Shown: positions 1-36,775 of the stretch, in pieces
Layout of the letters: each line of letters opens with the position of its first letter
Numbering within the stretch: position 1 is the stretch's first letter
From: Bacteroidales bacterium
Lineage (GTDB): Bacteria > Bacteroidota > Bacteroidia > Bacteroidales > P3
Reading direction: 5' to 3'
DNA length: 36,775 nucleotides
NCBI GenBank assembly: GCA_017613375.1
Contig: JAGADZ010000070.1
Span: 1-36,775 of the forward strand
Program-made: the position numbers and the translations under genes
Notes under the pieces: model-generated
The model's database searches: none
Seen by the model: only the letters and a program-made list of their open reading frames with translations
What the model was told of the DNA's origin: nothing

Positions 1-39
1 GCCGCCCCTCCTCTTTGCTTCTCCTCTCGCGCTTCTTTC

Positions 40-139
40 GGGCGGCTGCGCCGCCCTACCCCTTCCGCTTCTCTTCCGCTTCTTCGGCGGCTGCGCCGCC
101 TCACTCTCCCCCACGCTCTCTTCGGCGGCTGGCGCCGCC
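40..139. repeat. Three near-identical GC-rich triloop hairpins
   Basis: Three copies of GGCGGCTGCGCCGCC or a close variant lie at 40-56, 86-100 and 124-139. Each is a 6-7 bp perfect inverted repeat with a 3- or 4-nt loop. They sit in a pyrimidine-rich, low-complexity stretch containing CTTCTTCGG-like words. A fragment of a fourth copy (gccgcccc) starts at base 1, so the array probably continues to the left. No credible gene covers this region. Confidence 0.85.
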
Positions 140-171
140 CCCCTCGCCATCCTCTCCTACACTATGAAATC

Positions 172-377
172 GCGTCTCTCCGAGACGCACATGGGGATAG
201 GTATTCCGCTATCCCCAGACTGCGAAAATCAGAGATTTTCTTGTCAGGGGTTATTGAGACTGAGCCTCTCCGAGGCTTGTTTTGTTACCGTCGCATGTCA
301 TAAACTTATCTGTTCTCCACTTGACTTCGCTTCCGCTCGTCACCCTAAAGGGCCGTTATCGAAAGCCACTGGCTTTC
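172..377. repeat. Array of five distinct short hairpins
   Basis: Five perfect inverted repeats follow one another: GCGTCTC/GAGACGC (172-188, loop TCC), GGGGATAG/CTATCCCC (193-216, 8-nt loop), GAAAATC/GATTTTC (224-240, loop AGA), AGCCTC/GAGGCT (263-277, loop TCC) and GAAAGCC/GGCTTTC (361-377, loop ACT). Stem sequences differ but the architecture is the same, four of them with triloops. A short open frame at 164-394 overlaps them but has no recognisable protein character, so I treat the stretch as non-coding. Bases 413-622 hold no gene; a further inverted repeat, GATTCGCAA/TTGCGAATC, is at 535-560. Confidence 0.8.
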
Positions 378-417
378 TTCATATTTTGCCATAATTGCTT
401 AAACGTTTAAGGATTAA
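353..417. repeat. Repeat element copy 1 (hairpin plus palindrome)
   Basis: A TATCGAAAG...CTTTCTTCA hairpin is followed by TTTTGCCA and the perfect 14-bp palindrome CTTAAACGTTTAAG (398-411), then GATTAAT. The same two-part arrangement recurs at 1719-1796 and the first part recurs at 3438-3475. This copy lies downstream of the minus-strand gene ending at 686. Confidence 0.75.
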
Positions 418-622
418 TATAATAAATTATTTTTATCACAACAAGTGAATTTACAAAGATACGAAATTAATATTATAACACTATAAAAAAAGCAATACTG
501 TTAAAAAACAGATTTCAACTGCCTGCTTTCTTTGGATTCGCAATTCGCGTATTGCGAATCATTTTCCTTGTCCGAATAGATACAACCTTTTAGTATGGTC
601 AATCTTTAACAACGAAAACAAA

Positions 623-651
623 AGGAACGGGGTCGAATCGACTCCGTTCCT
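623..651 (-). terminator. Stem-loop after the PH-like membrane protein gene
   Basis: A 13-bp stem, AGGAACGGGGTCG / CGACTCCGTTCCT, has loop AAT and one imperfect pair (631/643). It lies about 35 bases past the stop codon at 686. Read on the minus strand it is followed by a T-rich tract (TTTTGTTTTC), which fits an intrinsic terminator. Confidence 0.55.
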
Positions 652-685
652 ATATCTCCGCAACGTTTAAGAAATGTTTTGGGAA

Positions 686-1669
686 CTATTCAGACTTAAT
701 GTTGTTTATATTTTTGACGAAATTATATGCAAACCAACCATCAATACCTTTCAAACAGATTGGTTTTGCCATTATTCCGTCGCGTAGAACACCTATACCA
801 TCTTCGTACGGGATATAAGACACTATCTTGGAATACGGGATTCTCATTCCACGTTCTGCCGCATTGAAGTATAAGTTTTTATCAGTAATGTATGCAAGCC
901 CTGTTGCTATATATTCCATGTTTTGGGTAACGATGGTTTCTCCTCGGAACGACGACTTCCTATAATACAATCCTTTTAAAATACGTCCACTCCATCCACT
1001 TGCACTCCCTACTCTTGTGACTTTTTTGGTTAGTTCATATAGTTTTACGTTATCAAAAGCCCATAAGACATGTTCGTCCTTTTGTAAATTAATTAATACC
1101 GACTCCGGTGGAATCTTAACTCTGGTTGGCATTACTCCTTTTAACAAATCATTTATCACCAATAGTTTTACAAACTCTTGGTAAAAAGGTTGATTGTCTA
1201 GTTCTGTATGTTGAATTTTGAAGTGCTCAGTAAGATTGCAAAAACGATTCTCATCACTGTCCGAAACTTCGCCACGTTCTTGATAATTATCGACAATTCT
1301 CTCAAGGGCGCAAAATATTGCTTTCTTTTTGGATTCTTCGGATAATCCGCCTATTTTACCGTCAACAGCTTCATAACCTTCGTCCCTCTCAAAGGCACAA
1401 ATAATATCATCTATTAATTCGTTGCTTATGTCAAAATGGGGTTCTGTTGTGGATTCCATAGTTTTAGATTTCCGCCTTTTCTGCATTGCATGATGAATTT
1501 TTGAGATTAGTAATGCACAACCAAATGCAACTGCCAAAATAATCAGAGATCCAATTATTTTGGTGGAAACAGAACCCTCAACAGAAAGGCCAACAACAAC
1601 AAGAAGAACGCCAATGGAAATTATAACCCACCCAAAAACAGTTATTTCCCTTATGATATTATTTTTCAT
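686..1669 (-). CDS. Two-TM protein with C-terminal PH-like domain, function unknown
   Basis: The 327-residue product has two hydrophobic segments (about residues 11-30 and 37-57) followed by a basic stretch (KRRKSK), so most of it should be cytoplasmic. Residues 80-200 are charged and helical in character. The last 120 residues match, from memory, a widespread uncharacterised C-terminal domain of bacterial PH-like type: a KLYELTKK segment, a Y(I)TDKNLYF strand, IPYSKI and a final GIDGWFAYNFV helix. No catalytic motif is visible. The gene is AT-rich compared with the core genes further right, and a repeat copy lies on each side of it. A signalling or membrane-recognition role is only a guess; the function is unknown. 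Confidence 0.8.
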   Translation of the reverse strand: MKNNIIREITVFGWVIISIGVLLVVVGLSVEGSVSTKIIGSLIILAVAFGCALLISKIHHAMQKRRKSKTMESTTEPHFDISNELIDDIICAFERDEGYEAVDGKIGGLSEESKKKAIFCALERIVDNYQERGEVSDSDENRFCNLTEHFKIQHTELDNQPFYQEFVKLLVINDLLKGVMPTRVKIPPESVLINLQKDEHVLWAFDNVKLYELTKKVTRVGSASGWSGRILKGLYYRKSSFRGETIVTQNMEYIATGLAYITDKNLYFNAAERGMRIPYSKIVSYIPYEDGIGVLRDGIMAKPICLKGIDGWFAYNFVKNINNIKSE

Positions 1670-1718
1670 CGTATTATTGATTTCTCTTTATTTCAGAAAT
1701 TAGCTATTTAGTTCTCCA

Positions 1719-1796
1719 CTACGCTATCGAAAGAGCCACAGGTTCTTTCTTCACGTCTTGCCAAAATTTTATTTTACTTAAACGTTTAAGGATTAA
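1719..1796. repeat. Repeat element copy 2
   Basis: Bases 1719-1756 (CTACGCTATCGAAAGAGCC... to TTCACGT) are identical over 38 nt to 3438-3475. They contain the 9-bp hairpin GAAAGAGCC / GGTTCTTTC (1729-1749, loop ACA, one G-T pair). The palindrome CTTAAACGTTTAAG follows at 1777-1790, then GATTAAT, exactly as in copy 1. It lies between the CoiA-like gene (stop at 1810) and the start of the next minus-strand gene (1669). Confidence 0.85.
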
Positions 1797-1809
1797 TTAT
1801 TTTGGTGAA

Positions 1810-2880
1810 TTATTGTTGTTTTGGTATTCTTATTGAATATGGAACTCCTTTTAACCTATCGGACATCTTTTTTACATCGAACAATCGTATGCGGTAGTTA
1901 TGACATTGTTGTGCAGAAGAAAAACCTTTTTCTGTCATTGCAGGACACTTTCTATGAAAAATATCTTGATATATTTTATGATCACACAACCGACAATCCC
2001 GAACAATAAAGTTGTTCTTGGCCGCAAGTGCCAAAACGGCTTCTTTGTAATAATCATCCTTTCTTGAATTCAGTATATCTTCTGCAATATCAATTTCCAA
2101 TCCCTCATTATCATATTGATAGATGCTTGTCTTACAAGTTGATGTATTCAAATAATTTAGTTCACATCGTCCATTGTTTTCCTTAATGAATGAATATTTC
2201 GCAATTGAAGGATATGGAAGTCTATTAAAGTTGTAAAATCTTACAGGCGGCAAGTGTTTCATATCATAGGGATTTCCTAGATTTACACCAAACTTTAGAT
2301 TTAGTTTACCTGTTTCAACCAAATTGATTGACTTTTCTCTATCATCGTCGACTTTAATCTCTATTATTTTTATTTTCGATGCAATTTTTTCTTCATCGCA
2401 GGAATGTGTATAGTCAATTTCAATAAACAAAGGTTCTTTGTCAGGATGTTTGCTGTCAGATAATACTAAATCACCAATGAAACCATTATATTCAATTTCC
2501 TCTTTACAAATATCATATTCTTGTTTCAAATCAACCTCTTTTAAATAGCACTTATTGCATTTCAAGTCAGAAATCAGTTTTTTAATCGGACAGATATTCA
2601 CATCTTTACAGGGTGTACAAACATAGTATTTGATTATAAACGGTGAGTTACTGTAAAATATATCTTTCAATCTCCACTTCCATATTTTATGTATGTAGCT
2701 CTCTCCGTCACAATTTGAATTACACCTGTGCGCGAAATGCTTCCGTTTTTTCGAACCGTTTTTAATAATTAACGGCTCCCCACATTCAATACAACTATAA
2801 CATTGCCCTTTAATTGCATCATCGATGTGAGTAAATACATCGTGTTCATTCTTAGCATATTCGTACAGAAGTGCCTTCAT
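1810..2880 (-). CDS. CoiA-like protein with predicted PD-(D/E)xK nuclease domain
   Basis: This 356-residue protein has the CoiA layout. An N-terminal segment (MKALLYEYAK) leads into a CxxC zinc-finger-like motif (C27, C30, C33). Then come a Gly/Lys loop and KHFAH (residues 47-51), and E60-S-x-x-H64 in an amphipathic helix. A predicted restriction-endonuclease-like core follows: GDLVL (D137), LFIEID (E154) and IIEIKV (E174). A second cysteine cluster (CRLCDH and later C-H residues, about 296-330) may bind another metal. CoiA proteins are known from Firmicutes competence; relatives are scattered in mobile or accessory regions of other phyla, where their role is open. The start lies 6 bases after the lipoprotein stop, so the two are probably co-transcribed. 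The gene is AT-rich. A DNA-processing or defence role is an inference. Confidence 0.7.
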   Translation of the reverse strand: MKALLYEYAKNEHDVFTHIDDAIKGQCYSCIECGEPLIIKNGSKKRKHFAHRCNSNCDGESYIHKIWKWRLKDIFYSNSPFIIKYYVCTPCKDVNICPIKKLISDLKCNKCYLKEVDLKQEYDICKEEIEYNGFIGDLVLSDSKHPDKEPLFIEIDYTHSCDEEKIASKIKIIEIKVDDDREKSINLVETGKLNLKFGVNLGNPYDMKHLPPVRFYNFNRLPYPSIAKYSFIKENNGRCELNYLNTSTCKTSIYQYDNEGLEIDIAEDILNSRKDDYYKEAVLALAAKNNFIVRDCRLCDHKIYQDIFHRKCPAMTEKGFSSAQQCHNYRIRLFDVKKMSDRLKGVPYSIRIPKQQ

Positions 2881-2886
2881 CCCAAA

Positions 2887-3378
2887 TTATTTGTATATTT
2901 CTTCGAGGCAGCGATTAATGGCGATTCTAATATCATCTGCCTCTGTTTCTCCTTGACCTTCGCCTGTTACAACACAAATAACCTCACTAGTCTTTGCAGA
3001 AAGAATTTGCAATGTAACTTCGATTGTATAACCACCAAGTCCTGTACTACGTCTTCCTGTTTCCCCGTAGTTTATTATCATCGTTTTGTCTGCCAAGTCA
3101 CTTTTTATTTCCGGCAGACGAACCAATCCTCTTTTGATAAGATATCCTGAAATAATATCGGCAGGGTTTGTGCTCTTACTTCTGGACGAGCCATACACTC
3201 CATAGCCATTGCCATATACACCACCCGACGACCCTGTTTTTGTTTCTGTCGGTGTAATGTAAAAGTAAGTGTATTGATCCAAAGAACTATTTCTTGTCAC
3301 ACGAACAGGTTGCAGAGATACGCATGATGCAAATAATAAAGGCATCAATAATATAAAGATTGTTTTATGTGGTTTCAT
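2887..3378 (-). CDS. Small lipoprotein, function unknown
   Basis: The product is 163 residues with a clear lipoprotein signal: MKPHK, a hydrophobic core, and lipobox FASC with the lipidated cysteine at residue 19. A Gly/Tyr/Ser-rich low-complexity stretch (about 50-70, GVYGNGYGVYGSSRS) separates the N-terminus from a small domain with alternating hydrophobic strands (MIINYGETGR, YTIEVTLQILSA, VICVVTGEGQG). The terminal helix resembles periplasmic domains of the DUF4136 type only loosely, so I do not assign it. It is the first gene of a minus-strand pair with the CoiA-like gene 6 bases downstream. Pairing an outer-surface lipoprotein with a nuclease-like protein is curious. AT-rich like its neighbours. 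Confidence 0.75.
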   Translation of the reverse strand: MKPHKTIFILLMPLLFASCVSLQPVRVTRNSSLDQYTYFYITPTETKTGSSGGVYGNGYGVYGSSRSKSTNPADIISGYLIKRGLVRLPEIKSDLADKTMIINYGETGRRSTGLGGYTIEVTLQILSAKTSEVICVVTGEGQGETEADDIRIAINRCLEEIYK

Positions 3379-3437
3379 GTGATAAATATTATTTTAATAA
3401 ATTATTTCAGCAGTTTCCTATTTTGTTTTGTTATCCG

Positions 3438-3475
3438 CTACGCTATCGAAAGAGCCACAGGTTCTTTCTTCACGT
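3438..3475. repeat. Repeat element copy 3 (hairpin module only)
   Basis: The 38-nt module is identical to 1719-1756 and contains the hairpin GAAAGAGCC / GGTTCTTTC at 3448-3468. The CTTAAACGTTTAAG palindrome module is not present after it. The copy lies between the ORF6N reading frames and the start of the lipoprotein gene. Confidence 0.85.
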
Positions 3476-3490
3476 ATTCCAGTACGGTCA

Positions 3491-3654
3491 TTATTTGTTA
3501 TCTTTCTTTACTCGTTTTACGGTGTGTTTGATTTTGCCTATTATGAAGTTTATTTCAAGTGATGATTCTGTTTCGGAGGTCTCAAGGTCGGGCATCACGA
3601 TGTCGGTCAGCACCTCACCGAAGTGATGCATCTTTTGGGCTTGGATTTTTTTTT
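3491..3654 (-). other. Out-of-frame C-terminal part of the ORF6N protein
   Basis: The ORF6N frame runs into AAAAAAAAA on the coding strand (3646-3654) and then stops after 15 unconvincing residues. If one A were added, translation would continue as KKKIQAQK, then MHHFGEVLTDIVMPDLETSE and on to KIKHTVKRVKKDNK with a stop at 3491-3493. These 46 further residues look like the normal C-terminus of such proteins as I remember them. Either this copy is frameshifted, the assembly dropped one A, or RNA polymerase slippage on A9 restores the frame. Confidence 0.65.
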
Positions 3655-4056
3655 GGTTTCCTTGTGCAGTTCAACCAGTTCACGCTTCAATCCGTGCACC
3701 TTGGCAAAGGTCTCAATAATGGCGAATGCCACAGCCGTTGCACGCTCGCTTTTCAATACGGTAGCCAGCATATAAAGTCCCTTCTCGGTAAAGACTTTTG
3801 TGGTCGAACGACTCTTTACCGACACTTTTGTGGTCAAAATTTTTGACCGCAAACTCTGTAACTCACTCTTTGTAAGTTCAAACATATAGTCTTTAGGGAA
3901 CTTGTCAAGGTTGTTCCGCACCGCTTGATTGACACGTCGAGTCTCCACACCATACAAATCTGCCACATCAGCATCGGCAATCACCTGAAGCTTGCGTATA
4001 ACGGCAATCTTGTTTTCTACCTCGATATAAGGAATCAATGCATTCGTCTTACTCAT
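3607..4056 (-). CDS. ORF6N-domain protein, C-terminus frameshifted
   Basis: The 149-residue frame begins MSKTNALIPYIEVENKIAVI and contains the ORF6N signature: IRKLQVIADADVADLYGVET (about 19-38), NQAVRNNLDKFPKDYMFEL (about 42-60) and a FTEKGLYMLATVLKS helix (about 90-104). ORF6N domains are DNA-binding modules spread by phages and mobile elements and are very common in Bacteroidales accessory DNA. The final residues (SKPKRCITSVRC) are not family-like and follow an A9 run; the real C-terminus lies in another frame down to 3491. The start overlaps the preceding small frame by the 4 bases ATGA. The target DNA is unknown. Confidence 0.75.
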   Translation of the reverse strand: MSKTNALIPYIEVENKIAVIRKLQVIADADVADLYGVETRRVNQAVRNNLDKFPKDYMFELTKSELQSLRSKILTTKVSVKSRSTTKVFTEKGLYMLATVLKSERATAVAFAIIETFAKVHGLKRELVELHKETKKKSKPKRCITSVRC

Positions 4057-4259
4057 AACTCTATATTGTTTAACCTTGACCGCAAATTTGTTTTGCGGTC
4101 GAAATTTTTGACCGCAAATCGCATAGTATTCTCAATATTAGCCATTTCTAAACTTGAAGTCACAATTTGTGATTTCAAACGCAGGCCTCGCACCTTGTAG
4201 ATGCGGTACTTGATGACTTCGATGTCAGCAGGCCCTTTTATGTCAATATCCATACTCAT
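4053..4259 (-). pseudogene. Probable internally deleted ORF6N-family remnant
   Basis: The frame gives 68 residues. It starts like an ORF6N protein (IEVIKYRIYKVRGLR) but jumps at once to LKSQIVTSS, a segment that normally lies after the DNA-binding core, so about 40 residues appear missing. The end (residues 46-68) contains FAVKNFDRKTNLRSR. Its DNA holds TTTGCGGTCAAAAATTT, which also occurs in the downstream ORF6N gene near 3838-3853, there read in a different frame as LRSKIL. This suggests duplication and recombination between two ORF6N copies. It could instead be a small functional protein co-translated (ATGA overlap) with the next frame. Confidence 0.45.
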
Positions 4260-4305
4260 TCTATGTCAGAGTTCTTCCTAATTCTCTAATAACAACAACA
4301 ATACA

Positions 4306-4341
4306 TCACGTATAATACTATACGTGAATTTTACAAAAATA
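4306..4341 (-). promoter_or_regulatory. -7 element and overlapping operator-like palindrome
   Basis: On the minus strand TATTTTTG (4334-4341) fits the Bacteroidota -7 consensus TAnnTTTG. A 9-bp inverted repeat, TCACGTATA / TATACGTGA (4306-4327, loop ATAC), lies directly where transcription of the ORF6N frames would begin. The position suits a repressor site, possibly bound by the ORF6N product. No convincing -33 box is seen. Confidence 0.4.
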
Positions 4342-4449
4342 CTAAAATAAAATAGAGTGGCGAAAAAAAATTTTTCAAAATTTAACATTTGGGGAGGCGG
4401 TGCAATAAAATCACGCTTTTTGCGTTAGTTAGGGTAAAATCGTCATCTC

Positions 4450-5229
4450 ATGGCAAATAGCAATAATCCATCCGGATATTCCGGATTCTCCGGACAATCC
4501 GGGAAAACCGGAAAAGCCGGAAAAGCCGGAACCTCCAGACAATCTGGCAAATCTCCCACCTACCGCCGTTATGCTGACGGTACTGCCAGCGCACTCCGGA
4601 AGCCAGTCGTTTATACTGAGCTGCGCTTCTACCAGCGGAGTGATGTCCTATACCAGCTTACACAACTTTTCTGTCAACGCTATTTGCCGCCTTACGGCGA
4701 CCGCACCGTCGACCAGATGGTGCAAGCCGCCCGCAGCACCAAGCAGAACATTGCCGAAGGCAGCAGCGACGGACAGACCTCTTCTGAAGTCGAACTGAAA
4801 CTCCTCGGCATCGCCCGCGGAAGCAACAAAGAACTCCTCGAAGACTATCTCGACTACCTTAAACGCAAAGGCCTCGCCGAATGGCGCGGAAGCAATCCCC
4901 GCTTCGAGCAACTGCATGACTTCTGCCGCAACCATAGTCGCTACGAAGACTACCAATCCTTACTCGCCCGCATGGATGACGAAGAACTGGCCAACATGGC
5001 CGTCTGCCTTTGCCACCAAGTTGATTCGGGATTGACCAAATATATCGAGCAGCGCGACCGCGAGTTCACCACCGAAGGCGGCATCCGCGAGCGTATGACC
5101 GCCGCCCGCCTCGGACAGCGTGAAACCCAACGCGAAACCATCGAGCGCCAAGCCGCCGAGATTTCCGCACTCCGCGCGGAAGTGCAGAGGCTAACTGCTA
5201 TCCTTCAGCAAGCGGGAATCCGTTATTAA
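4450..5229 (+). CDS. Four-helix-bundle (23S IVS-type) protein with collagen-like N-terminus
   Basis: The 259-residue protein has three parts. Residues 8-35 are Gly-X-Y repeats (SGYSGFSGQSGKTGKAGKAG) encoded by a 9-bp minisatellite. Residues about 55-145 form the four-helix-bundle domain related to 23S rRNA intervening-sequence proteins (LRFYQRSDVLYQLTQLFCQR, DRTVDQMVQAARSTKQNIAE, SSEVELKLLGIARGSNKELL). The rest is the companion suffix region found in a Bacteroidota subfamily, ending in a coiled coil (RETIERQAAEISALRAEVQR). The short proteins of this superfamily are often found alone in accessory DNA; their role is unknown. The gene is GC-rich, in contrast to the AT-rich block to its left. ATG at 4450 is the only start that keeps the repeat region in frame. 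Confidence 0.8.
   Translation: MANSNNPSGYSGFSGQSGKTGKAGKAGTSRQSGKSPTYRRYADGTASALRKPVVYTELRFYQRSDVLYQLTQLFCQRYLPPYGDRTVDQMVQAARSTKQNIAEGSSDGQTSSEVELKLLGIARGSNKELLEDYLDYLKRKGLAEWRGSNPRFEQLHDFCRNHSRYEDYQSLLARMDDEELANMAVCLCHQVDSGLTKYIEQRDREFTTEGGIRERMTAARLGQRETQRETIERQAAEISALRAEVQRLTAILQQAGIRY
4471..4551 (+). repeat. 9-bp minisatellite, nine units (coding)
   Basis: Nine 9-bp units follow the pattern TCCGGANNN (TCCGGATAT, TCCGGATTC, TCCGGACAA, TCCGGGAAA, then ACCGGAAAA and variants). Because the unit is three codons it encodes repeating SGx/TGx/AGx triplets. The same unit reappears after the stop codon at 5231-5275. Confidence 0.85.
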
Positions 5230-5230
5230 T

Positions 5231-5277
5231 TCCGGAAAATCTGGAATGTCCAGAGTTTCCGGGAACTCCGGTCTTTT
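5231..5277 (+). repeat. 9-bp minisatellite, five units, folding as a terminator-like hairpin
   Basis: Five units (TCCGGAAAA, TCTGGAATG, TCCAGAGTT, TCCGGGAAC, TCCGGTCTT) directly follow the four-helix-bundle stop codon. In the frame beginning at 5231 they read SGK SGM SRV SGN SGL, the same peptide repeat as at the N-terminus but out of frame with the gene. Units one to four also pair (CCGGAAAATCTGGA / TCCAGAGTTTCCGG, loop ATG, one mismatch). A run of five T follows at 5273-5277, so the array could double as an intrinsic terminator. Confidence 0.75.
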
Positions 5278-5292
5278 TATAACATTAGAAAT

Positions 5293-5592
5293 ATGAAGCA
5301 TATACAATATCAAACACAAGGCACCTGTTCGGTGCTGATAGATGTAACAGCTGACGATGAAAATGGCATCCAGGAGGTTGCGTTTCTTGGAGGCTGTAGC
5401 GGTAACCTGCAAGGCATCTGCCGGCTGGTGAAGGGGCAGAAAATTGACGATGTAATTGACAAGTTGGACGGCATCCGCTGCGGCGACAAACCTAATGCAA
5501 CGCACAGATCTCCTCTGCGCGCTCCACTGGAGCTTGCACCATGTCCCGACCAACTCTGCCGTGCGCTAGAGGAATTGAAAAGAGTAAATTAA
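5293..5592 (+). CDS. TIGR03905/TSCPD-type four-cysteine protein with insertion
   Basis: The 99-residue protein matches the small family with four conserved cysteines: GTCSV (C12), FLGGCSGNLQGI (C35), GIRCGDK (C63) and CPDQL (C84), plus the helix ALEEL. TSCPD-type domains also occur at the C-terminus of some ribonucleotide reductases and may bind a metal; the stand-alone protein has no established function. Family members normally read about CGxKxTSCPDQL, so third and fourth cysteines are about ten residues apart. Here an extra 15 residues (68-82, NATHRSPLRAPLELA) separate them, encoded by a self-complementary 45-bp stretch. The reading frame stays open, so a product is likely, but metal or cofactor geometry could be disturbed. 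Confidence 0.75.
   Translation: MKHIQYQTQGTCSVLIDVTADDENGIQEVAFLGGCSGNLQGICRLVKGQKIDDVIDKLDGIRCGDKPNATHRSPLRAPLELAPCPDQLCRALEELKRVN
5496..5538. repeat. Self-complementary insertion inside the four-cysteine gene
   Basis: The stretch folds completely. Outer stem is TGCAA (5496-5500) / TTGCA (5534-5538). A first inner hairpin is CGCACAGA / TCTGCGCG (5501-5521, loop TCTCC, one mismatch). A second is GCTCC / GGAGC (5521-5533, loop ACT). The inserted length is a multiple of three, so the frame is kept. Confidence 0.65.
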
Positions 5593-5623
5593 CAAGACAA
5601 TAGAGACATCCAGTCATCTTGCA

Positions 5624-5655
5624 CTCGAAGTCTCGAGGTCTTGAAATCTTGAAGT
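5624..5655 (+). repeat. Four tandem 8-bp units upstream of the subtilisin gene
   Basis: Tandem units CTCGAAGT, CTCGAGGT, CTTGAAAT and CTTGAAGT lie 23 bases before the protease start codon. Weaker related words precede them. The array is in the untranslated leader or promoter region. Confidence 0.75.
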
Positions 5656-5678
5656 CACAATAATTAATCCATTGACGT

Positions 5679-7895
5679 ATGAAGAAAAAAATGAAAACAA
5701 CTGCAGTGCTGCTGACGGGGCTTTTGATAGGGACCTCGGTATCGGCACAGAATACAATCAATAACGGCAAGGTGTCGGCTCACCTGCAGGAGATGGTCGT
5801 CCGCTCGGCGACCAAGGACGTCCACAAGAGTGTAAGCACTTTGGCAACATTGTCTATCTCCTGCGACGCGTCTGCTTTCTTCGAACGACACGGCTGCCGC
5901 ATGATTGACAGCATCGGACGCATCTATATCGTTAGCATTCCGCTCGGCGAGGTGGCTGCACTTTCGAACAATGACACCGTCGAGCGCCTCGAGGCTGAGC
6001 GCATGCCGCGTCCGCAGATGGACGTCACACCGCAGCAGGTGAACGCCATGGGTGTTTATGCCGGCACCGGCCTCCCGCAGGCCTACACGGGCGCCGGCGT
6101 GGTGGCAGGTGTCTTCGACAGCTATTACGATTTCACGCATCCCGCTTTCCGAGATGCCAACGGCGACCTACGCATAAGTTATTACTACGACTTCCACTGG
6201 CCCAATACCGACGGCACTTACGGTCACGCACTGGAGAGTGCCAGCGAGATTGCCGCCCAACAACACTCGCTCTACACCCGCAATGGCATCCACGGCACTC
6301 ATGTTGCCAGCATCATGGCCGGTTCGGCGGTAGAGGGACAATATCAGGGAATGGCCCCCGAGGCCGACATTTACTTGGTGGACTTCAATTCCGACCGCAA
6401 TCAGTTCGCCAATCCCGACGAGAATACCTCGGCCATTGCCGTACTGGGTTTCAAGAAGATATTCGACCGTGCAGCAGAAGAAAACAAGCCCTGTGTGGTC
6501 AATTTCAGCAGTGGCGAAAGCGTCATCTTCACCTCACAGCGTGTGCTTGAGGGCGAAGCCATGCAGGCACTGACGGGACCCGGCCGCATCATCGTCTCGT
6601 CGGCTGGCAACGACGGCACACGCTCGTGCTACCTCGAGAAAGGTGCCGCCGACTTCCAAGCCGGTACCGGCATCGAGAATGGCCTCTACGGCGGCGAGAT
6701 TATCGACATCGACCTCATCACCCCCGGCGACCAGTATGTACGCTTCGACTTCATGGGAATGGGCCTCATGGGAGGCGGAATCGAAGGCACCATCGCTTTC
6801 CATACCGACAGTATCATGCCCATTGGCAACCACTTCTCCGTTATGGTGAGCCTCGGCGAGGTGCAGCTCGATGTGATGCCCCTCGACTATCAGGACCCTC
6901 GCGGGAACGTCTACCACATCCACAGCACTATGCCCAATCCCGTCTACTTGCTGATATGCGGCGCCACGGTGCTGCTCACCGGCAACTATCCCGCCTACAT
7001 GTACAGCGACATCGCCTACAGTCCCTTCCTCAACATCACCGGCGTGCCGCAATACTGCTTCGCCAAGAAAGGCTACTCCATCACCTGGCCGGCTATGCTG
7101 CCCGGCATCATCGCCGCTGGCGCCACGGGTTATAAGAACACCTTCGTCAATATCGACGGCCAGACAAACGACGACCTCATCTCTTTCGCCCCTGACCATA
7201 TTGGATACATCACCAAGTTCTCCTCCTGCGGCCCCACTTTCGACGGCCATACGAAGCCCGATGTCGTCGCACCGGGTTACAACATCAACGCTGCCTACAA
7301 CAGTTTCTACGAGGACTTCGCGGGCATGCGGAAAAACCTGACGCATATGGGGACTTACAACGGCCAGACCTACTACTATGTCGCCGAGTCGGGCACCTCG
7401 ATGGCGGCACCCGTGGTGGCAGGTGTCATCGCCCTCTGGCTGCAAGCCAAGCCCGACCTCACGCCGGAGCAGGCTCTGGAGGTTATCCGCCTCACCTCCA
7501 CACATCCCGAGGACACGATGGCGTACCCCAACAACACCTACGGCTACGGCCAAATCGACGCCTACCGCGGATTGCTCGAGGTGCTGAACCTGCCCGTCCG
7601 CATCCCCGAGCTCAGCCAGGAGCAGCCGAAAAATGTCACATTCCACGTGGAGAACCGTCGTCTCTATGCCGACTTTGGCGGCAATACCCCGAACAAGATG
7701 GTCTTCAATATCTATTCCATAGACGGCAGACTGATAAGTAATTATGAATTCCGAAATTCGAATTTTGAAAACCACAATTCAAGATTTCCCGCCTCGGGAA
7801 TCGATCTCTCCGCATTGAAACCCGGCGTCTATGCCGTACAACTGATTACCGACAACAAAGCAACTACGGGTTCAACATTGATACGACTGCCATGA
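5679..7895 (+). CDS. Secreted S8 (subtilisin-type) serine protease with T9SS-type C-terminus
   Basis: The 738-residue precursor has a signal peptide (MKKKMKTTAVLLTGLLIG...SAQ, cleavage near residue 24). A propeptide-like region follows, then a subtilase domain with all catalytic residues: Asp147 in GVFDSYYDFTHP, His205 in GIHGTHVASIMAG, oxyanion Asn311 in SSAGND and Ser574 in ESGTSMAAPVVAG. The last 75 residues are a T9SS type A sorting-like domain (FNIYSIDGRLI, SGIDLSALKPGVYAVQL, ending STLIRLP), so export to the cell surface is expected. An AT-rich insertion (about NYEFRNSNFENHNSRF) sits inside this domain. The large open frame on the opposite strand (6534-7775) is a shadow caused by GC-rich codon use. 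The protein likely degrades external proteins or peptides. Confidence 0.93.
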   Translation: MKKKMKTTAVLLTGLLIGTSVSAQNTINNGKVSAHLQEMVVRSATKDVHKSVSTLATLSISCDASAFFERHGCRMIDSIGRIYIVSIPLGEVAALSNNDTVERLEAERMPRPQMDVTPQQVNAMGVYAGTGLPQAYTGAGVVAGVFDSYYDFTHPAFRDANGDLRISYYYDFHWPNTDGTYGHALESASEIAAQQHSLYTRNGIHGTHVASIMAGSAVEGQYQGMAPEADIYLVDFNSDRNQFANPDENTSAIAVLGFKKIFDRAAEENKPCVVNFSSGESVIFTSQRVLEGEAMQALTGPGRIIVSSAGNDGTRSCYLEKGAADFQAGTGIENGLYGGEIIDIDLITPGDQYVRFDFMGMGLMGGGIEGTIAFHTDSIMPIGNHFSVMVSLGEVQLDVMPLDYQDPRGNVYHIHSTMPNPVYLLICGATVLLTGNYPAYMYSDIAYSPFLNITGVPQYCFAKKGYSITWPAMLPGIIAAGATGYKNTFVNIDGQTNDDLISFAPDHIGYITKFSSCGPTFDGHTKPDVVAPGYNINAAYNSFYEDFAGMRKNLTHMGTYNGQTYYYVAESGTSMAAPVVAGVIALWLQAKPDLTPEQALEVIRLTSTHPEDTMAYPNNTYGYGQIDAYRGLLEVLNLPVRIPELSQEQPKNVTFHVENRRLYADFGGNTPNKMVFNIYSIDGRLISNYEFRNSNFENHNSRFPASGIDLSALKPGVYAVQLITDNKATTGSTLIRLP

Positions 7896-8027
7896 ATCCA
7901 AACATAAATATTTCACTTCATGTAACTTCCATTTATTACCTTTAAACACAATAACGCTGAAGAAATGATAAATCCAATTGCGATAAAACACATCTAATAT
8001 CAACCGCGTGATCATTTTTTTCACACG

Positions 8028-8059
8028 TTTGTCTGATTCGTGAATTATTTGTATATTTG
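8028..8059 (+). promoter_or_regulatory. Bacteroidota-type promoter of the flavin reductase gene
   Basis: TTTG (8028-8031) and TATATTTG (8052-8059), separated by 20 bp, match the -33/-7 consensus of the Bacteroidota primary sigma factor. The predicted transcript start is near 8066, about 50 bases before the ATG at 8115. Confidence 0.75.
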
Positions 8060-8114
8060 CATTTGATAAAGAATTCTCTATCATAATTGCAACATCTTAT
8101 AAATCAATCACAAT

Positions 8115-8585
8115 ATGCCAATCAACAATCTTACTCACGGTCTTTATGTCCTCACCACACGTCTCGGCGAGAAAGACAACGGTTGCATTATCGACGCCGT
8201 AATGCAGGTCACCGCCATGCCTCAACGTATTGCCATCGGTGTGCAGAAACATAACCTCACCAATGGTATGATTATGGCTTCGCGTATCTTCAATCTGAGC
8301 ATTCTCACCGAAGAAGTGCCGCAGGATGTCATCAAACATTTCGGCTACCAGAGCGGCCGCGATGTCAACAAGTTTGAAAACTGCGAGGAAGTACACCGCA
8401 GCACAAACGGCTTGATATACATCCCGAAATACACCAATGCTTTCCTCAGTGCCAAAGTTATTCAGACTGTCGACATGGACACTCACACCGTCTTCTTTGC
8501 CGAAATCACCGAGGGGAAAATCCTTAGCGACATACCTGGAATGACTTACAACAACTACCGTGCCAGCATCAAGCCTAAAGCCTGA
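8115..8585 (+). CDS. Flavin reductase-like (flavoredoxin-type) FMN protein
   Basis: The 156-residue protein matches small flavin-reductase-domain proteins. The N-terminus is LTHGLYVLTTRLGEKDNGCI, then the characteristic AVMQVTAMPQRIAIGVQKHN, LTNGMIMASRIFNLSILTEE, and a C-terminal strand pair with HTVFFAEITEGKIL. Such proteins bind FMN and pass electrons between NAD(P)H or rubredoxin partners and oxygen or iron. The rubredoxin domain fused in some anaerobes is absent here. It is followed 78 bases later by ferritin in the same direction, which suggests a shared iron or oxidative-stress function, for example reducing ferritin iron or oxygen. The promoter is immediately upstream. Confidence 0.85.
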   Translation: MPINNLTHGLYVLTTRLGEKDNGCIIDAVMQVTAMPQRIAIGVQKHNLTNGMIMASRIFNLSILTEEVPQDVIKHFGYQSGRDVNKFENCEEVHRSTNGLIYIPKYTNAFLSAKVIQTVDMDTHTVFFAEITEGKILSDIPGMTYNNYRASIKPKA

Positions 8586-8663
8586 CACATCTGTTTGAGG
8601 TAAAGTGTAATTACCTAATCACTCTGAATCATTAGAGAATTAACACATTAAAAATAAATCACC

Positions 8664-9179
8664 ATGTTAAACAAAAAAGTTTCCGACCTGCTCAACGAGC
8701 AAATCAATAAGGAGCTCTACTCCGCTTACCTTTATCTGGACATGAACAATTACTTCGACAAACGCGGCCTCAATGGCTTCGCCAACTGGTATATGATTCA
8801 GGCCCAGGAAGAGCGTGACCACGCTATGCTCATTTACAAGTACATGCAGAACAACGATTGCCCCATTAAGCTCAACGCCATAGCCATGCCCGACAAGAAG
8901 TTCAAGAAAGACATGGATGTCTTGAAGGCAGGCTTGGAGCATGAAGAATATGTCACCGCCAGCATCCACACCATCTACGATGCCGCATACAAAGTCAAGG
9001 ACTTCCGCACCATGCAGTTCCTCGACTGGTTCGTAAAAGAACAGGGTGAAGAAGAGACCAATGCCCGCGACATGATTACCAAGATGGAACTTTTCGGCAC
9101 CGATGCCAAGAGCCTCTATATGCTCAATCAGGAGCTTGCTGCCCGCACCTATAGCGCCCCAAGCTTAGTATTGGACTAA
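8664..9179 (+). CDS. ftnA: Non-haem ferritin
   Basis: The 171-residue protein is a complete bacterial ferritin, close to the usual 160-175 residues. The ferroxidase residues fall at the classical numbering: Glu17 (INKELYSAYLYL), Glu50 and His53 (QAQEERDHA), Glu94 (GLEHEEYV), Gln127 and Glu130 (KEQGEEE). It oxidises Fe(II) and stores Fe(III) in a 24-subunit cytoplasmic shell. It lies downstream of a flavin reductase-type protein, a plausible electron source for iron release. No separate -7 box is clear in the 78-base gap, so co-transcription is likely. A strong hairpin terminates the unit. Confidence 0.95.
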   Translation: MLNKKVSDLLNEQINKELYSAYLYLDMNNYFDKRGLNGFANWYMIQAQEERDHAMLIYKYMQNNDCPIKLNAIAMPDKKFKKDMDVLKAGLEHEEYVTASIHTIYDAAYKVKDFRTMQFLDWFVKEQGEEETNARDMITKMELFGTDAKSLYMLNQELAARTYSAPSLVLD

Positions 9180-9200
9180 TGCGGCATTGACTCCACTAAA

Positions 9201-9239
9201 ACAAATAAACACGCCCCATTACGGGGCGTGTTTATTTGT
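9201..9239. terminator. Bidirectional terminator between ferritin and FMN-binding genes
   Basis: A perfect 17-bp stem, ACAAATAAACACGCCCC / GGGGCGTGTTTATTTGT, has a 5-nt loop (ATTAC). It lies between two convergent genes, and A/T-rich arms give a T-rich tail in both directions. Confidence 0.9.
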
Positions 9240-9258
9240 TTACCTGTAGGGATCAAGA

Positions 9259-9666
9259 CTATTTGTGGTCTTTATAGTATCTCAGTCCAAGACGCACATT
9301 CTCTATGACAGCATTCGACGAGTATGTGGCTCCTGCCACGACATCGACTTTTGCTGCAAGGGCCTGGTCGACAGTCATGCCGTTCCACTTGTTAAGCAGT
9401 CCGGCGTCTTTCATGCGTTTAAAAAAGCCCGGAGTTTCCGTGTTCTCAAGAGCTTCAATCTTGACAATCCTGTCATTCTTTATGGTTATCAAAAGAGGTG
9501 TAGGGCCGTTGTAGCCTTTCACGTTGGCCGAGAGTGTCGTGGTATTGACGGTATATACACCCTTTTTCTTACTCATAACACCGTCGTCGTTTGTGCAGCT
9601 TATCAGAAAAGCAGCGACACATATCACCACAGCACATAGTAGTGTGATTATTCCTTTTTTCTTCAT
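9259..9666 (-). CDS. FMN-binding-domain lipoprotein
   Basis: From the start MKKKGIITLL the product has 135 residues. It has a lipoprotein signal (LISC, Cys24) and one FMN_bind domain ending in DVVAGATYSSNAV (residues 108-120). This corresponds to the motif in RnfG and NqrC where a threonine is joined covalently to FMN; Thr114 or Ser116/117 is the candidate. Single-domain lipoproteins of this kind are common in Bacteroidales and are thought to carry electrons outside the inner membrane. An ATG seven codons upstream (9687) is possible but adds nothing to the signal. The gene follows the EEP-fold gene by about 50 bases and may share its transcript. Confidence 0.85.
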   Translation of the reverse strand: MKKKGIITLLCAVVICVAAFLISCTNDDGVMSKKKGVYTVNTTTLSANVKGYNGPTPLLITIKNDRIVKIEALENTETPGFFKRMKDAGLLNKWNGMTVDQALAAKVDVVAGATYSSNAVIENVRLGLRYYKDHK

Positions 9667-9719
9667 ATTAAGTGTTGTTTTTGTCAATAACGCTGACGTT
9701 GTCTTTATTATTGTATTAG

Positions 9720-10811
9720 CTACTCTTTTTTGTAGCGATTTCTCAGGTCTATATATACAGGCAGATGGTCGCTGTACCCTCCCAGGTAGCGTATCCCGAG
9801 GAAGGTTCTAAACACTTTGTATCCCATATATTTATCATCCTCAAGAAGCAGAAAATCCTTGTCGAAAATCTGTCCGCATGGTGTAGCGGTCTGTAGGGGA
9901 CAAATTCCATTGGGTTCCGTAATGTTGCGTGACACTATTATCTGGTCGAGACAGGTCCAAAGATCCTGATACTTGTATGTGCCGCGGCCCGGTTCGATGC
10001 ATGACATCATATTGATGTACTGGGAATCTTTCATCAGTCCTATGGCAATCTCAGGCTCGTCGGGAGCCGCATTGAAGTCACCCATGGCAATCACTGCAGC
10101 CGTCTTATGCGCAGCCTGCAGGCTATCCATTATTTGACGCAGTTTCATCGCCTGAGCCATACGCAAACGGTCTGCATGGTTGTTTCGTTTTGACGGGAAA
10201 TGGTTAACCAACAGGATAATCGTGTCGTCATTGTTTGTGACACCCTCCACGAGGAGGATGTCCCGTGTGAAGAATCCTTTGCTGCTGTCGGACACAGAGA
10301 TTGCCTGCGAGAAGAAAGGCCTGAAGCGGTCGTTTCGATATAGAAGGGCATTGTCGATACCACGCAGGTCGGGGGATTCATAGTGGATGTACTTGTAACC
10401 AAGACGTCTGAGTTGAGTGCCGCGGCAGAGGTCGTTCAGTACCTTGTCATTCTCTATTTCCGCAAGGCCTATGATAGCCGGAGGCTCGAGATAAACTTCC
10501 GGTTCTACGCTCATGGCCACAATAGTCTGATAGACATGACGCAATTTGGTCCAATATCTGCGATGAGACCAACGATATTGGCCTCGAGGTGTGAAGTCGT
10601 CATCGTTCTTCACAGTGTCATTCTCTGTATCGAACAGGTTTTCCACATTCCAAAAAGCGACACGATACAAATCTTGACAATCAGCCGATTGTACCATCAG
10701 AAGAGATATGATGAAAAACAAAAATGTTAAAAAACACTTTCGGTGCAATAAAAAGATTTTTTTGCAGTTATTAAGGCGTGAATGATTTTGGAAAACCGTG
10801 TTGATTAACAT
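9720..10811 (-). CDS. Secreted endonuclease/exonuclease/phosphatase-family protein
   Basis: The mature part (from about QDLYRVAFWNVENLFD) holds the EEP-fold motifs in order: WNVENLFD (metal Asn), GLAEIEND (metal Glu), GIDNALLYR, LLVNHFPSKR (His), AMGDFNAAPDEPE (catalytic Asp and Asn) and GGYSDHLPVY (SDH). A hydrophobic signal (FLTFLFFIISLLMVQSADC) precedes it. The start is uncertain. The open frame reaches back to 10925, ATG at 10811 (MLINTVFQ) gives a long but possible n-region, and TTG at 10748 would give a compact signal peptide (LHRKCFLTFLFF). I chose the ATG nearest the signal. The substrate could be nucleic acid or a phosphoester; the family alone cannot tell. It probably acts in the periplasm or outside. 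Bases 10812-11071 hold no gene I can support. Confidence 0.85.
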   Translation of the reverse strand: MLINTVFQNHSRLNNCKKIFLLHRKCFLTFLFFIISLLMVQSADCQDLYRVAFWNVENLFDTENDTVKNDDDFTPRGQYRWSHRRYWTKLRHVYQTIVAMSVEPEVYLEPPAIIGLAEIENDKVLNDLCRGTQLRRLGYKYIHYESPDLRGIDNALLYRNDRFRPFFSQAISVSDSSKGFFTRDILLVEGVTNNDDTIILLVNHFPSKRNNHADRLRMAQAMKLRQIMDSLQAAHKTAAVIAMGDFNAAPDEPEIAIGLMKDSQYINMMSCIEPGRGTYKYQDLWTCLDQIIVSRNITEPNGICPLQTATPCGQIFDKDFLLLEDDKYMGYKVFRTFLGIRYLGGYSDHLPVYIDLRNRYKKE

Positions 10812-11071
10812 GGCCGTCAAGCCAAGTGGATATGCGGTTTCCTTAAAAAGAGGTTTATTTTTCATATTGTCCAACTCAAAAAGGTGCTTATGATGCAGGA
10901 GTACATTTTCAAGACAAGCCGTCAAGGCTTAAGCACAAATACATCCTTGGAATCTGCAAGCACGGCACAACCTTCAAAACGGGTGGTACAAAATATTCTG
11001 AACTTCGCACGTTGCACACAATGCATCAATGTCAGAAATGTCAGAATCAAGTTGTACTTAAATTGAATGGT

Positions 11072-11107
11072 AAAACGTAGGTGCGCTGAAAAACGCACCT
11101 ACGTTTT
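11072..11107 (-). terminator. Terminator hairpin after manC
   Basis: A perfect 14-bp stem, AAAACGTAGGTGCG / CGCACCTACGTTTT, with an 8-nt loop starts 1 base past the manC stop codon at 11109. T-rich arms on both sides make it potentially bidirectional. Confidence 0.85.
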
Positions 11108-11108
11108 T

Positions 11109-12170
11109 TTATAAGTGTTCCACCCATTCCTTTATTCTTTGTTCTTCCGACAGCCTACAGACCAGCAGGGAGTTGTCGCGGTATGCTATCAGACAGCCCT
11201 CCATTCCCTGCACTATGGCCTCGACACCGTCCTCAATATTTACAATGGTGTTGTTCGTCTCGGTGACGTAAACCTTGCCTCTGCAGGCATTGTTGTTGGC
11301 GTCCTTGCCGGCATGCGTGAAGAGTGAACCCCAGGTGCCGATATCGCTCCATCCAAAATCTGCGGGAATAGTATAGCGTTCCTCGGCACGCTCCATTACG
11401 CCGTAGTCAATGGAGATATTCTGGCAGTCGCCGAAATTGGCGTTGATGAACTCCTGTTCCTTGTCGGTGTTGTAAAGTCCTTTGCCTTTATCGAAGATTG
11501 CCACCATGTCAGGCAGGAAAGTGCGGAAAGCATTCATGACTCCCTCAAGCGACCATACAAAGATGCCTGAATTCCACAGGTAGTTACCTGCCTGAAGGAA
11601 TTCTTTCGCTTTCTCGAGATTCGGTTTCTCCTTGAATCCCTTAAGGGCCACGACCTCCCTTTCCGTGCAGTTGGCATGCGGCAGTTCGATATAGCCGTAC
11701 CCTGTCTCGGGACGTGTAGGCTTGATACCGATGGTCATCAGTGCATCACGATGATTTGGGGAACTCACAAAATCCAGAGCGGTATGGATAACACTGTGGA
11801 ACTTGGTCTCATTGAGTACCAGATGGTCCGCCGGCGTAACAGCAATGGCGGCATCGGAACACTGTGACGCAATCCTGTAGCAGGCATAGGCAATACAGGG
11901 TGCCGTATTGCGACGCATAGGCTCACAGAGCACCTGTTCAGGCTTCAGCTCCGGCAGATGCTGCAGCACAGCATCCTTGTATGCAGCGTTTGTCACCACG
12001 AGGAAATTCTCGGCTGGGACTATAGGATTGAAGCGTTCGAAAGTGCTACGGATGAAGCTCTTCCCTGTTCCGAGAATGTCGAGGAATTGTTTCGGATAGT
12101 TGTTTTTGCTCAGCGGCCAGAAGCGGCTCCCAATCCCGCCGGCCATTATGATACAATATTTATTGTTCAT
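11109..12170 (-). CDS. manC: Mannose-1-phosphate guanylyltransferase (GDP-mannose pyrophosphorylase)
   Basis: The enzyme makes GDP-mannose from GTP and mannose-1-phosphate, for glycan, LPS or fucose synthesis. The 353-residue product carries the nucleotidyltransferase signature GGIGSRFWPLSKNNYPKQF (residues 11-29), CEPMRRNTAPCIAYA, TPADHLV, ETGYGYIE, GFKEKP, YLWNSGIFVW and the terminal GWSDIGTWGSL. It lacks the C-terminal isomerase domain of bifunctional enzymes. I start it at MNNKYCIIMAGG (12170). The longer frame from 12221 would place codons over a -7 promoter element and adds MKKKCYLCKK, which is not family-like. It stands alone between two strong boundaries. Confidence 0.93.
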   Translation of the reverse strand: MNNKYCIIMAGGIGSRFWPLSKNNYPKQFLDILGTGKSFIRSTFERFNPIVPAENFLVVTNAAYKDAVLQHLPELKPEQVLCEPMRRNTAPCIAYACYRIASQCSDAAIAVTPADHLVLNETKFHSVIHTALDFVSSPNHRDALMTIGIKPTRPETGYGYIELPHANCTEREVVALKGFKEKPNLEKAKEFLQAGNYLWNSGIFVWSLEGVMNAFRTFLPDMVAIFDKGKGLYNTDKEQEFINANFGDCQNISIDYGVMERAEERYTIPADFGWSDIGTWGSLFTHAGKDANNNACRGKVYVTETNNTIVNIEDGVEAIVQGMEGCLIAYRDNSLLVCRLSEEQRIKEWVEHL

Positions 12171-12198
12171 GATGCTGATTGTATGAATTATTTTTTTG

Positions 12199-12206
12199 CA
12201 AAGATA
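12199..12206 (-). promoter_or_regulatory. -7 element for manC
   Basis: TATCTTTG on the minus strand is followed by C, a textbook Bacteroidota -7 box 29 bases before the chosen start codon at 12170. No clear -33 box is visible at the right distance. The element argues against the upstream ATG at 12221. Confidence 0.55.
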
Positions 12207-12383
12207 GCACTTTTTTTTCATCTGACGACGAACGACGGTGTAAAATAAATGAATTATTGCAGCATTTTATGTTCTCTTTGAAAAAAAATGGTTATTTTTG
12301 TACTTCGTTTTACATCATACAACTCACTATAACACGGTGTAAAACAAGATATTTTGATTCAATAGCATAATAAAACTATATAT

Positions 12384-13385
12384 ATGATGAAACGTGAAGT
12401 GGTTTGTAGCGGTGTCCGCCCGACAGGAAATCTTCATTTAGGCAATTATTTCGGTGCTTTGCGTAATTTTGTGAAGATGCAGGAAGAGCACGATTGTTTC
12501 TTCTTCATTGCCGACTATCATTCGTTGACAACACATCCTACACCCGACAATCTATATAGCAACGCCCGTCAGATTCTGGTGGAGTACCTCGCAGCAGGGC
12601 TGGATCCCGACAAGGCCACCATCTACCTGCAGAGCGACCTTCCCGAGACCATCGAGCTATATCTTTTCTTCAATATGAATGCCTATCTCGGCGAACTGGA
12701 GAGGGTGACCTCCTTCAAAGACAAGGTCCGCCAGAACCCCAACAATGTCAATGCAGGTCTTTTGACCTATCCCACACTCATGGCCGCCGACATTCTCATC
12801 CACAAAGCCACCAAGGTACCTGTCGGCAAAGACCAGGAACAGCATCTTGAAATGACACGCACCTTTGCAGGTCGTTTCAACAATATGTACAAATCCGAGG
12901 TCTTCCCTTTGCCGCAAGCTTTCAATTTCGGCGGTGAACTGGTCAAGATTCCCGGCTTGGACGGCAGCGGCAAGATGGGCAAGTCGTTAGGCGAGATGAA
13001 TGCCATCTTCCTCAACGACGACCCGTCGGCCATCAAGAAAAAGATAATGAAAGCCAAGACAGACTCAGGCCCCACACAGATGAACCAGCAGAAACCTGTA
13101 GAGATTGAAAACCTTTTCACCCTGCTGAAAGTCGTCTCTACACCCGACACTGTAGACTACTTCAACGACCTTTACAACCGTTGTGAAATCCGCTATGGCG
13201 ATTTGAAGAAGCAGCTGGTTGAAGACATGGTCAAATTCACCCAGCCATTCCGTGAACGTATCGCAGAGCTGTCATCCGACGATGCCTACCTGCAGCATGT
13301 CATGGACCAAGGCAAGGAAAAGGCTCATGAAAGTGCCCGTCGCACACTTGATGAGGTCCGCCACGTGATTGGCTACCGTAATTAA
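12384..13385 (+). CDS. trpS: Tryptophanyl-tRNA synthetase
   Basis: The 333-residue class I synthetase charges tRNA-Trp. It has the HIGH-type motif as PTGNLHLGNY (residues 13-22), the family segments ADYHSLTTHP, LLTYPTLMAADIL and VGKDQEQHLEMTRTFAGRFN, and the KMSKS loop as KMGKS (197-201). Length matches bacterial TrpRS. Two adjacent ATG codons could start it. No attenuator or T-box structure is evident in the short leader. A terminator follows 30 bases after the stop. Confidence 0.97.
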   Translation: MMKREVVCSGVRPTGNLHLGNYFGALRNFVKMQEEHDCFFFIADYHSLTTHPTPDNLYSNARQILVEYLAAGLDPDKATIYLQSDLPETIELYLFFNMNAYLGELERVTSFKDKVRQNPNNVNAGLLTYPTLMAADILIHKATKVPVGKDQEQHLEMTRTFAGRFNNMYKSEVFPLPQAFNFGGELVKIPGLDGSGKMGKSLGEMNAIFLNDDPSAIKKKIMKAKTDSGPTQMNQQKPVEIENLFTLLKVVSTPDTVDYFNDLYNRCEIRYGDLKKQLVEDMVKFTQPFRERIAELSSDDAYLQHVMDQGKEKAHESARRTLDEVRHVIGYRN

Positions 13386-13415
13386 GATATTATTTACAAT
13401 AATGATATGAAAGAT

Positions 13416-13444
13416 AAAAAGCCACCTCTAAGAGGTGGCTTTTT
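13416..13444 (+). terminator. Intrinsic terminator of trpS
   Basis: The stem AAAAAGCCACC / GGTGGCTTTTT with loop TCTAAGA is followed by A-rich sequence. The T5 arm makes it a typical intrinsic terminator directly after trpS. It may also serve the convergent small lipoprotein gene. Confidence 0.85.
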
Positions 13445-13478
13445 AAAGGTCGGCAATAGCCGATTTGTTGCTAGTCAA

Positions 13479-13676
13479 TTATTGAGCATTGTTCTCAGGA
13501 GCAACGGTGCTGTCAGCAACAGCGCTATCGCAGGTAGCGTCAGCGGGGGTCTCAGCGGGCTGATCCTCGGTAACAGCGGGAGTGTCAATAACGCTATCGG
13601 TAGCTTCGGTGTTACCATTGCAAGCGGCGAATGAGAACATAGCAACAACTGCTAATGCAAAAAATACTTTCTTCAT
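13479..13676 (-). CDS. Very small Thr/Ala/Asp-rich lipoprotein
   Basis: The 65-residue product begins MKKVFFALAVVAMFSFAAC with a clear lipobox (FAAC, Cys19). After it comes only an acidic, low-complexity tail rich in Ala, Thr, Asp and Glu (ATDSVIDTP, EDQPAETPADAT) with one further cysteine. It has no folded domain. Such short acidic lipoproteins are frequent in Bacteroidales and tend to be strongly expressed, but their role is unknown. I use the internal ATG at 13676 because it gives the compact signal peptide; the upstream ATG adds MISNQFKLKTE. A -7 box lies upstream. Confidence 0.75.
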   Translation of the reverse strand: MKKVFFALAVVAMFSFAACNGNTEATDSVIDTPAVTEDQPAETPADATCDSAVADSTVAPENNAQ

Positions 13677-13726
13677 TTCTGTTTTTAATTTAAATTGGTT
13701 ACTAATCAATGTTGTTTTTCAGGTCG

Positions 13727-13734
13727 CAAAAGTA
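13727..13734 (-). promoter_or_regulatory. -7 element for the small lipoprotein gene
   Basis: TACTTTTG followed by C on the minus strand fits TAnnTTTG and lies 50 bases before the start codon at 13676. The expected -33 position reads TTCG rather than TTTG. Confidence 0.5.
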
Positions 13735-13802
13735 CAACAATTTCCAAAGGTGACCGAAAAAAAAATCTAAAAAAAACTTAATATTGCGATAATACTTTGT
13801 TT

Positions 13803-13870
13803 ATAAGCATTTTAACAATGCTTATTTTTTATTAATACCCTGTTTTTCGCAATGGAAAAACAGGGTATTA
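13803..13870 (-). terminator. Two tandem hairpins downstream of rnfA
   Basis: A perfect 16-bp stem, TAATACCCTGTTTTTC / GAAAAACAGGGTATTA (13833-13870, 6-nt loop), is adjacent to a 9-bp stem, ATAAGCATT / AATGCTTAT (13803-13825, loop TTAAC). They lie just past the rnfA stop codon at 13902 on the minus strand. Confidence 0.75.
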
Positions 13871-13901
13871 GAGTGTCTTTTTTAACAATTTCGGGGTCAA
13901 A

Positions 13902-14492
13902 TCAAGGAGTAGGAACGATGCCTCCAAAACCCATGAAAGCCATAGCAAGGATTCCTGCTGTGACAAGGGCTATAGGTACACCTCTCATGCCCTTCGGCAC
14001 GCCTGTCAATTCCATCTGTTCGCGGATACCGGCGAAAATGACAAGAGCCAAAGTGAATCCAATTGCGATACTGCCAGCATAAATGATACTCTGCATGAGG
14101 TTCATCTCTTTCTGTATCACCAAAATCGCAACACCAAGCACGGCGCAGTTGGTGGTGATAAGTGGCAGGAATACACCCAACGTCTGGTATAATGCCGGAG
14201 CAATCTTCTTGAGTACTATCTCCACCATCTGTACCAAGCCAGCGATGACAAGGATATAGGCAATGGTCTGAAGATATTTGATATCAAGAGGTTCTAACAA
14301 ATATGTCTGAATAAGATAGGTTACCAGTGTTGCCAGAAGCATGACAAACAACACGGCACCACCCATGCCCAAGGAGCTTTTCACATCTTTAGAGACTCCG
14401 AGGAAAGGACAAATGCCTAAAAACTGAGCCAGTACAACATTGTTAACAAAGATTGCACCAATAATGAGCGCAAAAGGACTTAATGGATCCAT
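13902..14492 (-). CDS. rnfA: Ion-translocating oxidoreductase complex subunit A
   Basis: The 196-residue, six-helix membrane protein matches RnfA throughout: IFVNNVVLAQFLGICPFLGVSK (residues 14-35) with the paired conserved cysteine, YILVIAGLVQMVEIVLKK, LGVFLPLITTNCAVLGVAIL and the ending ALVTAGILAMAFMGFGG. The VNN and CPFLGVSK wording separates it from NqrE. RnfA is part of the complex that couples ferredoxin:NAD+ electron transfer to Na+ or H+ pumping. In related genomes it is the last gene of rnfBCDGEA. Here no other rnf gene is adjacent; a terminator and an unrelated carboxyltransferase gene lie upstream, so it must have its own promoter or have been separated from its operon. Confidence 0.93.
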   Translation of the reverse strand: MDPLSPFALIIGAIFVNNVVLAQFLGICPFLGVSKDVKSSLGMGGAVLFVMLLATLVTYLIQTYLLEPLDIKYLQTIAYILVIAGLVQMVEIVLKKIAPALYQTLGVFLPLITTNCAVLGVAILVIQKEMNLMQSIIYAGSIAIGFTLALVIFAGIREQMELTGVPKGMRGVPIALVTAGILAMAFMGFGGIVPTP

Positions 14493-14522
14493 ATTGTATT
14501 ATTTATTTGATTCTTAATAAAA

Positions 14523-14568
14523 TTGCCGTTTGATACAAAGCAGAAAAAGCCTACGTATCAAACGGCAA
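14523..14568 (-). terminator. Terminator between the carboxyltransferase gene and rnfA
   Basis: A perfect 14-bp stem, TTGCCGTTTGATAC / GTATCAAACGGCAA, with an 18-nt loop is followed on the minus strand by TTTTATT. It lies 58 bases past the carboxyltransferase stop and 30 bases before rnfA, so rnfA is probably not a read-through product. Confidence 0.75.
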
Positions 14569-14626
14569 AATTACACCATATTTTTTAATTATGCAAACTT
14601 TTTTCGTTTTACATAATTTTTGGCAA

Positions 14627-16414
14627 TCATTCCTTGGGTTCCAACCAGCCGATAACATCGCCTTTCTTGACCATGGCACCCTGCGGCATACAGGTGTCGG
14701 CGAGACGGCCTCCCACAATGAGAACCTGAGGCATGAGGGCATAACTGGCCTGAATGGTGCAGAAAGTGTCACCGGCGTTGTATTCGCGGCCGGGAGCCGG
14801 AGCAATGGATCTGTCGTTGAAGTCTATCTCCCACAGGATTTGACCTGTAGCGTCTGCCACAATTGGGGTAGCATTGCGATAGCGTTCCTTCATATAGTTC
14901 GGCATCGTGCCGGGTTCCACAGGCTGGGCAGCTGCGGCACCGACATTTGCACGTTCGGCACGCAGTTTTTCTATCTCTTTGTAGAAACGGTCTTTGGCTA
15001 TGCCGCTCTTGTAGTCGCGGTATTGGCGGTCATGCATGGCAAGTTCGAAAAGTTCCTCATCGTCTTCGCCACGATCCCAGCCTTTTTCTTCCATCTCCTT
15101 GATATACTCCGGCAAGGCATCGGGATAGGCATCCTGAGGCACGCCTTCGTAGAATTCCAAACCTTGCTGTTTGGCAAGTTCTACAATCTCCGGAGCAAGA
15201 GGTCCTGGCAATTTGCCGGCACGACCCAGAATCATGCTCCAAGTATCCTTGTCAATCTGGGTGAAGCGCGGTTTGCCCTGAGCCATATTAAGCAGGTTCA
15301 GCACAGCGGTATTTTTGTTGTACTGGCTGAAGGGGGTCACCAGCGGAGGATAGCCCAGCATCGGCCATATATGCTCAACCTCCTGGAAGAGCTGCACCGT
15401 GAGTTCCTCGATGCTCACTTCCGGCTTGCCGCTTTTCTTGAGAGCCATATTGATAGCTCCGTGCACACCTTTCAAGTCACTCATCATCGAACCCATCATG
15501 CCGCCGGGAAGACCACAACCGACGAGCAAAGATGTACTTATGCGGTTGCCAGGATTTATATAGAGACCCAAGAAGTCGTCGATGAACTCCTGATTCAACT
15601 TGCGGGCTTCCATATAGGCATCCATATTGATATCTTTTACCAGAAATCCCGCATCTTTAAGCATAGCCTGCACAGAGATGACGTCGGGATGTACCATGCC
15701 CCATGACAGAGGCTCCATGGCACAATCTATCACGTCGGCACCTGCTTCAGCGACCATAAGGGTCGAGGCCATGGAAAGGCCAGGACCTGTATGGCCATGA
15801 TACTGCACAATTATGTGCGGATATTTGGTCTTTATTTCTTTTACCAGACGGCCAAGAGTGGCGGGACGGCCTACACCGGCCATGTCTTTCAGGGCAATCT
15901 CATCAGCACCGAATTCGACAAGTTTGTCGACAATGCCCATATAGTATTCAACGGTATGAACCGGGGAATGGGTGATGCTCAATGCGGCCTGGCTAATCAT
16001 GCCTGCCTCTTTGGCATATTTCACCGAAAGCTCAAGGTTGCGAGGGTCGTTGAGACCACAGAAAGAACGCATGATATCGACACCTTGGGCTTTTTTCACT
16101 TTCGGCATAAGACGACGCACGTCGGCAGGAACGCCGTACATACGCAGACCGTTCAATGCACGTTCCAGCATATGGGTCTGGATTCCAGCCTTATTGAACT
16201 CTTTCGTCCAGGCTCGAACCGCCTTGTTCGGGTTCTCTCCATACATCAGGTTCACCTGTTCAAAGGCACCGCCATTGGTCTCGATACGGTCAAAGCATCC
16301 CATATCAACAATGACAGGCGCTATCTTTGTAAGCTGGTCCACGCGAGGCTGGTACTTGCCTGAAGACTGCCACATATCGCGATAAACCAAACTGAACTTT
16401 ATTTCTCGTGACAT
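14627..16414 (-). CDS. OadA/PycB-type carboxyltransferase with non-canonical biotinyl-like domain
   Basis: The 595-residue protein is a carboxyltransferase subunit of the oxaloacetate decarboxylase alpha / pyruvate carboxylase B type. It has VYRDMWQSS near the N-terminus (metal Asp13, equivalent to LRDxHQS) and ALKDMAG with the carbamylated-lysine position Lys176. QYHGHTGPG supplies metal ligands His206 and His208, and the helix DEELFELAMHDRQYRDYKSG is typical of the conserved linker. The last 50 residues resemble a biotinyl/lipoyl fold (YNAGDTFCTIQASYALMPQ, GAMVKKGDVIGWLEPKE). However, the AMKM motif that carries biotin is replaced by ASYAL, so this protein cannot carry biotin itself in the usual way and must use a separate carrier if it is a carboxylase. 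It is transcribed alone. Confidence 0.88.
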   Translation of the reverse strand: MSREIKFSLVYRDMWQSSGKYQPRVDQLTKIAPVIVDMGCFDRIETNGGAFEQVNLMYGENPNKAVRAWTKEFNKAGIQTHMLERALNGLRMYGVPADVRRLMPKVKKAQGVDIMRSFCGLNDPRNLELSVKYAKEAGMISQAALSITHSPVHTVEYYMGIVDKLVEFGADEIALKDMAGVGRPATLGRLVKEIKTKYPHIIVQYHGHTGPGLSMASTLMVAEAGADVIDCAMEPLSWGMVHPDVISVQAMLKDAGFLVKDINMDAYMEARKLNQEFIDDFLGLYINPGNRISTSLLVGCGLPGGMMGSMMSDLKGVHGAINMALKKSGKPEVSIEELTVQLFQEVEHIWPMLGYPPLVTPFSQYNKNTAVLNLLNMAQGKPRFTQIDKDTWSMILGRAGKLPGPLAPEIVELAKQQGLEFYEGVPQDAYPDALPEYIKEMEEKGWDRGEDDEELFELAMHDRQYRDYKSGIAKDRFYKEIEKLRAERANVGAAAAQPVEPGTMPNYMKERYRNATPIVADATGQILWEIDFNDRSIAPAPGREYNAGDTFCTIQASYALMPQVLIVGGRLADTCMPQGAMVKKGDVIGWLEPKE

Positions 16415-16544
16415 TTTATAGTTGCTATTTTTTTATAATCGTATATAAATAAATTAATTGCGAGATCTTTATGAAAAATTTCGCCACGCAAAAATACGAA
16501 AAGGATTTATAATGGATATTCTTTTCCTGTTTTTTTTCAAAAAA

Positions 16545-16571
16545 AAGGAGAGCATCCAAGATACTCTCCTT
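16545..16571 (-). terminator. Intrinsic terminator of the C69 dipeptidase gene
   Basis: The 8-bp stem AAGGAGAG / CTCTCCTT has an 11-nt loop and is followed on the minus strand by a run of T. It lies 25 bases past the stop codon at 16597. Confidence 0.88.
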
Positions 16572-16596
16572 AATTATAACGGTTTACGTTGATTTA

Positions 16597-18375
16597 TTAT
16601 TTCACTTCCCTGACCTCTATCACATTGCCGTGGTCATTGACAATCTGACGATAGAACCACATCGGATAATTAGGCTGTTTTGGCGAGGCACATCCGCCAA
16701 ACTCCGTCGTCTTGAAGCGTCCGTTCTCCTCTTGCTTGATATTGCCATCCATATACTTCACGAGAAGGTATTGGTCTAATTTTGTCCACTCTTCCATCAT
16801 CTTGGAAGCCTGACGATTCGAGAAATCGTTGAGCAACTCTGTCAACTCATCTGCTGTAGCAGCGGCAGCACGGGTGTCAAAACGGGCGACATCCTTGATA
16901 AAGCCTTCCTCCAGACGGCTCTGAACCTTCTGGATGTCGACAATCATAGAGTTGTAACGACTGTATGCGAAATTGGTCACGCGGTTGAACAGCCAGAACG
17001 CTGCCGTGGGAGAGTACTCCGTCATGCTGCCGTTGCCTACTGCGAAGCAGTGCGGAATCTTGGTAATGCCGCAGTACATCGGGCAGTAGACTGTGGAATA
17101 GGTGTCATCGACGCCAAACCAGATAATTCCGCCTACCTTGTTGGGCAGCCAGCTGCGGCACTGGGCCACAAAGCTGAAACCGGTCTGCTGTGTCGAGGTG
17201 GCACGCTCATGGATGTAGTTTCTGCCATCCACGGTGAAACCCATGGGACGCCAACGGTAAGGACAAGCGAAAGGACCTGCTCCGACATCTTGTGTCATAT
17301 CCATAGCAGTACCCTCGTAATGGTCGCGCATCAGACCCATTACCTCATGGACATCGACCTTGTGGTCTGGCTTAATCCAGAGAGGCATGCGCTCTGCCGA
17401 AGCGTCACCCATAGCATAACGCTCATATTTCACCATGCTGGCGTTCACACGACGGAACATGGCATAGACACGTGCGTCGCAGGCACGGATGCCGCTGAAT
17501 GTCAGAGGAGCGTAGGTATCGCTAAAGCTAAACTCTTCATCCTTGCCGCTGAACCAACCACGCATACGGGCGAATGCGACAACATCATGTGCATATACGC
17601 ATTCCACCTCGGGCTCGAAGATATAGTCGAGATGTTTGCTACTGATAGTCTTGTGAAGGCCCTGGCCTTTGGCCTTGTTCCACTTTGCCGGTTCCATGGG
17701 GAATGTGGTGATACGGGCCTGGTTTGCATGGCCGCTGACATAGCCGTCAGGAATACGGCGTGCCACCCATACAGCACCGTCTTTATATCCTTTATAAGCT
17801 TTATTGAGAACTATCTTGCCTTTCACTGTGTCATACTCGGCACGTTTGCCTATCATTTCAAGAATCCAGACCTCATTTGGGTCACAAATCGAGAAACTCT
17901 CGCCTTCGCTATAGTAGCCGTAGGTATCGACCAACTCGGCCATAACCTTGATGGCTTCGCGGGCATTGGCAGCACGCTGCAGCGTGATGTAGATAAGGCT
18001 GCCATAGTCAATACCCATGACAGGGGTATTCCAGCACTCCTCGCGACCGCCGTATGTTGTCTCGCCAATGGCGAGCTGACATTCGTTGATGTTGCCTACC
18101 ACGCTGTAGGTGTGAGCAACCTGGGGTATCTGAACCAGAGGACGGCCGGTATCCCAGTCCACAACCTGGAACATCTTGCCGGCAGGATAGTCAGCAGCAG
18201 CGCGATAATAAAGCTCGCCATAAAGTACATGACTGTCGGCAGCATAGGTGATCATTGTCGAGCCATCTTTGGTAGCACCTTTTGTGAAAAGGAAATTGGT
18301 GCAAGCCTGGACTCTTCCAGCCATAACCATAGTGGCAACAAGCGTTAACACTAAAAATATTTTATTGATTCTCAT
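16597..18375 (-). CDS. Secreted C69-family dipeptidase
   Basis: The 592-residue precursor has a signal peptide (MRINKIFLVLTLVATMVMAG...QA). Cleavage would expose Cys25 (ACTNFLFTKGATKDGSTMITY), the N-terminal nucleophile of this Ntn-hydrolase family (PepD type). Family segments include NINECQLAIGETTYGG, GIDYGSLIYITLQRA and the ending WFYRQIVND. Members hydrolyse dipeptides; exported Bacteroidales forms probably work in the periplasm on peptides released by surface proteases. The large open frame on the other strand (17050-18348) is a shadow. A -7 box and terminators bound the gene as a single unit. Confidence 0.93.
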   Translation of the reverse strand: MRINKIFLVLTLVATMVMAGRVQACTNFLFTKGATKDGSTMITYAADSHVLYGELYYRAAADYPAGKMFQVVDWDTGRPLVQIPQVAHTYSVVGNINECQLAIGETTYGGREECWNTPVMGIDYGSLIYITLQRAANAREAIKVMAELVDTYGYYSEGESFSICDPNEVWILEMIGKRAEYDTVKGKIVLNKAYKGYKDGAVWVARRIPDGYVSGHANQARITTFPMEPAKWNKAKGQGLHKTISSKHLDYIFEPEVECVYAHDVVAFARMRGWFSGKDEEFSFSDTYAPLTFSGIRACDARVYAMFRRVNASMVKYERYAMGDASAERMPLWIKPDHKVDVHEVMGLMRDHYEGTAMDMTQDVGAGPFACPYRWRPMGFTVDGRNYIHERATSTQQTGFSFVAQCRSWLPNKVGGIIWFGVDDTYSTVYCPMYCGITKIPHCFAVGNGSMTEYSPTAAFWLFNRVTNFAYSRYNSMIVDIQKVQSRLEEGFIKDVARFDTRAAAATADELTELLNDFSNRQASKMMEEWTKLDQYLLVKYMDGNIKQEENGRFKTTEFGGCASPKQPNYPMWFYRQIVNDHGNVIEVREVK

Positions 18376-18421
18376 GATATTGTATATTTAATTAATTTTA
18401 TTCTTTCACCGAAAGAGACTG

Positions 18422-18429
18422 CAAATATA
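18422..18429 (-). promoter_or_regulatory. -7 element for the C69 dipeptidase gene
   Basis: TATATTTG followed by C on the minus strand lies 47 bases before the start codon at 18375. The -33 position is not a clear match. Confidence 0.55.
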
Positions 18430-18470
18430 CGTATTATTTTCCAATTACAGAGACTCCATTATAAAAAAAT

Positions 18471-18498
18471 GGCACGCAGTCAAAAAACTCTGCGTGCC
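18471..18498 (-). terminator. Intrinsic terminator of lpxD
   Basis: A perfect 9-bp stem, GGCACGCAG / CTGCGTGCC, with a 10-nt loop is followed on the minus strand by a run of seven T. It lies about 30 bases past the lpxD stop codon. Confidence 0.9.
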
Positions 18499-18530
18499 AA
18501 ATATTGCTCGTACTGAATATTTATCTGCCA

Positions 18531-19556
18531 CTATAGTTCTTTCAGTTTTTTCTCCAGTTCGTCGACACGCTTGTACAGCTGGTCGAGATTACGCTCATAG
18601 ATATAAGTCTTACGCTGTTTTGCGGCATCCATGGCGGGGGAGCCAAGAATAGTGACATTGTCGGGGAAACTGCGGGTCACGCCCGACTGAGCAGCTACGG
18701 TGACATTGTTGCCAACCTCGATATGGCCTACGATACCGACCTGTCCTGCAATGACACAGTGATTTCCCACTTTGCCAGAGCCAGCTATGGCACTCTGCGA
18801 AGCCATGACGGTATTTTCTCCGACAACGACATTGTGGGCTATCTGGCACAAATTGTCCAATTTCACCCCCTTGTGTATCACTGTTGAACCAAGTGTGGCA
18901 CGGTCAACACAGGTGTTGGCACCTATCTCCACATCATCCTCTATCACCACATTGCCAATCTGGTCAATCTTCTGATAGTTGCCCTCATCCGTCGGTGCAA
19001 AACCGAAGCCATCGGCACCAATGACAGCACCCGAATGCAATATGCATCGGGAACCGACAACACAATTCTGATAGATACGCACTCCTGCGAAAAGGGTGGT
19101 GTTGTCCCCTATCACCGAATTATCGCCAATATATGTTTGGGGATAAATCTTGACATTGTTCCCTATCTTGACATTCTCGCCAATAAAGGCAAAGGGACCG
19201 ATGTAGCAGTTCTCACCATAGGAGGCACTCTCAGAGATATAGGCAAGTTTATCGACACCTTTCTTGTCCAACTGGAAATCATTGTAGGCTTTCAGCAGCT
19301 TTGCAAAGGCAAGATATGGATCGGCAACATGAAGGAGCGTGGTCTTGACAGGATGTTCAGGAACGAAATCATTGCTCACAATCACTGCCGTAGCATTGGT
19401 GTCATATAAATAGTTTGTATATTTTAAGTTGGCAAGGAACGAGAGACCCCCTTCCTCCCCTTCTTCTATCTTGCATAGTTTCCAAACTTCCGCAGATGCA
19501 TCACCTTCGATTGTTCCTCCAAGGATATCTGCTATTTGCTTGATACTAAATTTCAT
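18531..19556 (-). CDS. lpxD: UDP-3-O-acylglucosamine N-acyltransferase
   Basis: LpxD adds the second acyl chain in lipid A synthesis, using acyl-ACP. The 341-residue protein starts with the uridine-binding N-terminal domain ([31 protein letters not shown]). It continues with a left-handed beta helix of hexapeptide repeats (residues about 115-310), with [13 protein letters not shown] and the catalytic histidine His241 in [14 protein letters not shown]. It ends in a helix ELEKKLKEL. Length matches the family. It stands in a single-gene unit with a terminator below it, rather than next to lpxA or lpxC. Confidence 0.97.
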
Positions 19557-19625
19557 AATTCTGTTATCTGGTATCTGTTCAATTAATGACAGTTTGTAAT
19601 TAAAACTATAAACGAACTTTCCTTT

Positions 19626-20309
19626 CTAAAATTGTATATACCCGCGTAATTTTTCCAAAGTCGTGTTATCCATAAGATTAACCTTGAGCAAGTCGTCGAC
19701 CGACGTGAAGTTGTTGCCTCTCTCACGAAACTGGACTATTGCCTTGGCCTGATAATAATCCAGGTATGGATGCCGTCGGAGTTCATCGACAGTCGCCGCA
19801 TTAGGGTTAATCTTCACCACTCCGCTCAAATCCACTGTCACATGGTCTGCAATAGCCTGGTAGCGGTCCTCCGTCATTCCGTACACCTCCATCAGCTGCT
19901 CCTTGCGGACAAAACCGCCAAGCAGACTGCGGTATTTGACAATACGTCGCGCGAATGTCGGTCCTATGCCGTAAAGCTGCTGCAGCTCCGCGGTGTCGGC
20001 TGTATTGAGTTCCACGGTGACCTGACGACGCTCATAGGTTCGCTGCTGTCTATTCCTGTAAGTGGTGTCATAACCAAAAGTGTGGTGATTATCCCTACTG
20101 TATCTCTGACGATAGTGTTGCCTCTCATACTTAATCTGAGCCGTCATGGTGTCTCCGTATTTCTCGAGAGCCTCACTTAATTCGGAATAATCCACAGGCG
20201 TCGGTTTCTCATAACTGCGTGGCATGAAAATGAACATCAGCAGAACTGTCACCAATACCACAGACAAAACGGCGTATCCTTTCCACTGGCTTTTGGTAGG
20301 CTTATTCAT
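19626..20309 (-). CDS. Membrane-anchored helix-hairpin-helix (ComEA-like) protein
   Basis: The 227-residue protein has one N-terminal TM segment (residues about 12-30, YAVLSVVLVTVLLMFIF) and a charged, Tyr/Arg-rich linker (60-95). Two ComEA-type helix-hairpin-helix units follow: VELNTADTAELQQLYGIGPT (about 98-117) with the following LGGF, and VKINPNAATVDELRRHPYLD (about 164-183). These domains bind double-stranded DNA without sequence preference. Proteins of this layout are common in Bacteroidota but their role, possibly DNA uptake, is not established. The start overlaps the end of lptC by 8 bases, so translation is probably coupled. Confidence 0.88.
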   Translation of the reverse strand: MNKPTKSQWKGYAVLSVVLVTVLLMFIFMPRSYEKPTPVDYSELSEALEKYGDTMTAQIKYERQHYRQRYSRDNHHTFGYDTTYRNRQQRTYERRQVTVELNTADTAELQQLYGIGPTFARRIVKYRSLLGGFVRKEQLMEVYGMTEDRYQAIADHVTVDLSGVVKINPNAATVDELRRHPYLDYYQAKAIVQFRERGNNFTSVDDLLKVNLMDNTTLEKLRGYIQF

Positions 20310-20889
20310 CGTCGAAAGTCATTGTACCGCGCTGGTGAACAATCAAAGGTGTCTTGAATTCCTCATCCGACTCGAAACCGTCGCCGTATGTCACACGAGG
20401 GCCGTTGACCGATTTGACAGGCTCTGTGGAAAAGATACGTCTTTCGGCGGTATTCCATGTCAGACTCTGCAGATAAGCGGTATCGCCAGTGCGGAAGTCA
20501 ATAATGACGATATCTTTTCTGGCTTCGACAATGTTCTTGTCTTCCAACGACACCGCATATCCGGCTTTTATTTCGGCAATAATCTTGTTGCCGCCGTCAA
20601 AAATCTGCATCTTGACACCTTTGGGGTAGACCGTCTTACGCTCCGGCTTATCGAACACCGTGACAATCGGGGCTGTCATAACCATCTGTTTATTCCCAGA
20701 CTCGCTACGCACCACACGTACGCTGTCGATAGACTGTTGAGGCAGTTCTTTCTTATCGAAGAAACGCACCTTCTCCATGTCGTTTCTGCATGCTCCGACA
20801 AGGAGAGAGCAAAATACAAAGCAAGGAAGTATGCCAAAGGCAGCCTTCCTTGCTTTACTGCTTGTATTGTTCATGCAGTTAAAATGCAT
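20302..20889 (-). CDS. lptC: LPS export periplasmic component LptC
   Basis: The 195-residue lipoprotein has a signal with lipobox VGAC and the single beta-jellyroll unit of LptC: FFDKKELPQQSIDSVRVVRS, MVMTAPIVTVFDKPERKTVY, GVKMQIFDGGNKIIAEIKAG, NIVEARKDIVII and NTAERRIFSTEPVKSVNGPR. LptC passes LPS from the LptBFG transporter to LptA. In Bacteroidota it is commonly encoded after a TPR gene and the coaX neighbourhood, as here. An alternative start five codons in (MNNTSSK, 20874) is equally good. It follows the TPR stop by 3 bases and overlaps the HhH gene. Confidence 0.88.
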   Translation of the reverse strand: MHFNCMNNTSSKARKAAFGILPCFVFCSLLVGACRNDMEKVRFFDKKELPQQSIDSVRVVRSESGNKQMVMTAPIVTVFDKPERKTVYPKGVKMQIFDGGNKIIAEIKAGYAVSLEDKNIVEARKDIVIIDFRTGDTAYLQSLTWNTAERRIFSTEPVKSVNGPRVTYGDGFESDEEFKTPLIVHQRGTMTFDDE

Positions 20890-20892
20890 GGT

Positions 20893-22215
20893 TTATTTTC
20901 TGGTTCTCACCGTTGTCGAGACGCCAATCCAACCCGGTACAAAGTAGCTCTGACCATCGATAAGGTCAATCATAAAAGCATCGCTCTGTTTGGGGAAGGA
21001 TGCAGAATAGGTACCTATGAGTCTGTTGGCGGCGGCAACGTTCTCCGGAGAATCATCTACCGAGATAGCGCGGCGGGCAGCGTCGACAGCAGCCCAGTAG
21101 GCGGTGCGTCCACCAAGACCGTCGTCGATAGCACGATGTCCTTTGGCATAGAGCTGAGCAATCAAACGATAAGGCTCGCCATTGTTAGGATCTACCGAAG
21201 CGGCATTCTGGTAAGCACTGCGGGCGGCACCATAGCTGTTGGTATTTGCATAGCAGAGACCCAGAAGGATGTACATGTTGTATTTATCCTTTGCGTCTTC
21301 AGCATCCTTGAGAGCATCGTTGATATAACGGGCAGCTTCGCTGAATTTGTCCTTGTTGTAGCACATCTGACCCATCAGGTATGCCGTGGCCGGCGAAGGC
21401 TCCAGTTTGTAGAGTTGCTCGGTGGCGGCGAAGAAGAGGTCTGATTTCATGCATCCTTTCTTTCTCAGCATGGTGGTGATTTTCTTGAGCATCTCGACAT
21501 CGTCGGGGTTGGCCTCGAATTTCTTTCTGTAAATACTTACCAACTCGTCGCATGAAGCGAACGGTGACACTTTGTTCTCGATATTTGCCATCACCTGATA
21601 GACCACAACACGTTTGGCACTGTCCGTGATATCGGAAGCAATCTGTGACAAAGCCTCGGTTGCCAAGTCGTAATTGTCGAGAATCATAGTGGTGTCCCCG
21701 TTGCTAGAGGTGACATACTTTATCGTAGCGTCGAAGTAGTGTTCGATGACGACAGGCTCAAGTTGTGTGGCACCCAGGCTCATTGCCTCGGCATAGAGAG
21801 CGTAGTATTCTTTCACTGCCTTGGGACCACCCAGCTGTTCAAGGTCCATAGCCTTACGGCCAGTAACCTCAGCAGCCTCACCGAAATACTCTATACGAAG
21901 GTCGTACATATTCATCAACTCGTCTACAATGGAGTCACGTCCTTCGACAGTCTTTTTTGTGTTGTACACTGCCTTGAGAATGGTTACTCCGCGGATGTAG
22001 AGGTTCTTGTTACTTGCAGGACAAAAATTGATAACGTTCCGCCATGGCTCATAAGCCTCGACATACATCTTATTCTTGAAAGCCTCACGGTAGAGGGAGG
22101 TACTTATTAAACAGTTGACGCTGTCTTCGGGCGTTTTGCCGTACTGCTGTGAAAAGGCAGAGAAGGCCGGCATCATCATGATCACTGTCAATGCGAAGAT
22201 TTTGATTGTTTTCAT
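20893..22215 (-). CDS. Exported tetratricopeptide-repeat protein
   Basis: The 440-residue protein begins with a signal peptide (MKTIKIFALTVIMMMPAFSAFSQ). It is built of helical repeats: EAFKNKMYVEAYEPWRNVIN near the N-terminus and clear TPR units at about 265-370 (AYLMGQMCYNKDKFSEAARY, YILLGLCYANTNSYGAARSA, PYRLIAQLYAKGHRAIDDGL). The C-terminus (SFPKQSDAFMIDLIDGQSYF) is conserved in this subfamily as I remember it. TPRs mediate protein contacts; the constant company of lptC and an outer-membrane barrel suggests an envelope-assembly role, which is inference. Confidence 0.85.
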   Translation of the reverse strand: MKTIKIFALTVIMMMPAFSAFSQQYGKTPEDSVNCLISTSLYREAFKNKMYVEAYEPWRNVINFCPASNKNLYIRGVTILKAVYNTKKTVEGRDSIVDELMNMYDLRIEYFGEAAEVTGRKAMDLEQLGGPKAVKEYYALYAEAMSLGATQLEPVVIEHYFDATIKYVTSSNGDTTMILDNYDLATEALSQIASDITDSAKRVVVYQVMANIENKVSPFASCDELVSIYRKKFEANPDDVEMLKKITTMLRKKGCMKSDLFFAATEQLYKLEPSPATAYLMGQMCYNKDKFSEAARYINDALKDAEDAKDKYNMYILLGLCYANTNSYGAARSAYQNAASVDPNNGEPYRLIAQLYAKGHRAIDDGLGGRTAYWAAVDAARRAISVDDSPENVAAANRLIGTYSASFPKQSDAFMIDLIDGQSYFVPGWIGVSTTVRTRK

Positions 22216-22321
22216 CTCTGTTTTGTATTTTATCTGTTTTTTTGTTTTTTAATGGCCATGCGTCCTATGCCATTTGTTATTTAGTGACATCAGGACATGA
22301 TTTCTTGCATTCGGAATGATT

Positions 22322-23668
22322 TTAGTTGAACTTTCGTTTCACAAACCAACTCTCGCAACTGCCTATGGATATACCCACCATGACAGCATCGCGACGCATC
22401 AAATCAACTGTGCCGAACGAGGAGTACGACACTGACAGGTTAAGCACAGACTTACCCTTGCGCATAGGGAGCGATGCTCCCAAGCCGAAACCCCACTCGT
22501 CGAGTCTGCGGTCCACGCCGTCGTTGAATTGGAGGTACAATCTGCCGTTTTCGTAGTGGCCTCCGACCGAATAGGTGATGCGTCTAAGATACGACGACGC
22601 ACTTTTGTCACCCAACAGTTGGAAACCCAGAGCGAACTTGTAGGTGTTGTCATAACGAAGCGAGCTATTGCCGAATATGTTGAAATCGCTGTTTTCAATA
22701 TACTCCATACCGTTCCACGAGGCGAAAGTGGCGTCGAGAGCGAAGAGCCATTTGTCGTTACGCTGGAAAGATAGGCCTACACCCGTCGAGAAAGCCTGAC
22801 GCAAGGTACTTTCATAGTCGCTATCGCCGCCGCTGGCAGGGAAGACAGTGTCGCGGGGGCTGTCGCCATAGGTGAAAACCACAGCATGATCCTTGACAGT
22901 CATTGTGCGTGGCAGCTTCAGTGTCACGCCGGCACCAAGGCGATAATCCTTCCCTATCGGCTGCTCATACTGCAACCCGAAGTCGAAAGTGAAATTGCTG
23001 ATGGAAGTCTCCTTCCGGCGCTGCATATCCATGAAATAGGTAGAGTCCCTTCCAAGGAAGTCGTATGTGATTGCACGAGTAATGTAACCGTACAAGTAGT
23101 TGACATTGAAACCGGCACGCAGCTGTGCCTTGTCCATATTGTTGCCACCTAAAATATTGAAGCCATGTCCCCAGAAAAATTGGGTAACACCGCCGAAACC
23201 TTCATAGATGGTGTTCATCTCACCCCAAGGCTCGCCAGTGACGGCACGTACAGACCTGTAGCTGACATCCGTCATAGGCATGATGCCCATAGCCGTCTTC
23301 CACCATTTGGTCAGAGGGAAACCGAATGTAAGGTAACTGATATTTCCGTCAGCGTCATACAGAGAGGCATCGCCTTCACGCAGAGTGGTCATCTCAATGC
23401 CAAGCCCCATATCAAAAACGAAGGATTCCATACCAATGCTGGCATAAGAGGCAGGATTGAAAGGATTTATCGAATTGAAGGCCGAACGGGTATATACCAC
23501 GCCACCCATTGCCGATACCGAAGGCATATTGTACGGCAGATTAGTCATGCCGATACCATACTGCGAATAGGGTGAATTGAGGCCGTTCTGAGCCGATGCA
23601 GACATTCCGATGAGTATCAGCATCAAATACGACGTCAGTTTTATTAGACCCTTTTTATACATATTCAA
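22322..23668 (-). CDS. Outer-membrane beta-barrel protein
   Basis: The 448-residue protein has a signal peptide ending SASAQ, then GLNSPYSQYGIGMTNLPYN and FNSINPFNPASYASI, typical of a family of Bacteroidota barrels with distant FadL likeness. Many alternating aromatic/hydrophobic strands follow, for example NFTFDFGLQYEQPI, DYRLGAGVTLKLP and EWGFGLGASLPM. It lacks a TonB box or plug. The substrate is unknown. It lies between coaX and the TPR gene, a conserved order in the phylum, and may function with the TPR and LptC proteins in the envelope. Confidence 0.8.
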   Translation of the reverse strand: MNMYKKGLIKLTSYLMLILIGMSASAQNGLNSPYSQYGIGMTNLPYNMPSVSAMGGVVYTRSAFNSINPFNPASYASIGMESFVFDMGLGIEMTTLREGDASLYDADGNISYLTFGFPLTKWWKTAMGIMPMTDVSYRSVRAVTGEPWGEMNTIYEGFGGVTQFFWGHGFNILGGNNMDKAQLRAGFNVNYLYGYITRAITYDFLGRDSTYFMDMQRRKETSISNFTFDFGLQYEQPIGKDYRLGAGVTLKLPRTMTVKDHAVVFTYGDSPRDTVFPASGGDSDYESTLRQAFSTGVGLSFQRNDKWLFALDATFASWNGMEYIENSDFNIFGNSSLRYDNTYKFALGFQLLGDKSASSYLRRITYSVGGHYENGRLYLQFNDGVDRRLDEWGFGLGASLPMRKGKSVLNLSVSYSSFGTVDLMRRDAVMVGISIGSCESWFVKRKFN

Positions 23669-23752
23669 TCAACGGCGGCTCACTATAGCATGAGCCTATA
23701 ATATTAATAATTCCTATGGACTAAAAGGACGAAAAATCCGGAAAAATCCATA

Positions 23753-24505
23753 TTAAACATTCAATTCCAATAATTTATCAAGCCCAATAAGCATTAGGCT
23801 TGGAAGTGCAAAGTTCGGAAAAAATAATCGTTTTGCAAAAAAATCTGCATTCCCGCCTGTTAAAAAAAGTTTAATGTCTGGATATTGTCTACGGTATTCC
23901 TCTGCAAACCCTTGAATTTCAAACAATGCAGCATTACAGACTCCTGCCACCAATGACTCTCTTGTAGAACGGCCTACAATAGGGGTGAGTGTCTCTCCTG
24001 ACAGTTCCTCGGCGGTGAGTTCCACTTCGGGCAATGCCGCCGTATAGTGGTGCATAGCCTTGAAACGCATCTGCAGGCCGGGCAGAATGGCACCTCCACG
24101 ATAACAGTCGTTGTCGTCGAGCAGGTCAATAGTGATACAGCTGCCAGCATCCACAACCATAAGCGGCGACCCCGGACATTGTTCTCGGGCACCTACGACT
24201 GCAGCCACACGGTCCATGCCGAGAGTTTCGGGAGTAGCGTAGTCTATCTTTATAGGCATACGCGATGTATGGCTCAACAGGTGAAATTTCTTCATGACGT
24301 CGCATGGCAGCAATGCCCTGAAATCGGGCATCGGTCCGACGACCGACGCTATGGCCTTGTCAACACTGTGGCGTGTGCAGAGAGATCTGAGGTTCAGCTG
24401 CATGATGTCGGGACAGGTGCATTGTTCCACGATGTCGCCCTCTTTCATCACCGCGACCTTGGTACGGGTGTTGCCTATATCCAGAATCAGATGTGTCATC
24501 GTCAA
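23753..24505 (-). CDS. coaX: Type III pantothenate kinase
   Basis: CoaX phosphorylates pantothenate, the first step of coenzyme A synthesis. The 250-residue protein has the phosphate-binding strand LILDIGNTRTKVAV (residues 6-19), the LGMDRVAAVVGA segment, the central VVDAGSCITIDLL and GGAILPGLQMRFKAMHHYTAALP, and a C-terminal LFLTGGNADFF. Length agrees with the family. The gene lies 1 base after pth and 84 bases before the outer-membrane barrel. Confidence 0.95.
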   Translation of the reverse strand: MTMTHLILDIGNTRTKVAVMKEGDIVEQCTCPDIMQLNLRSLCTRHSVDKAIASVVGPMPDFRALLPCDVMKKFHLLSHTSRMPIKIDYATPETLGMDRVAAVVGAREQCPGSPLMVVDAGSCITIDLLDDNDCYRGGAILPGLQMRFKAMHHYTAALPEVELTAEELSGETLTPIVGRSTRESLVAGVCNAALFEIQGFAEEYRRQYPDIKLFLTGGNADFFAKRLFFPNFALPSLMLIGLDKLLELNV

Positions 24506-24506
24506 A

Positions 24507-25121
24507 TCAGTTGTACATATTCATAGCCCTGTCAGCCCCGAGAGTAACGAAACATTTCACCGCCTCTGCGGCACGTTCCAGCACAGGGTCGAGCTGAGCC
24601 CTTTCCTCTTCGCTGAACTGTCCGAGGACATGGTCTATCTGGTGACCGCGGCTGAAATTGTCACCCACGCCGATACGCAGACGACAGTAGTTGTTGGTAC
24701 CCAGGAGTTCTTCGATATTGGCCAAGCCGTTGTGTCCACCTCCTGAGCCCTGTTTCTTCATCCGCATCTTACCTACAGGAAGTGCTATGTCGTCGACAAT
24801 GACGAGCAGGTTCTCCATGGCGATTTTCTCTTTCTGAAGCCAGTATTTCACCGCCTTGCCGGAGAGGTTCATATATGTGGTGGGGCGTATCAGAATCAGG
24901 GTGCGGCCTTTCCATTTCATTTCGGCACGATAGGCATGACGGTCAAGCACATAAGGCACCTTGGCACCACCGGCCAACTTATCGAGGACCATAAAGCCAC
25001 TGTTGTGACGTGTACCTTCGTATTCAGCTCCAATGTTGCCAAGGCCGACAATGAGGTATTTCATCGTTGTATCCTCCGTTTCTTTGTTTTTGCAGAACAG
25101 TCTTTTCAGCAGATTCATCAT
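24507..25121 (-). CDS. pth: Peptidyl-tRNA hydrolase
   Basis: Pth recycles peptidyl-tRNAs that drop off ribosomes. The 204-residue frame contains YLIVGLGNIGAEYEGTRHNS with the catalytic histidine, TYMNLSGKAVKYWL, LVIVDDIALPVGKMRMKKQG and GSGGGHNGLANIE. There are two possible starts. ATG at 25064 (MKYLIVGLG) corresponds to most bacterial enzymes. ATG at 25121 adds a basic stretch, MMNLLKRLFCKNKETEDTT, which resembles the short N-terminal extension of flavobacterial homologues, so I kept it. It is followed within 1 base by coaX, indicating one transcript. Confidence 0.95.
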   Translation of the reverse strand: MMNLLKRLFCKNKETEDTTMKYLIVGLGNIGAEYEGTRHNSGFMVLDKLAGGAKVPYVLDRHAYRAEMKWKGRTLILIRPTTYMNLSGKAVKYWLQKEKIAMENLLVIVDDIALPVGKMRMKKQGSGGGHNGLANIEELLGTNNYCRLRIGVGDNFSRGHQIDHVLGQFSEEERAQLDPVLERAAEAVKCFVTLGADRAMNMYN

Positions 25122-25247
25122 TGTTTCAGTTCGGTCAATAAAATTAACGTGACATTCCTTTTTTTCGTGTGCCGTGGTTAAAATTAAATAGCTACGTACA
25201 GGTACATTTTTTATTTTATATTGTCGCCCACGATATATAACGACGTT

Positions 25248-25282
25248 AAAAAAAAGAAGCAGCTATTATATAACTACTTCTT
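25248..25282 (-). terminator. Intrinsic terminator downstream of the BspA-like gene
   Basis: On the minus strand the stem AAGAAGTAG / CTGCTTCTT has an 11-nt loop and one U-G pair and is followed by six more T. Only the minus-strand RNA gives a G-U pair; the plus strand would have an A-C mismatch. It ends a 263-nt tail after the BspA-like stop codon. Confidence 0.8.
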
Positions 25283-25400
25283 CTGTTTTTTTGACGCTTT
25301 TATTCTTGCACCATAATAGTTTTTTCAATTTGAAAGTTCACTGAACTTTCTTCATCTCTCTCGCTCTTAAGAATAGGTGATTGAAAAGATACACTCTTTT

Positions 25401-25499
25401 GTACAAAATAGTATGCCGTCGCTCAACAAATTGACTAGCATCATCTAATTCAATTAAAAGGTGCTCGCAGGCATACCACGCGGGACTCACCACTTGCAC
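25401..25499 (-). ncRNA. Candidate structured RNA, possibly 6S-like
   Basis: The gene-free stretch 25122-25544 contains three nested stems on the minus strand: GUGCAA / UUGUAC (25494-25499 with 25401-25406), GUAUGCC / GGCAUAC (25470-25476 with 25411-25417) and AAUUGA / UCAAUU (25450-25455 with 25429-25434). The outer stem includes a G-U pair that would be A-C on the other strand, which favours minus-strand RNA. The asymmetric internal loop holds GUGGUGAGUCCCGCGUG. The wording GCAAGUGGUGAGUCCC and GCGACGGCAU recalls conserved parts of 6S RNA, but the stem order and size (about 100 nt) differ. It could be an independent RNA or the 3' UTR of the upstream gene. Bases 25122-25247 show nothing recognisable. 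Confidence 0.35.
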
Positions 25500-25544
25500 G
25501 AAAGAAATACTCTTTTTTGGTTGAAGATATGCTCTTCTCTCGGC

Positions 25545-27434
25545 CTATCTTATTACCACGACCTTTCGGGCGGAATGGTTGCCAATTTTTACCATATATA
25601 CGCCTGATGCCGGAACGTCAAAACGCAATAGCGAATACTCGTCCTGCTTGGTAGCTAGCACACGGCCATTGACATCAAAGAGCCACACTGGGTTGCCTTG
25701 TGCACCGTCCACTACAATCCGTCCGTTGCTCGAATATATCTTGGCGCTTATAGCATCCACCTCGTCCACTCCGACAACAATGGTGTCGTGGACATAGATG
25801 GTGTCGTGTATGTATTGTGGTAAATAAACAGTATCTAGCAAAGTCATCCAAAGGGTATCAGTGCTGTATACAATCGTTGTGTCATATACAGTGTTGATGA
25901 TGGTATCAAATACAGTGTTTGTTATTGTGTCGACAAGGGTGATGTATGTAGTGTCGTGAACAGGTAGATACACAGTATCATATACATATATGGTGTCTTG
26001 ATACGGCTCCCAGTCTGCGATGAAGTAGGCAGTCAAAACGGTGTCATTCAACACAGCAAAAATATATGGATTGTAAGTCGCCCCATTGCTCCAATGGGAA
26101 AACTGGTAGCCACTGTAAGGAGCGGCGGTAAGTGTTGCTACTGTTCCGTATGTGTAGCGACCACCTCCAGACACACTGCCATGGGCAATACTGTCTGCCA
26201 TTACAATGACGGTATGAGTGTCTATAGCGAAATATGCGGTCAGCAACCTATCCCCAGTAATCACGACAGAACGGCTACTCTCGGTGCTTCCGTCGCTCCA
26301 GTGTTCAAAGAAATAATGTGGGGCGGTGGCAGTGGCTGTCACAGTCACCGTGTCTAAATAGTCATAGACTCCATTGCCATTAACAGAACCCAACGAAGGG
26401 TCAAAACTCTGCACAATCAGCGAATACTGGTTCTTTGCAAATAATGCACTGATTGATGAATCACAATTGATAAACAAAGTATCCTGAACGTTGGTGCTTC
26501 CGTTGCTCCATTGCTGGAAGTGGTATCCATAATTAGGTATGGCCTTAACGACCACGCTTGAATCACAGCGGACACTATTTGAGTCAGCGTCTTTCAATAT
26601 TGTGGCACTACCCCATTGTGGCTGCAAAGAAGAGACAGACATTGTGAGTTCAACGGTCGGTACGGTATAGTGGTGTTGAGTACCAAACCAGTTGGAATAA
26701 GAGTGATAAGACCCACAGGGTATAATGATGTTGAGTGTATCTGGAGAGCCCCAAAACTCGCCGCTATAATAAGGTGCAACTTCAGTAACAAAAATCAAGG
26801 AGTCGAGACTCGGACAATTCGTAAAACAGGCAAACCCGATGCTTGTCAACGAGCTGCCAAATCTCACAGTTCGCAGACTATAATTTTGTGAGAACGCCGC
26901 TTGACCAATGCTAACAACTGAGTTTGGTATGTTGACATAAACAAGGCTTGTGTCGGCATCGAAGGCTTGATTTCCAATCGTAACGACCGACTCTCCAATA
27001 GTCAAGTCTGACAGGTTATGACACGCGGCAAAAGCAAGATTTCCAAGTGTTGTCACCGAGTTTGGTATTATCACGGATGCCAAATCAGCACAGGCTGAAA
27101 ATGCCTCTTGTTTTATTGTAGTAATCGTATTTGGAAGTATAACTGTATCTATACCATAGGCGTGATGAAACGCATTGTATCCGATAGAGGTGACGGGATA
27201 ACTAACGCTGTTGTATTCCACGCTGTCTGGAATAATCAATGTGCCACTCAATGATGAACCGTAATTGGGCATACTATATGAGCAATAGGTCGCCTCCGCC
27301 TCATTGTTCTCAATTTGGAAATAGACGGTATGGTTGCTTGGTGTGACAACGGGGAAAGTTTGACCTTGTGCAAATTGCCACGCAAGTAATGCTGTGAATA
27401 ACACGGACAGCTTAAAAAAGTGTTTTGATTTCAT
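25545..27434 (-). CDS. BspA-like leucine-rich-repeat surface protein with T9SS-type C-terminus
   Basis: From ATG at 27434 the protein has 629 residues: signal peptide (1-25, MKSKHFFKLSVLFTALLAW...). LRR_5/BspA-type repeats follow (about 80-240; repeating VILPNTITTIKQEAFSACAD, VIIPNSVTTLGNLAFAACHN, VNIPNSVVSIGQAAFSQNYS). Next come three InlB-like B-repeats (about 264-335, 337-404, 407-473; HFQQWSNGST, FFEHWSDGST, QFSHWSNGAT). A stretch of 75 residues with Asp-Thr every 6-8 residues (479-553) leads to a T9SS type A sorting-like domain (KIYSSNGRIVV, VWLFDVNGRVL, GVYMVKIGNHSARKVVVIR). BspA-like proteins bind host or microbial surfaces. The frame extends to 27566, but its first 44 residues cross the divergent promoter and do not look coding. 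The gene is more AT-rich than the core genes. Confidence 0.88.
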   Translation of the reverse strand: MKSKHFFKLSVLFTALLAWQFAQGQTFPVVTPSNHTVYFQIENNEAEATYCSYSMPNYGSSLSGTLIIPDSVEYNSVSYPVTSIGYNAFHHAYGIDTVILPNTITTIKQEAFSACADLASVIIPNSVTTLGNLAFAACHNLSDLTIGESVVTIGNQAFDADTSLVYVNIPNSVVSIGQAAFSQNYSLRTVRFGSSLTSIGFACFTNCPSLDSLIFVTEVAPYYSGEFWGSPDTLNIIIPCGSYHSYSNWFGTQHHYTVPTVELTMSVSSLQPQWGSATILKDADSNSVRCDSSVVVKAIPNYGYHFQQWSNGSTNVQDTLFINCDSSISALFAKNQYSLIVQSFDPSLGSVNGNGVYDYLDTVTVTATATAPHYFFEHWSDGSTESSRSVVITGDRLLTAYFAIDTHTVIVMADSIAHGSVSGGGRYTYGTVATLTAAPYSGYQFSHWSNGATYNPYIFAVLNDTVLTAYFIADWEPYQDTIYVYDTVYLPVHDTTYITLVDTITNTVFDTIINTVYDTTIVYSTDTLWMTLLDTVYLPQYIHDTIYVHDTIVVGVDEVDAISAKIYSSNGRIVVDGAQGNPVWLFDVNGRVLATKQDEYSLLRFDVPASGVYMVKIGNHSARKVVVIR

Positions 27435-27452
27435 GGCCACAAAATTACACTT

Positions 27453-27484
27453 TTTTCGCAACATAGAAATATTTTCTATATTTG
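27453..27484 (+). promoter_or_regulatory. Promoter of the coiled-coil protein gene
   Basis: TATATTTG followed by C (27477-27484) matches the -7 consensus. Twenty bases upstream the -33 position reads TTTC (27453-27456), one mismatch from TTTG. The predicted start leaves a leader of about 75 nt before the ATG at 27565. Confidence 0.55.
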
Positions 27485-27564
27485 CACAACTGCAACGAAG
27501 TGGTGAGTACACCGTCCTACTATTATAGTAAACTGGAAAACAAATAATTAAAAATAATATCATC

Positions 27565-28356
27565 ATGAAGAAAATAATAATGATTATCGCATGCCTTATG
27601 CTGGGCGGAGCAATATTCGCTCAGTCAAAAGGCGAATTGAAGGAACAGATTGACGCCCTTACAGCAGAATTGCAGACCCTGAGAAACGATCTGACCAATT
27701 CATTACAGAGAAATAGACAACTTGAAAGCAGAATCATAGAATTGGAGAATATGCTCACCTCCCAGGACAATACCATCGCCACGCAGAAAACAACGATAGC
27801 TAACTACAACGAGCAGTTGGCAGGCTATGCTGAACAGCTGAATTCCTATGCACAACAGGTGGCACGCCTGAACAACGAGATTACCAGCCTCACGAACCTC
27901 GTGATAAGCGACACTGCAAGACGAACACCTACAGCAACGACAACTGTAACCTCTCCGCGTGAGAGAGTTTTTATTTTCACCAATGCCAACGCCACCTTCA
28001 AAGTCCCTGCAGGCAAAATATGGAAGATATCTGGTTGCGGTCCAACTGCATTAAGCTTTAATTCTTATGAAAGTTTACATAAAGAAAGGAGTGATCAGAA
28101 TTGGAGAGGTTTAAGTCTTTTCTACTCCAAAATAGGAAACAAAGTTATAAACGTGCCTAATTACGCAAAAGACTTATATAATCACACATGCGGTGCTGGC
28201 ACACAAAGATATATAAACGAAAACACGGAATTTAAACTTGAAATATGGTTCATAAAAGACATCGAACGAAATGGAGATGATTATGAAGCAAAAGACCGTC
28301 TTGCCCCCAATGATTTCCAATACTATCTACGAATAGAAGAATTAGATATCGAGTAA
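27565..28356 (+). CDS. Exported coiled-coil protein of unknown function
   Basis: The 263-residue protein has a signal peptide (MKKIIMIIACLMLGGAIFAQ). A long coiled coil follows from about 22 to 115 with clear heptads (LKEQIDALTAELQTLRNDLT, LESRIIELENMLTSQDNTIA, YAEQLNSYAQQVARLNNEIT). A Thr-rich linker (TARRTPTATTTVTSP) leads to a C-terminal globular domain of about 130 residues (IFTNANATFKVPAGKIWKIS to the acidic end RIEELDIE) that I do not recognise. It is divergent from the BspA-like surface protein and shares its promoter region, so the two may be co-regulated. The 3' half is AT-rich. Confidence 0.75.
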   Translation: MKKIIMIIACLMLGGAIFAQSKGELKEQIDALTAELQTLRNDLTNSLQRNRQLESRIIELENMLTSQDNTIATQKTTIANYNEQLAGYAEQLNSYAQQVARLNNEITSLTNLVISDTARRTPTATTTVTSPRERVFIFTNANATFKVPAGKIWKISGCGPTALSFNSYESLHKERSDQNWRGLSLFYSKIGNKVINVPNYAKDLYNHTCGAGTQRYINENTEFKLEIWFIKDIERNGDDYEAKDRLAPNDFQYYLRIEELDIE

Positions 28357-28381
28357 ACATAATAGCAAAAAGTGCTATTAC

Positions 28382-28417
28382 AGACAAGGGCCGCCTCATT
28401 CGAGACGGCCCTTGTCT
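28382..28417. terminator. Bidirectional terminator between convergent genes
   Basis: A perfect 12-bp stem, AGACAAGGGCCG / CGGCCCTTGTCT, with a 12-nt loop lies between the convergent coiled-coil and DPP11-type genes. No long T-run is present, but its strength and position suit termination in both directions. Confidence 0.8.
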
Positions 28418-28429
28418 ATATGATTGTCA

Positions 28430-30580
28430 TCACTCTGACTGGACTTCGTTTGAGTTGGAACGTATCAACGTCATCTCGTCGATAAGGTGGCCTGCACCGG
28501 CAAACTTGTCTATAATGAAGAGACAATAGCGTATGTCGAGGCAGATATTGCGGCAGTAGTCGGGATCGAAGAGCAGGTCGCTCATGGTGCCTTCCCAGCA
28601 GCGGTCGAAGTTAAGGCCTATCAGGCGTCCGTCGGCGTTAAGCACAGGGCTTCCGCTGTTGCCTCCCGTAGTGTGGTTGGTGGCGATGAATCCCACAGGC
28701 ATATGTCCGTCAGGAGTGCCATAGCGGCCATAGTCCTTGGTATTGTATAACTCTTTCAGCCTCGGCTCAACGACATAGTCATAGATATCGGGATTCTCTT
28801 TCTCCATAATGCCCTGCAGGGTACTGTACGGCTTGTAGTAGACGCCGTCACGGGGACGGAAACCTTCGACATGGCCGTAGGCAACACGCAGTGTGAGGTT
28901 GGCATCGGGGAAGAAGTTGACGTCAGGCTGCATCTCCATCATGCCCTTGACATAGGTACGCATGAGACGCTGGATATCCTGCTGGGCTTTGCGGTATGCG
29001 GTGAGTTTCTGCGGATCGTAGGCGAGTGTGTAGGCCTGGTCGAACAGTTTCACTGCAGGGTCGTCTTTCAGTTTCTTGCCACTTTTGGCAGTATAGTTAT
29101 CAAGGAATTTCTTCAACTTGACCTGATTGTTGAGTATAGACTCATCGTAAATCTTGCCGAGGGTTTTCTCTATCTGCGCGACGGTCTTCTCGCTGCCCTC
29201 GAGATAAGGTGCATAGCCGGCTTTCCACATATAGACGAAAGTCTCAATAAATATGGCGCGATCCACGATAGTGTGCTGGGCAAAATCGGTGAAGTACTTC
29301 TCGTTGTCGTTCTTCATCTTGTTGACAGCCTCCAGAACCTTGAGTTCGTCGTCGGTATTGGCAAGACGCCATGCCGCAAGCGTACGGCTCATGAAGTCGC
29401 TTGCCATGACAGCCTCATTGAAGTAGGTGAGCTCCACCTCTACGGGGCGCAGCTGCTTGTATGCTTCGGCGAGCTGCGGCAGCACGTTATAGTACTGCGG
29501 CCTGTTGGCGGCCCACTGCTGGAAGCGTCTCTCAAATTCGCGTTTCTTCTCCACTCCACGCAGACGGTTGATGCCCTGTGTCTCGCCCTGCCATTTCTTC
29601 CATCCGTTTGCGATACTGGCCACACGGCTTGCATATTTTAGACGCTGTGCCGGGCTTTGGTTCATAGCCTTGTTGTAGTGTTTCAGACGGATGGTGCGGA
29701 GGTCGATACGGATAGGATTCTCGATATTCGCGGCGAGTTCCACAGCGTCGCTGGTGACATAACGCTGTGTGGTGCCGGGATAGCCAAAGACGAAGGTGAA
29801 GTCACCCTCGTTGACGCCGTCGAGTGAAATCTCGAGATGTTTCAGAGGCTTGTATGGCTTGTTGTTGACATTGTAGGCGGCAGGCTTGTTGTCCTTGTCG
29901 GCATAGACACGGAACATGGAGAAATCGCCCGTATGACGGGGCCACATCCAGTTGTCGGTATCACCGCCGAACTTGCCTATGTTCGACGGAGGGGCACCCA
30001 CCAGACGGACATCGGTGAAGACCTCGTTGACATACATGAAGTACTGATTGCCATAATAGAAAGGCTTGATGATGGCTTTGTAATGGGTGCCTTCGACAGC
30101 CTTGGCAGTGATTTTCCTGATATTGGACTCGATGATGCTTGCACGCTCCGTTTCGGATGTCTCGGCACTGACGCCTTTAAGCACTTGGGAGGTGACATCC
30201 TCCATACGGACGAGACGTGTAGCGGTGAGGCCTGGACATGGTATTTCCTGGTCGCGGCTCATAGCCCAGAAACCGTGGGTCAGGTAGTCGTGCTCCACGG
30301 TACTGTGCATGGTGATATATGAGTATCCGCAGTGATGGTTGGTGAGGAATAGACCTTCGGCACTTACATATTCGCCTGTGCATCCCTGGTTGAACAGGAT
30401 TATGGCATCCTTGAGACAGGCGTTGTTGATGTCGTAGATATCCTTGGCCGAGATACGCATACCGGCTCTTTGCATGTCAGCCTCATTACGTCCGAGCAAC
30501 ATGGGAATCCACATACCTTCATCTGCCAACGCACTGATTGTCATCGCTGCCATGGCAAGCAGCATCATAATTTTTTTCAT
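28430..30580 (-). CDS. S46 dipeptidyl-peptidase, DPP11 type (Asp/Glu-specific)
   Basis: The 716-residue precursor has a signal peptide (MKKIMMLLAMAAMTISALA) and the chymotrypsin-like S46 residues His83 (LTNHHCGYSY), Asp219 (WPRHTGDFSMFRVYAD) and Ser642 (TGGNSGSP). The helical capping domain lies between about 300 and 560. S46 enzymes remove dipeptides from N-termini. In Porphyromonas, DPP7 has Gly and DPP11 has Arg at the S1 position 18 residues after the catalytic Ser; here it is Arg660 (NFDRCWEGTMSD), so preference for Asp/Glu at P1 is expected. The ending IIDKFAGAGHLIDEM is also of the DPP11 kind. It acts in the periplasm and probably feeds peptides to a carbohydrate-independent energy metabolism. 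A good promoter precedes it. Confidence 0.93.
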   Translation of the reverse strand: MKKIMMLLAMAAMTISALADEGMWIPMLLGRNEADMQRAGMRISAKDIYDINNACLKDAIILFNQGCTGEYVSAEGLFLTNHHCGYSYITMHSTVEHDYLTHGFWAMSRDQEIPCPGLTATRLVRMEDVTSQVLKGVSAETSETERASIIESNIRKITAKAVEGTHYKAIIKPFYYGNQYFMYVNEVFTDVRLVGAPPSNIGKFGGDTDNWMWPRHTGDFSMFRVYADKDNKPAAYNVNNKPYKPLKHLEISLDGVNEGDFTFVFGYPGTTQRYVTSDAVELAANIENPIRIDLRTIRLKHYNKAMNQSPAQRLKYASRVASIANGWKKWQGETQGINRLRGVEKKREFERRFQQWAANRPQYYNVLPQLAEAYKQLRPVEVELTYFNEAVMASDFMSRTLAAWRLANTDDELKVLEAVNKMKNDNEKYFTDFAQHTIVDRAIFIETFVYMWKAGYAPYLEGSEKTVAQIEKTLGKIYDESILNNQVKLKKFLDNYTAKSGKKLKDDPAVKLFDQAYTLAYDPQKLTAYRKAQQDIQRLMRTYVKGMMEMQPDVNFFPDANLTLRVAYGHVEGFRPRDGVYYKPYSTLQGIMEKENPDIYDYVVEPRLKELYNTKDYGRYGTPDGHMPVGFIATNHTTGGNSGSPVLNADGRLIGLNFDRCWEGTMSDLLFDPDYCRNICLDIRYCLFIIDKFAGAGHLIDEMTLIRSNSNEVQSE

Positions 30581-30604
30581 AACTGATAAGCCTTAAATTT
30601 TTTG

Positions 30605-30635
30605 CAAAGATACATCTTTTGGACGGAATGACAAA
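30605..30635 (-). promoter_or_regulatory. Bacteroidota-type promoter of the DPP11-type gene
   Basis: On the minus strand TTTG (30632-30635) is separated by 19 bp from TATCTTTG (30605-30612), followed by C. It lies 25 bases upstream of the start codon at 30580. Confidence 0.75.
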
Positions 30636-30726
30636 ATTTAATCTGTCCCATAATAAAAAAGGAGCTTTTCAGTTATGAGACATATGCGGTAAGCTGTGGC
30701 AACGCATACGGCAAAAACAAGAATCG

Positions 30727-32865
30727 ATGTCATTGATAATAGATTACCCTTGGTACTTCACACTGCTGTGTCTGCTTTTAGGTGCGGCCTATGCCTATGT
30801 GCTTTACTACCTTCGAATCCGCAAAAAGGACAAGGAGAGCCCTGCCGTGAAGTCGGAGTCGCCCTATGGCAAGGTGACAACCCTCGTTATGGCGGCACTG
30901 CGATGCCTCGCCGTTGCAATGATATCCTTTCTGCTGCTGTCACCGCTAATCAAGAGAGAGTCAAACAGAAAAGAGAAACCTATTGTCGTCATAGCCTACG
31001 ACAACAGCAAGTCGTTGGACTACAGTCCTGACTCGTCCTACTACCACGGTGATTTCGCCAAGACCATGCAAGGGGTTGTCGACAAGCTCTCGGCTGACTA
31101 CGACATACAACTCTATACCTACGGCTCCGACGTTACGCCTCTGGACAAAGACTCCATGCCCACATACGAAGAGAAGAGCACCGATATCTCCATGTTGCTC
31201 ACCGATATACGCAACCGCTATTTCCACCGCAATGTCGGTGCTGTTGTGATAACAGGCGACGGTATATTCAACAGCGGAATCAATCCCTTGGGAGAATCGA
31301 CATCTCTACCCTACCCCGTCTACACCATAGCCATGGGAGACACCACGGTGCGACGCGATGCATCCATTGCCAACGTGCGTTTCAACAGGATTGCTTATCT
31401 GAACAATAAGTTCCCGATGGACATCACCGTGAACGCCACACGTATGCGTGGCGAAGGCTCGACTTTGACGATATCGCGGGATGGAAGAATCTTGTTTTCC
31501 AAACAAATAAATTATACCGACGACCACTTCTCTTGTATGGAAAGCATCCTGCTTGACGCCGACAGGGCTGGGCTGCACAACTATATAGTGACCATAGCAC
31601 CTCTGAACGACGAGCAGACAACACGCAACAACCATCGCGTGATACCGATAGAGATTATCGACGGTCACCAGAAAATAGCCATCGTGGCGGCGGCACCGCA
31701 TCCCGACATCGCAGCACTGCGACAGGCGATAGAGAGCAACAGCAACTATGAAGCCGAGACATTCCTTGCAAAAGACTTCCACAATGATGCCCGCGACTAC
31801 AGCCTTGTTATTCTCCACCAACTGCCGTCGAAAGCTCCCGAAGCTGCCATAAACATCGAGAAACTGCTCGAGACAGGCACTCCGGCACTGTTCGTTCTGG
31901 GAAGCCAGACCGACCTCGCACGATTCAACTCACTCCATACAGGCCTTGAGATTTTCTCCCGAATAGACCGTCTGAACGATGCTTTGGCACTGACAAACAA
32001 CAACTTCACCTATTTTACTTTAGACGAGAATATCGCCAGACGTATAGAACAATTCCCGCCGCTCCTCTCCCCTTTCGGAGAATATAAGCTTGGTGGCAAC
32101 GCCCAGACGCTCTTCAACGCCAAGATAGGAAATGTCAACTCGGGACTGCCCCTCGTGTCGATGACGCAGCAACAGGAACGCCGCTATTCGTTCATTGCTG
32201 GCGAAGGACTCTGGCGATGGCGACTGGCGGATTTCCAAGCCAACGCATCACATGACAACTTCAACGAACTTATAGACAAGATCGTTATCTTCACCGCATT
32301 GCGTGTAAACAAAGACAGATTCCATGTGGAGGTGAAAAACATTTTTGGCGAATCCGAACCTGTGATGTTCGAAGCACAGCTGTACAACGACAACTATGAA
32401 TCTGTCAACACCCCCGATGTGGAGCTGGCCATCACCCAACAACAAGGGAACGGAACCAAGACTCAGAAGAAATACCTCTTCAACCGCACCGCATCGGCAT
32501 ATTCCATCAATCTCGGCATCCTTGAACCAGGCTCATATAACTACACTGCCACCACTCATTTCAACGGCAAGACATACACTGCCAACGGAAGCTTCCTTGT
32601 GGAGAATCTACAATTGGAAGCCCTGAACCTCGTCGCCGACCATTCACTGATGGCTACACTTGCAGCAAACAACGGAGGAGAAATGCTTGATGCCCACGAC
32701 GTGGAACGACTGCCAGAAATGCTGAAACAACGCGGCGACTTAAAGACCGTCATATACGGCGAGACACGCTACAGCGACATGCTCAACCTGCCTCTGATAT
32801 TCATAATCATTGTGCTGATGCTTGCCGCAGAATGGGTGCTGAGAAAACTTTATGGAGAGGTGTAG
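30727..32865 (+). CDS. Large inner-membrane protein with VWA/class I glutamine-amidotransferase-like periplasmic region
   Basis: The 712-residue protein has TM segments at about 8-28 and 52-73 and one at the C-terminus (about 688-706, LPLIFIIIVLMLAAEWVLRK). The bulk is predicted periplasmic. Residues 85-200 resemble a von Willebrand A-like fold (PIVVIAYDNSKSLDYSPDSS, VGAVVITGDGIFNSGINPLG), but the MIDAS-type DxSxS is only partly kept. Later residues (about 325-420, KIAIVAAAPHPDIAALRQAI, YSLVILHQLPSKAPEA) resemble the amidotransferase-like domain seen in such membrane proteins. Relatives in the phylum are uncharacterised and sometimes sit near BatA/BatB/MoxR modules, which are absent here. The gene is divergent from the DPP11-type gene. 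Role unknown. Confidence 0.75.
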   Translation: MSLIIDYPWYFTLLCLLLGAAYAYVLYYLRIRKKDKESPAVKSESPYGKVTTLVMAALRCLAVAMISFLLLSPLIKRESNRKEKPIVVIAYDNSKSLDYSPDSSYYHGDFAKTMQGVVDKLSADYDIQLYTYGSDVTPLDKDSMPTYEEKSTDISMLLTDIRNRYFHRNVGAVVITGDGIFNSGINPLGESTSLPYPVYTIAMGDTTVRRDASIANVRFNRIAYLNNKFPMDITVNATRMRGEGSTLTISRDGRILFSKQINYTDDHFSCMESILLDADRAGLHNYIVTIAPLNDEQTTRNNHRVIPIEIIDGHQKIAIVAAAPHPDIAALRQAIESNSNYEAETFLAKDFHNDARDYSLVILHQLPSKAPEAAINIEKLLETGTPALFVLGSQTDLARFNSLHTGLEIFSRIDRLNDALALTNNNFTYFTLDENIARRIEQFPPLLSPFGEYKLGGNAQTLFNAKIGNVNSGLPLVSMTQQQERRYSFIAGEGLWRWRLADFQANASHDNFNELIDKIVIFTALRVNKDRFHVEVKNIFGESEPVMFEAQLYNDNYESVNTPDVELAITQQQGNGTKTQKKYLFNRTASAYSINLGILEPGSYNYTATTHFNGKTYTANGSFLVENLQLEALNLVADHSLMATLAANNGGEMLDAHDVERLPEMLKQRGDLKTVIYGETRYSDMLNLPLIFIIIVLMLAAEWVLRKLYGEV

Positions 32866-32930
32866 TAACTTAAACTATTTAAGACGAAGACGAAATTTTT
32901 TTAACTTTTTTCTTCTCAACCATAAAACCT

Positions 32931-32972
32931 CATACATCGCACATCATACTTCATACCTCATACCTCGCACAT
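32931..32972 (+). repeat. Six tandem 7-bp units upstream of the flippase gene
   Basis: Units CATACAT, CGCACAT, CATACTT, CATACCT, CATACCT and CGCACAT follow one another without gaps in the 125-base gap before the flippase start at 32991. They lie in the leader or promoter region. Confidence 0.8.
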
Positions 32973-32990
32973 CACCCTTTACCCCAAAAA

Positions 32991-34295
32991 ATGCTAATGG
33001 CTGAATCCAAATTCAAAATATTGAAATCCCAGTTCCTGAAAGATGGTGTGGCACTTGTCTCGGGCAATGCCTGGGCTCAGCTTATCGCTTTTGCGGCATA
33101 CCTGCTTCTCACCCGTCTCTTCACCCCTAAAGACATAGGCCTTTACAATATTTTCTATTCTTATATCGACGTTCTTATCATCGTCAGCACATTACGCTAC
33201 GAACTCGCCGTTGTGCTTGCCGACAACGACCATGAGGCTGCAGCGGTAAGTCGTCTGGCTCTGAAAATCAACAGCATCATATCTGTTACAATGCTCACAC
33301 TTATGCTACTGATGCGTATGCTGATGCCAGAGCTATGCAACAAAATGCTTGGCGATAACCTTTTGATAGCACTCCTTATACCTCCCATGGTATTTTTCTG
33401 CGGAACATCGAGAGTGTATGATGCACTGTTCAACAGATACAAAATATTCAAGCAGATAGCACTGTCCGAGGTTATCGGCTCATCGTCAGGTGTCCTTTTC
33501 AAGATACTGTTCGGTTTTCCAAAGCTTGTCTCAACCCTGTGGCACACTATAGGTCTGCCTTTAGGCACCGTCCTTGGAAAAGCGGCATCGAACATCAATT
33601 TCCTGCTGCATCTGAAGAGGCTGCCGTTGCCCAGCAAGAGCACACGTCAGGAACGTGGCGAGGCGGCACGCAAATACCGCAACTTCCCGTTGTATACTAT
33701 GCCGAAGGACTTGATAAACAGCTTCTCGTACAATCTTCCTTTCCTTTGGCTTGCACTCTATTTCGACAAGGCTGAAGTGGGTCTGTTCTCGTTGGCTCTG
33801 ACATTCACATTCCGTCCGGCGAATATCTTCAACAACGCTTTCGAACGTCTTCTTTATGTACGTATTGCCGAGAAAGTACGTGCTGGAATAACAATAAAGA
33901 AAGACATCGTCCGGTTCGCCAAATGGCTGAATATTATCGCACTGCCTGTTTTTGTTGTATTCTTTATTTTTCCAGACCAGATATTTGGATTCCTTTTTGG
34001 TGGGCGATGGGCAGGATGCGGCTACTATATACGGTGTCTGCTTCCATGGATTTACATAATGCTGACATCCACATCGCTAATGTTTATTTCCAACATCTTC
34101 TACAAACAGCGAACAGAGTTCATATTCTACATAGTGCTTTTGCTGCTCCGCATTGTCGCTGTGGTTGTAGGAATCCACACAGGCAATTTCCGCTTGGCCA
34201 TCATGCTCTTTGCAGCAGCCGGTGCAATAATATCACTGGCATTGCTGTCATGGTACATATATCTGATAAACAATTATGAGACCAGTGCTAAATGA
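32991..34295 (+). CDS. Polysaccharide flippase (Wzx/MOP superfamily)
   Basis: The 434-residue polytopic membrane protein has about 12 hydrophobic segments. Its N-terminal pattern is that of the polysaccharide-transporter branch of the MOP superfamily: GVALVSGNAWAQLIAFAAYL, LTRLFTPKDIGLYNIFYSYI, LRYELAVVLADND, and later LPLGTVLGKA and GLFSLALTFTFRPANIFNNA. Such proteins move lipid-linked glycan units across the inner membrane. No glycosyltransferase or polymerase gene lies next to it, so its substrate cannot be inferred from context. ATG at 32991 is used; a second ATG two codons in (MAESK) is equally possible. Confidence 0.9.
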   Translation: MLMAESKFKILKSQFLKDGVALVSGNAWAQLIAFAAYLLLTRLFTPKDIGLYNIFYSYIDVLIIVSTLRYELAVVLADNDHEAAAVSRLALKINSIISVTMLTLMLLMRMLMPELCNKMLGDNLLIALLIPPMVFFCGTSRVYDALFNRYKIFKQIALSEVIGSSSGVLFKILFGFPKLVSTLWHTIGLPLGTVLGKAASNINFLLHLKRLPLPSKSTRQERGEAARKYRNFPLYTMPKDLINSFSYNLPFLWLALYFDKAEVGLFSLALTFTFRPANIFNNAFERLLYVRIAEKVRAGITIKKDIVRFAKWLNIIALPVFVVFFIFPDQIFGFLFGGRWAGCGYYIRCLLPWIYIMLTSTSLMFISNIFYKQRTEFIFYIVLLLLRIVAVVVGIHTGNFRLAIMLFAAAGAIISLALLSWYIYLINNYETSAK

Positions 34296-34303
34296 GAGAG
34301 AGG

Positions 34304-34720
34304 CTACAAGCGCCCTTCCGCGGCATGCTTATATAGTTTTTTCACCGTATTCCTGTCTGCAGGGAGCCAGTCGACGCTATTGAACTCATCGGTGGAAAGC
34401 CATCGTGACGATTCATGTTCCTTCAAAGTGATGTCATCCCCCACAATGGTACACAGAAAACAATACATGGTAAGATGAAAGTCCGGATAGTCCCACTCGA
34501 CAGTGTCGAAGAGACCCTCTATGACAATCTCAACATCCAGTTCCTCCTTTATTTCACGATGAAGAGCCTGTTCTGAGGTCTCTCCGTCTTCAATCTTGCC
34601 CCCGGGAAACTCCCATCCGTCCTTCATAGGGCCATAGCCTCGCTGCGTGGCGAGGATTCTCCCCTCACGATGTATGATGGCAGCCACAACATGGAGGTGT
34701 CTCTTTGCCTCACTTGTCAT
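34304..34720 (-). CDS. Nudix hydrolase, MutT/CTP-pyrophosphohydrolase type
   Basis: From ATG at 34720 the protein has 138 residues. The Nudix box begins at Gly41: GGKIEDGETSEQALHREIKEELDV, with Glu47, Arg55-Glu56 and Glu59-Glu60. The preceding GRILATQRGYGPMKDGWEFPGGK is typical of MutT-like enzymes that clean oxidised or unusual nucleoside triphosphates. The family cannot fix the substrate. The longer frame to 34786 adds residues encoded inside the upstream small gene. Using 34720 gives an 11-base overlap with that gene (ATGACAAGTGA contains start and stop), implying translational coupling. It converges on the flippase gene 8 bases away. Confidence 0.9.
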   Translation of the reverse strand: MTSEAKRHLHVVAAIIHREGRILATQRGYGPMKDGWEFPGGKIEDGETSEQALHREIKEELDVEIVIEGLFDTVEWDYPDFHLTMYCFLCTIVGDDITLKEHESSRWLSTDEFNSVDWLPADRNTVKKLYKHAAEGRL

Positions 34721-34931
34721 CAGACTCTCCATTGTCGGTTTTCTTATTTTTGCAAAGGAACCTGGGTCTCTGGAAAGAGAAAACAATCTTGATAGATTTT
34801 AGGAAATAGTGGGGTACTTCCTTTGCTTTCAGTTCCTTGATTTCCCTATGTATAGCACCGATGCTCTCACCCCTCAGAACTCTGAAGATGATAAGCAAAA
34901 TCGTAAGCACTATAATAGAACTGATAAGCAT
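34710..34931 (-). CDS. Small single-TM protein coupled to the Nudix gene
   Basis: The 73-residue frame begins with a strong TM segment (MLISSIIVLTILLIIFRVLR) and continues as a basic cytoplasmic tail (IHREIKELKAKEVPHYFLKS, ending SDDK). I recognise no family. Its stop codon lies inside the start region of the Nudix gene on the same strand, which supports real translation. It might anchor or regulate the Nudix enzyme, but there is no direct evidence. Bases 34932-35103 carry no gene. Confidence 0.55.
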   Translation of the reverse strand: MLISSIIVLTILLIIFRVLRGESIGAIHREIKELKAKEVPHYFLKSIKIVFSFQRPRFLCKNKKTDNGESDDK

Positions 34932-35103
34932 GATATATTATTAAGGATAAAGTTTAACGGTTTTAAGACTTCATATTACTAATGGTCAGCAAAATAAATC
35001 ATAACCTTGTTACACCTTATCATTTATTCGCTCCTTAATAACGGATAAAAGCAGTATTATTGTATGGAATTGAAGAAATATAGTGCAATTTCGTTATAAC
35101 AAT

Positions 35104-36276
35104 TCATTTCTTATAATCACCGCATTTTGGCAATTGTGACGGTGGCAGATATTTATACCAGAGTTCACATGCTCCGTCGGGATTTTGTTCCATAAAAACC
35201 CCAACGCCACCATTGGGCAAACGTGTGATTGATGAATAGACCGACGGTCCGTCGAACAGCAGTATCGGGTCCCGCCATGTCTCGCCCTCGTCGTAGCTGA
35301 CGAAGATGCTGACATCCTCGCGTTGCATAGAATTGGTGATACTGTGCAGTAAGATATTACATTTCCCATTTTGGTCCGAGGCCGACAGTCTAAGCATATC
35401 GCCATTGCAAGCATTTGTGTTCATGCACTGCCATCGCCCCTGTGTACCCCAAGTGGCTCCACCATCGCCGCTATAATTGTATCCTCTCTCGCCACTCTGG
35501 CGTACACTGATAAGAACACGTCCGTCTACAAGTTCCATAAGCTTGGCTTCATCGCCGCCGCTGTATGCCCTGTCCGACACCTGCCATGTGTGGCCATTGT
35601 CATCACTGTAGACGACAAAGTTGTCCAACGTGTTATTGTTTAGGCGGCACATGGCTGCAGCAAACATTATCCTTCCTGCATGGTCACCACGTGTAAGTCT
35701 CAGCCCGTTGCCAGAGCCGAAAAACGACGCCCTGTAGTTGACACACATACTGTTCAATGCCTGGCTGCCCCACAGCTGGGCTGTGATGTCCTCCGGTTCG
35801 GACCAGCTACGTCCTCCATCAGTGCTGCGGCAGACATAGCTGCGTATAGGGTCATTCTGTGATGAGGCAAAAAGACCGTTGCCTCCCACGAAGACACATA
35901 CCACGTCACCGTTGGCACATTCCACCAACGCTGCATCGCCGTAACCATGTTTATAGCCCGTCCCTTCCACTATCGTGACAGGCTCACTCCATGTACGGCC
36001 GCCGTCGGTGCTCCTGCGACTGACTATGTCGATATCCTGCGGCAAATCATTCTCGTTATATTTGCGCTTGTCACAGGTTATCAGCAGACTGCCATCACTC
36101 AGGCAGAGGATTGCCGGTATACGCCAGTTGGTGCTGCCATAGTCACCTGGTCTGAACAGGCATACCTCAAAAGCCGTTGTGGTGTCTTCTTGAAGAGTCT
36201 CGGGAACCTCCGCGACAGGCTTGTGACAGCTGATACTCATCACTGCACATAGAACCAATAAGGACAATCTGCTCAT
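35104..36276 (-). CDS. Sialidase (GH33-type) lipoprotein
   Basis: The 390-residue protein has a lipoprotein signal (VMSISC, Cys17) and the six-bladed sialidase fold signals: WRIPAILCLSDG with the first triad arginine Arg52, and five Asp-boxes (STDGGRTW 89-96, STDGGRSW 151-158, SDDNGHTW 224-231, SGDGGATW 269-276, SYDEGETW 327-334). Other expected residues are in place: GGDEAKLMEL (candidate general-base Glu), ISVRQSGE (Arg259), Arg319 and SVYSSITRLPNGG (nucleophile Tyr347). Such enzymes release terminal sialic acid from host glycans or mucin. No nan catabolic genes are next to it. It follows the Gre-like gene by 3 bases, suggesting co-transcription. The lipobox predicts membrane anchoring. Confidence 0.9.
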   Translation of the reverse strand: MSRLSLLVLCAVMSISCHKPVAEVPETLQEDTTTAFEVCLFRPGDYGSTNWRIPAILCLSDGSLLITCDKRKYNENDLPQDIDIVSRRSTDGGRTWSEPVTIVEGTGYKHGYGDAALVECANGDVVCVFVGGNGLFASSQNDPIRSYVCRSTDGGRSWSEPEDITAQLWGSQALNSMCVNYRASFFGSGNGLRLTRGDHAGRIMFAAAMCRLNNNTLDNFVVYSDDNGHTWQVSDRAYSGGDEAKLMELVDGRVLISVRQSGERGYNYSGDGGATWGTQGRWQCMNTNACNGDMLRLSASDQNGKCNILLHSITNSMQREDVSIFVSYDEGETWRDPILLFDGPSVYSSITRLPNGGVGVFMEQNPDGACELWYKYLPPSQLPKCGDYKK

Positions 36277-36279
36277 ATG

Positions 36280-36753
36280 CTAAAAAATATCGACAATTGT
36301 GTGTTTCATTCCGTTGACAATAAAGCTGTCGCCGACAGTTTTGCCTTTGAGTGCCAAATAAATGGGCGTCTGGGCACTGATGGCAAAATAATATTGCATA
36401 CCTGTGGGCGACTCGCTGTCATTGACCACAAATTTCCCTGCCCCGATACTGAGGAAGAATCTCTGTTTGTCAGTGATAACGATAGCGCCATGCTCAGCCC
36501 TGTCGAAGGGCTGCAGGCGTAGAGCCTCCTGCAGATAACGCAGACCAGCATTCGCCGAGGCGTACTGTTTTGCGTACATATCCCTGGCACGCATCATCTT
36601 GGTGCGGTAGCTGTCGTAGCGGTCTACATTGGCGCCGTAGTCGTTGCTCTGCTGTTGTGCAGAGTCCATCTCCTGTTTGGCGACATTGGCGATTTTCTGC
36701 TGCTGAGCCATACAGGCTTGGATAACTTGAATACGTTTTTCTTTGGGTGTCAC
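36280..36753 (-). CDS. GreA/GreB C-terminal-domain-like protein
   Basis: The 157-residue protein has an N-terminal helical, probably coiled-coil half (KEKRIQVIQACMAQQQKIAN, VAKQEMDSAQQQSNDYGANV, MMRARDMYAKQYASANAGLR) and a small C-terminal FKBP-like domain. The latter has the pattern FFLSIGAGKFVVND, YYFAISAQTPIYLALKGKTV, GDSFIVNGMKHTIVDI, which matches the Gre-factor C-domain (SPxxxALxGKxxGD). Small proteins of this make-up are common in Bacteroidota and often misnamed. They may bind the RNA polymerase secondary channel, but the two acidic residues at the GreA coiled-coil tip are not evident. The gene lies 3 bases upstream of the sialidase. Confidence 0.75.
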   Translation of the reverse strand: MTPKEKRIQVIQACMAQQQKIANVAKQEMDSAQQQSNDYGANVDRYDSYRTKMMRARDMYAKQYASANAGLRYLQEALRLQPFDRAEHGAIVITDKQRFFLSIGAGKFVVNDSESPTGMQYYFAISAQTPIYLALKGKTVGDSFIVNGMKHTIVDIF

Positions 36754-36775
36754 AGGAATGGTCTTTTATCAGAAA

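Follow-up and report, generated by a model that had tools for sequence, protein, structure and literature searches.

The window, meaning the whole 36,775-nt stretch of DNA analyzed here, opens with accessory genes on the minus strand, interspersed with a short hairpin element and with copies of the 5′ leader of nifJ, the gene for pyruvate:ferredoxin oxidoreductase:

1..286 (-), module B, GC-rich and non-coding, at the contig end; also found behind leader copies in other genomes
287..418 (-), nifJ leader copy 1, reading palindrome, ATGGCAAAA, element copy 1, AAGTTTATGACATGCGACGGT
313..381 (+), element copy 1, 69 nt, TTCTCC ... TTCTTCA, with a shorter hairpin 2 and a much longer hairpin-1 part
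686..1669 (-), PH-like ORF, 327 aa; the label is that of the earlier note, and Pfam and PADLOC gave no match
1712..1753 (+), element copy 2, 42 nt
1754..1797 (-), nifJ leader copy 2, degenerate, with TTG replacing ATG; abuts element copy 2
1810..2880 (-), CoiA_N-domain protein, 356 aa; no PADLOC match
2887..3378 (-), lipoprotein, 163 aa; no Pfam match
3431..3472 (+), element copy 3, 42 nt
3473..3491 (-), first codons (MTVLE) of a WG-repeat-like gene, recognized by eye and running straight into element copy 3
3607..4056 (-), ORF6N-domain gene, its frame ending earlier than in relatives

An earlier note on this DNA had described a 38-nt module, identical at 1719-1756 and 3438-3475 and present in a shortened form at 353-378, as a folded site following successive genes in the manner of integron cassettes. 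Sequence comparison confirmed the exact 38-nt identity (92% over 53 nt), as well as the hairpin at 353-378, which is kept with different paired bases. The real unit is longer than that module, spanning 1712-1753, 3431-3472 and 313-381, and belongs to a dispersed element of 39-47 nt; the long hairpin-1 variant of copy 1 recurs in L262. Additional copies on contigs 59 and 74 of the same genome, together with the absence of any match to the reversed pattern in each of 120 genomes of the genus, place the repeat beyond chance. Copies 2 and 3 do each follow one gene on the minus strand, as claimed, but they also lie 42 and 52 nt before the next start codon (PH-like ORF at 1669 and lipoprotein at 3378, respectively). 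The palindrome CTTAAACGTTTAAG that the note saw beside copies 1 and 2 is indeed present at 398-411 and 1777-1790, but it lies outside the element, being part of a copied nifJ leader, and both leader copies (418-287 and 1797-1754) are interrupted by the element.

The nifJ leader consists of the conserved palindrome, the start codon and about 12 codons. A query covering the leader and nifJ start matched 69 of the 120 genomes, with at least two matches in 31, while a clear nifJ was not found in the window's own assembly. Across the 45 loci that we read, copies of the leader separate accessory genes of the same strand and lie upstream of nifJ wherever nifJ is present. Of 64 leaders, 33 start no more than 40 nt from a stop codon. 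The accessory genes include ORF6N, BRO, KilA-N, RhuM, restriction-modification, Fic and DprA-like genes, and both their content and their order vary among genomes, instead of being conserved between copies. The 163-aa lipoprotein reappears in the arrays of L026, L166, L246, L253, L267 and L279, and the WG-repeat-like gene looks, by eye, intact in L111. A Pfam scan of 20 array proteins left 5 without match; PADLOC matched 11 of 15, several of which had been picked for their defence-like look, and matched neither of the two window proteins scanned. The cassette logic proposed earlier therefore stands as regards same-strand accessory genes, a repeated joint and varying content, but it is the nifJ leader with its palindrome that forms the joint, and the hairpin is an independent dispersed element.

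The element meets the array at some of these joints. By eye, the element or a remnant occurs in 9 of 33 leader copies that do not lead an intact nifJ and in none of the 31 that do. A loose search had flagged 13 of the 33, four of which (L245, L264 8549, L281 and L282) were not elements on reading; two of the nine kept (L271 and L272) are degraded, and one leader with an element remnant (L026 6057) was missed by the loose search. Enrichment of the palindrome was not used as evidence, since the loci had been selected for it and the argument would be circular.

The recurring modules and shifting order suggest that units are exchanged by recombination between leader copies, and two other origins of the array were weighed. 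The array could grow solely by duplicating the nifJ leader locally in tandem, perhaps kept for expression, with genes entering by ordinary homologous recombination and without cassette mobility. Leader spacers identical within a genome (three copies in L165, three in L026) and varying leader breakpoints (+4, +8, about +12, +30 and +54 to +133) fit such duplication, whereas spacers differ from one another within L267, L274 and L277, and the same leader-BRO junction is repeated in L265, L267 (twice) and L277 with different genes ahead. Six leader copies, in five genomes, are followed by a BRO gene, each with a different gene ahead. We consider tandem duplication alone unlikely, though worth serious weight. 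Alternatively, codon 12 of nifJ could be an attachment site at which non-autonomous islands integrate with an integrase acting in trans, restoring nifJ by bringing its 5′ end. In its favor, each of modules B, C, D and E departs from nifJ a few bases at most from GACGGY, module B in 9 rows counting the window, in a comparison that showed breakpoints from codon 12 on and to which earlier ones were invisible. Against it, no conserved sequence lies beyond the junction, further breakpoints exist, and a phmmer search with the three tyrosine recombinases found on contig 13 of the same genome retrieved nothing similar in 46 loci. Site-specific integration at codon 12 appears improbable.

The element reads TTCTCC-[hairpin 1]-TATCGAAA-[hairpin 2]-TTTCTTCA. 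Covariation in the hairpin 2 stem reached 0.295, compared with 0.088 in shuffles, a value attained by none of 500 shuffles, and doubly changed cells numbered 45 against 16.6. Three of five measures of compensatory change in hairpin 2 exceed all 500 shuffles, the other two equaling them, and the pair 22-32 is unpaired in 12 of 35. Hairpin 1 has four variants with longer, complementary stems. In 81 copies with unrelated flanks, reduced from 160, one end is fixed (A in 98%, next a pyrimidine in 98%) and the other is a fading T-run. Stem mismatches are G-T rather than A-C in 25 versus 9 cells over 201 copies, and in 11 versus 8 over 72 distinct stems, an excess that weakly favors one strand; the strand of the element shows no bias relative to GC skew (79 of 152). 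Rfam returned only two matches, far below cut-offs, and no convincing family.

The element pattern gave 270 matches in 58 of the 120 genomes, with a maximum of 56 in one genome. A stricter pattern, which also misses the window copies, had no match in 391 other Bacteroidales genomes, and a 61-base query had none in 24 genomes outside the genus, so that within the sets searched the element has so far been restricted to one genus of gut bacteria. Phage carriage was rejected on the basis of zero IMG/VR matches to the strict pattern. Copies also occur well outside the array, inside various unrelated open frames, in intergenic stretches and as tandem repeats. The better-supported hosts among open frames are lipoprotein signal peptides and ORF6N, BRO and KilA-N-like genes; dnaK (L049, L114), groEL (L027) and nifJ (L036) were rejected as intact hosts, being degraded fragments.

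Comparing filled with empty sites, we found that 4-9 target bases are replaced by 45-54 in 10 of 11 measured comparisons, picked from 43 rows of which many others were tandem or had flanks too diverged to place the ends, while tandem copies show no loss of bases. In 9 of the 11 the net length change is divisible by three; because non-coding sites behave likewise, this proves nothing, and we rejected it as proof of selection in genes. That the element is mobile is well supported. As to how it moves, one alternative is a REP-like element mobilized by a Y1 (RAYT-type) transposase. The element is small, dispersed and hairpin-bearing, 73 of the 120 genomes have Y1 genes, and in L029 an element copy lies about 120 nt from the end of one such gene (G005:C113:83331-83672). 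However, Y1 presence is not associated with the element over the 120 genomes (p = 0.35), 4 of 11 genomes with at least five copies, some of them incomplete, have no Y1 match, 30 Y1 loci had no element nearby, and target replacement differs from the seamless insertion of Y1 enzymes, making this origin doubtful. Reverse transcriptase, present in 46 genomes and missing from 7 of the 11 high-copy ones, does not track the element over the 120 genomes either, and both enzymes were rejected as resident drivers. Canonical end joining was also rejected, given that Ku was found in 0 of 120 genomes (among 14 control genomes only Bacillus subtilis matched). A MITE-like element moved by some DDE transposase, its duplications lost or overlooked, would agree with a non-coding repeat that is dispersed and also enters genes, but the consensus of 81 copies has no terminal inverted repeats and the 11 comparisons show no target duplication, and we find this similarly hard to credit. 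Finally, the position of the window hairpins near gene ends recalls a conserved transcription terminator or mRNA-stability hairpin, a reading left with almost no probability by the stem without a T-run after it, the 62 of 120 genomes without a match, the lack of a convincing Rfam family and the copies inside open frames in both directions (52 sense and 25 antisense by a crude ORF caller, tandems counted and 41 of 260 copies close to locus ends set aside); nor was the repeat found everywhere after core genes, the outcome that the earlier note had set against cassettes.

Based on these data, we tentatively favor, at somewhat less than an even chance, a cassette-like array whose joints have taken insertions of a second and far smaller mobile element. 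The non-coding element would be copied via a folded single strand of RNA or DNA and captured at gapped DNA, with loss of the 4-9 target bases and a short variable T-rich stretch left on the TTCTCC side. Dispersal, a covarying hairpin, confinement to one genus among the genomes searched, replacement of target bases, and tandem and in-gene copies are observed, and the single-stranded route is the step that we infer. In the array, where leader copies, recurring modules and shifting content and order are likewise seen, accessory genes would be stacked beside nifJ in its direction with the leader repeated at the joints, so that nifJ retains an intact leader and inserted genes come to lie behind leader copies; leader-leader recombination, driven by RecA or by a site-specific enzyme in trans, would then gain, lose and reorder units. 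Neither for element spread nor for leader recombination did this analysis reveal an enzyme or intermediate. A bolder form, which we rate as rather unlikely, is that a ~42-nt two-hairpin nucleic acid spreads without a dedicated resident enzyme, its folded RNA or ssDNA copy being captured at gapped DNA in this way at the cost of a few target bases, and that defence genes in the same genus are stacked integron-like behind nifJ leader copies without an integrase in cis, both being distinct from known mobile systems. If right, this would rank the element with the tiniest mobile DNAs on record, its target-replacing mode of insertion fitting no standard transposase, and make the array a cassette-like locus in which uncultured gut Bacteroidales collect defence and accessory genes at the beginning of a central metabolic gene. 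Related genomes offer filled as well as empty sites, on which both readings can be tested directly.

In the open-licence literature we found no report of this element or of a nifJ defence hotspot. The small dispersed repeats of Nostoc-type cyanobacteria, reportedly described by Elhai in 2008, are said to be hairpins of 21-27 nt that show compensatory changes, occur in a single clade and can be nested or tandem, with an RNA intermediate suggested. Our element resembles them in its very small size, compensatory hairpin changes, single clade and tandem copies, but is 39-47 nt long, has two hairpins, lives in Bacteroidales and shows measured target replacement. Chromosomal integrons combine a fixed site with changing defence and accessory genes in one orientation, and the array is like them in its units. 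The same holds for defence hotspots (PMC10121019, PMC10059834); unlike in either system, the array joints are nifJ leader copies, and the 46 loci lack a tyrosine recombinase of the own-genome type. REP/REPIN elements (PMC3116915, PMC3733652) are small dispersed palindromes like ours, including a CGTC class without dedicated transposase; our element differs in carrying no conserved GTAG or CGTC end tag in the consensus of 81 copies and in showing no association with Y1 genes. Rickettsia palindromic elements, which PMC10969869 gives as about 150 bp long, with a conserved peptide and also present inside open reading frames, share with our element the palindromic nature and the location in genes, but ours is far shorter and yields different frames and different peptides in different host genes.

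An earlier note described, from the sequence, a 38-nt module identical at 1719-1756 and 3438-3475, an altered version of its hairpin at 353-378 and a shared palindrome; all of these were borne out, the palindromes lying at 398-411 and 1777-1790. The module belongs to a longer dispersed element of 39-47 nt with two hairpins, whose conserved unit reads TTCTCC-[hairpin 1]-TATCGAAA-[hairpin 2]-TTTCTTCA, and three copies lie in the window:

Copies of the two-hairpin element in the window
313-381, copy 1, conserved unit
1712-1753, copy 2, conserved unit
3431-3472, copy 3, conserved unit with one change in the first block

Further copies lie on contigs 59 and 74 of the same genome, the assembly of which comprises 78 contigs and is 78% complete. 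Across the 120 genomes of the genus set, the pattern CGCTATCGAAAN{8,18}TTTCTTCA gave 270 matches in 58 genomes, up to 56 in the richest, while the same pattern read backward gave none. A 61-base query taken from the window found matches in 23 of 61 genomes and in none of the 24 among them that lie outside the genus. A stricter pattern, which misses all three window copies, matched one of 393 Bacteroidales genomes (391 of them outside the genus), namely that of the window itself, and no IMG/VR contig, absences that apply to this pattern alone. Among GTDB genomes, a scan matched at least 113 contigs; the 80 matches listed come from MAGs of Bacteroidales or Bacteroidetes, often of rumen or gut origin, and one among them is named Candidatus Colimorpha pelethequi, whose genus is probably the one carrying the element.

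To describe the fold, we compared 35 distinct 41-nt copies with 500 shuffles. The results show that 95.8% of stem cells are paired, that 45 have both sides changed (against 16.6 in shuffles) and that the covariation score is 0.295 (0.088 in shuffles), none of the shuffles reaching any of these three values. Two further covariation measures were no higher than in shuffles, and one stem pair is unpaired in 12 of the 35 copies. Hairpin 1 is invariant within this set; outside it, four longer-stemmed variants stay complementary (GCCTTCGGC, GCACTTCGTGC, GCCCTTGCGGGC and GCCACTTTGTGGC) and some others pair poorly.

We then set filled sites against apparently empty ones (43 rows compared, 11 measured). 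In 10 of the 11 measured comparisons, 45-54 bases stand in place of 4-9 target bases; for the eleventh, the automatic split is unreliable. The two ends differ in the 81 copies whose flanks are unrelated: next to TTCTCC lies a T-run that weakens with distance (T in 72% at -3 and in 44% at -7), and the opposite end is constant, with A in 98% followed by a pyrimidine in 98%. Neighboring copies 60-3000 nt apart share the same orientation in 37 cases vs. 4, a count in which overlapping loci may be included twice. Another 31 pairs lie in tandem within 60 nt; in tandem copies no bases are missing, and such copies may have arisen by simple duplication. The element also repeatedly interrupts a second dispersed repeat, CCGTGGG..CCCACGGCTAATATATGCCGCCCCTACGGGGC, at the same place (loci L019, L028, L029, L155, L162 and L163; G005).

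Candidate enzymes were searched for in the 120 genus genomes. Neither Y1 transposases (73 genomes, p = 0.35) nor reverse transcriptases (46 genomes, p = 0.71) track the element, Ku is found in none, and no copy lies in the 63 Y1, integrase and reverse-transcriptase loci fetched; the end of one other Y1 gene, in G005 and not among these loci, lies about 120 nt away from a copy. Given the structure, the contrast between a fixed and a ragged end, and the replacement of target bases, the best-fitting reading is that a folded single-stranded intermediate would be captured with loss of target bases. The element shares traits with SDR and REP elements; it is a new mobile element of very small size that replaces target bases on insertion.

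The palindrome is part of the 5′ leader of nifJ, encoding pyruvate:ferredoxin oxidoreductase; this leader consists of ATTAATCCTTAAACGTTTAAG, a short spacer and ATGGCAAAAGAAAAAAAGTTTATGACTTGTGACGGY. With a 116-base query covering the leader and the beginning of nifJ, matches were obtained in 69 of 120 genomes, and 31 of these matched at least twice; a few of the multiple matches represent a single copy split in two, and in some genomes only the coding part is matched. We read 45 loci from 44 genomes, window included, and in 57 loci searched found 64 leader copies, of which 31 lead an intact nifJ and 33 do not. Continuations B, C, D and E recur (9, 6, 3 and 2 rows, respectively) and diverge from nifJ no more than a few bases away from GACGGY, in a comparison blind to earlier breakpoints; other breakpoints lie at +4, +8, about +12, +30, and +54 to +133 from the ATG. 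The leader starts at most 40 nt after a stop codon in 33 of 64 copies, three being behind a doubtful GC-rich ORF. The nifJ query matches the window's own assembly weakly (31% identity), and the link of the window to nifJ therefore rests on the leader copies and on related genomes.

On the minus strand, the window reads ORF6N, a start fragment (MTVLE) with element copy 3, a lipoprotein gene, a CoiA_N gene, leader copy 2 with element copy 2, a PH-like gene, and leader copy 1 with element copy 1, followed at the contig end by the GC-rich, non-coding module B. PADLOC gave no match for the CoiA_N and PH-like proteins. The ORF6N frame (3607-4056) is about 45 residues shorter than related genes (e.g., one of 194 aa in locus L165) and ends near an A-rich run, possibly through a frameshift. 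Across the arrays, the encoded proteins include ORF6N, BRO-N, KilA-N and RhuM, type II methylases and restriction enzymes, a Fic protein, AbiEi, a helicase beside a DprA-like protein, AAA ATPases, HNH and CoiA_N. In five genomes, a BRO gene occurs behind the leader, six times in all and each time after a different gene. None of 46 loci contained a tyrosine recombinase resembling the three encoded in the window's genome. We conclude that accessory and defense genes form a cassette-like locus at nifJ, with recombination between leader copies as its putative mechanism. The earlier proposal of genes and folded sites in tandem, with the logic of integron cassettes, is partly right, but it picked the wrong joint in the hairpin. 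As a separate observation, the helicase with a phosphoribosyltransferase domain and the DprA-like protein beside it (PADLOC PsyrA/ShosA) recur together as a unit in two genomes (L270 and L274).

On inspection by eye, 9 of the 33 leader copies not leading nifJ are interrupted by the element or what is left of it, vs. none of the 31 that do lead it, a contrast that purifying selection at nifJ together with tolerance in spare leaders would explain. In seven of the nine interrupted copies, it directly follows ATGGCAAAA, and its stems at this site differ among genomes; the shared site may reflect either one old insertion that has evolved since or repeated insertion.

Contigs end soon after a leader copy and the GC-rich module at six other loci (L246-L249, L251 and L275) and at window position 1, which suggests a repeat or mixed arrangements at this site. 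In addition, a promoter-like stretch upstream of nifJ is enclosed by a 26-base inverted repeat, TATATCCTAAAACGTTAACGCAATGG (at most 2 mismatches), whose arms are separated by about 123 nt, an arrangement resembling invertible promoters; the repeat occurs in 7 of 120 genomes, with both arms in three:

Inverted repeat upstream of nifJ (genome, contig, positions)
G023, C24, 74638-74812
G122, C14, 132-306
G025, C177, 2982-3156

Finally, short degraded fragments of groEL (L027, 5200-7200, with a Fic-like ORF by eye among the neighboring genes) and of dnaK (L049, 1500-3200; L114, 4700-6300) adjoin accessory genes, and nifJ may therefore not be the sole housekeeping gene copied in pieces.
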